Source of the DNA: Thermovirga lienii DSM 17291
Lineage (GTDB): Bacteria > Synergistota > Synergistia > Synergistales > Thermovirgaceae
DNA: 64,000 nt
Assembly: GCA_000233775.1 (NCBI GenBank)
Contig: CP003096.1
Span: 744,001-808,000 of the forward strand
Direction: 5' to 3'
Shown here: one piece after another, positions 1 through 64,000 of the stretch
How the letters are laid out: each line of letters opens with the position of its first letter
Position numbering within the stretch: the stretch's first letter is position 1
The notes under the pieces: model-generated
What the model saw: the letters and a program-made list of their open reading frames with translations, nothing else
Database searches by the model: none
What the model was told of the DNA's origin: nothing
Program-made: the position numbers and the translations under genes

Positions 1-383
1 ACTTTTTTAGTTTTAACGTTGTTTCTGCGTAAGATGTTTCTGATGGTGTAGGAAGATATATTCAGATTGAGGGTTCTTTTCAGCTCTCTTGCAAGTCTTC
101 TAGGACCCATGTTGGTTTTCTGTTGAGTTTCAATAACCAAAGCTTCGATGTGAGGTTTAGTTCTTTTTGGATGAGGGGATCTGGGACCTTTTTTGTGCAA
201 TAATTCTTTGGCAGATAGGCCATCTTTTTTCCGTTTCATCAATGTTCTAACCCATCTTTCAGTAATTCCCATGATGTTAGCTATTTCTTTGGCTGTTTTA
301 CCTTTTTCTATCAAGTCGCATATAACTTCCATAGGGGCTTTGGGATTCCCTGATTCCTTTAGTCGCTGGTATAATGAAGTCAT
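1..383 (-). CDS. IS481-type transposase, N-terminal part (partial)
   Basis: Start ATG at 383-381, preceded by a strong ribosome site (complement of CCTCC at 394-398). The visible 127 codons encode the helix-turn-helix half: a first HTH around residues 25-50 (motif AKEIANIMGI) and a second towards residue 105 (GPRRLARELKR). This copy has six A at the position where copy 2 has five, so its frame stays open into the catalytic half (the K-V-R-S reading). Copy 1 may therefore encode the intact transposase while copy 2 is frameshifted. The coding sequence continues beyond base 1. Confidence 0.85.
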   Translation of the reverse strand, partial: MTSLYQRLKESGNPKAPMEVICDLIEKGKTAKEIANIMGITERWVRTLMKRKKDGLSAKELLHKKGPRSPHPKRTKPHIEALVIETQQKTNMGPRRLARELKRTLNLNISSYTIRNILRRNNVKTKK

Positions 384-513
384 GGCGGGTTACCTCCTTT
401 TTCCTTTGTTTTGGTTGTTGTTGCAGCACCAGTATAAAGGAGAGGTACCCGCCTTTTCCATTATCTCTTTCACTTTACCAAAGTAGACGGAACGAAATAT
501 AGGCTCATCTACA
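1..513 (-). mobile_element. IS481-type insertion sequence, copy 1 (partial, cut by window edge)
   Basis: Reverse-complement copy of the first ~510 bases of the element at 6865-8143. Its outer end at 513 reads ...TCTACA, which is the complement of the TGTAGA end of copy 2. The two copies are nearly identical but differ by a CACAT/CTACT substitution cluster near 150 and by one A in a homopolymer at 3-8. The rest of the element, including the catalytic half of the transposase and the other end, lies outside the window, so the target duplication cannot be checked. Confidence 0.9.
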
Positions 514-532
514 CACTAGCTTAGAAAGATTG

Positions 533-561
533 TTGCTCACTTCAGTTGGCTATGTTATAGT
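533..561 (+). promoter_or_regulatory. Promoter of the rpmH operon
   Basis: TTGCTC (533-538), 17-base spacer, TATAGT (556-561). It lies 65 bases ahead of rpmH and only 20 bases from the end of the insertion sequence, so the operon keeps its own promoter despite the insertion. Confidence 0.65.
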
Positions 562-626
562 AACCAAGCTGCCAAAAAACAGCGTCCTTTGAAATACTTA
601 AAAGCAATCTCCGGGAGGTGTTTTTC

Positions 627-761
627 GTGAAGAGGACCTTTCAGCCCCATAATAAACGCAGGAAGAGAACCATTGGTTTTCTGAGCCGTTCAAGGAGCCA
701 TAGCGGTCGCAAGATTTTGAGGAACAGGAGAGCCAAAGGCAGGAAAAGACTAGCTGCCTAA
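627..761 (+). CDS. rpmH: Ribosomal protein L34
   Basis: A 44-residue, strongly basic protein of the large ribosomal subunit. It begins [14 protein letters not shown] and ends GRKRLAA, the standard L34 pattern and length. The start is GTG at 627 with a GGGAGGTG ribosome site at 613-620. It is first in the conserved rpmH-rnpA-yidD-yidC-jag cluster, which in most bacteria adjoins dnaA and oriC. Here the insertion sequence occupies that upstream position, and no dnaA is visible. Confidence 0.97.
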
Positions 762-762
762 G

Positions 763-1149
763 ATGGGTGCTACAAGGCTTGGCTATCCTGCAGATATAAG
801 GCTCAAAAAAGCATGGCAGTACGATTTGGTCTTCCGCACTGGCCGCCGAAGGAACGGCGCGTTGGTGCGGCTGCTGTTTATTGAGACCCATGAGGACAAG
901 ACCTTGATTGGTTTAGCCGTCGGCAAAAGGCAGGGTGGTGCAGTAACAAGAAACAGGGGTAAAAGAATATTAAAAGAGGCGGCAAGGCGACTTTATCCAA
1001 TGATAAAGGACGGATATTGGATCGTCCTTTCTCTGCAGAAAAGGGGACTTTCTGCAAAGTCTCATGAAGTCTATGAGGACTTAAAAAGACTTTTGAGCAA
1101 AGAAGGGTTGCTGAAAAGTGGGCAACAAACAATTGAATCAGGCCAATAA
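763..1149 (+). CDS. rnpA: Ribonuclease P protein component
   Basis: Basic 128-residue protein subunit of RNase P, which supports the catalytic RNA in maturing tRNA 5' ends. The family signature RNRGKR lies at residues 63-68, preceded by the central-cleft GLAVGKRQGGAV segment. The ATG follows the rpmH stop by one base, so the two are probably translationally coupled. Length is normal for the family. Its 3' end overlaps the earliest possible start of yidD. Confidence 0.95.
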   Translation: MGATRLGYPADIRLKKAWQYDLVFRTGRRRNGALVRLLFIETHEDKTLIGLAVGKRQGGAVTRNRGKRILKEAARRLYPMIKDGYWIVLSLQKRGLSAKSHEVYEDLKRLLSKEGLLKSGQQTIESGQ

Positions 1150-1438
1150 AATTGGAGAGTTGACCTTATCGGTGAAGTTAGCTAGATTTTTAATAAAGGT
1201 CTATCAGTACCTTATATCTCCATTTCTGGGTAAAAATTGCAGATTTTACCCAACATGTTCCCAATACACGTTGGGGTGCATTGAAGTTCACGGGTTAATA
1301 AAAGGAACTTTGCTGGGCATCTTGAGGATAGCAAAATGTGCGCCATGGCACCCAGGTGGTTACGACCCTGTGCCCGAAGAGTTTCTTTTGTTCCGCAGAA
1401 ATAAGAGTTCAAAAACATCATTTAGGGAAGGTGAATAA
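1118..1438 (+). CDS. yidD: Membrane protein insertion efficiency factor YidD
   Basis: Small membrane-associated protein that assists YidC-dependent insertion. The family core is plain: RFLIKVYQYLISPFL, then CRFYPTCSQYT with its conserved cysteines, then CAPWHPGGYDPVP. The ATG at 1118 lies inside rnpA and gives 106 residues. A GTG at 1172 would give about 88 residues, closer to the family norm, with GGAG at 1154-1157 as ribosome site. I cannot decide between them. It sits between rnpA and yidC, its usual position. Confidence 0.93.
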   Translation: MGNKQLNQANKIGELTLSVKLARFLIKVYQYLISPFLGKNCRFYPTCSQYTLGCIEVHGLIKGTLLGILRIAKCAPWHPGGYDPVPEEFLLFRRNKSSKTSFREGE

Positions 1439-1439
1439 A

Positions 1440-2222
1440 TTGAGTGCTATTTGGAAGGCAGCAGGCGATTTCCTAATATTGATAATCAATGGGTTATATT
1501 CCCTTACTCATTCTTACGGGCTTGCCATAATAATTCTTACTCTACTGGTTCGTGTCCTATTGTATCCACTATCGCATAAGCAGATGGTGAGCATGCAGAA
1601 AATGCAGAAACTACAGCCTCGACTCAAGGTTTTGCAGGAAAAATACAAGGACGATAAAGAGACTTTGAACAAAGAAATCATGAGGCTTTATAAGGAAAAC
1701 AACGTAAACCCAGCTGCGGGGTGTCTTCCCCTCCTCGTACAATTGCCCATACTCATACTCCTCTTCAGAGTTTTGATGAACCTGGACCTAGGAGGAGCCA
1801 CGTTTCTAGGGATAAGCCTTGAGGGCTCAGTTCTATCTACTATGGCGTCCGCGGTAGGCGCCTCTGCGGATAAGATTGGAATAGGAGCGTTGTTTTCTGC
1901 CATCGCCGCAAACCCAGCAGGTTTATTAAACGTGCAGATGTACTTGGGCAACCTGGTGCTCCTTTTGGTCATAGCTTTTCTTACGTGGTACCAGCAGCAG
2001 CTCAGTGGGGCTTCTAACCCCCAGATGCAGTTTATGAACTGGTTTATGCCGGCTTTCTTGACATTCATATGTTTGAGTCTGCCCGGAGGAGTTCTATTGT
2101 ATTGGGGGGTATCTTCTTTAGTGGGAGTAGCTCAGCAATGGTATGCGAAGCACAAAACTGAGGTCGAGATGCAGGAAAAGCCTGTATTGTACAAAGATAA
2201 GCCAGGTAGCAGGAAAGAATAA
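1440..2222 (+). CDS. yidC: Membrane protein insertase YidC/Oxa1 family
   Basis: Inserts and folds inner-membrane proteins, alone or with SecYEG. From a TTG at 1440 (GGGAAGG at about 1425-1431 is well spaced) it is 260 residues. The first conserved transmembrane segment is at about 25-43 and carries the conserved Arg38. A cytoplasmic helical hairpin (about 50-95) follows, then NPAAGCLPLLVQLPI and three or four further membrane helices. It lacks the large periplasmic P1 domain of proteobacterial YidC, so it is of the short type. A GTG at 1431 is an alternative start. Its tail is basic. Confidence 0.93.
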   Translation: MSAIWKAAGDFLILIINGLYSLTHSYGLAIIILTLLVRVLLYPLSHKQMVSMQKMQKLQPRLKVLQEKYKDDKETLNKEIMRLYKENNVNPAAGCLPLLVQLPILILLFRVLMNLDLGGATFLGISLEGSVLSTMASAVGASADKIGIGALFSAIAANPAGLLNVQMYLGNLVLLLVIAFLTWYQQQLSGASNPQMQFMNWFMPAFLTFICLSLPGGVLLYWGVSSLVGVAQQWYAKHKTEVEMQEKPVLYKDKPGSRKE

Positions 2223-2252
2223 AACAAAAGGGATAGAGAGGGTAAGTGGCCT

Positions 2253-2915
2253 ATGGAAAACAGTTTCATCGTAGAGGTTCAGTCATTGGAAGAGGCGCAG
2301 TCGCTTGGTAGCAAGAAGTGGTCTGTTGAGCCGGAAGATGTTGTAGTGGAGGTTCTTGAAGAGAACAAAGGCATCTGGGGGCTGTTTAGCAAGAAGAGAA
2401 AGGTACAGGTTGCCTTGTCTGGAGAGCTACATCTTCTGAAAGCAAAGAAGTTCCTGAAAGAATTATTCTCCTACATGGAATTAGATGTGGTTCCCGAGGT
2501 GATAGATGACGACAGCCTCAATTTGACAGGAAAGGATGCTGGAATCATCATTGGTCGTTATGGAGAGACATTAAAGGCGTTAGAGTACATGGCCAATTTA
2601 GTTCTAAGGGACAGCATGAAAAGGGTAAACATTGATAGTGATGGTTATAAGGAAAGAAGACTTAAGAGCTTAGAGAAGTTGGCCTTGGCTGCGGCCAGGG
2701 AGGCGACTAGGAAGGGACGGCCTGTCAAGCTGGAGCCAATGAGCAGTTGGGAGCGGAGAATAATCCATTTGACATTGAAGGATCGAGAGGATGTTACGAC
2801 GAACTCTCAAGGTGTAGAACCTCAAAGATGTGTGGTAGTAACACCCCTGAAAAGCAGAGCAAGAAAGGCGACTTTCAGGGCAACTAAGCTTAGAGGCAAA
2901 AGAGAAGATAACTAA
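2253..2915 (+). CDS. jag: RNA-binding protein Jag/KhpB
   Basis: Cytoplasmic RNA-binding protein encoded next to YidC. It has three parts: an N-terminal Jag domain (residues about 3-52, with WSVEPEDVVVEVLEENKGIWG), a KH domain (about 75-150, with the loop IIGRYGETLKAL), and a C-terminal R3H domain (about 150-210, with the R-x3-H motif RRIIH). In other bacteria KhpB acts in RNA regulation of envelope growth. It is the last gene of its operon. Its stop overlaps the convergent glycosylase gene by four bases, and its terminator lies inside that gene. Confidence 0.94.
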   Translation: MENSFIVEVQSLEEAQSLGSKKWSVEPEDVVVEVLEENKGIWGLFSKKRKVQVALSGELHLLKAKKFLKELFSYMELDVVPEVIDDDSLNLTGKDAGIIIGRYGETLKALEYMANLVLRDSMKRVNIDSDGYKERRLKSLEKLALAAAREATRKGRPVKLEPMSSWERRIIHLTLKDREDVTTNSQGVEPQRCVVVTPLKSRARKATFRATKLRGKREDN

Positions 2916-3571
2916 ATTTGAGCATCTTTAACCGCGTTGCAGCAGGGCATCATGAAGCACATGCTGCAACGCGGTTTTTTGCGACATATTTCCTTCGAGT
3001 GTTTTACTATGAGAGCGTGAAACTCCCCAAGGACTTTTGGATCTTTCGGTAAATAAAGTTGAAGTTCTTCTTGGGCTTTATCGTAAGAGTTTATCTCTGG
3101 AGAGAGCCAGCCCATTCTCTTGCCAAGTCTCAGCGTGTACGCGTCTATGACCAGCAACGGGAAATTGCCCCCATAGCAGAGTATACTGTCTGCCGTCTCA
3201 GGGCCGATGCCTTTTTGTTTGAGTAGCCATTTTCGGGCTTTGTTAGGTCCTAGGGTGAAAAGCTTTTCTATACAACCTAGCTGGGAGATGACTTGCTTTG
3301 AGAAATCCATAAGGTACAGAGCCTTCCTTCTGTAAGTTCCTGCAGGCTTCAAACATTCCTCTATGATTTCTTTGGGAGCAGATGCTATAGAAGAGATGGA
3401 TAGGAGCCCTTTTCTTTTCAAATTCATAAGCGCCTTTTCTACGTTGCTCCAGTTTGTGTTCTGCGTGAGTATAGCTCCTATGCATATCTCATCGGTGGTC
3501 TCACCTGGCCACCAGTTCTGGGGTCCCCAATAGTTTAGCAAGGCACCGTATATGTCCAAAATAGAAGGCAT
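2912..3571 (-). CDS. HhH-GPD DNA glycosylase, endonuclease III/MagIII-like, with [4Fe-4S] cluster
   Basis: Base-excision repair glycosylase of 219 residues. The helix-hairpin-helix is at 115-128 (GIGPETAD) and the catalytic aspartate is Asp143 (VIDAY). The C-terminal cysteines 196, 202, 205 and 211 fit the cluster loop of the endonuclease III family (C-x5-C-x2-C-x5-C). The residue aligned with the Schiff-base lysine of endonuclease III (GVGRKTA) is Glu125. This argues for a monofunctional glycosylase, such as the MagIII 3-methyladenine type, without lyase activity. The start is ATG at 3571 behind GGAGGG. It is transcribed alone and convergent with jag. Confidence 0.85.
   Translation of the reverse strand: MPSILDIYGALLNYWGPQNWWPGETTDEICIGAILTQNTNWSNVEKALMNLKRKGLLSISSIASAPKEIIEECLKPAGTYRRKALYLMDFSKQVISQLGCIEKLFTLGPNKARKWLLKQKGIGPETADSILCYGGNFPLLVIDAYTLRLGKRMGWLSPEINSYDKAQEELQLYLPKDPKVLGEFHALIVKHSKEICRKKPRCSMCFMMPCCNAVKDAQI
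2930..2980 (+). terminator. Terminator of the rpmH-jag operon, inside the opposing gene
   Basis: Perfect 15-base inverted repeat (2930-2944 with 2962-2976), 17-base loop, then a T run at 2975-2980. It lies just after the jag stop. On the other strand the same bases encode residues about 198-214 of the glycosylase, including most of its iron-sulfur cysteines. Confidence 0.88.
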
Positions 3572-3675
3572 GCAATCCCTCCAGTGGGCTTTGATGGATA
3601 AGATAAGGCATATAGTGATATATTAAAACAAGGAAATTGAAGGAGTGCAACTTCTCAAGGGGAGGACAGCCAAAA

Positions 3676-4482
3676 GTGAGTTTTGAGCTGAAGTGTGTGA
3701 CGATGCTGACTGATTTTGGATTGTCGGATGAGACGGTGGCCTGCTGCAAAGGGGTGCTTTTAAGCAAAGGACTTAAACTCCCAATTATCGATATTAGCCA
3801 CGAGGTGCCGCCATTCGACATTGTTTCAGGGGGATGGATATTGGCAGGGGCTCTGACGTTTATGCCGGTAGGCATACACTTGGCCGTCGTGGATCCCGGT
3901 GTCGGAACTGAGCGAAAGATAGTCATCCTTCATGTTAGAAGGGGAGATTTTTTGGTGGGCCCAGATAACGGCTTGCTCTTGGAGGCAGCACGGCGCTTGG
4001 GCGGAATTGAGACTGCTTGGAGCGTACGCATGGAACTTTTTGATTTCAGTAGGATTTCTCCTACTTTCCATGCCAGAGATGTCATGGCCCCTGTAGTAGG
4101 AGATTTAGGCATGGGGGTCCCTCCATCTGCATTGGGAAAAGGGATAAAGAAAGAAATTCTTGTGGAATATCCATTGCCGGAGCCCAAGATGGAGGACGGT
4201 AAAATAACTGGCTATGTAGCCTATATCGATTCTTACGGCACGGTAAGGACCAACATATTGTGGCGTTCCCTGAGAAAAGACATCAAAAATTTGAGGATAT
4301 CTAGTGGTTGGCTTTTCAGCATCCCCGTTGGGAGGACATTTGCAGATGTAGATAAAGGTGACCTGGTGATCCTGGAGGATAGTTGGGGATACTTGTCCAT
4401 AGCCGTTAACCAAGGACGAGCTTCGGATCTTTTAGGGTGCAAACCCAAGGATCAAATATCCGTAGAATTTACGATGCAATAA
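3676..4482 (+). CDS. SAM hydroxide adenosyltransferase (SAM hydrolase, DUF62 family)
   Basis: Predicted to split S-adenosylmethionine with water into adenosine and methionine; the family also includes fluorinase and chlorinase. Seen: MLTDFG (the conserved Asp at the start of the fold), DISHEVPPFD, VVDPGVGTERK, GPDNGLL and a C-terminal beta-domain with YIDSYGTVRTNI. The start GTG at 3676 follows AGGGGAGGA and gives 269 residues; an upstream ATG at 3637 in the same frame has no ribosome site. Length and motifs fit the hydrolase branch rather than the halogenases, but that split is inferred. Confidence 0.88.
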   Translation: MSFELKCVTMLTDFGLSDETVACCKGVLLSKGLKLPIIDISHEVPPFDIVSGGWILAGALTFMPVGIHLAVVDPGVGTERKIVILHVRRGDFLVGPDNGLLLEAARRLGGIETAWSVRMELFDFSRISPTFHARDVMAPVVGDLGMGVPPSALGKGIKKEILVEYPLPEPKMEDGKITGYVAYIDSYGTVRTNILWRSLRKDIKNLRISSGWLFSIPVGRTFADVDKGDLVILEDSWGYLSIAVNQGRASDLLGCKPKDQISVEFTMQ

Positions 4483-4538
4483 AATAGAAGACGGTCCAAA
4501 ATATGTAATGCAGATTACGTATGGAGGTGGTGAATAAA

Positions 4539-5951
4539 ATGAAAAAGCTTGCGGTTAATCCGTTACGAAAGACATTGATTGCTGTTTTAACAGTGTTACT
4601 TTTAACCTTTGTCAGTTTAACGTCGGCTTTGGCATCCTCTTCGGGGAGCGATGTTTTTACTGGGAATCCCATAGCCGATATTGTAGAAAAGACATCTCCT
4701 GCCGTGGTCAACATAGACACAAAGACCATGGTGAGACAGCCTCTAAGCCCCTTTGCTAACGATCCGTTCCTTAGGGAGTTTTTAGGGGACCAGTTGGAGC
4801 ATTTTACCCGTTTAGTGCCCATGAAAGGGAAGGGTTCGGGGTTCATAGTCTCCAAAGATGGTTACATACTGACCAATAACCATGTCGTGGCAGGGGCTGA
4901 TGAGATAACGGTCAGCATGTCTGATGGCAAAACATATCCTGCCAAGATCATTGGAACCGATCCTAGTTACGATCTGGCGGTCATCAAGATCGAAGGGGAA
5001 AATTTACCTGTTTTGCCCTTGGGGGATTCCGATAAGGTTAGAGTAGGTGAATGGGTCATAGCTATAGGTAATCCTTTTGGTTTTGAAAGCACCGTTACTG
5101 TCGGTGTTGTTTCAGCCAAAAACCGTTCTATCAGGGCAAGGGACTTCAGCTTTGATGGTTTTCTCCAGACGGATGCTGCTATAAATCCAGGCAACAGTGG
5201 CGGTCCTCTTTTGAATCTGAAAGGAGAGGTAATCGGTATAAACACGGCGATAATCCCCTATGCCCAAGGAATAGGTTTTGCCGTGCCTGTAAACATGGCC
5301 AAGCAGGTTTTGGACGATTTGGTCAAATACGGAAGGGTAAAGAGGGGATATTTGGGAGTATATGTACAGCCCTTAACTAAGGAGTTTGCTGATGTTTATG
5401 GTATCAAATCGGAAAATGGAGCGGTAGTTGCAGATGTGGTTCCTGGTTCGCCGGCAGAAAAGGCAGGGCTAATGCGGGGAGATGTGATAGTAGAGGTGGA
5501 TGGGAAGAAGGTCGAAGATGACCTGGATTTGACAATGAAAATCAGGAGTCACCTGGCTGGAGACAAGGTAAATCTCAAAATCTTGAGAAGAGGTGGCATT
5601 GAGAGGAAGGTAAGAGTCGTGTTAGGTAGCATTCCAGGCAGCGAGGGTGGTCGAAAGAGCCTAAGTGAACACCTCAAGAAAATTGGTATAAAGGTGGAAC
5701 CTGTATCTGATGCTGTAAGGAAACAGAAAGATTTACCCCCTTCGATAACGGGAGTAATGATCTCAGAGGTTGCTCCAGGTTCGGTGGCAGATGGGGTTGG
5801 TCTCAGAAGCGGCGACATAATAGTGGAGGTAAATGGTAATAAGGTAGAAGATATAGATTCTTTCGTGCGGAGCTTGCCTAAAGCCGAAGGTCCTGTCGTG
5901 TTAGCCGTTTGGAGGGACGGCAGGGTGTTCTATGTATCTTTTAGGTTGTAA
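4539..5951 (+). CDS. htrA: HtrA/DegP-family serine protease with two PDZ domains
   Basis: Periplasmic quality-control protease of 470 residues. Signal sequence at 1-32 (hydrophobic 12-30, ending ALA). The trypsin-like domain has the triad His115 (TNNH), Asp145 (YDLAV) and Ser220 (GNSGGP). Two PDZ domains follow at about 270-360 and 395-465. The start ATG at 4539 has GGAGGTGG ten bases ahead; the ATG at 4521 precedes that site and is not likely. It ends about 50 bases before the insertion-sequence scar and was probably tail-to-tail with the histidine kinase gene before that scar formed. Confidence 0.95.
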   Translation: MKKLAVNPLRKTLIAVLTVLLLTFVSLTSALASSSGSDVFTGNPIADIVEKTSPAVVNIDTKTMVRQPLSPFANDPFLREFLGDQLEHFTRLVPMKGKGSGFIVSKDGYILTNNHVVAGADEITVSMSDGKTYPAKIIGTDPSYDLAVIKIEGENLPVLPLGDSDKVRVGEWVIAIGNPFGFESTVTVGVVSAKNRSIRARDFSFDGFLQTDAAINPGNSGGPLLNLKGEVIGINTAIIPYAQGIGFAVPVNMAKQVLDDLVKYGRVKRGYLGVYVQPLTKEFADVYGIKSENGAVVADVVPGSPAEKAGLMRGDVIVEVDGKKVEDDLDLTMKIRSHLAGDKVNLKILRRGGIERKVRVVLGSIPGSEGGRKSLSEHLKKIGIKVEPVSDAVRKQKDLPPSITGVMISEVAPGSVADGVGLRSGDIIVEVNGNKVEDIDSFVRSLPKAEGPVVLAVWRDGRVFYVSFRL

Positions 5952-6849
5952 TTTCTGAAGGTTTATATAAAGGTATATAGTTGAATAAGAGGGTGGAAGT
6001 TACGTCCATATAATTGTGTAAAATTAAGAGCCAAGGCAAGGTCTCTGGTTTAAAATGGTAAGCGGAAAAACAAACCCAAACCGGAGGTGACCTTGCAATG
6101 GCTCAGTACAATATTACCATCGACTCAGAATTACTGCATCAGTTATTTTTGTCGGACAGTAAGGATTCTGGAGTATCTAAGTTATTGGAGTCGGTATTGA
6201 ATCAAGTTCTTCAAGCCCAGGCAACGGAACAATTGAGAGCAGAGGCTTACGAGCGGACAGAGGAAAGACGAGGGTATCGCAACGGAACATACCCGCACAG
6301 GCTTACGACGAGAGTAGGGAGCCTTGTTTTGAGGGTGCCCAGGCTTCGTAATGGCAAGTTTTCTACGGAGCTTTTCAGCAGATATCAGAGGAGCGAACAG
6401 GCCTTTATTTTGGCTTTGATGGAGATGGTAGTAAATGGGGTATCAACCCGTAAGGTATCTGAGATAACCGAGGAGTTATGTGGAGTAAGGATATCCAAGT
6501 CATTGGTGTCGGAATTATGCAGGAGGCTGGATCCAGTTATAGAAGCGTGGAGAGATAGGTCTTTGAAGGATAAGGAGTATCCCTTTCTGATTGTAGATGC
6601 ATTGGTTATAAGGGTGAGGGAAGAAAACAGGGTCTTACATAGGAGCATGCTTATATGTGTGGGTGTGAACAGAGAAGGTATACGAGAAGTTTTGGGGTTT
6701 GTGGTAGGAGATAGCGAATCAGAGGAGAGCTGGGGGGATTTTTTCGGTTGGTTGAAAGATAGAGGTTTAAGAGGTGTGGATTTAGTGGTATCTGACGACC
6801 ACAAGGGATTAGTAAAGGCTTTGAGGAGAAATTTTCAGGGGTCAAGCTG

Positions 6850-6864
6850 GCAGAGGTGTCAAAC
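6850..6864 (+). repeat. Left target-site duplication of IS481 copy 2 (15 bp)
   Basis: GCAGAGGTGTCAAAC, repeated exactly at 8144-8158 on the other side of the element. Fifteen bases is at the upper end of the duplication length known for IS481 elements. Confidence 0.93.
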
Positions 6865-8143
6865 TGTAGATGAGCCTATATTTCGTTCCGTCTACTTTGG
6901 TAAAGTGAAAGAGATAATGGAAAAGGCGGGTACCTCTCCTTTATACTGGTGCTGCAACAACAACCAAAACAAAGGAAAAAGGAGGTAACCCGCCATGACT
7001 TCATTATACCAGCGACTAAAGGAATCAGGGAATCCCAAAGCCCCTATGGAAGTTATATGCGACTTGATAGAAAAAGGTAAAACAGCCAAAGAAATAGCTA
7101 ACATCATGGGAATTACTGAAAGATGGGTTAGAACATTGATGAAACGGAAAAAAGATGGCCTATCTGCCAAAGAATTATTGCACAAAAAAGGTCCCAGATC
7201 CCCTCATCCAAAAAGAACTAAACCTCTACTCGAAGCTTTGGTTATTGAAACTCAACAGAAAACCAACATGGGTCCTAGAAGACTTGCAAGAGAGCTGAAA
7301 AGAACCCTCAATCTGAATATATCTTCCTACACCATCAGAAACATCTTACGCAGAAACAACGTTAAAACTAAAAAGTACGTTCTAGAAACGGAAATAAACG
7401 CTACTATGCCAACCTAAACCACTGGGAAGCCCTACAATACTTCCAGATCGATTCAAAACATATAGCAGACGCAAAGACTCTCCCACCAAAAGCATATGCT
7501 GCCCTGTTTAAATACAGGCTTCCCAAATACCAATTTACCGCTATCGATATCAAAACAAGAATGAGAATCTTATGCTTCTCCGATGAATGCTCTTTCGCAA
7601 ATGGCTTCTCCTTCATACTTTACATCGCCTTCCTCATGCGGGCTTTGGGCATCAGACATAGAATGTTCTTCCAAACTGACAACGGGAGCGAATTCGGCGG
7701 ATCTGAAGAAAGCAGAAAAAGAAAAATATTGCAGGAAGAATTCCTAGAACCCTTAGGCGTTACTCTCCTCTCCATACCAAGAGGAGAAAAAGAAGCCCAA
7801 GGTTTTGTGGAACGAAGTCATCGCACCGATGATGAGGAATTCTACATACCTGCACTACCTCACATAACATCCCGAAAGGTCTTTATGACTTCTGCCGCAA
7901 GCTGGGTAAAATATTACAATCAAAAACGATCTCATGGAGGCAGAGATATGAACGGGAAAACTCCAAAGGAAAAAATATTTGAACTCTCACTAGTCAGTTC
8001 TAAAGCCGCTACTTCCATACCCCCTATACTCTTGGACAAAGTAAACACCTTTATACTAAAAATGGTGGGAGCTCAAAACATCTCCTGGGACTCCCACCAT
8101 CTCCTTCAACTAATTAAACGGAAGCAATTTGTGGCCCCTTACA
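6865..8143 (+). mobile_element. IS481-type insertion sequence, copy 2 (complete, 1279 bp)
   Basis: Ends begin TGTAGATGAGCC (left) and TGTAAGGGGCC (right, read on the minus strand), the 5'-TGT end style of IS481. It is flanked by a perfect 15-base target duplication. It carries an HTH/DDE transposase in two frames. A 10-base inverted repeat (8062-8071 with 8091-8100) near the right end could be a terminator. It is in inverted orientation to copy 1, enclosing 514-6864. Confidence 0.92.
6995..8143 (+). pseudogene. IS481-type transposase, frameshifted
   Basis: The first frame (ATG 6995, stop 7415-7417) holds the two HTH domains. The catalytic DDE half continues one frame back from about 7372: Asp in FQIDSKH, Asp in TDNGSEF and Glu in FVERSHR. 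The frames would join if the A5 run at 7370-7374 were A6, as it is in copy 1. This looks like a one-base deletion, although T-AAA-AAG at 7369-7375 could also slip. The catalytic frame has no stop inside the element and runs through the right end to 8274. Ribosome site AAGGAGG precedes the start. Confidence 0.85.
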
Positions 8144-8158
8144 GCAGAGGTGTCAAAC
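8144..8158 (+). repeat. Right target-site duplication of IS481 copy 2 (15 bp)
   Basis: Exact match to 6850-6864. Removing one copy together with the element restores the reading frame of the interrupted IS256-type transposase. Confidence 0.93.
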
Positions 8159-8688
8159 TCATTTTATACGGAACATACTATCTGCTTCACCTAAGGGTCT
8201 TCAGGGGGAGCTCAAGACTCGGATACAGGCTATTTTGCATGCTCCGGATATGGGGACAGCCAGGATGTTGTTGATGAGGGTTTTAGAGGAATACGAAGAA
8301 AAAGCTCCTAAGGCGATGAGGATTTTGGAAGAGGGATTTGACGATGCTGTGGCGATATTGTCTTTGCCGGAGAAGTATCGTAAGCGTCTGAGGACGACCA
8401 ACAGTGTGGAGAGATTGAATGAGGAGATAAGGCGTAGGGAGAGGGTTATACGGATATTTCCAAGCAGGGAATCGGCAGTAAGGTTGCTTGGCGCAGTTCT
8501 TCTTGAGATAGACAACAAGTGGGCTGGTGGAAGGAAGTACCTTGATATGGATGAGTACTATGAATATCTTTTCACAACAGCAATCTAGATCAAGCCCTAA
8601 AATCTATTGCCTTTAACAAAAAATAAGAAAAATGCATAAGACCATTACCAGAGACCAAAACAAATTTACACAAAATATAGGACTTGAC

Positions 8689-9063
8689 CCATAGTTCATC
8701 AACAACCGCCCTTACCTTCCTGGTGGATACGCCGTTCACGACCATCTCGACCATGGCCAGCAAGAGCGCCTGCTCGCTCCGCTGGTACCGCTCGAAAAGC
8801 TCCGTGGAGAAGTGCCCGCTCCGGAGACGGGGAACCATAAGCGTAAGTTCTCCTACGCGAGACTTGAGCAGCTTATCCCGATACCCGTTGCGGTACCCCT
8901 GCCGCTCTTCGGTACGTTCGTATGGCTTGGCCCTGAGTTGTTCGGTAGCCTGAGCATCGAGTATCTGATTCACGATGTTCTCCACCAACCGAGCCAATCC
9001 ATCATCCCGAATAAATAATCCTTGCAAGAGATCACAGTCTACGGTAACCTGGTAGTGAGCCAT
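8689..9063 (-). pseudogene. IS256-type transposase, N-terminal fragment
   Basis: From ATG 9063 it reads the N-terminal half of a mutator-type transposase (DAQATEQLRA, ERTEERQGYRNGYR, VSTRKVRAVVDEL). It then enters the terminal repeat of the neighbouring element and stops at 8590. It lacks all catalytic residues. It is similar to but clearly distinct from the transposase at 6098. Confidence 0.9.
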
Positions 9064-9172
9064 CTTTTCTCCCTCCTGATGATTAAGATTAAGCTACTTC
9101 TTATCTACCAGAGGGAGGGGTGGCTCTCCTGCTTCAAGCCATCAATTTTACACCATCATAATGGACACTACT
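8689..9172 (-). mobile_element. Remnant of a second IS256-type element
   Basis: The 5' end of a different IS256-type element: terminal repeat GTGTCCATTATGATGGTGTAAA (minus strand, about 9168-9147), a ribosome site, and the first ~124 codons of its transposase. It is cut at 8688 by the right end of the first IS256-type element. The remainder is absent from the left flank at 5952-5997, so it was deleted and not merely split. Base composition is visibly more GC-rich than that of neighbouring genes, which suggests a recent foreign source. Confidence 0.85.
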
Positions 9173-10600
9173 CGATTCTATTTCGACGCGCCCTCCGTGA
9201 ATCCTTATTATTCGCATTCCCAAGGAAAGGCCTAGGCCGTATCCAGGGGTAGTTCTGGATTTTTCTGCCCTCCATAGTCGATTGAAACATCGGTTGATCG
9301 TTTCCTCGTCCATTCCGATTCCTGTGTCCCATACTTCCAGCATAGCTTCATTCTTATTTAAATCATGATCAGTTATGACTGTTATGGATCCCCCCTGGTG
9401 AGTGTATTTGCTTGCGTTGTCCAATAGGTTCGTTATTAGTTGGTTTATAAGGGCTTCATTCCCCTTTATAGGGGCTGGATTTAACCTAAGCTTCAACAGT
9501 TGTTTTTTACTCTCAAATATGGGTTTAAGAGACGTGGAGACCTCTTCCCCTATGACCATCAGCTCCAAGCTTTCCATCTTCATTTGCTCTCCAGAGCCTT
9601 CCAGCCTGGCCATCTCAAGCAATGCTGTCAATAGAGATTGCATTTTGTCCGCATGGGCCCCTAGTTCTCTGAGTTTTCGTTGATAATGAGGAATTTCTCT
9701 GGGCTTCAAAAGGGTCACGTCAACAATGCCCTTTATTATCGCCAATGGGGTTCGTAGTTCATGGCTTGCATCCGCTGTAAACGTTAGTAAGCCATTGATG
9801 ACTTCCTCTATTCTTGCAAAAAGAGAATTGAGTTCCTTAACTATTTCCTGTATATATGGATTCTTTATTTGTTCGGTAGAGGAAATGTGTATGCCTTTGT
9901 CTATATCAATGGACTTTATCGCGTTTCGTAACTGATGAAGCTCTCTTTTAATCTTGGTGTGAAGGCCTCCCCACCATAATGCCATAAATAACACAAAAAG
10001 CAGCCATATTGAGGCAAAAGCTACGTAATATTCAATTTTTGCTTGGAAGAAATTTGTCATTGGGTAAATTAGGACTAAATAATAAGTTGGCCCAAGAGAG
10101 ATTGTGTTAGGTCGGATTTTTTGTACTCTGATCCTGTAAATGTGATAGGCGTAAGAATCTTTGTACAGAGGAAGACACAGCAAGCTGTCTTTTTCTACGT
10201 TGTTGCTTTTAGTGTTGAAGGATATAGAACTGCTAGAATGGGTTTGGGATAGGTTTTCCCTCATTTCTTCAGGTAGTATTAAGGTTAGATTGTGTGGACC
10301 GTAGCTTTTTAGTAGAACAAAGTTTTGATCGTAGAGCTGAATTGCTATATTTGAGGGAAGAGCCTGTGGTGGGGTTTCTGGCTCTTTGCTCACTATCTCT
10401 GCGAGACTACACATTACTGAAAGGTTTTTATCTATCTCTTCTAACCTTGAGAGAGTAAGAAAATAAAACACAGCCCCCAGAGCAACAATGAAGAGGGCTG
10501 ACATCAGGCTTATAAAAAAAGGAAAAGGCTTTACTTGAAAAGAGCGGAGAAAGTTGTTCCTCCGCTCTTTTGGTTTATCTTTCTGGGGATTCTGCGACAA
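9134..10600 (-). CDS. Sensor histidine kinase with C-terminus replaced by insertion-sequence DNA
   Basis: Membrane sensor kinase of a two-component pair. Transmembrane segments lie at about 27-50 and 192-210 with a ~140-residue extracytoplasmic domain between. His280 (SHELRTP) is the phospho-acceptor. The ATPase domain has the N box (NLLDNASKY, 391-399), DTGIGM (425-430) and GYGLGLSL (453-460). Native sequence ends near residue 477 (GGRVEIESS). The last ~11 residues (SVHYDGVKLMA) are encoded by the terminal repeat of the IS256-type remnant, so the final GT-x-F strand is lost. The start is TTG at 10600 with a weak ribosome site. Confidence 0.88.
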   Translation of the reverse strand: MSQNPQKDKPKERRNNFLRSFQVKPFPFFISLMSALFIVALGAVFYFLTLSRLEEIDKNLSVMCSLAEIVSKEPETPPQALPSNIAIQLYDQNFVLLKSYGPHNLTLILPEEMRENLSQTHSSSSISFNTKSNNVEKDSLLCLPLYKDSYAYHIYRIRVQKIRPNTISLGPTYYLVLIYPMTNFFQAKIEYYVAFASIWLLFVLFMALWWGGLHTKIKRELHQLRNAIKSIDIDKGIHISSTEQIKNPYIQEIVKELNSLFARIEEVINGLLTFTADASHELRTPLAIIKGIVDVTLLKPREIPHYQRKLRELGAHADKMQSLLTALLEMARLEGSGEQMKMESLELMVIGEEVSTSLKPIFESKKQLLKLRLNPAPIKGNEALINQLITNLLDNASKYTHQGGSITVITDHDLNKNEAMLEVWDTGIGMDEETINRCFNRLWRAEKSRTTPGYGLGLSLGMRIIRIHGGRVEIESSSVHYDGVKLMA

Positions 10601-10640
10601 TCTTGCTCACGCCTTACTGCTGTTTTTTTTGAGATCGGCA

Positions 10641-11318
10641 TCACCTGTAGGGGCAGGAAATTTTATATCCTATGCCTCTTACTGTAGCTACTATACCCTC
10701 TAAATTGTAGGGGCGCAACTTGTCTCTCAGGTATTTTATGTGGACATCCACCACGTTACTGGTGCCGTCATATTCCTTCTTCCAGACATGAGCAATGATT
10801 CTCTCCCTTGAGAAGACTTGGTTTTCGTATCGCATTAGAAGTTCAAGTATATCAAACTCTCTCTTCCTTAGGGGGATCAACTCACCGTCTACCCTGCACT
10901 CTCTTGCCACTGGGTCCAAAACGAGGGGGCCGCACTGCAAGATAGGTCTTTTGTGTTCCGTATGCCTTCTTATAAGGGCATTTATGCGTGCTAGAAGTTC
11001 TCTAAAATCGAAAGGTTTCACTAGGTAGTCGTCAGCGCCTTCTTCCAGGCCTTTAACCCTGTCTTCCACCGAGTCCTTGGCTGTTAGAACCAGAATTGGT
11101 GTGTCTTTTCCCGCCTCTCTGACCTGCTTGATGAGCTCATATCCGTCAGTTTTGGGGAGCATGATGTCCAGTACTATGCATTCGTATTCATTTTTGAAGA
11201 TCTTATTGAGTCCTTCTTCTCCGTCGTAAGCATAATCTACGACGAAGCCGCTTTCGGTCAACCCTTCAGCCAAAACTTGGACCAAATCACGGTTGTCTTC
11301 TATGAGTATTATCTTCAT
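10641..11318 (-). CDS. OmpR-family response regulator
   Basis: DNA-binding partner of the adjacent kinase, 225 residues. The receiver domain has Asp8, phospho-acceptor Asp51 (VLDIMLP), Thr79 and Lys101 (KPFDF). The winged-helix output domain (about 130-223) has LRKREFDILELL and VVDVHIKYLRDKL. The ATG at 11318 lies nine bases after AGGAGG; a GTG six bases upstream is too close to that site. It is transcribed with the kinase gene, 40 bases apart. No obvious target gene lies downstream. Confidence 0.93.
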   Translation of the reverse strand: MKIILIEDNRDLVQVLAEGLTESGFVVDYAYDGEEGLNKIFKNEYECIVLDIMLPKTDGYELIKQVREAGKDTPILVLTAKDSVEDRVKGLEEGADDYLVKPFDFRELLARINALIRRHTEHKRPILQCGPLVLDPVARECRVDGELIPLRKREFDILELLMRYENQVFSRERIIAHVWKKEYDGTSNVVDVHIKYLRDKLRPYNLEGIVATVRGIGYKISCPYR

Positions 11319-11460
11319 TATCACATACCTCCTATTCTAGTCTCTATATTAACAATATAACCACAAATTTAATAAAATGTCGAGTGCAGAATGAGCTTTG
11401 ACTTATTCGATTATTTTAAATAGTTGTTTTTAGGTATGAGGCGATAGGACAATTCATGTT

Positions 11461-11488
11461 TTGCAAAACCGAGGACAAATGGTATAAT
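11461..11488 (+). promoter_or_regulatory. Promoter of rpsO
   Basis: TTGCAA (11461-11466), 16-base spacer, TATAAT (11483-11488), leaving a leader of about 70 bases before the rpsO start. S15 represses its own mRNA through such leaders in several bacteria, but I see no clear S15-type fold here. Confidence 0.65.
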
Positions 11489-11563
11489 ACCGTAGCCTAA
11501 TACTAGGTGCAGCGGTGACGGCGCTTTACTTGGTTTTAGGATTTTATGAAAGAGGTGGTCGAA

Positions 11564-11830
11564 ATGTTGGATAAGGATAAGAAACAGGCGATAATTGAGG
11601 AATTCAAGCTGCACGATGCGGACACAGGGTCCCCTGAGGTTCAGGTTGCCATTCTGACTACCAGAATAAGGGAATTGACAGAGCATCTCAAGGTCCACAA
11701 GAAGGACTACCATTCTCAGCGCGGGCTCATGAAGATGGTTGGAAAAAGGCGCAGGTTGCTCAAGTATTTGAGACTCAAGGATTTCAACAGGTACCGTACC
11801 CTTATCGAGCGCCTTGGACTGCGCCACTAG
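11564..11830 (+). CDS. rpsO: Ribosomal protein S15
   Basis: Small-subunit 16S rRNA-binding protein of 88 residues, the usual length. Family blocks are present: [27 protein letters not shown] and RRRLLKYL. The start ATG at 11564 follows GAGGTGG; the upstream ATG at 11546 precedes that site. It is followed by a terminator and then pnp, the order found in many bacteria. Confidence 0.96.
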
Positions 11831-11857
11831 TTCCCCTATTTGACCTTTTGTGACTGC

Positions 11858-11893
11858 ATGACGAGGGCCCTTGTGGTCCTCGTCATTTTTATT
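11858..11893 (+). terminator. Terminator after rpsO
   Basis: Stem of 12 pairs with one G-T (11858-11869 with 11875-11886), five-base loop, then a T-rich run to 11893. Reading through it would couple rpsO with pnp. Confidence 0.85.
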
Positions 11894-11964
11894 TTTGCGG
11901 GATTGTGATATTCTTTTGAATGAATAAGGAGAAAATAAAGAGAAAATAACGAGGAGGAGTAATA

Positions 11965-14202
11965 ATGGCAAATGTATTTTCCGTCGAGGTCGGCGGAGAG
12001 GTAATGACTTTTGAGACGGGAACTTTAGCGAAACAGGCTAATGGTTCCGTAACAGTCTCCATGGGGGAGACCGTGCTGCTTGTCACAGCATGTTTTTCTG
12101 AGGAAGCGAGAGAAGGTATAGACTTTTTCCCTCTTCTTGTGGATTACGAGGAGAGGTTTTATTCTGCGGGTAAGATACCCGGCGGGTTCATAAAAAGGGA
12201 AGGTAGGCCGTCTGAGACGGCGATATTGGCTGCACGACTGACTGATAGATCCATAAGATCTCTTTTTCCCGAGCATATGCGGAACGATGTCCACGTGGTC
12301 GCTACAACCCTTTCTGTGGACCAGGAAAACTCCCCAAGTGTTTTGGCGATAAACGGCGCGTCTGCGGCCCTCACCATATCAGATATTCCTTGGGAAGGCC
12401 CTGTCGGTGCTGTGAGGATCGGCTATATAGATGGACAACTGGTGGTAAACCCTACTGAAAGCTTAATGCGAAACAGTTCTTTAGATCTTGTTGTGAGCGG
12501 TCATAGGGATGGCATAACCATGGTTGAGGCTGGAGCTAACGAAGTTTCAGAGGATCTTTTGGTTGAGGCCTTGGCGTTGGCTCAGGAGGAAATCAAGAAG
12601 ATCGTAGACCTCCAGTTGGAGATGATGGAAAAAATAGGCAAGGAAAAGGTCCAAATACCTGAGCCCCTTGAGTTTCCTGGTATAGATAGATGGATAAAAG
12701 ACAACCTTTACGAAGAGATAAAGACTGCCGTTATGATCCATGAGAAAAAACCGAGGGCCAAGGCTTTGGATGAAATAGAGAGGAAAGCCATTGAAGCCTT
12801 GATGGAAGAGCACCCTGACAAAGAAGGCTACATAAAGGAATACATAGGTAAGTTAATAAAGAAAGCGGTGAGGGAGCTTATAGTCTTCGAAGGCAAAAGA
12901 GCCGACGGAAGAAGGACCGATGAGATAAGGCCCATAAGCTGCAAAGTGGGGGTTTTGCCCAGAACCCATGGTTCGGCAATATTCACAAGAGGTGAAACCC
13001 AGGCCCTTGTGACCACCACTCTGGGAATGGTAGGAGAAGATGACCAGCTGGTGGATGGGCTCCAACATGACGAGACCTCTAAGCGCTTCATGCTGCATTA
13101 TAACTTCCCGCCGTACTCCGTAGGTGAGGTTAGACCTATGAGAGGGCCAGGCAGACGAGAGATAGGACACGGGGCACTTGCGGAGAGGGCAGTCAGACCG
13201 CTGCTTCCCGATGAAGCTTTATTCCCTTACGCCATTAGGGTCGTTTCGGATATATTAGAGTCCAACGGTTCAAGTTCCATGGCTTCTGTGTGTGGTGCCA
13301 GTTTGTCTTTAATGGATGCTGGAGTGCCGATTAAAAAGGCCGTAGCGGGTGTTGCCATGGGGCTCATCAAGGAAGGGGACAAGGTGGTGGTTCTAACTGA
13401 TATACAAGGACTAGAAGATCACTTTGGCGATATGGATTTCAAGGTTGCAGGGACAAAGGATGGAGTTACCGCCTTGCAAATGGATAATAAGGCAGGTGGT
13501 ATCACCAAGGAGATACTTACTCAGGCTCTTGAACAGGCGAAACAAGGTAGGCTGTTCATCTTGGACAAGATGGAAGAAGCAATAAGGGAGCCTAGAGAAG
13601 AACTTTCCTCTCTTGCTCCTAGGATATACACATTGAAGGTAAATCAAGAGAAGATAAGGGATATCATCGGCCCAGGGGGCAAAACCATTAGGAGCATAGT
13701 TGCTGAGACTGGTGTCAAGATAGATGTGGAAGATAATGGTACCGTGCTCATTGCGTCAAGCAACAGGGAATCCGCGCAAAAGGCCATAAGCATCATAGAA
13801 GAATTGGTTAAAGAGGTGGAAGCAGGAGATGTCTACCTAGGCAAGGTGACAAGGCTTATGCCCTTCGGTGCTTTTGTGGAGGTCCTTCCAGGAAAGGAGG
13901 GCTTACTGCATGTGAGCGAAGTGAGTACTCATCATGTTGCTAAGGTGGACGATATTCTGAAGCCGGGAGATATGGTCTTGGTCGTGGTTAAGGAGATAGA
14001 CGACATGGGTCGGATAAACCTCTCCAGGAAGAGGATATTCGATAGAAAGGAAGAGGTACAAGCTTTATACGAAGAAGCTTTTTCAGAAGAGATGATAAGA
14101 GAGGAAAAAATAGAAAGCTCCTCAAAAAAGAGGGAGAGACCTCCCGTTAGGGATAGGAAGAATTCGCCAAGATCCAACGAGCAACCTAGGAGGCGTGGCT
14201 AG
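11965..14202 (+). CDS. pnp: Polyribonucleotide nucleotidyltransferase (PNPase)
   Basis: Phosphorolytic 3'-5' exoribonuclease of 745 residues. Two RNase PH domains flank a helical linker (first about 1-210; second about 310-540, including [14 protein letters not shown] and [19 protein letters not shown]). A KH domain (about 553-615, with [12 protein letters not shown]) and an S1 domain (about 622-690) follow, ending in a basic Arg/Lys/Ser/Pro-rich tail. The start ATG at 11965 has GAGGAGG ten bases ahead. It ends two bases before dut. Confidence 0.97.
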
Positions 14203-14204
14203 TT

Positions 14205-14654
14205 ATGGAGAAGAATAAGATCTCGATTTACATTAGTAGGAGCAAAGAAAACGAAGACCTTCCTCTTCCTAAATATGCCACTGAAGGTTCCTCGGGAATG
14301 GACGTCGTGGCTGCTGAAGAGTGTGTCCTTCAGCCAGGAGAATGGAAGGCTGTTGGTACGGGACTTTTCATGGAGATCCCTAGCGGTTACGAGTGCCAAG
14401 TTAGGCCTCGAAGTGGCCTGGCTCTCAGAGATGGGGTTACAGTTTTGAATGCCCCAGGGACAGTAGACAGTGACTATCGAGGTGAGGTCAAGGTTATATT
14501 GATAAACCATGGGAAGCAACCTTTCAAAATTTCTAGAGGGGATAGAATAGCTCAGCTGGTGTTCGCGAAAGTAGAAAAGGCAGAGCTTCATCTGAAAGAA
14601 GAACTTACGGCCACAGTCCGCGGTAGTGGAGGTTTTGGCAGTACGGGAAAATGA
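14205..14654 (+). CDS. dut: dUTP diphosphatase
   Basis: Trimeric dUTPase of 149 residues that removes dUTP and supplies dUMP for thymidylate synthesis (thyX is at 32883). The five family motifs can be read: [39 protein letters not shown] and the C-terminal GSGGFGSTG loop. It starts two bases after the pnp stop. The ribosome site is the purine run at the end of pnp. Confidence 0.96.
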
Positions 14655-14681
14655 ATAAGAATAAAATGAATAAATCGTAAG

Positions 14682-14713
14682 AAGGGGCAGCCCCGTAACG
14701 GGCTGCCCCTTTC
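14682..14713. terminator. Bidirectional terminator between dut and the SNF transporter pair
   Basis: Perfect 12-base inverted repeat (14682-14693 with 14700-14711), six-base loop, T-rich on both strands. It serves dut on the plus strand and the 31-residue gene on the minus strand. Confidence 0.85.
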
Positions 14714-14735
14714 CCATATCTAGAATTTTAGAGTT

Positions 14736-14831
14736 TTATTGTTTTTCAGCTTTCATCGTTTTAGCCACGCACCAGAACGTTCCACCCCACACTATCAAGA
14801 GAACTAAAATCATGTAAACTTGCCAGCCCAT
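14736..14831 (-). CDS. 31-residue single-span membrane protein, probable small subunit of the SNF transporter
   Basis: ATG at 14831 with a very strong ribosome site (AAGGAGGGATC eight bases ahead), stop at 14736. The product is one hydrophobic span (about residues 5-22, VYMILVLLIVWGGTFW) with a lysine-rich tail (KTMKAEKQ). It lies 47 bases downstream of the symporter on the same strand, just before the shared terminator. Known precedent: MetPS-type transporters need a small single-span partner (MetS) encoded next to the NSS subunit. That this protein plays the same role is inferred from position, size and topology. It is shorter than the MetS proteins I know of. Confidence 0.78.
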   Translation of the reverse strand: MGWQVYMILVLLIVWGGTFWCVAKTMKAEKQ

Positions 14832-14878
14832 AAATGATCCCTCCTTTGGCTAGGCTCAAAAGATACCCGTTATCTTCT

Positions 14879-16351
14879 TTAATCAGTGGCTTCGAACTTG
14901 TGAGTCATCTTGTCGGCCAGCCAGTTGTTAAGCAACAAGAACACCACGACCATTATGGCCCACTGATACACCATGGTTCCTACCGTGTAGGTGTATTCGG
15001 AGATGGGAAGCCATTTCCACCAACTGTCAGGATACCAGCTCATAGCCTGCTTGATCCACCAGGTAAAGATGATTACGAACCAAAGGGGGAAGAGGTATAT
15101 GAGCTTCCACATCCAAGAGGCTTTGAGGTCGGAACACGGTTCGATGTATTCCCTCCATATCTTGTCCACGCCTATCTTCATCGCTCCTATGGAGAAGAAC
15201 ACGCCGCTTACCAACAATCCTACACCCCATACCCAGTCTTGGTTATTGAGGAAATCAATACTCATGGAGGAAGGTAGGCCAAGGATCGTTATCCCTATAC
15301 CTGCTGCAAGGGCCGCCTTATGGCGAGGCCACCCGGCATCCATGAGGAGTCTTACTCCCAACTCAACCATGGAGAGCAGTGAGCTCAAAGCTGCAAAGAT
15401 CAATGCCAGGAAGAAAAAGCCTGCGAACAGGGTGCCAGCGGGCATTACAGTGAAGAGTTTCGTCAAATGGATGAATGCAAGGCCTGTGTTTCCGGAGCCG
15501 ACTGCTGCCATGGGATCTGAAGAGAGTGCAAAGATGGTGGGTATTATGGCCATAGCTGCGATCATAGCTGCCGATGTGTCCGCGAAGCAGATGGTTGTGG
15601 CGTTTAGAGAAATGTCCTCGGTTTTCTTTGCGTAGACAAAGTAAGTAAGTAAAAGACCCCAACCTGCACCGGTAGACCAGGCAACCTGCGTGAACGCTTC
15701 AAGCCAAAGCCTTCCAGAAGCGAAAAGCTCAAACCTGGGTTCGAAAAGATACTGTAATCCCTTTACTGCGCCAGGGAGCGTTATGGCTCTTATCATTAAA
15801 ACTACCAGTAAAACAAAAAGGCTTGGAATTAGTATCTTGTTGATCTTCTCGAGTCCCTGGGATATTCCTTTGAAAATAACTATGGTCGCTATCACCATGG
15901 AGATGATGTGCCACGGGACCATGGCTCCAGGAGTTGTGGAGAAGGCGGTCCAAAGGGCCTCTGTGTCCAGTCCCGGTTTGATGACTCCGGTCAGAACATA
16001 TACAAAATATCTTACGCACCAACCCATGACTACGGCGTAGTAGAAGGCGATGCCCAATGATATCCATGCGACACAGCCTCCGGCCCACGTCCACTTTCTG
16101 CCCAGCATTTCCTTAAACGACCCTATGACCCCCATTCTGGTTACTTTGCCCCAAACTGACTCTGCCATAAGAAGTGGTATAGCCCATAAAAATAAAGCAA
16201 CGACACACGCCAAAACAAAGGCCCCTCCGCCTTGGGCTGCTGCTACTCGAGGGAAGCGCCAAATGTTACCTGTACCTACAGCCATACCTATTGCGGAGAA
16301 TATTAATCCCCACCTACTAGCCCACTGATCAGCTTTCTTAATCTCGGCCAT
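14879..16351 (-). CDS. Sodium-dependent amino-acid symporter, SNF/NSS family
   Basis: Sodium-coupled amino-acid importer of 490 residues with 11-12 hydrophobic spans. The family signature GNIWRFP lies at residues 28-34 in the first span, preceded by GMAVGTG. The unwound part of span 6 is suggested by TQVAWSTGAGWGLLLTY. Substrate cannot be told; bacterial relatives carry tryptophan, tyrosine, leucine, methionine or alanine. The start ATG at 16351 follows AGGAGGGAT. It is transcribed away from thrS and followed by a small membrane partner gene. Confidence 0.93.
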   Translation of the reverse strand: MAEIKKADQWASRWGLIFSAIGMAVGTGNIWRFPRVAAAQGGGAFVLACVVALFLWAIPLLMAESVWGKVTRMGVIGSFKEMLGRKWTWAGGCVAWISLGIAFYYAVVMGWCVRYFVYVLTGVIKPGLDTEALWTAFSTTPGAMVPWHIISMVIATIVIFKGISQGLEKINKILIPSLFVLLVVLMIRAITLPGAVKGLQYLFEPRFELFASGRLWLEAFTQVAWSTGAGWGLLLTYFVYAKKTEDISLNATTICFADTSAAMIAAMAIIPTIFALSSDPMAAVGSGNTGLAFIHLTKLFTVMPAGTLFAGFFFLALIFAALSSLLSMVELGVRLLMDAGWPRHKAALAAGIGITILGLPSSMSIDFLNNQDWVWGVGLLVSGVFFSIGAMKIGVDKIWREYIEPCSDLKASWMWKLIYLFPLWFVIIFTWWIKQAMSWYPDSWWKWLPISEYTYTVGTMVYQWAIMVVVFLLLNNWLADKMTHKFEATD

Positions 16352-16697
16352 TCTTTAAATCCCTCCTAAGCTGAACAAAAATAAACTGCACCAATACTCC
16401 ATTTCTTGAACAAAAACGGAAAAAAATGAAGGGGTCTTTCTTGCTAGCACCTCCTTTCCCTGTTGTAGTGGCTGCAATGTATGCAGGGAATGAGGTGTGG
16501 CTTTAGGTGGATCGTAAGGTTTTTGAAAAGTTGGAATAAAAATAAAGTCAGAAAGATTACACATAATATATCATTTTTTACTAAAGGCATAAAGTGTTTT
16601 AGTATACTTATTTTTGTATGGAAACGACTAAAATCTTATGCTGTGGTACAATTCAGTAAAACATGCTTAAGGTAAAAAGTTTTCGGGAGGGATTAAT
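16352..16697. other. Divergent intergenic region between the SNF transporter and thrS
   Basis: 346 bases without a convincing gene. It holds a two-step inverted repeat (CACCTC/GAGGTG outside, CCCTG/CAGGG inside, 16449-16497) whose minus-strand form ends in an AGGAGGTG and is followed by a T-rich stretch. The AT-rich part at 16560-16660 probably carries both promoters, but no pair of boxes is clear enough to name. Confidence 0.5.
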
Positions 16698-18590
16698 TTG
16701 ATAAATGGACCAGAAAGTAGAAGTTATTCGGGAGCTCTTCCTGTTAGTGTAATTGAGGTCTTCAAAGAGTGGAAATGTGCGAAAGGTGCTGTGGCTGCTC
16801 GTTTCAATGGCACCTTGGTGGATTTGCATTATAAGCTGACGGCAGGAGGTTTCTTGGAACCAGTTTACATTGCCAGTGAGGAAGGGTTGGAGGTTTTAAG
16901 GCATTCGGCATCCCATCTTTTGGCTCAGGCGGTAAAAAGGCTTTACCCGGGAACCAAACTTGGCATAGGGCCGGCCATAAAAGATGGTTTCTACTACGAT
17001 CTGGATGTGCCGCAGCAGATATCAGAAGAGGCTCTTCTTAAGATTGAGCAAGAGATGAGGCGAATAGTCAAGGAAAACTTGCCAATAACCAGAAAAGTTT
17101 TAACGAAAGAGGAGGCAAAAGCCCTTTTTGCGGAGAAGGAAGAGATATATAAGCTTGAACTTATCGAGGAACTGCCTGATAGCGAAGTAAGTATATATGA
17201 GCAGGGTGAGTTTCTGGATCTTTGTAGAGGTCCCCATGTTCCTAGCACTTCACACATAAAACATTTCAAACTACTTTCTCTAGCGGGGGCTTATTGGCGA
17301 GGCGACGAGAAGAACAAGATGTTGACCAGGATCTACGGTACAGCTTTTGGGACGAAAGAGGAGCTTGAAGCATATATAACTAGAATGGAGGAAGCCAAGC
17401 GCCGGGATCACAGAAAGCTCGGAAAGGAGTTGGATTTGTTCAGCATTCAACCTGAGGGACCAGGTTTTCCTTTCTTCCATCCCAAAGGGATGGTTATCAT
17501 AAACAAGCTCGTAGATTTCTGGCGCAAGGAGCACGAAAAACGGGGATACTGTGAGATACGGACTCCTCTTATTTTGGATAGGGACCTTTGGATCCGTTCA
17601 GGGCACTGGGATCATTACAGAGAGAACATGTATTTTACTGAGATAGATGAAAGACCTTTCGCCATAAAGCCCATGAACTGCCCTGGTGGCATTCTGGTCT
17701 ACAAGAGCAGGATCCGAAGCTACAGGGATCTACCACTGAGGATGGCTGAGCTTGGAACGGTTCATAGGCATGAGAGGTCAGGGGTTCTTCACGGCCTTAT
17801 GAGAGTGAGATGTTTTACTCAGGACGACGCCCATTTGTACGTAACACCAGACCAGATAAAAGAGGAAATTTTGGGAATAATGGACTTGGTTAAGTACGTT
17901 TATAAGGATGTGTTTGGGTTCAACTACCGTGTCGAGTTGTCGACCAAGCCGGAGAAAGCCATGGGCGATCCCTTGATGTGGGAAAAGGCAGAAAAAGCCC
18001 TTGAGGAGGCTTTGGAGACAGCAGGAGTGGAGTTCAAGGTGAACCCCGGAGATGGTGCCTTCTATGGTCCTAAGATAGATTTTCACTTGGAGGATTGCAT
18101 AGGCAGGACATGGCAGTGTGGAACGATACAATTGGATTTCCAGATGCCGGAGAAATTTGATATAACCTACGTTGGGCCCGATGGTGAGCACCATAGGCCA
18201 GTTATGCTCCATAGAACCGTTTTTGGGAGTCTTGAGAGGTTTTTGGGGATACTCATAGAGCATTATGCGGGGGCCTTCCCCTTCTGGCTTGCTCCAGTTC
18301 AGGTCAAGATATTGCCTGTAAGAGGAGAGTACAACGGTTATGCGTCGGAGGTTTTCGATAAACTGAAAGAAAAGGGCTTCAGAGTGGAGTTGGATCAGAG
18401 AGAGGAAAAGTTGGGCAAAAAGATCAGGGATGCCCAAATGGAAAAGATTCCGTACATGTTGGTCATAGGTTCCAAGGAAGCCCAAGAGCAGACCGTTGCC
18501 GTTAGGGAACGACAAGCAGGAGACTTAGGCTCCATGACTTTGGAAGAGTTGGTTAAACTTTTGGAGGACAAGGAATCACCGACAGCATAG
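16698..18590 (+). CDS. thrS: Threonyl-tRNA synthetase
   Basis: Class II synthetase of 630 residues. A short TGS-like domain (about 1-65) is followed by the editing domain, with HSASHLL at about 72 and the DLCRGPH zinc/editing motif near 178. The catalytic core has the zinc-ligand region PMNCPG, motif 2 (HRHERSGVLHGLMRVRCFTQDD) and motif 3 (GSLERFLGILIEHY). The C-terminal anticodon-binding domain begins near 535. Start TTG at 16698 behind GGGAGGG. No T-box element could be recognised upstream. Confidence 0.95.
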   Translation: MINGPESRSYSGALPVSVIEVFKEWKCAKGAVAARFNGTLVDLHYKLTAGGFLEPVYIASEEGLEVLRHSASHLLAQAVKRLYPGTKLGIGPAIKDGFYYDLDVPQQISEEALLKIEQEMRRIVKENLPITRKVLTKEEAKALFAEKEEIYKLELIEELPDSEVSIYEQGEFLDLCRGPHVPSTSHIKHFKLLSLAGAYWRGDEKNKMLTRIYGTAFGTKEELEAYITRMEEAKRRDHRKLGKELDLFSIQPEGPGFPFFHPKGMVIINKLVDFWRKEHEKRGYCEIRTPLILDRDLWIRSGHWDHYRENMYFTEIDERPFAIKPMNCPGGILVYKSRIRSYRDLPLRMAELGTVHRHERSGVLHGLMRVRCFTQDDAHLYVTPDQIKEEILGIMDLVKYVYKDVFGFNYRVELSTKPEKAMGDPLMWEKAEKALEEALETAGVEFKVNPGDGAFYGPKIDFHLEDCIGRTWQCGTIQLDFQMPEKFDITYVGPDGEHHRPVMLHRTVFGSLERFLGILIEHYAGAFPFWLAPVQVKILPVRGEYNGYASEVFDKLKEKGFRVELDQREEKLGKKIRDAQMEKIPYMLVIGSKEAQEQTVAVRERQAGDLGSMTLEELVKLLEDKESPTA

Positions 18591-18640
18591 AGTGATGCGC
18601 CAAAGGAGATATATCCATTGGTACACGGACATTCGCAGTG

Positions 18641-18669
18641 TTGATATAAAAGGCAACCTATGATATAGT
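18641..18669 (+). promoter_or_regulatory. Promoter of the infC-rpmI-rplT operon
   Basis: TTGATA (18641-18646), 17-base spacer, TATAGT (18664-18669). Transcription from here would make a leader of about 200 bases before infC, holding the attenuator described at 18746-18848. Confidence 0.7.
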
Positions 18670-18675
18670 ACGTTG

Positions 18676-18875
18676 TCAGCAGTTGGTGTTTAGATGTAAA
18701 AAACATATACTGGGGAGAAGAGGAGGTCTACCCTCCCACCTAGGTGGACGCTAAAAGCTGTTGCCGGGTCAAGCAAGATAGCATATCTGATTGCTATTAT
18801 GTTGTTGATTTGTATGAGCCGGGCGATAGCGTCCGGCTTTATTTTTTTACTAAATATTTTTGGAGGTGACCAGCT
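18676..18875 (+). promoter_or_regulatory. Structured infC leader with mutually exclusive pairings
   Basis: The leader contains a perfect palindrome CCACCTAGGTGG (18736-18747) and, overlapping its end, GGACGCTA (18746-18753). The latter is the exact complement of TAGCGTCC (18827-18834), which forms the loop and 3' arm of the terminator at 18817-18848. The two pairings exclude each other, as in an antiterminator/terminator switch. Known context: infC-rpmI-rplT operons of Bacillus are controlled by an L20-responsive leader with a terminator. That L20 is the ligand here is inferred only from gene order. Confidence 0.7.
18817..18848 (+). terminator. Attenuator hairpin ahead of infC
   Basis: Nine-pair stem with one G-T (18817-18825 with 18830-18838), four-base loop ATAG, then TTTATTTTTTT to 18846. 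It stands 14 bases before the infC ribosome site, so it would end transcription before the operon unless disrupted. Confidence 0.82.
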
Positions 18876-19463
18876 ATAGCGAAAAAACCTGATGAACCAA
18901 GGGTGAATAATGAGATACGGGCGAAAGAGGTTTTGTTAATTGATGAAAAAGGTGTGAAGGTTGGGGTTGTTCCTTTGGCTAGAGCTCTCGATATTGCAGA
19001 AGAAAGGGAGCTTGACTTAGTGGAGGTAGCCCCCCAAGCCAATCCTCCTGTCTGCAGGATCCTTGATTACGGTAAATATAAGTATCAGTTGCAGAAAAAG
19101 GAAAAGGATGCCCGTAAGAAGAGCAAGGCGCAGACAGTTAAAGAAATGAAAATGCGCCCAAAGATCGACCAACATGATTACGAGTTCAAAACCAAGGCCA
19201 TAAGGAACTTTTTGGCTGATGGGCATAGGGTGAAGGTGGCAGTGTTTTTCAGAGGAAGAGAGATGGCCTTTTTGGACAAGGGCAGAGAAGTGTTGGAGAG
19301 GGTAATCAAAGATTGCCAAGATGTGGGTAAGGTGGAGATGGAACCTAGAATGGAAGGACGCTATATGCGCATAATGCTGGCACCTCTGCCACAGAGCCAA
19401 AAAAAGAAAAAGGAGCCTTCTAAGGTGGATAACGAAAAAAACAATACAGAAGGCAAGGAATAA
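18876..19463 (+). CDS. infC: Translation initiation factor IF-3, probable AUA start codon
   Basis: IF-3 checks start-codon pairing on the 30S subunit. The protein has the N-terminal domain (VNNEIRAKEVLLIDEKGVKVG), the linker with the basic YKYQLQKKEKDARKK helix, and the C-terminal domain (KMRPKIDQHDYEFKTKAIRNFL), plus a Lys/Asn/Glu-rich tail. The first canonical start, GTG at 18903, lies 33 bases from the only good ribosome site (GGAGGTGA, 18862-18869). The in-frame ATA at 18876 is spaced six bases from it and gives 195 residues. Non-canonical infC starts (AUU, AUC, AUA) are known and let IF-3 repress its own translation. Confidence 0.9.
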   Translation: MAKKPDEPRVNNEIRAKEVLLIDEKGVKVGVVPLARALDIAEERELDLVEVAPQANPPVCRILDYGKYKYQLQKKEKDARKKSKAQTVKEMKMRPKIDQHDYEFKTKAIRNFLADGHRVKVAVFFRGREMAFLDKGREVLERVIKDCQDVGKVEMEPRMEGRYMRIMLAPLPQSQKKKKEPSKVDNEKNNTEGKE

Positions 19464-19519
19464 AGGCGAAGATTATCTAACCGATACCGAGTAAAAAGTA
19501 GCTGAAGGAGGATGAAGTC

Positions 19520-19717
19520 ATGCCTAAGATGAAGACTCACTCGGGGGCAAAAAAGCGCTTCAGGGTGACAGGTACAGGTAAGTTGAGTTACAAAAAGAAC
19601 GGTAGGGGACACCTTTTACGGAAAAAGAACAGTAAGAGGCTGAGGAGATTGAAACAGAAGGGATACCTGAACCCGACTATGGAACGGAACGTAAAAAGAT
19701 TACTTCCTTACGCTTAG
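19520..19717 (+). CDS. rpmI: Ribosomal protein L35
   Basis: A 65-residue basic protein of the large subunit with the family start PKMKTHSGAKKRF and the LRKKNSKRLRRL block. ATG at 19520 behind AAGGAGG. Second gene of infC-rpmI-rplT. Confidence 0.97.
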   Translation: MPKMKTHSGAKKRFRVTGTGKLSYKKNGRGHLLRKKNSKRLRRLKQKGYLNPTMERNVKRLLPYA

Positions 19718-19772
19718 AGATGAATCTTTTATTTAAAAAAACAAAAGAATCTAATGAAAGAGGTGAACGCTC

Positions 19773-20132
19773 ATGCCGCGAGTGAAGGGCGGATCCGCGA
19801 GCGATAAGAAACGCAAAAAGCTTTTTGATATAACTAAGGGTTTTTGGGGTAGGAAGAAAAATACTTACAGACGAGCGAAAGAGGCTTCTTTGCACGCTCT
19901 TTCAAGCGCCTATAAAGATAGGCGGGCTAGGAAAAGAGATTTTAGGAAACTTTGGGTCACAAGGATCAGTGCAGCAGCCCGAATGAACGATATATCTTAC
20001 AGTAACTTCATAAACGGACTGAAAAAGGCTGATATTCAGGTTAACAGGAAGATGCTTGCAGATCTGGCCGTTAATGACATGCAGGCTTTCAAAGCGCTGG
20101 TCGAGAAGGCCAAGGAGGCGCTTGGACAATAA
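19773..20132 (+). CDS. rplT: Ribosomal protein L20
   Basis: A 119-residue 23S rRNA-binding protein required for early 50S assembly. Family blocks: PRVKGG at the start, RKRDFRKLWVTRI and SYSNFINGLKKA in the globular C-terminal half. In other bacteria this half also binds the operon leader RNA to repress expression. ATG at 19773 behind AAAGAGGTG. Confidence 0.97.
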   Translation: MPRVKGGSASDKKRKKLFDITKGFWGRKKNTYRRAKEASLHALSSAYKDRRARKRDFRKLWVTRISAAARMNDISYSNFINGLKKADIQVNRKMLADLAVNDMQAFKALVEKAKEALGQ

Positions 20133-21454
20133 ACCCCAAAAAGTTTTATGGCAAACTTGAACCTGAGAAGGTCATTCTGTGGGGGTTCCTGATGTTGATT
20201 ATGTCAGGAACCCTCCTTCTATGGATTTCTAATTACAGCTATAAACCCCTAACTTTCATTGATTCCCTGTTCACTGCTACTTCTGCTGTTTGCGTAACAG
20301 GCTTGGTAGTTGTGGATACGGCGTCTGATTTGACTTTTTATTCTAAATCAATCGTCGCAGTGTTGATTCAGTTAGGTGGATTGGGCGTCATGACAGCTTT
20401 CACTTTTTTGTTCATATTGCGTGGTGCCAGAGTAAGCCTTCAGCAGAGGTATTATCTGTCCAATAGTTTGGGTTTAGAGAGCGTTTCAGGAGTTATAAGA
20501 CTTTTAGGCCACATAGTGAAGATGACCTTGGCTATAGAACTTTTCGGGACCTTGCTTCTTTTTGGAAAACTGATAGATTACTATGAACCTTTGAGTGCCT
20601 TGGGGCATGCGACCTTCCAGAGCGTGAGCGCTTTTTGCAATGCTGGATTCTCTACGTTCCCAGGAAACATGATGCCCTTTAGTAAGGATATTTATTTAAC
20701 TTCGGTGATAATGATTCTTATAGTTTTAGGAGGCATAGGGTTTGTCCCTCTTACCGAGATCGTGGGTGTTGAAAAACGTGGCAAGCGGCTATCTCCCTAT
20801 TGCAAAATGGTCCTTATCATGACGGTTATGTTGATAGTCCTAGGTTGTATATTTTTGTTCTTGTCCGAGCATTGTAGGAGCAATCAGCAGATATCTGTTT
20901 TCCAGGGCTTTTGGGATGCCTTGTTTCAGTCAGTTTCTGCACGTACTGCAGGCTTCAATACTGTAGACATAGGCAAGGTGTCACCATTGGGTAGTTTTAT
21001 ATTAATCTTGCTCATGATAGTGGGAGCCTCTCCAGGTTCTACCGGTGGAGGTATGAAGACCACAACGCTGGGGGTTTTATTGCTTTCATTATATAGCGAA
21101 ATTTTACAGAGGGAGGACGTCGTGTTCTTTGGGCGGAGGGTTCCTTACAGTGTTTTAAGAAAAGCCGTTTCTCTTGCTATAGTCTATGTGATGACCATAT
21201 TCCTAAGTAGTTTTATTATGGGGTTCATGGAGCCTTACTCGTTCAGAGAGATCCTTTTTGAAGTTACATCTGCATTGGGTACAGTGGGACTTTCGACTGG
21301 CATTACCCCAAAGTTGTCTACCGGTAGCAAGCTGCTGCTGATCCTGCTGATGTTTTGGGGTAGAGTTGGCTTGATCATTTTCTTTTATGGGATAGCCAGG
21401 AAAGAAGAAAAGGGGCGCGTTACGTACGCTGACGTTAATGTGCCTATAGGCTAG
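20129..21454 (+). CDS. Potassium transporter subunit TrkH/KtrB
   Basis: Membrane pore of a TrkA/KtrA-gated K+ uptake system. Four repeated membrane-pore-membrane units can be traced; selectivity loops include TSAVCVTGL, SVSAFCNAGF, SVSARTAGFN and TSALGTVGLS. The first ATG (20192) would cut the first helix: the frame is open and family-like further upstream (KLEPEKVILWGF matches the usual start of helix 1), yet no ATG, GTG or TTG occurs there before a stop at 20075. An ATA at 20129 sits ten bases after AGGAGG (20113-20118) and overlaps the rplT stop, so I place the start there with reserve. It gives 441 residues, a normal length. Confidence 0.88.
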   Translation: MNPKKFYGKLEPEKVILWGFLMLIMSGTLLLWISNYSYKPLTFIDSLFTATSAVCVTGLVVVDTASDLTFYSKSIVAVLIQLGGLGVMTAFTFLFILRGARVSLQQRYYLSNSLGLESVSGVIRLLGHIVKMTLAIELFGTLLLFGKLIDYYEPLSALGHATFQSVSAFCNAGFSTFPGNMMPFSKDIYLTSVIMILIVLGGIGFVPLTEIVGVEKRGKRLSPYCKMVLIMTVMLIVLGCIFLFLSEHCRSNQQISVFQGFWDALFQSVSARTAGFNTVDIGKVSPLGSFILILLMIVGASPGSTGGGMKTTTLGVLLLSLYSEILQREDVVFFGRRVPYSVLRKAVSLAIVYVMTIFLSSFIMGFMEPYSFREILFEVTSALGTVGLSTGITPKLSTGSKLLLILLMFWGRVGLIIFFYGIARKEEKGRVTYADVNVPIG

Positions 21455-21465
21455 GAGGGGTCATT

Positions 21466-22131
21466 TTGCCCAAATTGATAGGGAACAAAAAGACATTTCT
21501 GGTGGTGGGTTTAGGGAGATTTGGCAGAGCAGTGTGTGAGAGATTAGTTGAGTTGGGAGACAGCGTAATAGCTGTAGACAAGGTGAGGGCCAGGATAGAA
21601 GAAATCACTGACAAAGTGGACGTGGCTGCTCAAATGGATGCTACTGATGAAGAAGCGCTGAAAAAAATTGGTGCAAAAGAGGTAGATGGAGCGATAGTCG
21701 CCATAGGATCTAATATTGAAGCTAGTATTCTAGCAACGACGTTACTCGTTGGTATGGAGGTTCCATATGTGGCTGCCAGAGCCAATAGCGCCATTCATGC
21801 CAGGGTGTTGGCGAGGATGGGAGCACAGAAAGTGTTTTTTCCTGAGAGGGACTTTGGCTTCAAAGTGGCGGAGCAAGTTTCAAAACCAGCGCTGTCCAAT
21901 TTTATAGAGCTTCCAGGTTCTGATTTTTTGATTGGCGAAATTGCATCCCGCGAAGAGATGGTGGATAAAACCCTAGCAGAACTGGAGTTCAGGAACCGCT
22001 ATAACGCGGTGGTGTTATTGATAAAAAGGGGCACAGACAAGTTTATTCCCAGAGCGGATACTCGTTTGGGTAGAGAGGACAAATTGATCGTGGCTGCGTA
22101 TCGAGAAGATTTGGATAAATTGATAGAATGA
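21466..22131 (+). CDS. TrkA/KtrA-type K+ channel regulator
   Basis: Cytoplasmic nucleotide-binding ring subunit that gates the TrkH/KtrB pore encoded 11 bases upstream. The RCK-N domain has VVGLGRFG (about residues 12-19) and AVDK for the ribose-binding acidic residue. The RCK-C domain spans about 135-221. With 221 residues it is of the single-RCK (KtrA) type and not the duplicated TrkA of proteobacteria. The RCK-C domain is a known c-di-AMP-binding site in related proteins, and cdaA is present at 50333; a link is inference. Start TTG behind GGAGGGG. Confidence 0.92.
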   Translation: MPKLIGNKKTFLVVGLGRFGRAVCERLVELGDSVIAVDKVRARIEEITDKVDVAAQMDATDEEALKKIGAKEVDGAIVAIGSNIEASILATTLLVGMEVPYVAARANSAIHARVLARMGAQKVFFPERDFGFKVAEQVSKPALSNFIELPGSDFLIGEIASREEMVDKTLAELEFRNRYNAVVLLIKRGTDKFIPRADTRLGREDKLIVAAYREDLDKLIE

Positions 22132-22147
22132 TAAAATAACTTATACT
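22120..22147 (+). promoter_or_regulatory. Promoter of the pheS operon
   Basis: TTGATA (22120-22125), 16-base spacer, TATACT (22142-22147). The upstream box overlaps the last codons of the trkA-like gene. About 55 bases of leader follow. Confidence 0.55.
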
Positions 22148-22207
22148 ATAGCTTATATTATTATGAGCAAGCCAAACTATCATGAAGAGAAACGAGGTGC
22201 AGCCAAA

Positions 22208-23248
22208 GTGAGTGACATAGAGAAAAAAACAGAGCAAATCAAGGATCTTTTCTGGTCAGAGTTGAGAAAGACAAGAACACCAGAAGATTTAGAGGAGATA
22301 AGGGTCAAATTCTTGGGTAAAAAGGGTGAAATAACTAGCCTCCTAAAGAGCATAAAAAATATAGATCCTAGTGAGCGCCCCAGAGCTGGACAAGTTTTGA
22401 ATCAGCTCAAAGAGGAAATAGAGCAAGCCATTTCTCAGAAAAAATCGACCTTATTGGAAGAGTTCTATGATAGGAAGGAAGAGGAAGACTCTATAGATGT
22501 CTCCCTACCTCCAAGGGGTAGGGAGTGGGGAGGTTTCCATCCTGTAGCTCAGGTGATGGAGGAAGTTGTGGAGATTTTTGCATCAATGGGTTTCACAGTA
22601 GCTTATGGGCCAGAGATCGAGAACGACTTCTATAATTTCGAAGCCTTGAACATCCCCCCACATCATCCAGCTAGAGATATGCAGGACACTTTTTATACGA
22701 ATAACGGGCTACTTTTAAGGACCCATACTTCCCCTGTGGAAGTAAGGGCAATGCGCCAGATGGGTGCTCCGTTACGCATAGTAGTGCCTGGTAAGGTTTA
22801 CAGAAGGGATAACGACCCTACACATTCGCCCATGTTTCATCAATTGGAGGGACTCTTGATCGATGAAGATATTTCCGTTGCCGATCTGAAGGGATGCTTG
22901 GAAGCTTTTGCGAACAGGATATTTGAGCGTCCTCTGAAAGTTAGGTACCGAGCCAGTTATTTCCCTTTCACTGAGCCATCCCTGGAAATGGATGTAGAAT
23001 GTGTGGCCTGCTCTGGCCGAAACCCAGAGTGCAGGATATGCAAGGGTACAGGGTGGCTGGAGATTGCAGGTATGGGTATGACTCATCCAAACGTATTGAT
23101 AGCTGGCGGTATAGATCCTCAGAAGTATAACGGTTTTGCATGGGGTATGGGCCTTGACCGTATAGCCATGTTGAAATATGGCCTTGATGATCTTAGGGTC
23201 TTTTTCGAAGGAGATCTTGCATTTTTGATAGGGGGTCGCCAGGAATGA
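22208..23248 (+). CDS. pheS: Phenylalanyl-tRNA synthetase alpha subunit
   Basis: Catalytic subunit of the (alpha-beta)2 enzyme. An N-terminal coiled coil (about 1-85) is followed by the class II core: motif 2 around RTHTSPVEVRAM and VYRRDNDPTHSPMFHQLEGL, then a cysteine cluster ECVACSGRNPECRICKGTGW unusual in that region, and motif 3 GGIDPQKYNGFAWGMGLDRIAML. The start is GTG at 22208 (CGAGGTG ahead), giving 346 residues; an ATG at 22163 in frame has no ribosome site. The last four bases overlap pheT. Confidence 0.95.
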   Translation: MSDIEKKTEQIKDLFWSELRKTRTPEDLEEIRVKFLGKKGEITSLLKSIKNIDPSERPRAGQVLNQLKEEIEQAISQKKSTLLEEFYDRKEEEDSIDVSLPPRGREWGGFHPVAQVMEEVVEIFASMGFTVAYGPEIENDFYNFEALNIPPHHPARDMQDTFYTNNGLLLRTHTSPVEVRAMRQMGAPLRIVVPGKVYRRDNDPTHSPMFHQLEGLLIDEDISVADLKGCLEAFANRIFERPLKVRYRASYFPFTEPSLEMDVECVACSGRNPECRICKGTGWLEIAGMGMTHPNVLIAGGIDPQKYNGFAWGMGLDRIAMLKYGLDDLRVFFEGDLAFLIGGRQE

Positions 23249-25647
23249 AGATAAGCTGGAATTGGCTCAGGGAAGAGCTCAAAATAGATGTAGATGAAGT
23301 AGAGCAGGTAGCTGAGAGGTTGACGGAAACAGGCTCAGAAGTTGAAGCAGTGGAACGCCCCGTTCCTCTACTTAAGGGAGTCGTCACTGCCAGGGTTAAG
23401 CGTATAGAGCCTCATCCCAGTAATGCTAACCTGCTTGTGGCCAGATTGGACACGGGCATGGGTGAGGCCACGTGTGTCACAGCAGCAAAAAATTTGAAGG
23501 ACGACGATGTGGTGCCTTATGCTGCTTTAGGGGCGACTATAGCAGATGGAACCGTAATGGGCCATAGGGAGTTTGATGGAGTTTTAAGTGAAGGTATGAT
23601 GCTCTCGGCAGAGGAGATCGGGCTGCCGGATATAGCTGACGAATTCGGCATTTTGAGACTCCCAAAAGACGAAAAGTTGGGGAGGGACGTAAGAGAAGTC
23701 CTTGGCTTGGACGATTACGTACTGGATATTTCCATAACACCAAGCAGAGGAGATCTTTTGAGTGTGAGAGGACTTGCCAAGGAGGTCTCAGCCATATTGG
23801 ATATCCCAATGAAGGAGCTTGATGCAAGTATTAGTCAAGAAAGCTTGGGTAACGAGATCCTGAAAGAGTTTAAGGGAATAACCTTAAAAGATGATGGTTG
23901 TTCCGTTTACGCTTTGGGCTTTGCGGACAACGTTAGAATAGCTCCTTCTCCTATCAGGGAGCGGGTTAAGTTGTCTCTTTTGGGTATGCGTCCCATAAAC
24001 AACGTCGTTGATGCTACCAACTTGGTTATGCTCTATCTAGGCCAGCCCCTGCATGCTTTCGACTATGACCTTCTGCCCGATAAGGAGATCACCGTTAGAT
24101 GTGCTTACGATGGTGAGAAAATAGTGACCCTTGATGGAAAGGAAAGACATCTAACTCCGGAGGATCTTCTGATAACCAGTGGAGGTATCCCGGTGGCTCT
24201 AGCAGGAGTGATGGGTGGAGAGAACACCGAGATAAACGAAAACACGAAAAGAATAGCCCTGGAATCTGCTAATTTTGATTCCATAAGGGTGAGCAAGACG
24301 TATAGACGACTTGGCCTTCCCAGCGAAGCCGCTTATAGGTTTGCGAGAAAGGTGGATCCAGCGAAAGTTTCAATTGCCTTACATAAGACCTTTGAGTACC
24401 TGAGTAAATGGGGAGCAGCCCGTCCTCTTGGAGAGATCTTGGAGAGATTAGGCGATGAAAAGCCCCGATACGTAGAGCTGACAAAGAAAAAATTAAAGAA
24501 AGTTTTGTTGTTGGAAGATATGGATTTAGCTTCTGACATTTTGGGCCGGTTAGGTTTTGTAGAGACTTCCAGGGATGAAGATAAGAGGATCTTTCAGGTT
24601 CCTAGCTTCCGTCCAGATATATCGATAGAGGAAGACCTCATTGAGGAGGTTGGCAGGATATGGGGGTACGACAAGATGGAGTCGCGCCTACCTGCCGTTA
24701 CCCGGAAGCCCGGGGATATTACGGAAAGAATGCGAACGGAACGTCAATTGAGAAATGTCGCGATGGGGCGCGGGTACGTGGAGGTAATAACGTATAGTTT
24801 TGTGTCACCAGACATGCTTAGAACGTTGAGAATTCCCGATAATAGTGTATTGGCCAGCTATGTGGCTTTGTCCAACCCTCTGAGCAGGGATCAGTCCATA
24901 ATGAGAACTTCTCTGGCTTTCGGCCTGGTGAAAGCGGCTGTTGCAAACATAAGAAACGGTTGGAGAAAACCCATAAGGATGTTTGAGATAGGTAAGGTTT
25001 TCCATCTGGAAGAAGGAACTGAGCTGGGCGTTAGGGAGCACCTCCGCCTGGGAGGTATAGTATGCCCTGGGAAAGACCCTCGTTCCGTGTGGGAAAAACA
25101 GGAAGATGACTTCTTTTCGGTTAAGGCTGATATCGTTGCCTTGGCTGAAGCCAGGGGCGTCTCCTTGGAGTTCGTCAAAGGTGAATATCCGTTTGGACAT
25201 AGGGGACAAACTGCTCATATACTTTACGGTGACCAAACAATAGGGTATTTGTGCAGGCTCAAACCAAAGATAGCAGAAGAGCTATCTCTCCCTGAACCGG
25301 TCCTTTTGTTTGAAGTGGATCTTGAGGTACTTGAGAGATCAAAAGCCCGTAGCTTTGGGAAAGCTGACAAATATCCGGCCGTTTATAGGGATATATCTAT
25401 CCTCATTGACAAGGATACGACAGTCCAGAAGGTTAAAGAGGACATAAAGGGTTTGGCGTCTCAATATGTAAGAAGCATAAGGTTGTTCGATGTGTATGAA
25501 GGAAAGGGAGTCCCTGAAGGCAAGGTTAGTGTGGCATTTACATTGGAATACCGTTCTGAGGAAGTTACCCTTCGCGACGAAGAAGTGGATAGAGCTCATA
25601 TGGACTTAAGGAAAGCCTTGCAGAAAAAGGGTTACGTTTTGCGCTAA
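23245..25647 (+). CDS. pheT: Phenylalanyl-tRNA synthetase beta subunit
   Basis: The 800-residue partner of PheS. In order: an N-terminal B1 region, an OB-fold tRNA-binding domain (about 40-155, with RIEPHPSNANLLVARLD), the B3/B4 editing domain (about 210-400), B5, the inactive class II-like core, and the C-terminal anticodon-binding B8 fold (about 705-800, with KYPAVYRDISILID). Its ATG overlaps the pheS stop (ATGA), indicating coupled translation. Confidence 0.96.
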   Translation: MKISWNWLREELKIDVDEVEQVAERLTETGSEVEAVERPVPLLKGVVTARVKRIEPHPSNANLLVARLDTGMGEATCVTAAKNLKDDDVVPYAALGATIADGTVMGHREFDGVLSEGMMLSAEEIGLPDIADEFGILRLPKDEKLGRDVREVLGLDDYVLDISITPSRGDLLSVRGLAKEVSAILDIPMKELDASISQESLGNEILKEFKGITLKDDGCSVYALGFADNVRIAPSPIRERVKLSLLGMRPINNVVDATNLVMLYLGQPLHAFDYDLLPDKEITVRCAYDGEKIVTLDGKERHLTPEDLLITSGGIPVALAGVMGGENTEINENTKRIALESANFDSIRVSKTYRRLGLPSEAAYRFARKVDPAKVSIALHKTFEYLSKWGAARPLGEILERLGDEKPRYVELTKKKLKKVLLLEDMDLASDILGRLGFVETSRDEDKRIFQVPSFRPDISIEEDLIEEVGRIWGYDKMESRLPAVTRKPGDITERMRTERQLRNVAMGRGYVEVITYSFVSPDMLRTLRIPDNSVLASYVALSNPLSRDQSIMRTSLAFGLVKAAVANIRNGWRKPIRMFEIGKVFHLEEGTELGVREHLRLGGIVCPGKDPRSVWEKQEDDFFSVKADIVALAEARGVSLEFVKGEYPFGHRGQTAHILYGDQTIGYLCRLKPKIAEELSLPEPVLLFEVDLEVLERSKARSFGKADKYPAVYRDISILIDKDTTVQKVKEDIKGLASQYVRSIRLFDVYEGKGVPEGKVSVAFTLEYRSEEVTLRDEEVDRAHMDLRKALQKKGYVLR

Positions 25648-25660
25648 GGAGGGAATTTTT

Positions 25661-25939
25661 ATGCAGGAACATCTTGTCAACCTTGAAAGTCTTGTGGAGA
25701 GAGTGACAAAACGGATCAATGAGCTGATGGAAGAAAACAGGCAGTTGAAAGAGGAAATAGAGTTACACAGGGAGATTTTGGAGGAAAAGGACAGAGAAGT
25801 AGAGGCAATAAGAGAGGAGCACAGGAGGGTTCTAGAAGAAAAAGAAAAGGAACTTTCTAGCCTCAGGTCAGTGCAAAAGGAAACGGAGGAAAGGATAAAG
25901 GCCCTGTTGGAGAAGATAAAAGAAGCTGTGATGGAGTAG
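25661..25939 (+). CDS. Short coiled-coil protein, possibly ZapB-like
   Basis: A 92-residue protein made almost entirely of charged heptads (about residues 5-90, Glu/Lys/Leu-rich). It has no membrane segment or catalytic motif. ATG at 25661 behind AAGGAGG, 13 bases after pheT. It lies directly ahead of a ZapA-like gene, and ZapA in proteobacteria works with the coiled-coil ZapB at the FtsZ ring. The ZapB role is suggested only by size, coiled-coil nature and neighbourhood, since coiled coils give no reliable homology. Confidence 0.75.
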   Translation: MQEHLVNLESLVERVTKRINELMEENRQLKEEIELHREILEEKDREVEAIREEHRRVLEEKEKELSSLRSVQKETEERIKALLEKIKEAVME

Positions 25940-26000
25940 GGCGTTAATTCGGTTTTAGTGGAAAGCGAAAAGAGCGGCTTTCAGGAGGGAGGCAACCCAA

Positions 26001-26237
26001 TTGCAGGGAGAAGTTCGGCGGGTTAATGTTCTTGTAGGTAAAAAGACGTATTCCATTCTGACTCGACTGGATGAGCAAAAGTTCAAAGCGGTGTTGAGCA
26101 TCGTTAAAGAAGCAGTTGAAAGCGTCGAAAGCTCCGTTGATCAGGAACAGAGGTTGCTTTTGGGTTGCCTCAAAATGGCTTACAAAATAGAGGAAGTTAC
26201 AAGAAAATTGGAAGAAGCTTTAAAAGAGCGAGCGTAA
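26001..26237 (+). CDS. zapA: Cell division protein ZapA family
   Basis: A 78-residue FtsZ-ring stabiliser candidate. The N-terminal beta hairpin (VNVLVGKKTYSILTRLDE) is followed by the long helix containing DQEQRLLLGCLKMAYKIEEV, matching the ZapA pattern (…LLLAALNLADEL). It begins with TTG at 26001 behind GGAGGGAGG. Gene order pheT-zapA-cvpA-mutS2 is shared with many Firmicutes and supports the call. Confidence 0.85.
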   Translation: MQGEVRRVNVLVGKKTYSILTRLDEQKFKAVLSIVKEAVESVESSVDQEQRLLLGCLKMAYKIEEVTRKLEEALKERA

Positions 26238-26242
26238 TAGAT

Positions 26243-26845
26243 ATGAGCATAGCGTTTACAGTAGATTTAATAGTGCTTTTCATGACGGTGTATTTTGTGT
26301 CTCGAGGTCTATTGCGCGGTTTGTCTGGAGAGATAATTTCCATCCTTTCCGTAGTAGGAGGTTTCTTGTTTGCATGGTATGCTTCGGGGCACGCTGCGGA
26401 GTTTCTAGTGCAGATGTTTGCCCTGGATGCAGGCTATGCACGGATTTTGTGCCTCTTTTTGATTTATATTATTTGTCTTCTTGTCGGAGGAATCCTTAAA
26501 AGGGTAGTAAAGGCTTTTCTCCGCATTGTTAGCTTATCATTTGTGGACAGAATCCTTGGTGGAGTTGCAGGCCTTGTAAAAAGCACGGTGTTTCTGCTGT
26601 TGTTATTTATGTTGTCATCTTTTGTGGTGCCGTTTACCGGAGACTACTGGGTCAAAAAGTCTGTGTCCATGAACATCGCGGAGGTTATTTTGCCGTACGT
26701 ACAGGATTTGATGAGTAAGGTTGATCCTAAAGAATGGAATACGATCTCGATATATAAAGAATTTTGGAAGGGCGAAGGCATATTGCTCCAAGAGTCCCCA
26801 GCAGAAGACAGCTATAAGGAAGTTCAACAAGAAGGTGACGGATAA
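26243..26845 (+). CDS. cvpA: CvpA-family membrane protein
   Basis: A 200-residue inner-membrane protein with four hydrophobic spans (about 5-25, 30-50, 68-88, 105-128) and a hydrophilic C-terminal tail ending in a Glu/Gln-rich stretch. The pattern GLLRGLSGEIISILSVVGGF matches the CvpA family start, and FVDRILGGVAGLVKS the third-to-fourth span. The family is linked to colicin V export in E. coli and to unknown envelope functions elsewhere. The ATG at 26243 is chosen; an upstream reading overlaps zapA. Confidence 0.88.
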   Translation: MSIAFTVDLIVLFMTVYFVSRGLLRGLSGEIISILSVVGGFLFAWYASGHAAEFLVQMFALDAGYARILCLFLIYIICLLVGGILKRVVKAFLRIVSLSFVDRILGGVAGLVKSTVFLLLLFMLSSFVVPFTGDYWVKKSVSMNIAEVILPYVQDLMSKVDPKEWNTISIYKEFWKGEGILLQESPAEDSYKEVQQEGDG

Positions 26846-26850
26846 AAGCA

Positions 26851-29199
26851 GTGAAGACAGACGCAAAAACCCTCCAACTAGTTGATATACCTAAAGTTTT
26901 GGAACTTATAGAAAAAGAGTGCAGAAGCCCATTGGGTGTTTTATGCCTTAGAGAACAAGAACCTTTACCTTCCATTCAGCATGTGGAAGAAAGGCAGGCT
27001 CTATTTGTTTCTTTCTGCAAATACGAAGACGTATGCGGCAGGTTGCCCTGGGAGAAGGACCTTAACCCTTTGGGTAGATTGTTTGAAGACGCGAAGGTCT
27101 CAGGTCTTCTAAGTGGAGTGGAGCTAGTCCATATAAGAAACATGGTGGGCTTGGCAATAAGAATAAAAGATGTTGTTTCAGACAGGAAGGATGCTTTCGC
27201 GGAGCTCTATTCCCTTACGAGAAGAATACCTGATTTGAGTGAGTTGTTCGATGATTTGCATGTTTTGGCTGACGATGGAAGACTTTACGATAGGGCTTCG
27301 GAGCTTTTGGGGAGACTGCGATCCGCCCATAGAGATTATGCTGCAAAAGCTAGGAAAGCAGCCCAAAACCTTGTGTCCAACCCGTCCGTATCCAGCATGC
27401 TCCAAGATAAAAACGTGCATTACCGCAAAGGGCGAATAGTCCTTTTGGTAAGGCAGGAAAATTTGCATAAGTTCAGAGGCATAGTAATAGACCGATCATC
27501 CAGCGGTAATAGCCTTTATATGGAGCCAGAAGGTTTGATAGAGATAAACAACAGGGTATCGATCCTGGAGAAGGAAATAGAGGAGGAAGAAAGGAGAATT
27601 TTGCGGAGCCTAACTCGTAAAGTCTTGATGAAGCAGAAGCTCCTGGAAAGAACCGAACAAGTGCTGGGCCTTTTGGATCTTATGTATGCCTTGAGGGAGG
27701 TGGCGAGAAAAGACCGTTGGTCCCTTCCGTTGATGAAGAATTCTCCCATGTTGAAATTGAAAGGCGCTAGGCACCCCCTATTGGGTAAACAGTGCGTGCC
27801 CATAGATATATTTTGTGGTACCTCGTTTAAGCAGCTGATAATAACGGGGCCAAACACCGGGGGTAAGACGGTGGCCCTAAAGACAGTGGCTGTTTCGTTA
27901 TATCTTGGCTGGTGTGGTTTTCCTGTTCCCTGTAAAGAGGGTACTGAAATAGGCGATATCGATTGGATGTTGGCGGATATTGGAGATGAACAGAGCATAG
28001 AGCAGAACCTATCCACATTCAGTGCTCACCTAACCAGGTTGATCGACATGCTCCAAAAAGCCAATGAAAGGAGCCTGTTTTTGCTAGATGAGCTGGGAGC
28101 TGGAACTGACCCTCAAGAGGGAGCGGCTTTAGGTATAGCGATTCTTGAAAGGTTTAGATCCATTGGAAGTTTGGTTATAGCAACCACCCACCATAATTCG
28201 ATAAAGAGGTATGCCCTGTCCACCAAGGGAGTAGAGACAGCGAGCATGGAATTTGATTCGGAAACCTTGAAACCTACGTTTCGGCTTCTTATGGGTATGC
28301 CTGGTAAGAGCAATGCCCTGACCATAGCGAGACATTTGGGCATGCCGGAGGAAATACTATCTAAGGCTGAAGAAGTTCTCCTTGAATCCTATTACGGGGA
28401 AGAAAGACTTGTGGACGAGCTGCACGACAAGCATATGGAGCTAGACCAGCTCAAAAAACAGCTGGAATCTAAAGAGGCAGACCTTAAGAGGTTAAAGGAC
28501 GAATTGGAGAGGGAAAAAAGAAACTTGGCACTAGAGAAGGGAAGGATAGTTTCCGAGGCGGAGCGTAAGGCGTTAGAGATGATTGAGGAAGCCCAAAGGT
28601 TGTACCATGAAATGGTCAAAAAAATAGGATTTTTCAACGCCAGAAATATGCATAAATCCACTGAAAAGGACAGACAACGCATGTTGAAAATGAAAAAGGA
28701 GCTTCTTGAGCGACAAGATGTCCACGATGAGAAGATGGAAGCAGAAGAAATTTCTCCGGGGGATCTTGTTGAGATAATAGGTCAATCCACTAAAGGAACT
28801 GTGGAGGCCATAGAGGAGGGAAAGGCTGTGCTCTTATGTGGCCCCATTAAAGTAGAGGTACAGTTGAACAAGCTAAAGCTAGTGAAGAAAAAAGAGGAAG
28901 TCGAAAGGACTGCTGTTCAAGGACCAATTGTAAAAGGAGACTTTAAGAAGGTTTCAGTCCCCCCTTCAATAATGATCAGGGGGATGACAGTTGACGAGGC
29001 GATACCAGAAGTTGAGCTTTACCTAGATAGGGCTTTCAGAGCAGGTTACGGAGAGGTCACCATAATTCATGGACGGGGAGAAGGCATACTCAGGAGGGAA
29101 GTCCATGCCCTATGTAAGAGGCTTCCGTACGTCACAAACTTCAGGTTGGGAGAACCTTCGGAGGGGGGCATCGGAGTCACTATAGTGAGTTTTAGGTAA
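26851..29199 (+). CDS. mutS2: MutS2 family ATPase/Smr endonuclease
   Basis: 782 residues. An N-terminal MutS core and clamp region (about 1-300) precedes the ABC-type ATPase with Walker A GPNTGGKT, Walker [15 protein letters not shown] and [12 protein letters not shown] long coiled coil (about 515-600) follows, then a KOW-like linker and a C-terminal Smr domain (about 705-782, with IHGRGEG). In other bacteria MutS2 suppresses homologous recombination or rescues collided ribosomes. GTG start. The last protein gene of the pheS-mutS2 run, ahead of tRNA-Arg. Confidence 0.95.
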
Positions 29200-29241
29200 T
29201 AAGTAATTTCCGTGGTGGTTCTTTGGGGCTTCCAAAATCCA

Positions 29242-29270
29242 TTGAATTTAACTTCCTTGCGTGGTAATAT
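29242..29270 (+). promoter_or_regulatory. Promoter of tRNA-Arg
   Basis: TTGAAT (29242-29247), 17-base spacer, TAATAT (29265-29270), 14 bases ahead of the mature tRNA. Confidence 0.7.
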
Positions 29271-29284
29271 TGCTCCTGTCTCGC

Positions 29285-29361
<77 letters not shown>

Positions 29362-29462
29362 TTCCCATCATTTTCTCCATACTGCACATGTTAGAACTTC
29401 TCAAAATCAGCCCTTGGTCTTGCTGTACTTTTATTCAATGTGTTTGTATTTTGTTATTTTTA

Positions 29463-29490
29463 TTGATAATATACCATATTATATTATAAT
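29463..29490 (+). promoter_or_regulatory. Promoter of the racemase-family gene
   Basis: TTGATA (29463-29468), 16-base spacer, TATAAT (29485-29490), 26 bases before the ATG at 29516. Confidence 0.68.
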
Positions 29491-29515
29491 GCTGTAAACC
29501 TATTGGAGGGCAGCC

Positions 29516-30256
29516 ATGGTGATTTATAAAATTAAAAATAGCACCAGATGCTGGGACGGAGAGTCGATAGGTATATTGATTCTGGATGCTCATTATCCGT
29601 GTATTCCTGGGAACGTGGGCAACGCGACCACATTTGATTTTCCTGTGAGGTACAAAAAGGTAAACGGTGCCTCCATAGACAGGCTTCTGAACCAAAGAGA
29701 TCCTTCCTTGGTTAAGCCTTTTGTAGAGGCCGCACTTGAGCTTGAAAGTGAGGGCGTAAGGGCTGTTACCGGAGCTTGTGGATTCATGGCTCTTTTTCAG
29801 GAAGAAGTTGCGGCCGCCTTAAGGATACCCGTTTTTCTATCCAGTTTGCTCCAGGTTCCTTTTATCAGAAGGATTTTAAATCCTTCACTGAGGATTGGCA
29901 TAATAACGGCAAACGCTAGTTGCCTGACGGAGAAACACTTTCGTTCTGTGGGCGTAGATACTTGCGAGGACATAGTAATAAGAGGTATGGAAGAAATGGA
30001 AGAATTCAGGACAGCCATTTTGGAGGAAAAGGGTACTCTGGATTCAGAAAAAATGGAGCAGGAGGTAGTGGAGGTATCCAAAAACTTAGTGGAGGAACAT
30101 CCAGAGGTGGGAGCTATACTACTAGAGTGTAGCGATTTGCCCCCGTATGCAAAGGCAGTTCAGGAAGCCACTGGAAGGCCAGTTTTCGACTTTATAACCA
30201 TGATCCGGTTTGTGCACACAGCGGTTGTACAGCAAAGTTATGAAGGATTTATGTAA
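29516..30256 (+). CDS. Aspartate/glutamate racemase superfamily protein
   Basis: A 246-residue cytoplasmic protein of the two-cysteine racemase fold. Two candidate catalytic cysteines can be seen: GACGFM near residue 85 and LECSDLPPYA near residue 205, each in the expected position at the end of a strand. The residues between (SLLQVPF, RIGIITANASCLT) also fit the fold. Whether it acts on Asp, Glu, hydantoin or another acid is not visible. ATG at 29516 behind TGGAGGG. It is monocistronic, between tRNA-Arg and the cold-shock gene. Confidence 0.82.
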   Translation: MVIYKIKNSTRCWDGESIGILILDAHYPCIPGNVGNATTFDFPVRYKKVNGASIDRLLNQRDPSLVKPFVEAALELESEGVRAVTGACGFMALFQEEVAAALRIPVFLSSLLQVPFIRRILNPSLRIGIITANASCLTEKHFRSVGVDTCEDIVIRGMEEMEEFRTAILEEKGTLDSEKMEQEVVEVSKNLVEEHPEVGAILLECSDLPPYAKAVQEATGRPVFDFITMIRFVHTAVVQQSYEGFM

Positions 30257-30361
30257 TATGTCGTGAATTAATTTATGAACCGCTTCCAGAGTAATATCTC
30301 TCTGATATTTCTCAGAAAGAAGAGAACCTGTTCAAGGAGTACGAAAAAGTGAATATATCGC

Positions 30362-30390
30362 TTGACGGGGGGAGGTTTTTCCTGTATAGT
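30362..30390 (+). promoter_or_regulatory. Promoter of the cold-shock gene
   Basis: TTGACG (30362-30367), 17-base spacer, TATAGT (30385-30390), leaving a leader of about 55 bases with a GC-rich start. Confidence 0.72.
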
Positions 30391-30449
30391 TCTCCCCATG
30401 GTCAGCCGGCGACCAATTTTCGCTTTTTAAAGCTTTAGGAGGAAATATT

Positions 30450-30653
30450 TTGACAATGAATGGAACAGTTAAGTGGTTTAACGAGTCTAAGGGTTATGGG
30501 TTCATCACGTCCGACGAAGGAACTGATGTGTTTGTACACTTTTCCGCTATAGAGGGAGAAGGATTCAAGACCTTGGCAGAGGGCCAGCAGGTATCCTTTG
30601 ATATCACTCAGGGCAACAAAGGCCCCCAAGCGTCCAACGTCGTAAAACTATAA
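30450..30653 (+). CDS. Cold-shock domain RNA chaperone
   Basis: A single cold-shock domain protein, 67 residues from TTG 30450 or 65 from ATG 30456; both are within reach of TAGGAGGA (30436-30443). RNA-binding motifs RNP1 (KGYGFI) and RNP2 (VFVHF) are intact. Binds single-stranded RNA and keeps it unfolded. Own promoter and terminator, so monocistronic. Confidence 0.96.
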
Positions 30654-30714
30654 GAAAAAAAGAAAAACTTTTTCGCGATATATTTAACGATATATTTGAC
30701 ACGAAGAACCGAAC

Positions 30715-30748
30715 AAAGAAATGGCGCCTAAAGGCGCCATTTCTTTTG
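30715..30748. terminator. Shared terminator between the cold-shock gene and the TAXI gene
   Basis: Perfect 14-base inverted repeat (30715-30728 with 30733-30746), four-base loop, pyrimidine-rich on both strands. Serves the two convergent genes. Confidence 0.87.
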
Positions 30749-30763
30749 TGTCAATTTTTGCTC

Positions 30764-31720
30764 TTATTCCACTTCAGGAACTGTTAAACCTATCTCCTTG
30801 TAGTATTTTGCGGCGCCGGGATGAACTGGTACGGATATACCTTCAAGGGCGGTATCAAGGGTTACCATTTTGGCTTTTGCGTGTACTTTGTACAGATCCT
30901 CCACGTTTTCCCAGAAAGCCTTGGTGATCTTGTAAACTACATCCTCACTGAGGTCGGCATCGCATACCCACATGGCCTGGACTGCCACGGTGGTGGTGTC
31001 TTTATCCACGCCCTTGTATGTGCCTGCGGGGATGACGTTCCTTACGAAGAAAGGATATTCGGCATGGAGCTTTTCTATGGTCTCCTCATCAAAGGAAACC
31101 AAGGTGATGTCGTGCATGGTTGCAAGGTCCATTATTGCGGATGTGGGGAATCCGGCTACGACGAAACCTACGTCTATCTGGCCGTCTTTCATGCGCTGGG
31201 CAGTATTGTTAAAGTCCAAGAAATCGGTTTTCATATCGGAGAACTTAAAGCCGAGGGTCCTAAATATTAGCTGAACATCAGCCATGACACCGGAGCCTGG
31301 GGCACCGACAGAAACTCTCTTGCCGGGAAGGTCTTTTATGGTCTTTACTCCCGAATCCTTGAGGGCTACCACTTGTATGGTCTCAGGATAGAGAGTTGCT
31401 ATGGCGCGTACGTTTTTGAAAGGTTTGTCGAACATCATTTTTCCGTGGTAGGCGAAATATGCTACATCGTTCTGAACCAAGGCCATCTCGATCTGGTGGG
31501 TTCCTATCAAGTTCAAGTTTGCCACCGAAGCGTTTCCTGTCTCTGCAGTCATTTGGACGTCAGAAAGGTTCCTGCTTACTATATCGGCTATTCCACCACC
31601 GACGGGGTAATAAGTACCACCTGTGCCGCCCGTTGCGAGGGACACGAATGTCTTGGCGTAAGCCCCACATGCCATAGCCATTACGAGGACCAATGCTAGT
31701 GCCACAACCTTTTTCATCAT
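30764..31720 (-). CDS. TAXI-family TRAP transporter solute-binding protein
   Basis: Periplasmic binding protein of about 318 residues. Signal peptide at 1-22 (hydrophobic run ending AYA). Mature start FVSLATGGTGGTYYPVGGGIA is the TAXI family signature, followed by TAETGNASVANLNLI and GKRVSVGAPGSGV. TAXI proteins feed a fused DctQM-type permease, but none is encoded next to this gene. Start ATG at 31720 behind AAAGGAGG. Substrate unknown; glutamate and 2-oxoglutarate have been suggested for relatives. Confidence 0.92.
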   Translation of the reverse strand: MMKKVVALALVLVMAMACGAYAKTFVSLATGGTGGTYYPVGGGIADIVSRNLSDVQMTAETGNASVANLNLIGTHQIEMALVQNDVAYFAYHGKMMFDKPFKNVRAIATLYPETIQVVALKDSGVKTIKDLPGKRVSVGAPGSGVMADVQLIFRTLGFKFSDMKTDFLDFNNTAQRMKDGQIDVGFVVAGFPTSAIMDLATMHDITLVSFDEETIEKLHAEYPFFVRNVIPAGTYKGVDKDTTTVAVQAMWVCDADLSEDVVYKITKAFWENVEDLYKVHAKAKMVTLDTALEGISVPVHPGAAKYYKEIGLTVPEVE

Positions 31721-31974
31721 CAAGTCGCCTCCTTTGATATTTTAGTTCTAAAACTCCTCTTCTTTTGCTGTATTACTCTCTTTTACCTCCCCCCCTCACG
31801 TTGTCCATCAAGCTTGTCAATCTACCTGACTGTCAGTTTAAGTATAATTTTATGCAACACATGTTTCAAGCCCCATTTGGGTTCATGGCTTTCCAGTTTC
31901 TACGTGCAAAAGGATGCACCAAGGTCATAAGTTGTGTAAAATAGGTGAAGAATAAGTTCCCGGGGGGCTACGAA

Positions 31975-32520
31975 ATGGATTGGAAAACACTAATAGGATT
32001 TAGCGAACCGTCGAAAGAATATGGGCTGGAGAATAGAGAAGAAGGAACAGGAGAAGGTTGCAGTAATCCTGAAATGGATTATGTTAAGCTCAGCGTGAAA
32101 ATAGATCTCAAACAAAAGAGCCAGGTGGGAAGAGCTGCTCTTTTGCTTGCCCTTACCACCGACGCAGAAGAAGAACAGAACGTAAAAAAGCAGATAGTTG
32201 CAACCGGGTGGAGAGCCGTTGCCACAGAGGTAGGTGGTTTGGCGGGAGAATTGCCTCAGAAGATAACCAGAGCATTGGTGGGTGCCGCACTCAACGCTGG
32301 TGTCGTGGAGAAAAAATGCAACGAGATGCACGCACTGATGCATGCTGCAGTCGAGGCATTGAATGGATTCATAAGCATGAGCATGTTAGAGGCCAGCATA
32401 GGAGCGAAGATAGGCATCGTCAGAAACGATCAGTGGATAGCTGTTGCAGTGTTGGGAGATATGGCCTATCATGCAGTTGCTCACCACGAACGATGTGGGT
32501 TGGGGGTAATGCATTTGTGA
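31975..32520 (+). CDS. HutP-family RNA-binding antitermination regulator
   Basis: 181 residues. The C-terminal ~130 residues match Bacillus HutP from memory: VGRAALLLAL for the first strand/helix, then MHALMHAAVEALNG, QWIAVAVLGDM and GLGVMHL. The metal-ligand histidines align as His119, His123 and His180. HutP binds leader RNA with histidine and Mg2+ to prevent termination ahead of histidine-use genes. An extra ~45-residue N-terminal segment, Glu/Gly-rich, is not in Bacillus HutP. The ATG at 31975 follows a GGGGGG run. No hut gene lies nearby, so target and ligand are open. Confidence 0.85.
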   Translation: MDWKTLIGFSEPSKEYGLENREEGTGEGCSNPEMDYVKLSVKIDLKQKSQVGRAALLLALTTDAEEEQNVKKQIVATGWRAVATEVGGLAGELPQKITRALVGAALNAGVVEKKCNEMHALMHAAVEALNGFISMSMLEASIGAKIGIVRNDQWIAVAVLGDMAYHAVAHHERCGLGVMHL

Positions 32521-32601
32521 GTCAGCCTCTTGTGCTTTGTGTTTAGGTGTGATACATTCACTACTTGTGGTGTAAAGTATGTGTTGGTGGAGGTGTTTTT
32601 G

Positions 32602-32850
32602 TTGAAAAAGGATATTCATCCAGAATACGGTCCCTGTCAGGTGGCTTGTGCTTGCGGTAACAGGTTTGAGACGAGGTCTACATTGAAGGAAATAAAGGTT
32701 GCTGTTTGCTCCTCGTGCCATCCTTTCTACACCGGCAAGAGGGGTGCGGTGGTCATCGAGGCAGGAAGGGTCGAGAAGTTTCAGCGCAAATATGCTGGGA
32801 CCCGTTTTGGGAAGCCTGCACAGGAAACTGAAGAGAAAGAGCAGGGCTAA
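32602..32850 (+). CDS. rpmE: Ribosomal protein L31, zinc-binding type
   Basis: An 82-residue large-subunit protein. The C-x-C (CACGN) and C-x2-C (CSSCHPFYTGK) pairs form the zinc site that marks the C+ form. Start TTG at 32602 behind GGTGGAGGTG; the reading frame is open further upstream, but without family likeness. The acidic tail is slightly longer than usual. Its stop codon lies in the stem of the following hairpin. Confidence 0.95.
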   Translation: MKKDIHPEYGPCQVACACGNRFETRSTLKEIKVAVCSSCHPFYTGKRGAVVIEAGRVEKFQRKYAGTRFGKPAQETEEKEQG

Positions 32851-32875
32851 AGAGGGAGCGAAGCTCCCTCTTTAG
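32847..32875 (+). terminator. Hairpin overlapping the rpmE stop
   Basis: Perfect 13-base stem (32847-32859 with 32863-32875) with a three-base loop, including the rpmE TAA. No T run follows, so termination strength is uncertain; it may act as a 3' stabiliser. Confidence 0.65.
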
Positions 32876-32882
32876 AACATAA

Positions 32883-33593
32883 GTGGTTATGAGTTTATCT
32901 GTAGAGCTTTTAGCTTTCACCCCTGAGCCAGATAAGGTTGTGGCTGCATCTGCGAGGCTTTGTTATAGTGATGTGTCAGCGTGCAGTCTTAAGGAAGGTA
33001 TGGACGAGCGAAAGAGCGAGAAGCTTCTTGAGCATTTGCTTAAATCGGGGCACATGTCTCCCTTTGAGCATGTTGCCTTCACTTTTGCTATGGATGGCCT
33101 AAGTAGAGTGTGCACCCATCAACTTGTAAGGCACAGACTGGCCAGTTACTCTCAACAAAGCCAAAGATACGTGCTGATGGGAAATCCACAGGTGGTAGTA
33201 CCCCCCTCGATAGCAGAAGATGCTGCCTTGAGGGAAAGGTATATGGAGATGGTCCAAAAAAGTTTCGACACGTACAAGTTGCTTGTGGAGAGTGGAGTTC
33301 CAAAGGAGGATGCGAGATATATATTGCCTCATTCATGGGAGACTCGTATAGTGGTTACCATGAACGCCAGAGAACTTCACCACTTTTTCGGTCTGAGGCT
33401 TTGTAAACGAGCTCAATGGGAGATCCGTGAGGTCGCCAGGCGGATGTTGGCCTTGGCCAGGGAGAAAGCACCAATGATATTTAATATGGCAGGCCCAGCA
33501 TGTGTTGTTTCTGGAAAATGTAAGGAGGCAACCTCGTGTGGTAATCCTTATACAACTGTAGAGGAAGTACTGGCGGATGTCCTTGATTTTTAG
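32883..33593 (+). CDS. thyX: Flavin-dependent thymidylate synthase
   Basis: Makes dTMP from dUMP with methylene-tetrahydrofolate and FAD. The ThyX signature RHR-x7-S is present (RHRLASYSQQSQRY, about residues 81-94), with PHSWETRIVVTMNARELHHFFGLR in the C-terminal half. 236 residues, normal. GTG at 32883 or ATG at 32889; neither has a strong ribosome site. It overlaps the next gene by 17 bases. Works in series with Dut (14205). Confidence 0.96.
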   Translation: MVMSLSVELLAFTPEPDKVVAASARLCYSDVSACSLKEGMDERKSEKLLEHLLKSGHMSPFEHVAFTFAMDGLSRVCTHQLVRHRLASYSQQSQRYVLMGNPQVVVPPSIAEDAALRERYMEMVQKSFDTYKLLVESGVPKEDARYILPHSWETRIVVTMNARELHHFFGLRLCKRAQWEIREVARRMLALAREKAPMIFNMAGPACVVSGKCKEATSCGNPYTTVEEVLADVLDF

Positions 33594-34551
33594 CTATATA
33601 ACAAGATTCATTTACTTCTTTCTTTTTTCCTTGAATGCGGAGCATGAGGTTCCTGTGGGAGGACAGGCAGTACTCGAAGGAGTCCTCATGAAGGGACCTG
33701 CAAGGTGGGGGCTTGCGGTCCGAACTCCAAAGGGTGATATTTGGACTAAAACTTGGGCCAACAGGCCTTGGACAAGCAAAGGTTTGTGGAAATTGCCCAT
33801 TTTAAGGGGTTTGGCCGTAATGGCAGAGATGCTATGTACCGGTGCCAAAGCCCTTTCTCTTTCCGCGGAGGTAGCCCTTCCAGAGGATGAATCTATAGGT
33901 AAAGGAGGGTTCATCCTTTCTGTCGTCATAGCGGTCGTGGCAGTAATAGCATTTTTTGTGGTCTTGCCTCTTTTGATGTCCGATTGGGTAGTAAATTTTT
34001 TGGGTGCCTCTGAAGGGGCAGGAAGGGTTATCGAGGGAATTGCGAGAGGAGCCATTTTTGTTGGTTATGTGGCGTTTATTGGAATGTGGAAAGATATTAG
34101 GCGTGTGTTCGCTTATCACGGGGCAGAGCACAAGACCATAAATGCCTATGAAAATGGGAGTGAGCTCACACCTCTGAATGTAAGTTGTTTTTCCAGGATT
34201 CATCCGAGATGTGGGACCTCCTTTCTCTTGGTTGTAGTAATAGTTAGTGTAGTGGTTTTTTCAGCGATACCTACTGAAGGGCTCGCCATGAGGATTGGCT
34301 CTAGGGTTCTACTGCTTCCTTTTGTTATAGGCATATCCTATGAGATAATAAGATGGTGTGGAAGAAAGGGAACATTAGGCAGGATTTTTATGTCTCCCAC
34401 CCTTTGGCTGCAGTATCTTACGACGAGGGAACCAGACTTGGAACAATTGGAGGTCGCCATAACGGCGCTGAAGGTAGCTCTGGGGAGCGAAGAAGAAAGC
34501 TATAACCAAGAACCGGACGGTGATGTTGATGGACCTGTCGAAAAAACTTAA
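33577..34551 (+). CDS. DUF1385 family membrane protein (YqhQ-like)
   Basis: 324 residues. Family blocks: [17 protein letters not shown] near the start, [13 protein letters not shown], and [14 protein letters not shown] with [13 protein letters not shown]. About four membrane spans (about 110-135, 150-170, 212-232, 245-265) lie between the motifs. Function unknown. It usually precedes prfA, as here. The ATG at 33577 lies inside thyX without a clear ribosome site, and a start near 33634 is also possible. The final 32 bases overlap prfA. Confidence 0.9.
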
Positions 34552-35602
34552 AGAAGTTGAGGAAACCTACAAGGAAATAGAGAAAAAACTAGCTGATCCT
34601 CAGTACATATCTGATCCAAAGGAGTTGCAGAAGCTTGCCAAGAAGCACGCAACCCTTGAGGAGATAGTCCAAACTTACAGACAGTACAAAGAGGTGGTCG
34701 ATAGAATATCTGAAGCCAGATCGCTGCTTCATGCAAGCGATAAGGAGCTGGCAGAAATGGCCCAAGAAGAGCTCCGTGAGTTGGAACCCGAAGAAGAGAG
34801 GTTGACTGAGAGGTTAAAGGTCTTGCTCTTGCCTAAGGACCCCAATGACGATAAGAGCGTAATAATGGAGATAAGAGCTGGTGCAGGTGGAGACGAGGCT
34901 GCTCTTTTTGCCGGAGACCTGTACAGGATGTACACTCGCTTTGCTGAGCGAAAGGGATGGAACACTGAAATAATGACCATGCACGAAACAGGTATAGGGG
35001 GCTACAAGGAAGTGGTCTTCAGGATAGATGGGGTTGGTGCTTACAGTCAGCTCAAGTACGAAAGCGGAGTCCACAGAGTACAAAGAGTGCCTGTTACTGA
35101 ATCCAGCGGTCGTATACATACATCGACAGCCACCGTGGCTGTACTACCAGAGGCAGAGGACGTGGATGTTGAGATTCGAGAAGAGGATTTGAAGATAGAC
35201 ACCTACAGGGCAAGCGGAGCTGGAGGACAACATGTCAACATGACTGACTCTGCGGTGCGTATTACCCACCTTCCTACAGGTATAGTTGTTACGTGCCAAG
35301 ACGAACGGTCCCAGATAAAAAACAGAGCAAAAGCTATGAAGCTTTTGAGAGCCAAGCTATTAGATAACGAAATTCAAAAACAAACAGCTGAATTGGCTGC
35401 GGAAAGAAAAGGGCAGATTGGCACTGGGGATCGTTCTGAGAGGATTCGAACATACAATTTTCCACAGAACAGGGTAACCGATCATAGGATAGGCTTGACC
35501 TTGTACAAGCTGGATCAGATGCTGGATGGAGACCTGGACGAGATGATTTCAGCCCTTATAATAGCGGATCAGTCGGAGAAACTTAAGGCCTTGGAGAGTT
35601 AG
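34520..35602 (+). CDS. prfA: Peptide chain release factor 1
   Basis: Releases peptides at UAA and UAG. GGQ loop ([18 protein letters not shown]) near residue 235 and the codon-reading P-x-T motif as PVT in [15 protein letters not shown], which points to RF1 and not RF2. 360 residues, normal. Several starts cluster at 34520-34529 inside the DUF1385 gene. Followed by prmC, the methylase of its GGQ glutamine. Confidence 0.95.
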
Positions 35603-35605
35603 ATA

Positions 35606-36454
35606 ATGAATCTGGGCGAGGCGAGATCAAAGGCTTTGGATGTGCTCTCGTCAATAGGTGTATCAAACCCCTTTCTGGAAGCAGATTTCATTCTGGAGTG
35701 GGTTATGGGTAAGGGAAAAAGCTTTATTCATAGCCATCCTGAATACTTGCTCAATGATAGGGAGGAAGAAAAGCTTAAGGAAATTCTGGACAGGAGATCC
35801 AACAGGGAGCCTTGGCAGTATATAGCAGGAGAGGCGGAGTTTTGGGGACTGCCGTTTAAAGTAGGACCGGGCTGTCTAGTACCCAGACCTGATACAGAGG
35901 TGCTGGTTGAGGCTGCATTGGAAGTGATTGACGAAGGGGTTTTTATTGATTGGGGAACAGGCAGTGGCTGTATAACTGCTGCATTGCTTTCAGAGAGGCC
36001 TACATGCAGGGGAATCGCTGTGGATTCCTCCGCTAGGGCATTATGGTATGCCTGGCAAAACTTTAAGAATCTAGATGTTTTGGATAGGGTACTTATTTGG
36101 CATTCCAGCGGGGGATGGGACCTGCCTAAATCATGTGAGAAAGTCGATTTAATAGTGAGCAATCCCCCTTATATACCCACCAATGAGATACCGGGCTTGA
36201 TGCCGGAAGTACGGCTTTACGAGCCGCTAGAAGCTTTGGATGGCGGAAGTGATGGGCTTAAATTTTACAGATTTTTGTTCTCTGTTGCCGAAAAAATTCT
36301 TGGCCGTGGAGGCTACCTTGCCCTGGAGGTTGGTTCTTCGCTACAATGCGACCGATTGTCACTCCTTGGTGGCAAGCTGTTTCAATTAGTCGATGTTAAG
36401 AAAGACCTATCAGGAATGGATAGAGTCATGGTCTTTAAAAGAAGGCAAACGTAA
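35606..36454 (+). CDS. prmC: Release factor glutamine methyltransferase
   Basis: Methylates the GGQ glutamine of release factors. An N-terminal helical domain (about 1-80) precedes the SAM-binding core: DWGTGSGCITAALL (motif I, about 110) and the NPPY motif (VSNPPYIPT, near 190) that holds the amide. 282 residues. ATG three bases after the prfA stop; conserved pairing. Confidence 0.95.
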   Translation: MNLGEARSKALDVLSSIGVSNPFLEADFILEWVMGKGKSFIHSHPEYLLNDREEEKLKEILDRRSNREPWQYIAGEAEFWGLPFKVGPGCLVPRPDTEVLVEAALEVIDEGVFIDWGTGSGCITAALLSERPTCRGIAVDSSARALWYAWQNFKNLDVLDRVLIWHSSGGWDLPKSCEKVDLIVSNPPYIPTNEIPGLMPEVRLYEPLEALDGGSDGLKFYRFLFSVAEKILGRGGYLALEVGSSLQCDRLSLLGGKLFQLVDVKKDLSGMDRVMVFKRRQT

Positions 36455-36496
36455 ACCCCATTGAGAAAGAAGAACGTTGCAAAAGGAGGAATAGCA

Positions 36497-37687
36497 ATGG
36501 AAAAGAGAGAATTGGTCATCATAGGAGCTGGACCGGCCGGGCTTACTGCCGCAATCTATGGAAGAAGATCTGGACTTGATGTGTTGGTTTTGGAGAAGGG
36601 CGTCCCAGGAGGCCAGATAAACCTAACAGATGAAATAGAAAACTGGACGGGTGTAATCCATGCTTCCGGTCCAGAGTTGGCTGAATCCTTCAGAAAGCAC
36701 GCTGAGCATTTTGGTCCAGAGTTCAGGGAGGCCGAGGTTCAGAAAATAGAGATCAAGGATGGATCCAAGTTGGTTGTAACCGATAATGGCACGATCGAAG
36801 CCGAGGCGATAATAGTCGCTACAGGAGCTAAATTCAAAAAACTAGGCGTACCTGGAGAGGAAGAGTTCACTGGTCGAGGCGTAAGTTATTGTGCCGTGTG
36901 TGATGGAGCCTTCTTCGAGGAACAGGAAGTTGCGGTGATAGGAGGAGGCAACACGGCAGTAGAGGAAGCTTTATATTTGACCCAGTTTGCATCCAAGGTT
37001 TACATAATTCACCGTAGAGACAGCTTCAGGGCCGATAAAGTTGCGGTAGAAAGAGCTATGACCAACGATAAGATAGAGGTCATTTGGAATACCGTGGTGA
37101 AGGAGATCGCAGGGGATGACATGGTGACTCACCTTGTGCTGCATAACGTTAAAACTCAAGAGGATTCAAAGTTGCCGGTCGCAGGTGTATTCGTCTTTGT
37201 CGGAATGGAGCCTAATTCCAAGTTTTTGGGAGACATGGTCGATGCGGCTCCTGGCGGTTGGATAAAGACCAATGAGAAAATGGAGACTTCTGTTGAGGGC
37301 ATATTTGCGGCTGGTGACGTAAGGGATAAATACCTGAGACAAGTGATAACAGCTGCAGGTGATGGAGCAACTGCAGCGATGGCTGCTTACGCTTACATCG
37401 CGGAACAGCTGCACCTGAGGCAGAAAGTCTTTGAGCCTGAGCACGCGTTCATATTCCTCTATTCCAGCATCGATGAAGCTCAAATGAGCTTGGTATCTCA
37501 ACTGGAAGAATTGACCTCTCACGTTAAGGATCTGGCTCTGATTGACGGATATAAGAACGCCCGTATGGTTGAGAAATTAGGTGTAAAGAGTATGCCTGTT
37601 TTACTTGAGCTTTCAAAAGGAAATATTCTCAGATCAGAAAAGATAGAAAGCCTTGAGGACGCAAGAAAGTTCATAGGGATCAACTAA
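36497..37687 (+). CDS. trxB: Thioredoxin reductase with C-terminal thioredoxin-like domain lacking CxxC
   Basis: Residues 1-310 are a complete low-molecular-weight thioredoxin reductase: FAD site GAGPAG (10-15), redox pair Cys132/Cys135 (CAVC), NADPH site GGGNTAVEEAL and the C-terminal FAD motif AAGDVRDKYLRQ. Residues 313-396 add a thioredoxin-fold-like stretch (AFIFLYSS..., ALIDGYKNARMVEKLGVKSMPVLLEL) with the cis-proline region SMPVLL. The CxxC position reads SSIDEAQ, so the tail has no redox site. Start ATG at 36497 behind AAAGGAGG. Confidence 0.9.
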   Translation: MEKRELVIIGAGPAGLTAAIYGRRSGLDVLVLEKGVPGGQINLTDEIENWTGVIHASGPELAESFRKHAEHFGPEFREAEVQKIEIKDGSKLVVTDNGTIEAEAIIVATGAKFKKLGVPGEEEFTGRGVSYCAVCDGAFFEEQEVAVIGGGNTAVEEALYLTQFASKVYIIHRRDSFRADKVAVERAMTNDKIEVIWNTVVKEIAGDDMVTHLVLHNVKTQEDSKLPVAGVFVFVGMEPNSKFLGDMVDAAPGGWIKTNEKMETSVEGIFAAGDVRDKYLRQVITAAGDGATAAMAAYAYIAEQLHLRQKVFEPEHAFIFLYSSIDEAQMSLVSQLEELTSHVKDLALIDGYKNARMVEKLGVKSMPVLLELSKGNILRSEKIESLEDARKFIGIN

Positions 37688-37697
37688 AAGGCTATTA

Positions 37698-37730
37698 TGG
37701 AGGCAGGGAAGGTGTCTGGCCCTGCCTCCA
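37698..37730 (+). terminator. Hairpin after trxB
   Basis: Perfect 11-base stem (37698-37708 with 37720-37730), 11-base loop, no T run. Possible weak terminator or mRNA end. Confidence 0.5.
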
Positions 37731-37758
37731 CATTCGAACACTGGAAGGGGGGATGGTG

Positions 37759-38691
37759 ATGATAATAACCGTCACGCTTAACCCAGCAGTTGATGAAGAG
37801 TATGTTGTTCCAGAATTTAGACCAGGTGGTTGGTTTAGAGCTAGTGAGACCAATAGGTCTGCGGGAGGCAAGGGAGTAAATGTGTCGTTGATACTTTCCC
37901 AGTTAGGTTATTCCTCTGCGGCAATGGGGTTCCTTGCTGGTTTCAACGGTGAGTTTATAAGGGATGAACTAAGGAAAAAACGCATAACTACCAATTTTGT
38001 CCATGTGAGGGGCGAAACCCGCACTAATGTGTACATAGTGGACGAAATTGGCCATGTGGAGACAGGAATAACCGAAAGCGGACCATACATTCCTGAAGGA
38101 GCTCTAGCAAGGTTTCTGAATAACTACGATAGAATGTTGACAAGAGCGAAGTTTGTTTACATAGGAGGCTCACTACCACCAGGGGCTCCTCAAGATATAT
38201 ATAGGGAACTAGTGGTCCGGGCAAAAAACAAGGGCATCGTCACCCTAGTTGATGCAGCTGGGCCTTCCTTGATGGAGGCTTTGGAAGTTGGGCCAAGCAT
38301 AGCCAAGATAGATCGACGCTTTATAAACCAAATGGCTGGAATATCCCTTACTTCTTTGGACAGCCTTATATCGCTGGTTTCCAAAGTGCATGAATATGGA
38401 GTTGAATGGGCCACCACATCTTATCGAGCTTATGGGGAAGTTTTTTTTACTCCTAAAGGAGTATACCTTGCCGAGTTCGGCAGAAAAGGCCTTGTGTCCA
38501 TGTTTGGTGCAGGCGAAGCCCTGATGGCAGGATTGATTGTAGGTTTCATAGAGGGTATGGATGTAGAGGATGTTATTCGATTCTCCATGGCTTGCGCATG
38601 GGAAGATGCACTTCATATAGAAAAAGGGGTTTCTAGCAGGGAAAAAGTGGAAGATTTAATGAAGGAAGTGACGTTGGAAAAGATTTCATGA
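37759..38691 (+). CDS. PfkB/1-phosphofructokinase-like protein with altered catalytic motifs
   Basis: 310 residues with the overall order of 1-phosphofructokinases: ITVTLNPAVDEEY, SAGGKGVNVSLILSQLG, GGSLPPGAP. However, the anion-hole/catalytic motif GAGD-S is GAGEALMAG, so the base Asp is Glu. The KPN-x-x-E motif is AKIDRRF, and the ATP-binding SLG-x-x-G stretch is TSYRAYG. Kinase activity is therefore doubtful; a ligand-binding or regulatory role is possible. The ATG at 37759 lies seven bases after AAGGGGGG. Four-base overlap with the phosphatase gene suggests a joint unit. Confidence 0.82.
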   Translation: MIITVTLNPAVDEEYVVPEFRPGGWFRASETNRSAGGKGVNVSLILSQLGYSSAAMGFLAGFNGEFIRDELRKKRITTNFVHVRGETRTNVYIVDEIGHVETGITESGPYIPEGALARFLNNYDRMLTRAKFVYIGGSLPPGAPQDIYRELVVRAKNKGIVTLVDAAGPSLMEALEVGPSIAKIDRRFINQMAGISLTSLDSLISLVSKVHEYGVEWATTSYRAYGEVFFTPKGVYLAEFGRKGLVSMFGAGEALMAGLIVGFIEGMDVEDVIRFSMACAWEDALHIEKGVSSREKVEDLMKEVTLEKIS

Positions 38692-39257
38692 TGTTCTCCA
38701 AAGGTGTATTTTCTGATAATAAAGAAAGAAAGTTTATGGTTTTCGTCTGTACAGGAAACACCTGTCGCAGTCCAATGGCCGAGGGAATAGCGAACTATCT
38801 CTTCCAGAAAGAGGGCCTTGCTGGGAGATGGTATGCCTTATCGGCTGGTACTGCAGTGTACGGGAGATATCCAGCTGCTTCCTGCGCTATAGAGGTAATG
38901 AGGGAGTTTGGGGTTGATATCTCAGCCCACAGGACGAAAAGCGTTAGGGAGTTGCCTTTGTTTGATGACGCCGTTTTCGTAGGTATGACTGGGGCTCATG
39001 TTCAGGCGGTCATAGCAGAAGGTGTGTGCCATAAAAGCAACGCTATAAGGTTGTTTGATCTGTACTTGAAATGTGGAGGGAGCAAGGAAAGCGCCTCTTC
39101 CATGTTCTTATGTGATAATGGGGACGTTCCTGATCCTGTCGGAAGCAGTTATAAAATCTATCTTGACACTGCAATGACCATAAGGAAATTACTCCTACCA
39201 GTAATTGAGACAATACGGCAATCCCACGGTAATCTACCTCTTTCCACCTTCGTATAA
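38688..39257 (+). CDS. Low-molecular-weight phosphatase, arginine-phosphatase-like
   Basis: 189 residues. The P-loop CTGNTCRS (Cys21-Ser28) carries Thr25 where tyrosine phosphatases have Ile or Leu; in Bacillus YwlE that threonine gives selectivity for phospho-arginine. The general acid loop is DVPDPVGSS. An insert (about 120-140) and a longer C-terminal tail set it apart from the ~150-residue norm. No arginine kinase McsB gene is in the window. Translationally coupled to the PfkB-like gene. Confidence 0.85.
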   Translation: MMFSKGVFSDNKERKFMVFVCTGNTCRSPMAEGIANYLFQKEGLAGRWYALSAGTAVYGRYPAASCAIEVMREFGVDISAHRTKSVRELPLFDDAVFVGMTGAHVQAVIAEGVCHKSNAIRLFDLYLKCGGSKESASSMFLCDNGDVPDPVGSSYKIYLDTAMTIRKLLLPVIETIRQSHGNLPLSTFV

Positions 39258-39333
39258 AGTGTTTCAATGAACAACTTGATGAATTAGAATTAGTAAAAGT
39301 GGTTTTCTATATTTCTTGGAGGTCATGATAATT

Positions 39334-40419
39334 TTGGGCAAATTGATTGGTAGGGCCGTTTTTGCATTGGCCGTTTTGATCTTGACAGGGTTTGTTTTGA
39401 GTGGCTCGTCTTTTGCTCATTCGGATGACGAGGATAAGTTGGGCGAGAAAGTAGCAAAGGAAGTTGAACAGCGTTGGGAGGTAGTGACTGACCCTTATAA
39501 GGTTGCCCTTGCGGAGATGGTCCTTGATAAATGTGCGCCCTTTGCGGAAAGAAAACTGAATTACAGGATAAAGGTGATAGAAGAAAAGTCCCCTAACGCC
39601 TTTGCCATTCCGGGAGGCAGGATTTACATCACCACAGGCATGCTGGATTTCGCCAGAAGCGACGATGAACTTGCTGCAGTCATTGCTCATGAGATCGTCC
39701 ATTCGGACAAAAACCATATACTCCGCCAAGCGTCCAGGAACCAAAAGTTGACCATTGGGGCCCTTTTGGTGGCTGTGGCCTCCAAAGGTCAGGGGGCAGT
39801 GATGCTTTTGGCTAATCTTGCGCAGGTTGCCATAATGAACGCTTACAGCAGGGATTTCGAGAGGGAAGCGGACCTAGGGGCCCTTCACATATTACAAGAG
39901 GCAGGTTATGAACCCTCTGCTGCTGTAACCGTTCTTGAACGTTTGAAGATGGAGCAACTGAAACGACCGTACGTGGACCCTGGTATTTTCATGGACCACC
40001 CTAAAACGGAAGAGAGGATAGATTACATCCTTAAGGCCATGGAAAAAGAGGGGTTACAGGTAAACAGAAAAATTCCATTGGGTTTGCTCAGAACCAAGGT
40101 TGTGGAGGTAGCGGAGCGTTATAATCTTTTGGTAGATGATCTGGTGGTGTGTTGGGGGCCCAAGGTGCCCGAGGTATTTGAAATCCTTGAACGCTTAGCC
40201 CATGTTATCGATGAAAACCTAAAGCTCGAGACTGCGCCTTACGATATTGCCATAATGGAGACCAAGGAAGGGAAAGCCTTGAGAATCGGTAGAGCCATAG
40301 CGCTATATAACAAGGACATGAGAGAAGGTATGCCCTCTCTTGAAGAAATAAGGAAGAGACTTGTGTTAGCCTTGGAGAATGCCAAGAAGCAACATCCCAC
40401 AGCAAATTATTTTAGATAA
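39334..40419 (+). CDS. M48-family metallopeptidase, exported
   Basis: 361 residues. Signal sequence at 1-28 (hydrophobic, ending SSFA). The M48 core has IAHEIVHSDKNH for the HExxH zinc site and READLGALHIL with the third ligand Glu. The domain is followed by a ~130-residue C-terminal region without a motif I recognise. Relatives (BepA/LoiP type) work on envelope quality control. TTG at 39334 is best spaced from GGAGGT (39318-39323); the ATG at 39325 is too close. Its 3' end abuts dnaX. Confidence 0.88.
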   Translation: MGKLIGRAVFALAVLILTGFVLSGSSFAHSDDEDKLGEKVAKEVEQRWEVVTDPYKVALAEMVLDKCAPFAERKLNYRIKVIEEKSPNAFAIPGGRIYITTGMLDFARSDDELAAVIAHEIVHSDKNHILRQASRNQKLTIGALLVAVASKGQGAVMLLANLAQVAIMNAYSRDFEREADLGALHILQEAGYEPSAAVTVLERLKMEQLKRPYVDPGIFMDHPKTEERIDYILKAMEKEGLQVNRKIPLGLLRTKVVEVAERYNLLVDDLVVCWGPKVPEVFEILERLAHVIDENLKLETAPYDIAIMETKEGKALRIGRAIALYNKDMREGMPSLEEIRKRLVLALENAKKQHPTANYFR

Positions 40420-40432
40420 GGGGGCCAGGCCG

Positions 40433-42166
40433 ATGTCCCATATTACGTTATATCGTAAATACAGACCAAAGAGTTTCTCTCAGGTAGTAGGGCAGAACGC
40501 TGTTGTACAGGTAGTGAAAAACAAGATACTTTCTGGTAAGGTGCCCCATGCTTTCCTTTTTTCTGGTCCAAGAGGAAGCGGGAAGACTACTGTCGCAAGG
40601 CTCTTGGCCAAGGCCCTGAATTGCTCTAACCTATCCAATGAAGGGGAACCCTGTGGAGAGTGTAGCAGTTGTAAGGCCATAACCGAAGGCAGCAGTCTTG
40701 ATGTAATAGAGATAGACGGTGCCTCTCATAGGGGGATAGATAATATAAGGGAGCTTAAAGAACACGTATCCCTTGCTCCCTTTTCTTCCCCATATAAGGT
40801 ATACATAATAGATGAAGTTCACATGGTAACCACTGATGGATTCAATGCCCTCCTTAAAACCTTAGAGGAACCTCCATCTTATGTGGTGTTCGTTTTAGCC
40901 ACTACGGAGCCCAAAAAGGTCCCGGTGACCATAAGATCAAGATGTCAGCATGTGCCATTCCATAGAATCAAAAGCGGTGACATTGTAAACTGCCTTAAAA
41001 ATGTGCTTTTGCTTGAAGGTTGCGATGCTGATGACGATGCTCTGTGGGAAATAGCAAGGGAAGCCGATGGCTCCTTGCGCGATGCCTTGTCGATCCTGGA
41101 GCAGGCTTTAGCTTTTGCGGGAGAGGATAAGGTTTTGAGACTTGATGCAGTAAATTCCATGTTGGGTGGCGGCAGTCGCAAAGATATGGAAAGACTTATG
41201 GTTAAATTGCGCACTGACAAAAAAGAGGCGTTTTATTTTCTACAGCAACTTTTAAGTGCAGGACTTACGAGCAAGAGGCTTTTTGAGGGCCTTTACGAGC
41301 TGGCAAGAGATCTATGGGTTTTGGGGAAATGGGGCTCAAACTGTGAGGATGCTTTACCTATATCACAAGAGGAAAAAGATTTTCTCAAGGAAGAAATGGT
41401 CTTTTGGGAAACATCAGATCTTTGGAACATAATGAAATTCTGTGTTGACAACATCGCTAGAGCGAACCTAGGGGTCAGAAGCGATGTCGCTGCCAGCTTG
41501 GTGTTAGGTTTCTTCGAAGAGTTGAAGCCTGCGCAAACCCCGCGAGAGGCGGTTCCAAAAAGTCGAGAAGAAACCAAGCCGGAAGAGTCGAAACCTGTAA
41601 ATGCTAAAAGAGAAGATAATCTTTCCCCGAAGGCAGGTTGGGAAGGGTTCCACGAATGTTTCTATCCCGATGACATAATGATCTATTGTGCGTTGGCATC
41701 TGCTGAACCTGCATTTGGAGAGGGAAAGGTTGAAATCCAATTTTCTCTGGATCATAGATTGGCCTTTGAACTGTTGAAAATTCCTAGGAATCTCAGGAAA
41801 CTGAGGGATGGAGCCAAGAAGCTGTGGGAAGGGAAAAAAGTTTTGCTGCGCCTTGGGGATTGTTCCATTGACCTGGATGAAACAGACTTGCCTCAGGGTG
41901 ACTACGACCCAACTCCCAATATTGCGGAGGTCGTCTCAGAGCCAGGTCAGGGACACAGAAACGAGGACACAGCAAGCAAAACGAGAGAAAAAGTAGACCC
42001 TCCTTACGTAAAAAAACGAGACACAGAGCCTAAGAATGGAAATGGATTAAAAGATACAAACTTACGGAAGCTTATGCAGCTTATAAATGGAGAGATCTTA
42101 TTGATCAGAGAGGAAGACTCGATGGAAGCCAGCCAGGAAAGCGAGGAAGAGGTAGAAAATGAATAA
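40433..42166 (+). CDS. dnaX: DNA polymerase III subunits gamma/tau
   Basis: Clamp-loader ATPase of 577 residues. Walker A GPRGSGKT (45-52), zinc cysteines 64, 74, 77 and 80, DEVHMVTTDGFNALLKTLEEPP for Walker B, and the SRC sensor in IRSRCQ. The C-terminal third (about 360-577) is charged and low in family likeness, as in tau. An A AAA AAA heptamer in zero frame at 42010-42016 could allow a -1 shift to a TAA at 42031, giving a 533-residue form. The ATG at 40433 follows AAGGGGG. It overlaps dnaE by eight bases. Confidence 0.95.
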   Translation: MSHITLYRKYRPKSFSQVVGQNAVVQVVKNKILSGKVPHAFLFSGPRGSGKTTVARLLAKALNCSNLSNEGEPCGECSSCKAITEGSSLDVIEIDGASHRGIDNIRELKEHVSLAPFSSPYKVYIIDEVHMVTTDGFNALLKTLEEPPSYVVFVLATTEPKKVPVTIRSRCQHVPFHRIKSGDIVNCLKNVLLLEGCDADDDALWEIAREADGSLRDALSILEQALAFAGEDKVLRLDAVNSMLGGGSRKDMERLMVKLRTDKKEAFYFLQQLLSAGLTSKRLFEGLYELARDLWVLGKWGSNCEDALPISQEEKDFLKEEMVFWETSDLWNIMKFCVDNIARANLGVRSDVAASLVLGFFEELKPAQTPREAVPKSREETKPEESKPVNAKREDNLSPKAGWEGFHECFYPDDIMIYCALASAEPAFGEGKVEIQFSLDHRLAFELLKIPRNLRKLRDGAKKLWEGKKVLLRLGDCSIDLDETDLPQGDYDPTPNIAEVVSEPGQGHRNEDTASKTREKVDPPYVKKRDTEPKNGNGLKDTNLRKLMQLINGEILLIREEDSMEASQESEEEVENE

Positions 42167-45100
42167 TCCCTTTGTTCACCTTCATGTCCACAGCGAATAT
42201 AGCTTACTGGATGGAGCTATTAGGTGTGACAGGCTTGCCAATAGAGTCAGAGAGTGGCAGGTCCCCGCGGTTGCTTTGACCGATCATGGAGCCATGTATG
42301 GCGTAATTGAGTTCTACGGACAATGTATGTCCAAGGGGGTAAAGCCGATAATAGGGTGCGAGGTCTATGTGGATCCCAGAGGGCATACCCTGAAAGATAG
42401 ACAAGGTAAGAATTACCACCTTCTGCTACTTGCCGAGACGCAAGAAGGGTATCAAAATCTTGTGAAGTTGGTTTCAATAGCTAATACTGATGGCTTTTAC
42501 TACAAGCCGAGGGTCGATCATGATCTGCTCGCCCGTTACAGCAAAGGTTTAATTGCCTCGTCTGCGTGCCTTTCTGGGGAGATTCCCTCCCTCATCTTAG
42601 AGGGCAACATTGAGGAGGCCCAATCGAGGGCTTCTCTTTATCGGGACATATTTGGAAAGGACAATTTTTTCCTGGAGGTAATGTATAACGAGGTTTCAGA
42701 TCAGGCGTTGGTCAACAAAAGGTTGGTCGAAATGTCCAAAAAGATGGATATACCGCTCATAGCGACCAACGATGCCCACTATCTAGATAAAAGCGATGCG
42801 TCTTGGCACGATGTCCTTCTTTGTGTGCAGACCAATGCAACTATAAATGCCCCCAACAGGTATCGGTTTGGTTCAAATGATTTTTACTTGCGCTCTCCCG
42901 AGGAGATGTGGGCCATATTCGGAAAGGAACTGCCAGAAGCCCTCACAAACACCGTAAATATAGCGGAAAGGTGCGACGTTAAAATAGAGTTTTCTGGTTA
43001 CCATTTGCCGGAGGTCAGGCTAATGGAGGGTGAGACCTTAGAGCAGGCTCTGAGGCGCAGAGCTGTAGAGGGGCTTGCAGCGAGGTTCCATGGACAGACT
43101 CCTCCAGAAGAATATACTAAGCGCCTGGAGTATGAGTTAGCCGTTATAGAGGAGATGGGGTTTGCCGGTTACTTCCTGATAGTGGCCGACATAATACAGG
43201 AGGCCAAGGCAAAGGGCATTCCAGTGGGGCCAGGAAGGGGTTCCGCTGCGGGTTCCTTGGTTGCCTATGCCCTTAAGATTACAGAGATAGATCCCTTACG
43301 CTACAATCTGCTCTTTGAGCGATTCTTGAACCCTGAAAGGATAAGCATGCCGGATATAGACACAGATATCTCTGACAAGCGCAGGGAAGAGGTCCTCGCT
43401 CAGATAGTGGCAAAGTATGGGAGAGAAAAAGTGGCCCAGATAATCACTTTTGATCGTATGAAGAGCAAAGCAGCAATAAGAGATGTGGGAAGGGCTTTGG
43501 ACATGCCATACGCGGAAGTAGATAAGGTGGCCAAATTGGTGCCTCCAGGAGCTTCGTCTATAGAAGAGGCCATGGAGCAGAGCCCAGAATTGAAGGAGAT
43601 TCACAAAAATGATCCCGCTGTGAGGAGATTGCTTGACTACGCTTCGAGTATAGAGGGTCTTGCCAGACATTGTTCTCAACATGCTGCAGGTGTGGTTATA
43701 GCACCCAAAGCCATAACTGATTACGTACCAGTGAGAAAGATAGGAGAAGACCAGGTAGTGACCCAGTTTGCGATGGAGCATGTAGAAAAATTGGGTCTAG
43801 TCAAAATGGACTTTTTGGGGTTGAGGACCCTTTCAGTTATAGAGGAGACTTTGAAAAACATTAGGAATAATGGAAAGGTGCCACCGGATATAAACAATTT
43901 ACCATTGGACGACGAAGCTACGTACCAATTATTGTCGGATGGGGACACGTTAGGAGTGTTCCAATTAGAATCTTCTGGAATGAGACAGTTGTTAAGAAAG
44001 CTGAAACCAGACTGTTTCGAGGACCTTATAGCTGTTTTGGCTTTGTATAGGCCCGGACCATTGGGCAGTGGCATGGTGGATCAGTATATAGAGTGCAAAC
44101 ACGGACGTCAGGAACCTTCTTACCTTCACCCACTTTTGGAAGACGTGTTGAAGGAGACCCATGGTGTAATTTTGTATCAAGAACAGGTAATGCAATGTGC
44201 ATCCATACTGGCAGGTTATAGTCTTGGGCAAGCAGATCTTCTCAGACGAGCCATGGGTAAGAAAAAAGTGGACGTCATGGCGAAAGAAAGGGAGAATTTC
44301 CTCAAGGGATGTGCTGAGAGAGGAATTGAAGAAAAAAAGGCCGAACAAATTTTCGATATCATCCAGGAGTTTGCTGGCTACGGGTTCAATAAATCTCACA
44401 GCACCGCTTATGCTATGATAAGTTACCAGACGGCCTATCTAAAGGCTCATTTCCCCGTGGAGTTCATGGCAGCGTTTCTCTCCAGCCATGTTCACTCCAA
44501 ACTTGATATATTGGCTAAACACGTGAGGGCGGTGAGGGATTCAGGTATTCACGTCTCTCCTCCTGACATAAACAGGTCCCATGACTCATTTACGGCCAAT
44601 GGAGATGAGATACTTTTTGGTCTTGGAGCGGTTTCCAAGGTAGGAGACGCAGCTGTAGATGCTATTTTGAGAGCGAGAAGCGAAGGTCCCTTCAAGTCCT
44701 TCTGGGACTTTTTAAACAGAGTGGACTTAAGGGTAGTGAGCAAGGGTGTGATAGAGAACCTCATCAAAGCAGGAGCCTTCGACAGCATTTCAAAGAACAG
44801 AAAACAGCTGTTGGAAGCGTTACCTGCATTTGTTGAAATGGTGCAGAAAAGATCGTCAGACGGAAGGCAGCGTTCCTTGTTGGATCTAGTGAGTGATGAG
44901 CAGCCTGACGAAGAACCCGAGCTACCTGATGTGGAGGATTTGGATTTTCATTCTCGATTGGAACTGGAGAAAGAGGCGACAGGGCTTTATATTTCGGGCC
45001 ATCCCTGCGACCAACACAAAAGTGAGTACTGGAAATACGTCACTTGTTCCATTGGAGAGCTTCCTTTCTGGAAGTCAGAAAGAATTAAGCCTGTGGTGGC

Positions 45101-45572
45101 AGGTATAGTGGTGGAAGTGCAGGAAAAATACACGCGCAAAGGGGATAAAATGGCCTTTATAGAGTTGGAGGACAATGACAGCAAAATAGAAGTGGTATGT
45201 TTTCCTGGAGTATGGAATAACCTAGAAAGAAAGCCCTCAAAGGGGGAAGTCTATTTGGTCAATGGTTCGATCCAGGTTAAAGAAGGGCTTTCTTTGATAG
45301 CAGATTCGCTGATTCCCATGGAGGAGGCTGCAGAAAAGTTATGTCCTTGGGTTAGGATAAAGCTTTTCGCAGAGCTTGTAGACGAAAAGTCCCTTCTTGA
45401 CCTTTGTAAGGAGTTGAAAGGTTGTCCTGGAGATGCCAAAGTTATCGTAGAATACCTGTGTGACGGCAAGAAAGTGCTGTTAACGTCATGCTCTCTGAAG
45501 GTCGATGCTCTTTTAGAGAAGAGTAGCATAGTCGATAAACTTAATAGTGACGCAATACAGCTTTGTGTTTAA
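42159..45572 (+). CDS. dnaE: DNA polymerase III alpha subunit
   Basis: Replicative polymerase of 1137 residues. PHP domain (HVHSEYSLLDGA at 9-20 and DHGAMYG). The catalytic palm has GPGRGSAAGSLVAY and MPDIDTDISDKRR with the paired aspartates. Helix-hairpin-helix and OB-fold domains lie in the C-terminal third (OB about 960-1040, VVAGIVVEVQEKYTRKGDKMAF). It carries no proofreading exonuclease domain, so it is DnaE-type and not PolC. Immediate linkage to dnaX is unusual and would couple synthesis of core polymerase and clamp loader. Confidence 0.96.
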   Translation: MNNPFVHLHVHSEYSLLDGAIRCDRLANRVREWQVPAVALTDHGAMYGVIEFYGQCMSKGVKPIIGCEVYVDPRGHTLKDRQGKNYHLLLLAETQEGYQNLVKLVSIANTDGFYYKPRVDHDLLARYSKGLIASSACLSGEIPSLILEGNIEEAQSRASLYRDIFGKDNFFLEVMYNEVSDQALVNKRLVEMSKKMDIPLIATNDAHYLDKSDASWHDVLLCVQTNATINAPNRYRFGSNDFYLRSPEEMWAIFGKELPEALTNTVNIAERCDVKIEFSGYHLPEVRLMEGETLEQALRRRAVEGLAARFHGQTPPEEYTKRLEYELAVIEEMGFAGYFLIVADIIQEAKAKGIPVGPGRGSAAGSLVAYALKITEIDPLRYNLLFERFLNPERISMPDIDTDISDKRREEVLAQIVAKYGREKVAQIITFDRMKSKAAIRDVGRALDMPYAEVDKVAKLVPPGASSIEEAMEQSPELKEIHKNDPAVRRLLDYASSIEGLARHCSQHAAGVVIAPKAITDYVPVRKIGEDQVVTQFAMEHVEKLGLVKMDFLGLRTLSVIEETLKNIRNNGKVPPDINNLPLDDEATYQLLSDGDTLGVFQLESSGMRQLLRKLKPDCFEDLIAVLALYRPGPLGSGMVDQYIECKHGRQEPSYLHPLLEDVLKETHGVILYQEQVMQCASILAGYSLGQADLLRRAMGKKKVDVMAKERENFLKGCAERGIEEKKAEQIFDIIQEFAGYGFNKSHSTAYAMISYQTAYLKAHFPVEFMAAFLSSHVHSKLDILAKHVRAVRDSGIHVSPPDINRSHDSFTANGDEILFGLGAVSKVGDAAVDAILRARSEGPFKSFWDFLNRVDLRVVSKGVIENLIKAGAFDSISKNRKQLLEALPAFVEMVQKRSSDGRQRSLLDLVSDEQPDEEPELPDVEDLDFHSRLELEKEATGLYISGHPCDQHKSEYWKYVTCSIGELPFWKSERIKPVVAGIVVEVQEKYTRKGDKMAFIELEDNDSKIEVVCFPGVWNNLERKPSKGEVYLVNGSIQVKEGLSLIADSLIPMEEAAEKLCPWVRIKLFAELVDEKSLLDLCKELKGCPGDAKVIVEYLCDGKKVLLTSCSLKVDALLEKSSIVDKLNSDAIQLCV

Positions 45573-45574
45573 TG

Positions 45575-45603
45575 TTTATAAAATAGCGGAATGTCATTAT
45601 AAT
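45575..45603 (+). promoter_or_regulatory. Possible promoter of mtrB-pyk
   Basis: TTTATA (45575-45580), 17-base spacer, TATAAT (45598-45603). The -10 box is perfect, the -35 box weak. It lies in the only gap (86 bases) between dnaE and mtrB. Confidence 0.45.
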
Positions 45604-45658
45604 TATACTTGTTGAAAGTTTTATAAGAGCTGAGTTTACACTGGAAGGAGAGGGAAGC

Positions 45659-45910
45659 ATGAAAGATAACGAATATCCATCAGTAATGGCAGATTTTATA
45701 GTAGTCAAAGCCTTGGAGAACGGTGTCTCCGTTATAGGTTTGACTAGAGGTGAGGAGACACGATTCTCCCATTCAGAGAAACTGGATGAAGGAGAGGTGT
45801 GGATTTCCCAGTTTACCGAGTTTACATCCGCTATAAAGGTAAGAGGTAAGGCAGAGATATTGACGGCTCATGGAATGATTAAGAGTGGTAAAGATGAAAA
45901 AGAGAGTTAA
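45659..45910 (+). CDS. mtrB: Tryptophan RNA-binding attenuation protein (TRAP)
   Basis: 83 residues, closely matching Bacillus TRAP as I recall it: [34 protein letters not shown] and [15 protein letters not shown]. Tryptophan-contact residues Thr29, Gln51 and Thr53 and the RNA-binding Lys41, Lys60 and Arg62 are all kept, so both activities are likely. TRAP forms an 11-subunit ring that binds spaced GAG/UAG repeats in trp leaders when tryptophan is present. Here it is not next to folE or trp genes but overlaps pyk by 17 bases. ATG behind AAGGAGAGGGAA. Confidence 0.95.
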
Positions 45911-47702
45911 GATAGTTTGTACCCTTGGTCCATCTTGCTCAAAATATGATGTTTTAAGGAATATGGTTCAGGCGGGCATGAACGTTGCCCGCCTGAATTT
46001 TAGCCATGGTGACTACGAAAGCCATGGTAGGCTTTTGGATAACGCAAGAAGGGCAGAAAAAGACTTGGGGATGCCCATTCCTATCATGATAGACACTAAG
46101 GGACCAGAAATAAGGACTGGAACATTGGCCGGACACGTACCTGTAGTTTTGAAAGGCGGTGATTTTCTAGTAATCACCACAAGACCGACCGAGGGGAACA
46201 AGGAAAAAATCTACGTGGACTATCCAGGTTTTGTAAGAGAAGTCGCTCCCGGAAGAACTATTTTTATTGACGATGGAAGGATCAGCCTCAAAGTGGAGAA
46301 AATATTATCTGAAGAAGAAACCTTATGCAAGGTCGTGGTTGGTGGAGAGTTGGGCGAGAATAAGGGGGTTTCGGTTCCGGGAGCTTTGAACAACTTGCCT
46401 ATTCTTACGAAGAAAGACATCAATGACATAAAGTGGGCTATTTCAAGGGGAGCAGACTACCTTGCCCTTTCTTTCGTCCGAACTAGGGAAGACGTCTTGA
46501 AGGCGCGAAAGCTCTTAGAGGACCTTGATGGTGATCTCCAGATCATATCTAAGATAGAGACAATGCAGGCTGTGAGGAACCTGGAAGAAATTATAGAGGT
46601 CTCTGATGGAGTAATGGTTGCCCGTGGAGATTTGGGAGTCGAGATCCCCTTGGAGGAAGTTCCAATGCAGCAGAAAAGGATCATAGATTTATGTAGATTT
46701 GTTGGGAAACCTGTAATTGTGGCTACCCAGATGCTGGATTCCATGATAAGAAATCCCAGGGCAACCAGGGCTGAGTGCAGTGATGTGGCTAACGCTGTGC
46801 TTGACGGAGCAGATGCCCTTATGCTTTCAGGTGAGACAGCGCAAGGTAAATATCCTGTAGAAGCAGTTCAAACGATGGCTAAAATAATAGAGAGAACGGA
46901 AAAGGATCCCCTCTTTTGGTCCATTACTTCCAACAAGGGCTATGAAAATATAAAGCGCATATCTGACGCTGTAGGAAACGCAGCAGTGATGATAGCAAAG
47001 AGAATGGATGCCCATGGTATTTTGTGCATGACCCAAAGTGGAAGTACTGCCCAGATAATCAGTAAGTACAGGCCTAAATCTAAAATAATAGGTGCTACCC
47101 CTTCTGAAAAGATTTACAGAAAGCTGGGGCTTGTATGGGGAGTGCACCCCCTTAAGGTCAGCAAGGAAGAGAACCTGGAAAATGCTATAACTGCAGGGAT
47201 CGAAAGGGCCTTGGAAGAAGGAATGTTGAATGAGGGAGACTTGGTAGTGGTTACTGCAGGAGTGCCGGTTGGCATATCTGGTACCACCAATATCATTGAG
47301 GTGGTTTCTGTGGGACAGATATTACTAAAGGGTATGTCGATAATGAAGAAAGTGGCCTGCGGGAAGGTGGTTACGGCACTTGATGGGGCAGAGGCTGCAA
47401 TGAAGATTTCCTATGGAGACATATTGGTATGTAGGCAAACCGATAAGGGGTTCGTCGAAGCGGCCAAGAAAGCGTCTGCAATAATAGCGGAAGAGGGAGG
47501 GCTTACCAGCCATGCAGCCATTTTATCACTGGAGCTGAGGATTCCTTGTATTGTGAGTGCCAAATCAGCCATGACGGTCCTGGAGGATGGTATGATAGTT
47601 ACAGTTGATGGTAATAGAGGGATAGTATATAGGGGTAGGGTCCATTTGGAATCGAAAGGCAATAAATCGGATGAATCAGGGGAGAATGTTGCTGGAAGAT
47701 AA
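45894..47702 (+). CDS. pyk: Pyruvate kinase with C-terminal PEP-utilising-enzyme domain
   Basis: Final glycolytic ATP-forming step. Core motifs: [31 protein letters not shown] and the active-site [16 protein letters not shown], then [21 protein letters not shown]. After the regulatory domain (about 350-475) an extra ~105-residue domain carries [24 protein letters not shown], the PEP-synthase/PPDK mobile-domain pattern with its His, as in bacilli. Start ATG at 45894, inside mtrB; GTG at 45885 is an alternative. The 3' end overlaps the earliest Nudix start. Confidence 0.95.
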
Positions 47703-48345
47703 AGAAACATTGGTGATAGTAGAGTGGTTGGCCCAGAAAAATCTTAATAAAAGAAACCACAGCGGGGTATGGATTAAAAGCGAAGTTAACGTTGATAATG
47801 TGGTTTCATGGGCCAGCTTGCCTAATACTGGGAGGAGGCAAAGTGCTGTTATAATCCCATATGTAAAAGGTTTAAAAGGGAAAGATGCGTTGCTTCTGAT
47901 AGAGAAGAGCAAAAAACTGAGGCACCACGCTGGTCAAATGGCGTTCCCTGGAGGTGCCCGAGAGGACAAGGACGTAACTCCCCTGGATACTGCTTTGAGA
48001 GAGTTACATGAAGAGGTTGGCATTTCTCCCGAAAGGGTAGAAGTGGTGGAGGCGTTACCGAAGGAATATGTGTATAGCAGTGATTTCGTGATTTATCCAT
48101 ATCTTGCTTATATAGACGGAGAGGATTTGTTTGGTTCCATAACGTTGGATGAAGAGGAACTGGCTGCTGCAGTACTGGTCGACATTAAAAGGTTGCCTGT
48201 GCCTCCCAAGTTTCGCTGGAAGAGAACTCTCCAAGGAGTGATAGTTTATCCTGAATTCTATTTGAGTCCAGAAAGAACGGTGTGGGGTGCTACAGCACGA
48301 ATGTTGTGGCGGTTTTTGAGACGATATTATTATGAACGCAGGTGA
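47671..48345 (+). CDS. Nudix hydrolase, CoA pyrophosphatase-like
   Basis: The Nudix box is complete: GGAREDKDVTPLDTALRELHEEVGI. It is preceded by LRHHAGQMAFPGG, the pattern of the CoA-diphosphatase (NudL/Pcd1) branch, so cleavage of CoA or acyl-CoA is likely. Up to 224 residues; the first ~30 lie in pyk. Start candidates are ATG 47671 and ATG 47686, the latter closer to GGGGAGA. An N-terminal extension before the core is not recognised. Confidence 0.87.
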   Translation: MNQGRMLLEDKETLVIVEWLAQKNLNKRNHSGVWIKSEVNVDNVVSWASLPNTGRRQSAVIIPYVKGLKGKDALLLIEKSKKLRHHAGQMAFPGGAREDKDVTPLDTALRELHEEVGISPERVEVVEALPKEYVYSSDFVIYPYLAYIDGEDLFGSITLDEEELAAAVLVDIKRLPVPPKFRWKRTLQGVIVYPEFYLSPERTVWGATARMLWRFLRRYYYERR

Positions 48346-48348
48346 GCC

Positions 48349-49191
48349 ATGTCTTTAATAGGAGCCCATATGTCCATAGCGGGCGGTCTGTGGAAAGCCA
48401 TAGAAAGAGGAGAACTGTTGGGTTGTGAAGCAATCCAGATCTTTACCAAGAACCAGCTGCAATGGTATTCGTCCCCCTTGCCCCAACACATTGCAGAAAG
48501 GTTTCTGTTGGTCTGGAGTCGTAGCCATATCCGCAAGGTAGTGGCTCATGCTTCTTATTTGATTAATTTGGCTGGGGACGAGGGAGTAAGAAGGAAGAGT
48601 ATAGAGTCCTTGGTTCAGGAGGTAAAAAGGTGTGATCAACTTGGAATTGACGAGTTGGTTTTACACCCTGGATCCCACAGGGGAAAAGGGGTAGAAGAAG
48701 GGCTCAGATTGCTTTCTGAAGCTTTGCGTGATGTGCTTGTCAGGACTGAGGAGACCAGGGTTAGGATTCTTCTTGAAACCATGGCAGGAACTGGAGATGG
48801 TTTAGGTTCCACTCTTGAGGAGCTGGAATGGGTTTTGAATTTCATGGATAGGGATCCCAGACTTGGTGTGTGCGTCGACACTTGTCATGTTTTTGCTTCT
48901 GGTTATGAGTTGCGCACGGCCTTTGCGTATGAGAAGCTTGTGCAGAAGTTGGAGAAGATGTTCGGACTGGAAAGGATAGGATGTTGGCATCTTAATGACA
49001 GCAAGGAAGGACGAGGAAGCAAAAAGGACAGGCACCACCATATTGGAGAGGGTGAAATAGGAGAGCAAGTTTTCGCCAGGATAGTAAGCGACCCTAGATG
49101 GGAAGATGTGCCCTGTATCTTGGAAACGCCGAAAGAAAATGGATCAGATGTACGGAATCTGACCTTGTTGAGGAAGATGAGAGGCTCTTAA
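48349..49191 (+). CDS. nfo: Endonuclease IV
   Basis: Zinc-dependent AP endonuclease of 280 residues for base-excision repair, a natural partner of the glycosylase at 2912. Zinc-site motifs: GAHMSIAGG, HASYLINLA, ELVLHPGSHRG, ILLETMAGTG, CVDTCHVFASGY, HLNDSK, DRHHHIGEG and ILETPKE. ATG three bases after the Nudix stop, with AGGTGAGCC ahead. Confidence 0.96.
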   Translation: MSLIGAHMSIAGGLWKAIERGELLGCEAIQIFTKNQLQWYSSPLPQHIAERFLLVWSRSHIRKVVAHASYLINLAGDEGVRRKSIESLVQEVKRCDQLGIDELVLHPGSHRGKGVEEGLRLLSEALRDVLVRTEETRVRILLETMAGTGDGLGSTLEELEWVLNFMDRDPRLGVCVDTCHVFASGYELRTAFAYEKLVQKLEKMFGLERIGCWHLNDSKEGRGSKKDRHHHIGEGEIGEQVFARIVSDPRWEDVPCILETPKENGSDVRNLTLLRKMRGS

Positions 49192-49217
49192 TTCGCTAAG
49201 GAAGTGGAGGGGGGAAT

Positions 49218-50288
49218 ATGTTTAGCTTCCCAGAACTTGTAATCCGTCTTGATAAGATAAGAGAGAACGCAAAGAAAGTGGCAGGGGTGTGCTCCGAAAG
49301 AGGCATAGCTGTTTGGGGAGTGACAAAGGGGCTTTCTGGCAACGTGGAAGTGGCAAAAGCTATGTTGGAGGGCGGGTGCACCGGAATTGCGGACAGCCGC
49401 ATGAAAAATATAGTTGAAATGAAGGAATCCGGCATCAATGGCCCCTTTATGCTTTTGCGGTTACCGATGTTAAGTGAACTAGATCTAGTCGCAAGATATG
49501 TGGATATAACGTTGATTTCAATGAAGGAGACCATATTCCTTTTGGAGGAAGCCTGCAAGAAGGCGAAGAGAAAATGTGAAGCCATAGTCATGGTGGACGT
49601 AGGAGATTTAAGGGAAGGCATTTGGCCCGATGAGGCCGAAGATATAGGAATGGCTTTTAGGGAATGCGAATTCCTCAAGTTTGCGGGCGTGGGGACCAAT
49701 CTGGGCTGTCTTTCGGGGGTCATACCGACCAGGGAGAATTTGTCGATGCTCGTGGAAACGGGAAAGAAGATAGCTGATGTGGCTGGAAGCTCCCTTAAGT
49801 ATGTTTCAGGGGGAGGGACATCTTCCCTGAAGTTGGTTGAGGATGGCCTTATGCCTTCAGAGGTGAACCAACTTAGGATAGGTGAGGCCATACTTTTGGG
49901 CACAGATGTAACTAGAAACAGAGAGATTCCCTATCTTTCCAACGATGCAATAGAGGTGCGCGCTGAAATAATCGAGTGTAGGAGAAAACCAACTAAACCT
50001 ATAGGAGAGATAGGAGCAGACGCATTTGGGAACGTTCCTCATTTCGAAGACAAGGGTATAAGGTTACGAGCTATTGCGGCCATAGGAAGGCAAGATATAA
50101 GATTAGAAGGGCTGACTGTTTTAGATTCGGGGTTGGAGATAATAGGTGCGTCAAGTGATCACCTTACCATGGATGCAGAAGGCGCCAAGCACAGGCTTAA
50201 AGTGGGAGATATAGTGCGCTTTAGACCTGATTACGGGGCAATGCTGGCAGCCTCCACATCTCGTTACGTAAGAGTTAGAATTGTCTAG
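49218..50288 (+). CDS. PLP-dependent amino-acid racemase, ornithine/alanine racemase type
   Basis: 356 residues with the alanine-racemase N-terminal TIM barrel. The PLP lysine is in WGVTKGLSGN (near 37); further landmarks are VDVGDLREGIWP, GVGTNLGC, VSGGGTSSL and LRIGEAILLG. This set resembles ornithine racemase (Orr) of amino-acid-fermenting Clostridia more than Alr. That would suit an ornithine-degrading anaerobe, but the substrate is inferred from memory of the family. ATG behind GGAGGGGGG. Confidence 0.83.
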   Translation: MFSFPELVIRLDKIRENAKKVAGVCSERGIAVWGVTKGLSGNVEVAKAMLEGGCTGIADSRMKNIVEMKESGINGPFMLLRLPMLSELDLVARYVDITLISMKETIFLLEEACKKAKRKCEAIVMVDVGDLREGIWPDEAEDIGMAFRECEFLKFAGVGTNLGCLSGVIPTRENLSMLVETGKKIADVAGSSLKYVSGGGTSSLKLVEDGLMPSEVNQLRIGEAILLGTDVTRNREIPYLSNDAIEVRAEIIECRRKPTKPIGEIGADAFGNVPHFEDKGIRLRAIAAIGRQDIRLEGLTVLDSGLEIIGASSDHLTMDAEGAKHRLKVGDIVRFRPDYGAMLAASTSRYVRVRIV

Positions 50289-50332
50289 GATGTTTGGATA
50301 GAAACAGAGAGAAAATATAGTCGAGGTACAAC

Positions 50333-51190
50333 ATGTTTTTTGATATGATTCATTGGCGTGATTTCCTGGATATAGCCATAATAGCCTTTATTTTCTACAG
50401 GGCACTACTGCTCCTTGTGGACACCAGGGCCATGCAGCTGGTGAAGGGGCTTATAGTGTTGGGGCTGATAGCGGCTTTAGCCAGGTTAGTGCATCTTGAG
50501 GCACTCTCTTGGGTGCTAGGCAGGTTGTTCGGGGTAATCGTAATAGCCATTCCCATTGTGTTCCAGCCGGAATTGAGGCGCATGCTGGAGGAGTTGGGGA
50601 GAGGTAACATCCTTAGGAGAAAACAGGCAGAGGAAAGGGCAGGCCAGCTGACGGACGAGGTTACCCGCGCTTTGGAGTATTTAAGGAGTCAGAAAATAGG
50701 TGCGATCTTGGTTTTTCAAAGAGATACGGGACTAAAAGATTTTTGGAGGTCCGCCGTTAAGCTAAACGGCGAAATTTCGGAGGATTTGATTGTAACCATA
50801 TTTTGGCCTGGTACACCGCTTCATGATGGGGCAGTCATTCTGGACAGGGAAAAGATCATTGCCGCTGCTTGTTATTTGCCTTTGACCGAAAACAGCAACC
50901 TCTCTAGATGGATAGGGACAAGGCATAGAGCAGCATTGGGCATAACGGAAGTATCTGATGCCATGGCTCTTGTAGTATCAGAAGAAAGAGGAGAAGTTGC
51001 CCTTGCAATAAACGGGCATTTATCTAGGAGACTAAGGGAAGATCAGATCCGGAGGTTGCTCCTTCACTACTTTTCCGCCATGCCGAGGCGGTCTAGTCCT
51101 TGGTGGGAAACTCTCAAAAAAGAACTGAGAAACCTATGGCCTGCAAAGGAAAGCGACAGGAAGGAAAAGGAAAATGCTAAAGGAAATTGA
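50333..51190 (+). CDS. cdaA: Diadenylate cyclase CdaA
   Basis: Makes the second messenger c-di-AMP from two ATP. Three membrane helices (about 12-30, 38-55, 62-77) are followed by the DAC domain with DGA (165-167) and RHR (197-199). 285 residues. It overlaps cdaR by 17 bases, in the classic cdaA-cdaR-glmM order. c-di-AMP controls K+ uptake proteins, and a TrkH/KtrA pair is encoded at 20129-22131. Confidence 0.96.
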   Translation: MFFDMIHWRDFLDIAIIAFIFYRALLLLVDTRAMQLVKGLIVLGLIAALARLVHLEALSWVLGRLFGVIVIAIPIVFQPELRRMLEELGRGNILRRKQAEERAGQLTDEVTRALEYLRSQKIGAILVFQRDTGLKDFWRSAVKLNGEISEDLIVTIFWPGTPLHDGAVILDREKIIAAACYLPLTENSNLSRWIGTRHRAALGITEVSDAMALVVSEERGEVALAINGHLSRRLREDQIRRLLLHYFSAMPRRSSPWWETLKKELRNLWPAKESDRKEKENAKGN

Positions 51191-52379
51191 TCGCTTACTT
51201 TCATCCAGAACGTTCCTGAAGGTGATTTCTCTGTTAATGGCCATCGCCATTTGGTATTATGTGGCCTCCGACAGGACATCGGAGACTGTACGAACCTTTT
51301 CTTTCCCAATAGAATACCTTAATGCTCCGGCGGAATATGCCATTAATAGCAACATCAGAAGCGTTGAGGTTCAGGTTGCTGCAAGTAGAGAGCTCTTCCT
51401 TGGCGAGAGTTGGTCTGGGATAGCATGCCAAGCGGACCTAAAGGGATTAGGACCTGGTAAGCATATTGTACCCGTGAAGGTTATATTACCTTCTGGATTT
51501 AAATTGATAAACATTTCTCCAGTGTCCATTGAGGTAAATATAATTAAGACACAAAGCAAGGATGTGCCTGTGAGGTTGAAGCTCTTGGGTGAACTCCCTC
51601 CGGAGTACACCCTGGAAGAAGTTGAAATGGAGCCTGAGAAAATAACTATAAAGGGACCGGAGGACATAATTAATAGCATATCTGAGGCATATGTGGAAGC
51701 AAGCTTTGAAATGCTTAAGGACAGGAACACTTTGGTTTTGCCTGTCAGGGTCAAAAGCGCTACTGAGGGATCATCGGAACTTCTTATGGAGCCACCCAAG
51801 GTCAAGGTAAACTATGTGCTTACAAAGGGAACTCCTAAGAAGACGGTGCCAATTTCTGTAAATATAGAGGGGAAACTAGATCAGGATTATGATATAAAGA
51901 GCATTACCGTTGAGCCTGGCACCGGCGTTGTGGAAGGCTCAATGGATGCTATTAGGGCAATAAGAGAGATAGTGGTGCCGGTCAACGTCGAAGGACTCAA
52001 AAAGACTACTAGTCTGAACGTGCCCTTGCCTGAAAATTACAGGGGAGCAAGAATCAAGTTCCCGAACACGATAACCGTTAACTTGGCGATAGAGCCCAAG
52101 GTGGTCAGGCGTACTTACGATAACGTTCTCATAGTGATCAAAGGCAAAAGTATTTATCCTTCATGGGGAGTAAAGCCGGAAATTGCTTCGGTTACAGTAG
52201 AAGGGCTTCCCTCCGTTGTAGAGAACGAACATGAATTACCAGTGGAGCTTTACGTGGATGTCACCAATTTGGTATCCACCGAACTCAGAGTGCCATTACA
52301 ATACAAGGTTCTAAAACCGCAAGTTAAAGTAATTTCCTTAGAACCTTCCACAGTCACTGTGTTTGCTAACATGGAGTGA
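51174..52379 (+). CDS. cdaR: CdaA regulator CdaR, YbbR-domain protein
   Basis: 401 residues. One N-terminal membrane anchor (about 14-32, KVISLLMAIAIWYYVA) and a long extracytoplasmic part made of about four YbbR repeats with the VxxxPxxVxVxGP pattern (for example PEKITIKGPEDIINSI, PGTGVVEGSMDAI). Binds and modulates CdaA in Firmicutes. Overlaps both neighbours, so co-translated. Confidence 0.93.
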   Translation: MLKEIDRLLSSRTFLKVISLLMAIAIWYYVASDRTSETVRTFSFPIEYLNAPAEYAINSNIRSVEVQVAASRELFLGESWSGIACQADLKGLGPGKHIVPVKVILPSGFKLINISPVSIEVNIIKTQSKDVPVRLKLLGELPPEYTLEEVEMEPEKITIKGPEDIINSISEAYVEASFEMLKDRNTLVLPVRVKSATEGSSELLMEPPKVKVNYVLTKGTPKKTVPISVNIEGKLDQDYDIKSITVEPGTGVVEGSMDAIRAIREIVVPVNVEGLKKTTSLNVPLPENYRGARIKFPNTITVNLAIEPKVVRRTYDNVLIVIKGKSIYPSWGVKPEIASVTVEGLPSVVENEHELPVELYVDVTNLVSTELRVPLQYKVLKPQVKVISLEPSTVTVFANME

Positions 52380-52404
52380 AATAAGTTCCGAAGAGGTGAA
52401 TGAT

Positions 52405-53778
52405 GTGGATAAGAAACATAGCATAAGGTGCCTTTTTGGCACCGATGGAGTGAGAGATGTTGCAAATCGCGGCTTTATGACCCCTGAAATGGTTTTGAGG
52501 CTAGGAAGAGCCTATGTCCTATACCTAATAGAAAAAAAGGGAAATTCTAAGCCTACTATTGTGGTGGGAAGGGATCCTAGGCACTCAGGCAAGATGCTTG
52601 AGTCGGCCCTTATATCCGGAATGGTGTCGGCAGGGGCAAACGTCATAACGCTGGGTATAATACCTACTCCCGGAGTAAGTTACATGGTTAAAAAGCTGGG
52701 AGCAAGTGGAGGGGCGGTGGTGAGTGCTTCCCACAACCCTCCAGAATATAATGGGGTCAAATTTTTGGATGAAGAAGGATGTAAGCTTCTTGATGAGTCC
52801 GAGGCAGAAGTGGAAGAATACATAGGTGACAGCCTCAACGATGATTGGAGGCCCACAGGTGCTTCAATAGGTACGATTGAAGAAATCTCCGATGCATGGC
52901 TGGAATATGCTAAATGGATGGTGAGCCTTTTTGAAAGTTCTGCTTTCGAAGGGCGGAAATTGCTAGTGGATTGTGCCAACGGAGCGGCGGCAGAGCCTGC
53001 AAAGGCGGTTTTTAACAGCATGGGTTGCGAAGTTGATTTCTTGGGGATAAGCCAAGATGGGTTGAGCATAAATGAGCGTTCAGGTGTCATGCACTTGCGC
53101 AACTTGGCAGAAAAGGTTACAGAAGGTGGTTATGACTTTGGAATAGCCTACGATGGTGACGCGGATAGAACGTTGATAGTGGACTCGAAGGGGCGTACGA
53201 TAGATGGAGACATCATGTTATGGGTCCTTGCCAGGTGGCTCAAAAAGTCTCATGCTCTCGGTGCAGGAGTTGTAGCGACTGTGATGAGCAACATGGCCCT
53301 TGAGGAACACCTGAAAGGGGAGGATATATCCGTTTATCGCTCCAACGTAGGTGACAGGTATGTAATGGAGACGATGAACAAATACGGCTCCCTTTTGGGA
53401 GGAGAACAGTCTGGCCATGTAATCATAAAAAAGTTCGCTTCAACAGGGGATGGACTTCTCACTTCCCTGGCATTTGTTAACGCGTGTTTTCTTTTGGGCG
53501 AGGAGATATCTTCTCTTGTCGATAGGTTCCATCGCTATCCTCAATTATTGAGAAACGTCCCATCCGAGAAAAAAGAAAAGATTATGGAAGATCCGGAGTT
53601 GTGGGAAACCATAAGACAAATAGAGGAAGAAATGAAAGGAATCGGTAGAGTCCTTGTGCGCCCATCTGGCACAGAGCCTCTGGTGAGGGTTTTAGTGGAG
53701 GCAAAGGATAATTCTGTGTTGGAATTGTATGCTAAGAGAGTAATTGATGCCATCCTGAAAAGTTCGGCGAAAGCTTGA
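52405..53778 (+). CDS. glmM: Phosphoglucosamine mutase
   Basis: Interconverts glucosamine-6-P and glucosamine-1-P for UDP-GlcNAc synthesis. Phosphoserine loop SASHNPPEYNG (Ser109), metal loop DGDADR, sugar loop GEQSGH and phosphate loop RPSGTEPLVRV. 457 residues from GTG 52405, seven bases after GAAGAGGTG. An in-frame ATG at 52363 in cdaR is less likely. Confidence 0.96.
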   Translation: MDKKHSIRCLFGTDGVRDVANRGFMTPEMVLRLGRAYVLYLIEKKGNSKPTIVVGRDPRHSGKMLESALISGMVSAGANVITLGIIPTPGVSYMVKKLGASGGAVVSASHNPPEYNGVKFLDEEGCKLLDESEAEVEEYIGDSLNDDWRPTGASIGTIEEISDAWLEYAKWMVSLFESSAFEGRKLLVDCANGAAAEPAKAVFNSMGCEVDFLGISQDGLSINERSGVMHLRNLAEKVTEGGYDFGIAYDGDADRTLIVDSKGRTIDGDIMLWVLARWLKKSHALGAGVVATVMSNMALEEHLKGEDISVYRSNVGDRYVMETMNKYGSLLGGEQSGHVIIKKFASTGDGLLTSLAFVNACFLLGEEISSLVDRFHRYPQLLRNVPSEKKEKIMEDPELWETIRQIEEEMKGIGRVLVRPSGTEPLVRVLVEAKDNSVLELYAKRVIDAILKSSAKA

Positions 53779-53790
53779 AGGAGGATCACC

Positions 53791-54690
53791 ATGGAGAAAG
53801 AAGAGGTTTCTGTTAAGACTTGCCTTTTTCCTGTGGCGGGTTTGGGTACCAGGTTTCTTCCTGCTACCAAGGAGATCCCTAAGGAGATGCTACCAGTTTT
53901 AGACAAACCTGTAATAGCGTACGGTGTGGAGGAGGCAGTTTCATCAGGCTGCAAGAAGATGATTTTTGTCACGTCAAAGGGGAAAAATTCGATCTTGGAT
54001 TATTTTGATCGAAACCTTGAATTGGAAAGAGAACTCGAGAGAAGAGGGAAAAAAGATCTGGTGGAAGAGATAAAACGTATTTCGGAGGGGATCGAATGCG
54101 CTTCGGTGCGTCAAAGCCAACCGTTAGGCTTGGGACACGCAGTCCTGATGGGCGAACCCTTTTGTGATGAACCCTTTTTTGGAGTCATACTGCCCGATGA
54201 CATCATGGTCTCCTCTGAAGGATCCCGACCAGTTTTGAGACAGCTTGTCGATGTATGTGAGGTGCGAAAGGCTTCCGTCGTGGCTTTGATGGAGGTTCCA
54301 CCTTCGGAAACTAACAGGTACGGTATAGTAGAGATTGATCAAACCATTGGGGATGGCCTTTTCTCAATAAAGGGAATGGTAGAAAAACCGTCCCCAGAGG
54401 AAGCTCCTAGCAACTTTGCCATAATGGGGCGATACGTCCTTTCTTCGAGGATATTTGAGCATATTAGAAAATGCGCTCCTGGCGCAGGAGGAGAATATCA
54501 ACTTACTGATGCCATAAGATCCCTCCTGGAAGAGGAGCCTGTTTACGGTCTTGTTTTTTCTGGCAAACGGTACGATTGTGGCACCAAGGAAGCTTGGCTT
54601 AGAACCAACGTTGCTTTGGCCTTGAGGGATGAAGCATTGAGGTCCATAGTATTGGAGGAGGTGAAAAAAGTAGAGGAAAATTGTAAGTGA
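53791..54690 (+). CDS. galU: UTP-glucose-1-phosphate uridylyltransferase
   Basis: Makes UDP-glucose. Nucleotide-binding start FPVAGLGTRFLPATKEIPKEMLPV; further motifs RQSQPLGLGHAVLMG, VILPDDIM and GGEYQLTDAI. 299 residues. ATG behind GAAGGAGGA, 12 bases after glmM. Followed by the glmS ribozyme leader. Confidence 0.95.
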   Translation: MEKEEVSVKTCLFPVAGLGTRFLPATKEIPKEMLPVLDKPVIAYGVEEAVSSGCKKMIFVTSKGKNSILDYFDRNLELERELERRGKKDLVEEIKRISEGIECASVRQSQPLGLGHAVLMGEPFCDEPFFGVILPDDIMVSSEGSRPVLRQLVDVCEVRKASVVALMEVPPSETNRYGIVEIDQTIGDGLFSIKGMVEKPSPEEAPSNFAIMGRYVLSSRIFEHIRKCAPGAGGEYQLTDAIRSLLEEEPVYGLVFSGKRYDCGTKEAWLRTNVALALRDEALRSIVLEEVKKVEENCK

Positions 54691-54721
54691 GATTTAAGCA
54701 AGGTAAATTGAAGTTGGGATG

Positions 54722-54885
54722 AGTTTTAAGCGCCTGGACTGGTATAGGCCAGTTGACGAGGGCTGGGATTTTCGAGGATTCGGCGGGTGTCCCAGGGGTT
54801 GAGGAGATCAGCCCAGAAAGCCGTTTTACAAAACCACGGAGTGATCTGTGGGACAAAAAAAGCGGCAATCTCCTTTTTTGAGTCA
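54722..54885 (+). ncRNA. glmS ribozyme (glucosamine-6-phosphate-activated self-cleaving RNA)
   Basis: Fills the gap ahead of glmS. Conserved core strings in order: AGCGCC at 54729-54734 (predicted cut between A54729 and G54730), GTTGACGAGG (about 54752), TTCGAGGATTCGGCGGGTGT (54771-54790), CCCAGGGGTTGAG and TTACAAAACC in the P3 region. Then come the peripheral helices up to the glmS ribosome site. Glucosamine-6-P made by GlmS triggers cleavage and mRNA decay in known cases. No separate promoter is clear, so it probably lies on the galU-glmS transcript. Confidence 0.93.
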
Positions 54886-54911
54886 ACCTGGAAGGAGTGA
54901 CTTAAGCATAG

Positions 54912-56744
54912 ATGTGTGGAATTGTTGGATATGTAGGAGATAAAAATGCTTCTTGCGTCATATTGGATAGTTTGAGACGGCTTGAGTACAGAGGATATGA
55001 CTCCGCTGGCATGGCCATAGATGGTGCGGATGGTATAGAAATATACAAAGAAGTGGGTAAGGTTGCCGATTTGGCGAAGCTCGTTGAGGGTAAAAACCCC
55101 AACGCCAAAAGAGGCATAGGTCACACTAGGTGGGCTACCCATGGCGGTGTCACCCTTTTGAACGCACATCCTCACAGCGATAGAAATGGGCAGTTTGCTT
55201 TGGTTCACAATGGAATTATCGAGAATTACATGGACATAAAGGAACAACTTCAACGTGAGGGAGTGGCCTTCAAGTCGGAGACGGACACGGAAGTAATAGT
55301 ACATTTGCTCTCTAATTATTACGACGAAATGAAAGATATGGTCGAGGCGATGGTCAAACTACAGGAAACCTTGTCTGGATCCTATGCTTTGGCTGTAATT
55401 CGAAAGGGAGACGATAGGAAAATTTATTGTGTCCGCAGGGGATCTCCTCTAGTTTTAGGCCTGGGAGAAGGAGAAACGTTCTGTGCGTCTGATGTTCCTG
55501 CTTTTCTGCCATATACTAGATCCGTTGTATACCTGGAAGAAGGAGAGATAGCTGAACTGAGGCCAGATGGAGTTACAGTTTGGAACAGCAAGGGAGAGTT
55601 GGTGAGCAAAGACGTACATACTGTGGAGTGGGATGTGACCATGGCCGAAAAGGCGGGGCATTCCCACTACATGCACAAAGAAATTCATGAGCAGGGAATG
55701 GTTTTGAGAACCACGTTGAAGGGTCGTATCTCTGATGGAAGGGTTGATTTGTCTAAAGATCTGAACTGGACTCAAGAAGATGCCCAAAGGTGGAAGAAGG
55801 TTCACATAATCGCCTGTGGGACATCCTACTACGCAGCCTTAGTAGCTGAGAGAGTTTTTGAAAGATGGACGGATTTGGATATAAGAGTGGACATTGCCTC
55901 TGAATATCGATACAGAAATTTACGGTGCGATCCGGAAACCTTGGCCATTTTCGTCTCTCAGTCGGGGGAGACAGCGGATACCATCGCGGCGCAGCGTAAA
56001 GCAAGAGCGGAGGGCGCCCACTGCATGGCCATAACCAACGTTAGGGGATCCACTTTGGCAAGGGAAGTTCATAGCATCTTGCTTTTGAAAGCCGGTCCCG
56101 AGATAGGTGTGGCTGCCACGAAAACCTTTACCGGCCAAGTCGCTGCTTTGTTTCTCTCTGCATTGTATCTAGGTCGTTTACGCGGCTCCATGACGGCGGA
56201 TGAGGAAGCGAGGTTGGTAAACGAATTTCTCCAGATACCTTACAAGGTAGAAAACGTCTTGGAAAAGGAAAACGAGGTAATAAAGCTGGCACAAAAATAC
56301 CATGACAGGCAGGACTTCCTTTTTATAGGCCGAGGTATATCTTTCCCTGTGGCATTGGAAGGTGCCCTTAAGCTAAAGGAGATATCTTACATCCACGCAG
56401 AGGCCTATGCAGCCGGCGAGATGAAACATGGCCCTATTGCTCTTTTGGACGAAAAAGTTCCTGTAATGGCTATTATCCCTAGGGATATGATGTACGAGAA
56501 GACCCTTTCAAACGTTTTAGAGGCCAAAGCTAGAAAAGCTCCCGTGATAGGCGTTTGCACGGAGGGAGATGAACATGCTTCCAAATACATGGATGATTAT
56601 GTGGAGGTTCCGTGGACGGACGAGGAATTTTCGCCATTTTTAACGGTCATACCATTGCAACTTTTCGCTTTCCACGTAGCAAAGATTCTTGGTAAAGAAA
56701 TAGATCAACCAAGGAATTTGGCCAAGAGCGTGACGGTCGAATAA
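54912..56744 (+). CDS. glmS: Glutamine-fructose-6-phosphate aminotransferase
   Basis: First step of the hexosamine pathway, giving glucosamine-6-P. N-terminal nucleophile Cys2 (MCGIVGYVG) of the glutaminase domain with RRLEYRGYDSAG and HTRWATHG. Two SIS domains (about 285-420 and 455-600) with ACGTSYYA and SQSGETADT, ending PRNLAKSVTVE. 610 residues. ATG at 54912 behind GGAAGGAG. Regulated by the ribozyme directly upstream. Confidence 0.97.
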   Translation: MCGIVGYVGDKNASCVILDSLRRLEYRGYDSAGMAIDGADGIEIYKEVGKVADLAKLVEGKNPNAKRGIGHTRWATHGGVTLLNAHPHSDRNGQFALVHNGIIENYMDIKEQLQREGVAFKSETDTEVIVHLLSNYYDEMKDMVEAMVKLQETLSGSYALAVIRKGDDRKIYCVRRGSPLVLGLGEGETFCASDVPAFLPYTRSVVYLEEGEIAELRPDGVTVWNSKGELVSKDVHTVEWDVTMAEKAGHSHYMHKEIHEQGMVLRTTLKGRISDGRVDLSKDLNWTQEDAQRWKKVHIIACGTSYYAALVAERVFERWTDLDIRVDIASEYRYRNLRCDPETLAIFVSQSGETADTIAAQRKARAEGAHCMAITNVRGSTLAREVHSILLLKAGPEIGVAATKTFTGQVAALFLSALYLGRLRGSMTADEEARLVNEFLQIPYKVENVLEKENEVIKLAQKYHDRQDFLFIGRGISFPVALEGALKLKEISYIHAEAYAAGEMKHGPIALLDEKVPVMAIIPRDMMYEKTLSNVLEAKARKAPVIGVCTEGDEHASKYMDDYVEVPWTDEEFSPFLTVIPLQLFAFHVAKILGKEIDQPRNLAKSVTVE

Positions 56745-56754
56745 ATCTGGGGGG

Positions 56755-57306
56755 ATGGGTATGGGCTGTTGTAGTTCCGCAGGGAAATGTTGCGGCAATA
56801 ACAAAGCAGGTAAAAGTGATCCTGGCAAAAAGGAAGTCCAGATAGATTTCCTCTATTTGGACTTAGACGTATGCGATAGGTGCACAGGTACCTGGAAAAA
56901 CCTCGAGGAGGCTCTCTCTGATGTTTCCAAGGTTTTGGAAGCAGCAGGGGTAAATGTCGTCCTAAACAAGATCCATATAAGGACTGAGGAGGAAGCCATT
57001 AAACATCAGTTGGTAACTTCTCCCACTATCAGAGTTAACGGCAGGGATATTCAGATGGAGGTTAAAGAAACCCAATGTGACTCTTGCGGCTCCCTTTGCG
57101 GTGAAGAAGTGGATTGCAGGGTCTGGGTTTATGACGGGGTAGAATACCCAGTTCCTCCTAAGGCTATGATAGTGGACGCCATATTGAAGGAAGTGTATGG
57201 AAGCGACAATAAAGAAGCTGAGGCAAAGCCGTATAGCCTTCCAGAAAATTTGAAGAAATTTTTCCAGGCTTTAGAGCAAAAGAAAGGTAACTGTAGCTGC
57301 TCTTAG
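56755..57306 (+). CDS. Cysteine-rich DUF2703 family protein
   Basis: 183 residues with 12 cysteines. N-terminal CC...CC cluster (5, 6, 12, 13), a C-x2-C at 40-43 (VCDRC) placed like a thioredoxin active site after a first strand, SPTIRVNG (89-96) resembling the thioredoxin cis-proline loop, then C108-x2-C111-x3-C115-x5-C121 and a terminal CSC. The DUF2703 assignment is from memory of the family; function unknown, with metal or thiol chemistry likely. ATG at 56755 or 56761, behind TGGGGGG. It follows glmS by ten bases. Confidence 0.82.
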   Translation: MGMGCCSSAGKCCGNNKAGKSDPGKKEVQIDFLYLDLDVCDRCTGTWKNLEEALSDVSKVLEAAGVNVVLNKIHIRTEEEAIKHQLVTSPTIRVNGRDIQMEVKETQCDSCGSLCGEEVDCRVWVYDGVEYPVPPKAMIVDAILKEVYGSDNKEAEAKPYSLPENLKKFFQALEQKKGNCSCS

Positions 57307-57320
57307 CGTTTTGTAAATAG

Positions 57321-57354
57321 AAGGCGGCAAGGAAAGTTTGTCTTGCCGCCTTTT
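57321..57354. terminator. Shared terminator after the DUF2703 gene
   Basis: Perfect 11-base stem (57321-57331 with 57342-57352), ten-base loop, T run on the plus strand. It ends the cdaA-to-DUF2703 run and overlaps the end of the convergent gene's mRNA. Confidence 0.83.
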
Positions 57355-58421
57355 CATTCAGAGAGTGGGTGCGTAAACGGGAAGTATATACGTATGTGGG
57401 TTATGCAAGCCAAAGCATTGTCCTTTCTGCCCACGGCTTCCGGCATCCAAGTCCATTTTCCCCCATTTACCCGTACAAGGACCAGCGATTTCCTGCCGTA
57501 AGTGGACCACATATCCCATAATTTTTCTCCTCGTGATGGGCCAGGTACAAAGTAGCCGCTGAAAAGGGGCATACTGCCTACGAACTTGCCAGTGTAAGGA
57601 GCCACTATGAGCCACTGGGTCAAGTCCCATGCGGTGTACATTTCCTTTGAAGCTCCATGCTCCAAGGGGAGGATTTGGAATCCACCAACCTGACCCTTGG
57701 GAGAGGTGCTTATGTCTATGACGCCAGGATGGTTGGCCCTTATACGGCCTCTTTCCTGAAAAATAGTGCCCTGGAATCGCCCGCTTCCTGATACAGCCTT
57801 TATTACTCTTCCAAGGACCTTTGGGCCGTCTTTGCTCCAGGCGACGATTCTCCCTCCAGGTCGGTTTTCAATTTCCACGAAGTATGGGCTCTCCTTGGGT
57901 GCCTGTCGGATTTCCAAAACCATGGGTTTTTTTTGTAGCTTATCTCCCTTAATGTGCAGGATTGGAGTTACTTTGCTTCCCACAGAAGGAGCCCAGGCTC
58001 CGAAGATGCCTTGTCCGGGCGGTATGTTGGTAAGGATATAGGAATTTTCCCCTGCTGCTGGAGCTATAGTATTCCATGGTAGTATGCTGATGGTCCGTCC
58101 AAGGCCTTTTTCTATATTTAAAAGAATGTGTATTGCATTGACGGCGGAAGCTACTACTGTAGACGGCTCTCCCCATTTAGACGCGGTAAATGAAGGCCAT
58201 CTGGCCATTTGGGGTATGGAGATTACCATACCCAAAGATACAGGTTTATCTGCCCCTCTCTGCGCTGTAATAGAGCCTCCAGGGAAGAGCTCTATTTTTA
58301 TCGTGAATCCTTCTGGATCTTTGAAAGCCAGTGCATATGGAGCTGTAATGATTGGTGAAATGAAGTAAAAAAATATTGCTAGTGTAAATAGAATTAATTT
58401 TTTAAGTGTTAGGCTATTCAT
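57354..58421 (-). CDS. Exported protein of unknown function
   Basis: 355 residues, not recognised. A signal peptide spans residues 1-32 (lysines then a long hydrophobic run ending YALA). The mature part is rich in beta-strand-like segments, Gly, Pro and Trp, with no cysteine cluster or catalytic motif I can name, and is probably an envelope or substrate-binding protein. The ATG at 58421 has AAGGTGGG ahead and overlaps the previous gene's stop by four bases; a longer reading upstream overlaps that gene fully and is unlikely. Confidence 0.75.
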   Translation of the reverse strand: MNSLTLKKLILFTLAIFFYFISPIITAPYALAFKDPEGFTIKIELFPGGSITAQRGADKPVSLGMVISIPQMARWPSFTASKWGEPSTVVASAVNAIHILLNIEKGLGRTISILPWNTIAPAAGENSYILTNIPPGQGIFGAWAPSVGSKVTPILHIKGDKLQKKPMVLEIRQAPKESPYFVEIENRPGGRIVAWSKDGPKVLGRVIKAVSGSGRFQGTIFQERGRIRANHPGVIDISTSPKGQVGGFQILPLEHGASKEMYTAWDLTQWLIVAPYTGKFVGSMPLFSGYFVPGPSRGEKLWDMWSTYGRKSLVLVRVNGGKWTWMPEAVGRKDNALACITHIRIYFPFTHPLSE

Positions 58422-58696
58422 AATATGTTCCCACCTTGTTTTTTGCATTTGAAGAGAAGGCCTAATATTAGGGCAGCTGGTATTATGGGGCCCATTGCTA
58501 GCCAGACTTCTGTTTTGTAAAGGAAAATAGCTGAGATGGAGAAAAAAACGAAGAGCACCCCCCAGAAAAGGATGCGCCAAATAGAGGAACTGGACCTTCT
58601 AGCGGCCCAAGAAGTCGCTATTATGGAAAAGAAAATTGGCAAAATAAGTAAGATCTTATAGATATGTGCTGAAGATTCCGCAAACAAGTTTGGCAT
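58418..58696 (-). CDS. Small membrane protein of unknown function
   Basis: 92 residues with three hydrophobic spans (about 13-31, 39-60, 66-83) and a short basic end. Not recognised. ATG at 58696 behind AGTAAGAGG. The four-base stop/start overlap with the exported protein gene indicates joint translation, so the pair may form one envelope unit. Confidence 0.7.
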   Translation of the reverse strand: MPNLFAESSAHIYKILLILPIFFSIIATSWAARRSSSSIWRILFWGVLFVFFSISAIFLYKTEVWLAMGPIIPAALILGLLFKCKKQGGNIL

Positions 58697-58783
58697 TTTA
58701 GCCTCTTACTAACTTTTATTGCCCCATAAATAATGATAAAATAGCTGAGGCGCTGGAGTAATGATATCAAAAAACTCAACATC

Positions 58784-58812
58784 TTGACAGATAGTGGGTT
58801 ATCCAATATATA
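58784..58812 (+). promoter_or_regulatory. Promoter of tRNA-Gln
   Basis: Consensus TTGACA (58784-58789), 17-base spacer, TATATA (58807-58812), 15 bases before the tRNA. Confidence 0.78.
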
Positions 58813-58827
58813 ATTGCGAAGCTACCT

Positions 58828-58902
58828 TGGGGTGTAGCCAAGTTGGCAAGGCAGCGGACTTTGGATCCGCGATCGCTGGTTCGAGTCCAGCCACCCCAGC
58901 CA
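58828..58902 (+). tRNA. tRNA-Gln (anticodon TTG)
   Basis: 75 bases. Acceptor TGGGGTG/CACCCCA with discriminator G and encoded CCA; anticodon stem GCGGA/TCCGC with loop CTTTGGA; T arm GCTGG-TTCGAGT-CCAGC. Own promoter and terminator. Confidence 0.97.
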
Positions 58903-58910
58903 GAGTCTAC

Positions 58911-58946
58911 AAATAAGGGGAAGCCCGGGCTTCCCCTTATTTAATG
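58911..58946 (+). terminator. Terminator after tRNA-Gln
   Basis: Perfect palindrome of 16 bases per arm (58911-58926 with 58927-58942), then TTAATGTTT. GC core with AT-rich base. Confidence 0.85.
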
Positions 58947-58953
58947 TTTCTTT

Positions 58954-58982
58954 TTGGCTAAAAGAAATTATCTTTGTATAAT
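58954..58982 (+). promoter_or_regulatory. Promoter of glmU-prs-ctc-pth-mfd
   Basis: TTGGCT (58954-58959), 17-base spacer, TATAAT (58977-58982), about 50 bases before glmU. Confidence 0.7.
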
Positions 58983-59037
58983 GTTTGTGCAAGCTATAAA
59001 ACAAGCTTTTGGGTTTTCGTTTTAAGGAGAGACTCAA

Positions 59038-60432
59038 ATGGAAAAAGTTGCGATAGGAGCAATAATTTTGGCTGCCGGCAAGGGGACACGAATGAAAAGC
59101 AAGAGTCCCAAAGTTATGGTTCCTTTGTTGGGGGAGCCCATACTATATTATCCTTTGAAAGCTCTTTCCTTTGTCCTTTCGATGGATGATGTGGCAGTTG
59201 TGGTGGGATGGAAAAGGGAAGAAGTGGAAAACTATCTGAAGCTTTCTTGGCCTCAGGTGACACCCATACCACAAGAAAAACAGCTAGGCACGGGGCACGC
59301 GGTGCAGATGGCATCAGATTGGTTTTCAAAGTACGATCATGTTCTTGTTATGCCTGGAGACGTTCCCTTGATCTCAGGTAAAACGCTCAAAGGGCTTGTT
59401 GATGAGCACATCAAAGAAAACAACGATTGCACCTTTTTGGCTTTCTGCCCCCCCGATATAAAAGGTTATGGTAGAGTTATTTCATCTGACAACAAGGTAA
59501 GGATAGTGGAGGAAAAGGATGCCACGGAAGAAGAGAAGAAAGTCAACTTAGCCAATACAGGAATATATGTTTTCAAGGCAACATCTTTGGCGGAGGCTTT
59601 AGGCAGTATAAACAATTGCAATGCCCAGGGAGAGTATTATTTGACAGATGTGGTAGAGCTCCTGTCCATAAAAGGCAAGCTGGTTAAGGTCAAAGTTTTA
59701 GATGATAGTTCTGAGGCCAAGGGAATTAATAGTCCATATCAACTGGCTGAGGTCTCAGAAACGCTGCGACTGAAGATTATCGAAGGACATTTGTCCAATG
59801 GCGTTCGCCTTGACGATCTTGTTACCTCATGGATTGGTCCTCAGGTAGTTATTGAGCCTGATGTGCACATAGCTCCCAATGTTCAGATTTGGGGGGAGAG
59901 TGTTATCCGGGAAGGAAGCAGAATTGGAAGTTTCTCGGTTCTGAGGAATGCCCAGGTGGGGCCCCTGGCTGTGGTCAAAGAGCATGTGATCCTGGAAAAC
60001 AGCATTGTTGGTGAGGGAGCTACAGTAGGGCCCTTTGCTTACGTTAGGGAGGGCAGTGAAATTGGTGAAGAAGCTTTTGTCGGCAAGTTCGTCGAGGTCA
60101 AAAAATCGAGGATAGGAAAGAAAAGTAAGGTTCCACACCATTCGTACTTGGGAGATGCGCAGGTTGGTTCAAACACTAATATAGGAGCTGGAACCATTAC
60201 GTGTAATTATGATGGCAAGAAAAAGAACAAAACATTTATAGGTAATAACTGCTTTATAGGTAGCGATACCATGCTGGTTGCACCGGTAAACATAGGGGAT
60301 GGAGCCTATACAGGTGCAGGGTCCGTTATAACCAAGGATGTTCCCCCTGGAAGTCTCGCAATAGGCAGGGCGAAGCAGAAGAATATAGAAGGTTGGTTGG
60401 AAAGGCGCGAAAAGAGAGGGGAGGAAGCTTAA
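59038..60432 (+). CDS. glmU: Bifunctional GlmU (uridyltransferase/acetyltransferase)
   Basis: Last two steps to UDP-GlcNAc. N-terminal pyrophosphorylase domain: ILAAGKGTRMKSKSPKVM, QLGTGHAVQMA and MPGDVPLI. C-terminal left-handed beta-helix of hexapeptide repeats (about 250-440) with HHSYLGDAQVGSNTNIGAGT and NYDG for acetyl transfer. 464 residues. ATG behind AAGGAGAG. First gene of a five-gene unit. Confidence 0.97.
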   Translation: MEKVAIGAIILAAGKGTRMKSKSPKVMVPLLGEPILYYPLKALSFVLSMDDVAVVVGWKREEVENYLKLSWPQVTPIPQEKQLGTGHAVQMASDWFSKYDHVLVMPGDVPLISGKTLKGLVDEHIKENNDCTFLAFCPPDIKGYGRVISSDNKVRIVEEKDATEEEKKVNLANTGIYVFKATSLAEALGSINNCNAQGEYYLTDVVELLSIKGKLVKVKVLDDSSEAKGINSPYQLAEVSETLRLKIIEGHLSNGVRLDDLVTSWIGPQVVIEPDVHIAPNVQIWGESVIREGSRIGSFSVLRNAQVGPLAVVKEHVILENSIVGEGATVGPFAYVREGSEIGEEAFVGKFVEVKKSRIGKKSKVPHHSYLGDAQVGSNTNIGAGTITCNYDGKKKNKTFIGNNCFIGSDTMLVAPVNIGDGAYTGAGSVITKDVPPGSLAIGRAKQKNIEGWLERREKRGEEA

Positions 60433-61401
60433 ATGGTTTCGAAGCTAAGAGAAATAAAAATTTTTACAGGTACGGCGCATCCCCTTTTTGCTGAAAGGGT
60501 CTGTGAGAGTTTGGGTACTAAGTTGGCAGCTGCTAGGTTGTTCAGGTTTTCAGATGGGGAGATTGGTGTCTCCATAGAGGAAAGTGTGAGAGGGGCAGAT
60601 GTTTACATCATACAGCCAACTTGTCATCCTGTGAACGAGAACTTGATGGAGCTTTTGATAATGATAGACGTACTGCGCCGCGCGTCTGCTTACAGAATAA
60701 ACGTTGTTACTCCTTACTTTGGATATGCTAGACAAGACAGAAAGACCAAAGCGAGGGAACCCATAACGGCCAAGCTAGTGGCTAACCTAATTGAGAAAGC
60801 CGGTGCGGACAGGCTGATAGCGGCTGATCTGCACGCTGGGCAAATACAGGGTTTCTTTGACATACCCGTGGATCACCTCACAGGTGTACCTCTTTTGGCA
60901 TCATATTTCAAGCAACACCTCAAAGATGAGTTGGAGGAAGATAAAATAGTTGTTGTTTCCCCAGACATAGGTGGTGTTGTGAGGGCCAGGCGTTTTGCCG
61001 TTCATTTAAATGCAGATTTGGCCATAGTGGACAAAAGGAGATCTCATGAGGTGGCAAACCTCAGTGAGGTGATGGAGATCATAGGAAACGTGCAAGGCAA
61101 GACTGCCATTCTTGTCGACGATATAATTGATACTGCGGGGACGGTTGTGCAGGCAGCGGAGGCCCTTTTGGAAAGGGGAGCTTCCAGAGTTTTTGCTTGT
61201 GCAACCCATGGCGTCCTTTCGGGGCCTGCTGTGGATAGAATCAAAAAGTCTCCCATTGAAAAACTGGTCTTGACGGATACAGTAAATATTCCCGAAGAAA
61301 AGCACCTTGACAACATCAAGGAGTTGTCCATAGCTCCTCTTTTTGCGGAGGCTATAAGCCGGATTCATTCAGATCATTCGGTCAGCATACTTTTTAGGTA
61401 A
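60433..61401 (+). CDS. prs: Ribose-phosphate pyrophosphokinase
   Basis: Makes PRPP from ribose-5-P and [19 protein letters not shown], the ATP-loop region [31 protein letters not shown], and the PRPP-binding [11 protein letters not shown]. 322 residues. ATG immediately follows the glmU stop, so translation is coupled. Confidence 0.97.
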
Positions 61402-61439
61402 TTGAGCGAAAGCTAGAGTATAAAAAGGAGGAACGAACC

Positions 61440-62090
61440 ATGGCTCTTAGTGCGAAGATATCCATGAAAAAGAGAGAAGGAACAGGTAAAGAAGTAAGCA
61501 GAAAAATAAGAAAAGAAGGTTACATTCCAGGAGTGTTCTACGGCCCAGAACTTGAAGAAGCTATTCCTGTTATGGTTGATGCAAAGGCTTTAAGGCCCTT
61601 CGCAAACTCTGCACACTGGGAAACCATAAGAATTGAATGTCAGTTTGAGGATGGGATGGAAGCTGAATGTTTGATGAAAGAGATTCAGAGGGATCCTTTG
61701 ACCGGAGAGATCCTTCATGTAGATTTTCTCAAGCTTGTCAAAGGGCACAAGGTAATAGTAAACGTTCCAATAGACGTAGTTGGGAAAGATGTTTGTGTTG
61801 GAGTCAAACAGGGCGGAGTATTAGAGGTTCTAATGCACGAAATAGAAATGGAAGTTCTGCCAAGAGAAATCCCTGAGGCTGTAGTTGTAGATGTGTCAAA
61901 GCTAGGTATAGACGACGTGATTCATATTAAAGACCTTAAGTTGCCCGAGAGCGCAGTGGTTGATCAGGATCCCAACGCAGCGGTAGTAATGGTGTCATCT
62001 GCTAGAGTTGCCGTGGAAGAAGAGGGCGAAGAAGGCGAAGAACAAGAAGTAGAAGTCATTGGTAAAGGAAAGAAGAAAGAGGAGGAGTAG
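61440..62090 (+). CDS. ctc: Ribosomal protein L25/TL5/CTC, general-stress form
   Basis: 216 residues, the long (CTC) form. An N-terminal L25-like 5S-rRNA-binding domain (about 5-95, KEVSRKIRKEGYIPGVFYG) and a C-terminal TL5-type beta domain (about 98-185, VKGHKVIVNVPIDVVGKD, VEVLPREIPEAVVVDVS), ending in a Glu-rich then Lys-rich tail. ATG behind AAGGAGGAACGAACC. Confidence 0.95.
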   Translation: MALSAKISMKKREGTGKEVSRKIRKEGYIPGVFYGPELEEAIPVMVDAKALRPFANSAHWETIRIECQFEDGMEAECLMKEIQRDPLTGEILHVDFLKLVKGHKVIVNVPIDVVGKDVCVGVKQGGVLEVLMHEIEMEVLPREIPEAVVVDVSKLGIDDVIHIKDLKLPESAVVDQDPNAAVVMVSSARVAVEEEGEEGEEQEVEVIGKGKKKEEE

Positions 62091-62093
62091 TTT

Positions 62094-62672
62094 TTGCTTC
62101 TCATCGTAGGGTTGGGAAATCCAGGCCCCCGTTACGTTTGGACGCGTCACAACGTAGGATGGCTATTCGTTGATTGGTTGGTTGAAGAGACAAAGGCGAA
62201 ACTGCGAACTAATGGGGCGAGTTACATGTTGTGGGGGCCAGTATCCATCAACGGCAGAGATGTAGCCATGATGAAGCCCACTACCTATATGAACAGAAGT
62301 GGATCTGCCTTGAAGGATTTACCTGAAGGATTTATCCAGGATGCTAGTGATGTTTTGGTTGTTTATGATGATGTGGCTATACCCTTTGGTAGGATGAGGC
62401 TTAGAAAAAAGGGTTCAGCAGGTGGGCATAACGGTATGCTGTCCATACTGGCTGCTTTGGGAACACTAGAAGTGCCTCGCTTAAGGATTGGGATAGGCAG
62501 TAATACAGAGCAGCTGGAGTTGTCAGAGTTTGTGTTGTCTGAATTCACTGAGGAAGAGAAAGAAAAATTGCCAATGTTGTTCGACAAGGGAATTGAGGTT
62601 ATAAACTGTGTAGTTAATGGCGACTGGGATAAAGGGATGCAGATAGCCAACTCTTTTGCTTTGAATGCCTAA
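62094..62672 (+). CDS. pth: Peptidyl-tRNA hydrolase
   Basis: Frees tRNA from dropped-off peptidyl-tRNA. Core: LLIVGLGNPGPRYVWTRHNVGW with catalytic His, MMKPTTYMNRSG, YDDVAIPFGRMRLRKKGSAGGHNGM. 192 residues. Start TTG at 62094 with GAGGAGTAG inside the end of ctc. Usual neighbour of ctc and mfd. Confidence 0.96.
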   Translation: MLLIVGLGNPGPRYVWTRHNVGWLFVDWLVEETKAKLRTNGASYMLWGPVSINGRDVAMMKPTTYMNRSGSALKDLPEGFIQDASDVLVVYDDVAIPFGRMRLRKKGSAGGHNGMLSILAALGTLEVPRLRIGIGSNTEQLELSEFVLSEFTEEEKEKLPMLFDKGIEVINCVVNGDWDKGMQIANSFALNA

Positions 62673-62735
62673 TATGTATGATGGGAGGGAGACGGTGCCT
62701 GTTTTCCTCCCTTTTGCTTGTTATGAAAGGCAAAA

Positions 62736-64000
62736 ATGGTTAGATATATAAACAACTTAAAGGATCTAGACGAAAAAGAGCATAAAGATCGAAGCAGAAT
62801 TCACTTAAAAGGCAAAACTAGTGCCTTGGCTTGGATTTCAAGGGGGTTAACTCCCCCTGTTTTGTTTGTTTTGCCAGATAAAAGGACGCAAGAAGATTTC
62901 TTGGTGGACTGGGCGTCTATATCAGGCAAGGATAAAGAAACGAGCGTTTTATTGGAGTTACCTTTGACCCAAGAGGGGTTTGAAAATGAAGCGCTCAAGA
63001 TAAAAAGAGGTCAGACCCTAGTAGATTGGAACAACGATAAAGGGTATATGGTTGCCACCTCTTCATCTCTTATGGCTCCTTTCATACTTCCTGGAAGAGT
63101 GTTTCAAGTAAAACGACGTAGTCTGGTTGATAGAGACGAACTTTTAGAATGGCTTTCGAAAGAAGGGTATGAGAGGGTAGATATTGTTTGGTTGCCAGGG
63201 CAGTACGTCAGTAGAGGCAGCATAGTAGATGTTTTTAGCCCCGGAGACAAAAACCCTGTCAGAATAGAGTTTTTCGATGACGCTGTGGAGAGCGTTCGTT
63301 TCTTTAGGATCGAAGACCAAAGAAGCATTGAACTAGTAGATGAAGTGTGCCTTTTAAGTTTAAAGGGCAGAGGGAAAACGCCTTTAAGGGATTTGATTCC
63401 GTTGGACACCAAAGTGGTGTTGTATGAACCTAGCGAAATAGACAAAAACGCCAGCGATTGGCGTTGGTTAGCTGAGGCAATTTATAAAGACGCTAAAGGG
63501 GGAGATTTGGTTCCTTTAAGTTGGGGAGAAGTTTTGAGGTCTTTCTCCGATGTCAAAGTTTTCGAGGTCACCAAGAATTTAGCTTTGGCCGATTTCAGGA
63601 CCAAAATAGAGGAAATTCCTCCCTTTAAAGGAGATGTCAGGGCCTATCGGGATTTTGTTAGATACTGGATAGGAAAGAGCTATGATGTGCATGTTTTTTG
63701 TTCTGACAAGGATGAAATTTTGCTGGAGCATAATAACAGTATATGCGTCAAGACAGGTAAAATAACTGGAGGTTTTATAGATCATTGTTCTCAAGTAGTT
63801 TATTTGAGCGAATTTGAGCTGCATGGTATTCCGATCGCAAATGAAAGGGAAGTTTCTTCAGGTCCACCTCTGGAGTGGAATGAGTTGGTAGCTAGGTCCA
63901 CATATGTGGTGCATGAAGATTATGGTATAGCCAAAAATTTGGGTTTAGAGACCCTAACAATAGATGGCATGTCCACCGATTTCGTGGTTCTCGAATTTAC
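62736..64000 (+). CDS. mfd: Transcription-repair coupling factor (N-terminal part, cut by window edge)
   Basis: 421 codons are visible. The UvrB-like module is readable (RSRIHLKGKTSALAWIS, FILPGRVFQVKRRSLVDRDEL, LPGQYVSRGSIVDVFSPG), followed by the start of the RNA-polymerase-interaction CarD-like domain (ARSTYVVHEDYGIAKNLG, near 395). Helicase motifs lie beyond the window. ATG at 62736 with GAAAGG ahead, 64 bases after pth. The N-terminus is somewhat short compared with E. coli Mfd. Removes stalled RNA polymerase and recruits UvrA. Confidence 0.93.
   Translation, partial: MVRYINNLKDLDEKEHKDRSRIHLKGKTSALAWISRGLTPPVLFVLPDKRTQEDFLVDWASISGKDKETSVLLELPLTQEGFENEALKIKRGQTLVDWNNDKGYMVATSSSLMAPFILPGRVFQVKRRSLVDRDELLEWLSKEGYERVDIVWLPGQYVSRGSIVDVFSPGDKNPVRIEFFDDAVESVRFFRIEDQRSIELVDEVCLLSLKGRGKTPLRDLIPLDTKVVLYEPSEIDKNASDWRWLAEAIYKDAKGGDLVPLSWGEVLRSFSDVKVFEVTKNLALADFRTKIEEIPPFKGDVRAYRDFVRYWIGKSYDVHVFCSDKDEILLEHNNSICVKTGKITGGFIDHCSQVVYLSEFELHGIPIANEREVSSGPPLEWNELVARSTYVVHEDYGIAKNLGLETLTIDGMSTDFVVLEF

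What the first reader, a model, noticed from the sequence alone, without database searches (positions are those of the whole stretch)
14736..14831. 31-residue membrane partner of an SNF symporter
It has a very strong ribosome site, one hydrophobic span and a charged tail, and lies between the symporter and a shared terminator. Gene callers with a length cut-off would miss it. It would be among the smallest partners of an NSS-type transporter and could be required for transport, as MetS is for MetP.
Basis: partly seen in the sequence, partly recalled or inferred. Interest (0 to 1): 0.6.

Follow-up and report, generated by a model that had tools for sequence, protein, structure and literature searches.

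The report
Tiny membrane partner of sodium–amino-acid symporter
Next to the gene of a sodium-driven (probably amino-acid) importer lies a real, conserved gene for a 31-residue single-helix membrane protein; it belongs with the already described MetS-like small transporter subunits, is too divergent for the current reference model to name, and in this phylum accompanies every long (12-span) importer of this type examined and none of the short (11-span) ones.

Summary
In detail: window 14736-14831 on the MINUS strand encodes MGWQVYMILVLLIVWGGTFWCVAKTMKAEKQ, 47 nt after the stop of an SNF/NSS symporter (14879-16351, minus), with ribosome site AAGGAGGGA and a strong hairpin shared with convergent dut. 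The frame is under clear purifying selection, and 29-43-residue relatives follow the symporter in the same order and strand across Synergistota. A per-gene survey found one after 43 of 43 distinct 12-span SNF genes of this clade and after 0 of 34 eleven-span SNF paralogues. In a wider scan (Clostridia, Actinomycetota, Acidobacteriota, KSB1, Bacteroidota and others) 72 of 79 assessable relatives have it. It is not a new kind of thing: NCBIfam has a 30-position model "MetS family NSS transporter small subunit" (NF033493); this protein scores 22.2 bits against a cut-off of 25, and profile-profile comparison with a cohort that includes an above-cut-off member gives E = 3.4e-13. A length of 31 is normal for the family. 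New here: the model passes its cut-off in only 4 of 188 Synergistota genomes, so this branch is largely unnamed, and the partner tracks the twelfth transmembrane span.

The parts
14736..14831 (-). CDS of the 31-aa MetS-like small subunit (ATG 14831-14829, stop TAA 14738-14736)
   Evidence: conserved frame; NF033493 at 22.2 bits
14838..14846 (-). ribosome-binding site AAGGAGGGA, 6 nt before the ATG
   Evidence: (sequence)
14879..16351 (-). SNF/NSS sodium symporter, 490 aa, 12-span form (last span about residues 457-481)
   Evidence: Pfam PF00209 1.6e-51; PDB matches MhsT and LeuT; C-terminal span present
14681..14712 (.). perfect hairpin between convergent dut and the small gene, probable bidirectional terminator
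   Evidence: weak T-tract, not listed by the consensus scan

Best explanation
14736-14831 (minus) encodes a MetS-like small subunit: a single transmembrane helix, N-terminus outside and Lys-rich C-terminus inside, probably co-transcribed with and translated separately after its 12-span NSS symporter. Most likely it packs against the symporter in the membrane as an accessory helix needed for stable assembly or for transport activity, as MetS is for MetP of Corynebacterium glutamicum. Shown here: the gene, its selection, its linkage, its homology and the match with the 12-span form. Inferred: co-transcription, topology (positive-inside), physical binding, and the requirement for transport.
For: Same order, strand and close spacing in Synergistota: 43 of 43 distinct long SNF genes versus 0 of 34 short ones. 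72 of 79 assessable relatives over many phyla. pN much below pS. Homology to NF033493: single sequence E 8.2e-5; profile versus a cohort including a 38.9-bit member E 3.4e-13, probability 97.9%. C-side carries more Lys/Arg than the N-side in 100 of 100 relatives. The metP-metS pair is described as a two-subunit NSS member (PMC3219685; metS as putative methionine transporter subunit, PMC2807442; primary work Trotschel et al. 2008, doi 10.1021/bi801206t, not held here, its content recalled).
Against: The single sequence is below the curated cut-off of NF033493 and far below those of NF033494 and PF16951. Six relatives of the same branch have no partner nearby, so such an NSS can do without an adjacent one. 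Solved LeuT, also 12-span, is known without such a subunit (own knowledge). Three genomes carry an additional copy not next to an SNF gene. AlphaFold2 on a read-through fusion gave a confident helix for the small protein (pLDDT about 90), but the interface could not be inspected.
Confidence: 0.8

Rival explanations
1. It binds the symporter but is a dispensable modulator (inhibitor, stabiliser against proteolysis, or specificity modifier), like MgtS, AcrZ or MgtU for other transporters, rather than a subunit needed for transport.
For: Small single-span proteins commonly modulate or stabilise transporters (review PMC10710835). Six relatives lack the gene beside the symporter. Nothing here measures activity.
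Against: The known regulatory small proteins are mostly made under their own control and lineage-restricted (own knowledge); this one is encoded right behind its symporter across many phyla, which fits a constitutive subunit better. The one studied homologue is reported as a subunit.
Confidence: 0.17
2. It is a free-standing small membrane protein that only shares the operon and acts elsewhere.
For: Orphan copies, in one read locus after gpmA (L062), in three genomes; one genome kept the small gene without the SNF gene (L061) and one has a decayed SNF gene (L063).
Against: 43 of 43 long SNF genes have it and 0 of 34 short ones do; the pairing recurs in many phyla.
Confidence: 0.025
3. Spurious ORF: chance frame in a spacer.
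For: Only 31 codons; would fall under common length cut-offs.
Against: Strong purifying selection and homologues with a strong ribosome site throughout.
Confidence: 0.005

Closest known systems
NCBIfam NF033493 MetS_like_NSS (MetS family NSS transporter small subunit)
   Same: Size (model of 30 positions), one span, GG motif, Lys/Glu tail, gene directly after an NSS symporter; profile homology E 3.4e-13 to a cohort with an above-cut-off member.
   Different: Single-sequence score 22.2 below the cut-off of 25; Synergistota branch has an N-terminal MW/MGW..NM motif and often a Cys in the span; model passes in only 4 of 188 Synergistota genomes.
MetS of Corynebacterium glutamicum (NF033494; Pfam PF16951 MaAIMP_sms), partner of the methionine/alanine importer MetP
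   Same: Small single-span partner encoded next to an NSS transporter; two-subunit NSS described for the metP-metS pair (PMC3219685).
   Different: Longer (models of 53 and 60 positions); scores 14.4 of 70 and 13.2 of 26.2 bits; direct profile match of the Synergistota set to the actinobacterial set is weak (probability 20%), the link runs through an intermediate set. Substrate here unknown.
MhsT-type 11-span NSS transporters
   Same: Same SNF fold; best structural matches of the model are MhsT and LeuT.
   Different: The 11-span paralogues of the same genomes have no small gene.

Membership tests
NCBIfam NF033493 MetS-like NSS small subunit | Single-sequence score at or above the curated cut-off of 25 bits | tested here: not met
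   22.2 bits, E 8.2e-5
NCBIfam NF033493 MetS-like NSS small subunit | Homology to accepted members | tested here: met
   Profile-profile E 3.4e-13, probability 97.9%, 33 columns, to cohort A7; a member of that cohort scores 38.9 bits
NCBIfam NF033493 MetS-like NSS small subunit | Encoded beside an NSS (SNF) transporter gene | tested here: met
   47 nt after the stop of a PF00209 gene
NCBIfam NF033493 MetS-like NSS small subunit | One transmembrane span with charged C-terminal tail | tested here: met
   Sequence; helix 515-543 in the model of the relative; charge count
MetS proper (NF033494 / PF16951) | Score above the curated cut-off | tested here: not met
   14.4 of 70 bits; 13.2 of 26.2 bits
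MetS proper (NF033494 / PF16951) | Required for methionine/alanine uptake by the partner | not testable with these tools
   Needs uptake assays
SNF/NSS transporter (partner gene) | PF00209 above gathering score and LeuT fold | tested here: met
   176.1 bits against 27; fused model of the 78%-identical relative matches MhsT E 1e-20 and LeuT E 2e-19

The most novel reading that the evidence does not exclude
One ancient branch of bacterial NSS transporters, the 12-span branch to which this symporter belongs, consists of obligate two-subunit transporters in which a ~30-residue helix packs near the twelfth span; the 11-span branch works alone. If so, single-polypeptide LeuT and MhsT are incomplete models for a large part of bacterial NSS transporters.
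Probability: 0.3. Interest if true: 0.55.

Novelty: new member of a known kind. Interest (0 to 1): 0.36.

Why it matters
NSS transporters are the bacterial models for human neurotransmitter carriers, and the best-known ones (LeuT, MhsT) are studied as single chains. A partner helix conserved across many phyla with one structural type (12 spans) means that many bacterial NSS genes expressed alone for transport or structure work may lack a native part. The work also shows a concrete annotation gap: the existing family model passes its cut-off in only 4 of 188 Synergistota genomes although, in the genomes surveyed, every long SNF gene of the clade has a partner.

Tried and rejected
Plus-strand reading of the interval: not coding. 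Consensus terminator scan: does not list the hairpin because of its poor T-tract; folding shows it. Rfam on 14100-16900: nothing at gathering score. AlphaFold2 of a natural read-through fusion (relative L101, symporter and small gene in frame, 78% identical symporter): overall pLDDT 88.5, pTM 0.89, helix at 515-543, but linker below 50 and no coordinates or PAE available, so no interface claim is made. Search for a conserved helix face in 100 aligned relatives: no signal at 100 degrees (p = 0.82). Direct profile link from the Synergistota set to the actinobacterial set: weak; accepted only through an intermediate set. Literature search for a study of the 30-residue members: none found in the held library. 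Naming the plasmid through PLSDB: no match.

Full report
WHAT IS THERE. The interval 14736-14831 is an open frame of 31 codons on the minus strand; the plus strand is not coding there. Its product is MGWQVYMILVLLIVWGGTFWCVAKTMKAEKQ. It starts 47 nt after the stop of a 490-residue SNF symporter (14879-16351, minus), has the ribosome site AAGGAGGGA 6 nt before its ATG, and is followed by a perfect hairpin (14681-14712) that it shares with the convergent dUTPase gene (Pfam PF00692). The hairpin folds far better than shuffles on both strands, although its T-tract is poor. On the other side of the symporter lies the divergent threonyl-tRNA synthetase gene. The two contig lengths (1,967,774 and 31,872) suggest Thermovirga lienii DSM 17291; that species name rests on memory.

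IT IS A REAL GENE. Searching 101 related genomes with the 31 residues finds the gene throughout the family and order. Where the locus holds the symporter, the small frame sits on the same strand, generally 12-95 nt downstream, in one case 361 nt with repeated sequence in between, with a GGAGG-type site. Within the family, replacement changes are strongly suppressed: 1 of 78.3 replacement sites against 11 of 17.7 synonymous sites between L010 and L012; 8.5 of 74.8 against 10.5 of 18.2 between the window and its same-genus relative.

WHAT IT GOES WITH. Synergistota genomes hold two sorts of SNF gene: a long sort (about 490-500 residues) related to the window's gene at about 43% identity or more, and a short sort (about 450 residues) at about 35%. 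Of the distinct long genes with DNA downstream, a profile search finds the small gene after 42 of 44; the two misses are a relative whose small gene lies 361 nt away (L009, found) and the first half of a frameshifted gene whose second half has the small gene (L059). That makes 43 of 43 genes. For the short sort the count is 0 of 34. The two other SNF genes of the window's own genome are of the short sort and have none. The two sorts differ at the C-terminus: all 38 long proteins of at least 420 residues continue 43-65 residues from position 445 of the window's symporter, 37 of them with a clear hydrophobic stretch there (the 38th falls just below the threshold), while the 34 short ones end before it. 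So the partner goes with the 12-span form. This is a two-clade comparison, so it shows association and not cause.

HOW FAR IT REACHES. A scan of one genome per species returned the 80 best relatives of the long symporter, from Clostridia, Halanaerobiaceae, Bacillus, Halomonadaceae, Actinomycetota, Acidobacteriota, Aminicenantes, KSB1, Ignavibacteria and Bacteroidota, Kiritimatiellia and others by their record titles. One record (L165) ends inside the symporter gene. Of the other 79, 72 carry a recognisable small gene at or just after the stop, often overlapping it by 4 nt. L166 looks like a frameshifted copy by eye; six (L134, L141, L146, L156, L173, L179) show none. The profile used was built partly from these sequences, so the count of 72 is a consistency check of a list first made by frame, ribosome-site and hydrophobicity rules and curated by eye; the 0 of 34 for the short sort was obtained with the same profile.

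WHAT FAMILY. NCBIfam holds NF033493, 'MetS family NSS transporter small subunit', 30 positions long. The window's protein matches positions 9-29 with 22.2 bits, E 8.2e-5, below the cut-off of 25; Pfam MaAIMP_sms gives 13.2 of 26.2 bits. Fifteen of 28 varied relatives match NF033493 at E 0.01 or better. The profile of the window's branch matches that of an Acidobacteriota/KSB1-type set at E 3.4e-13, and a member of that set scores 38.9 bits against NF033493. I therefore take it as homologous to the MetS-like small subunits but do not claim formal NF033493 membership by its curated threshold. In 188 Synergistota genomes the model passes its cut-off in only 4: this branch goes largely unnamed.

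HOW IT PROBABLY WORKS. The C-terminal side carries more Lys/Arg than the N-terminal side in all 100 relatives (means 4.04 and 0.19), so the N-terminus should be outside and the tail inside (positive-inside rule). Best conserved in the span are a Met at position 7 and a Gly at 16, the latter followed by a second, less conserved Gly and a residue that is mostly Phe in relatives (Thr here), as expected for tight helix packing; a single conserved face could not be shown. A two-subunit NSS encoded by a metP-metS pair is described in the literature (PMC3219685; PMC2807442; primary paper doi 10.1021/bi801206t not held). By that precedent the small protein is most likely an accessory helix that the symporter needs for assembly or transport. 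Binding and requirement are inference. AlphaFold2 on a natural in-frame read-through of a 78%-identical relative predicted a confident symporter and a confident helix for the small protein, but no coordinates or PAE were available, so it says nothing about docking; Foldseek places the model with MhsT and LeuT.

VERDICT. Observation confirmed; interpretation right in kind, overstated in rarity, untested in 'required'. Known kind, unnamed branch, with a clean and testable association to 12-span NSS transporters.

Noticed in passing
L062 (G023:C1:3003008-3003091 -), also G031:C1:3080967-3081050 - and G038:C8:272499-272585 -: Additional 43-52-residue copies of the small protein, in G023 downstream of a phosphoglycerate mutase gene and not next to an SNF gene; each of these genomes also has a normal symporter-linked copy. 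An orphan copy may serve another transporter.
   Followed up: partly
L061 (G008:C6, around 78442-78528 +) and L063 (G014:C2, around 42844-42930 -): In G008 (a draft genome) the small gene persists without an SNF gene in front of it; in G014 the SNF gene is decayed while the small frame is intact.
   Followed up: partly
L180 2230-2565 (Haloferax gibbonsii pHG2) and L181 2239-2562 (Natronorubrum aibiense): These haloarchaeal SNF genes are followed directly by a gene annotated 'hypothetical protein' of about 107-111 residues (L180: one N-terminal span and a long charged tail, no Pfam match), then a proline racemase family gene: possibly an archaeal counterpart of the small subunit.
   Followed up: partly
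L009 (G004:C107), spacer between SNF and small gene: The usual short spacer is expanded to 361 nt with near-identical repeated blocks between symporter and partner, yet the partner gene is intact.
   Followed up: no
L099 3073-3177 (Persicobacter sp. JZB09 plasmid): A 34-residue single-span frame (MEWDSLMSMFLILGSVMSAFGYFLHLASKAEKEK) 72 nt after the stop of a long SNF gene in a record without annotation; a second Persicobacter (L098) shows no clear equivalent.
   Followed up: partly
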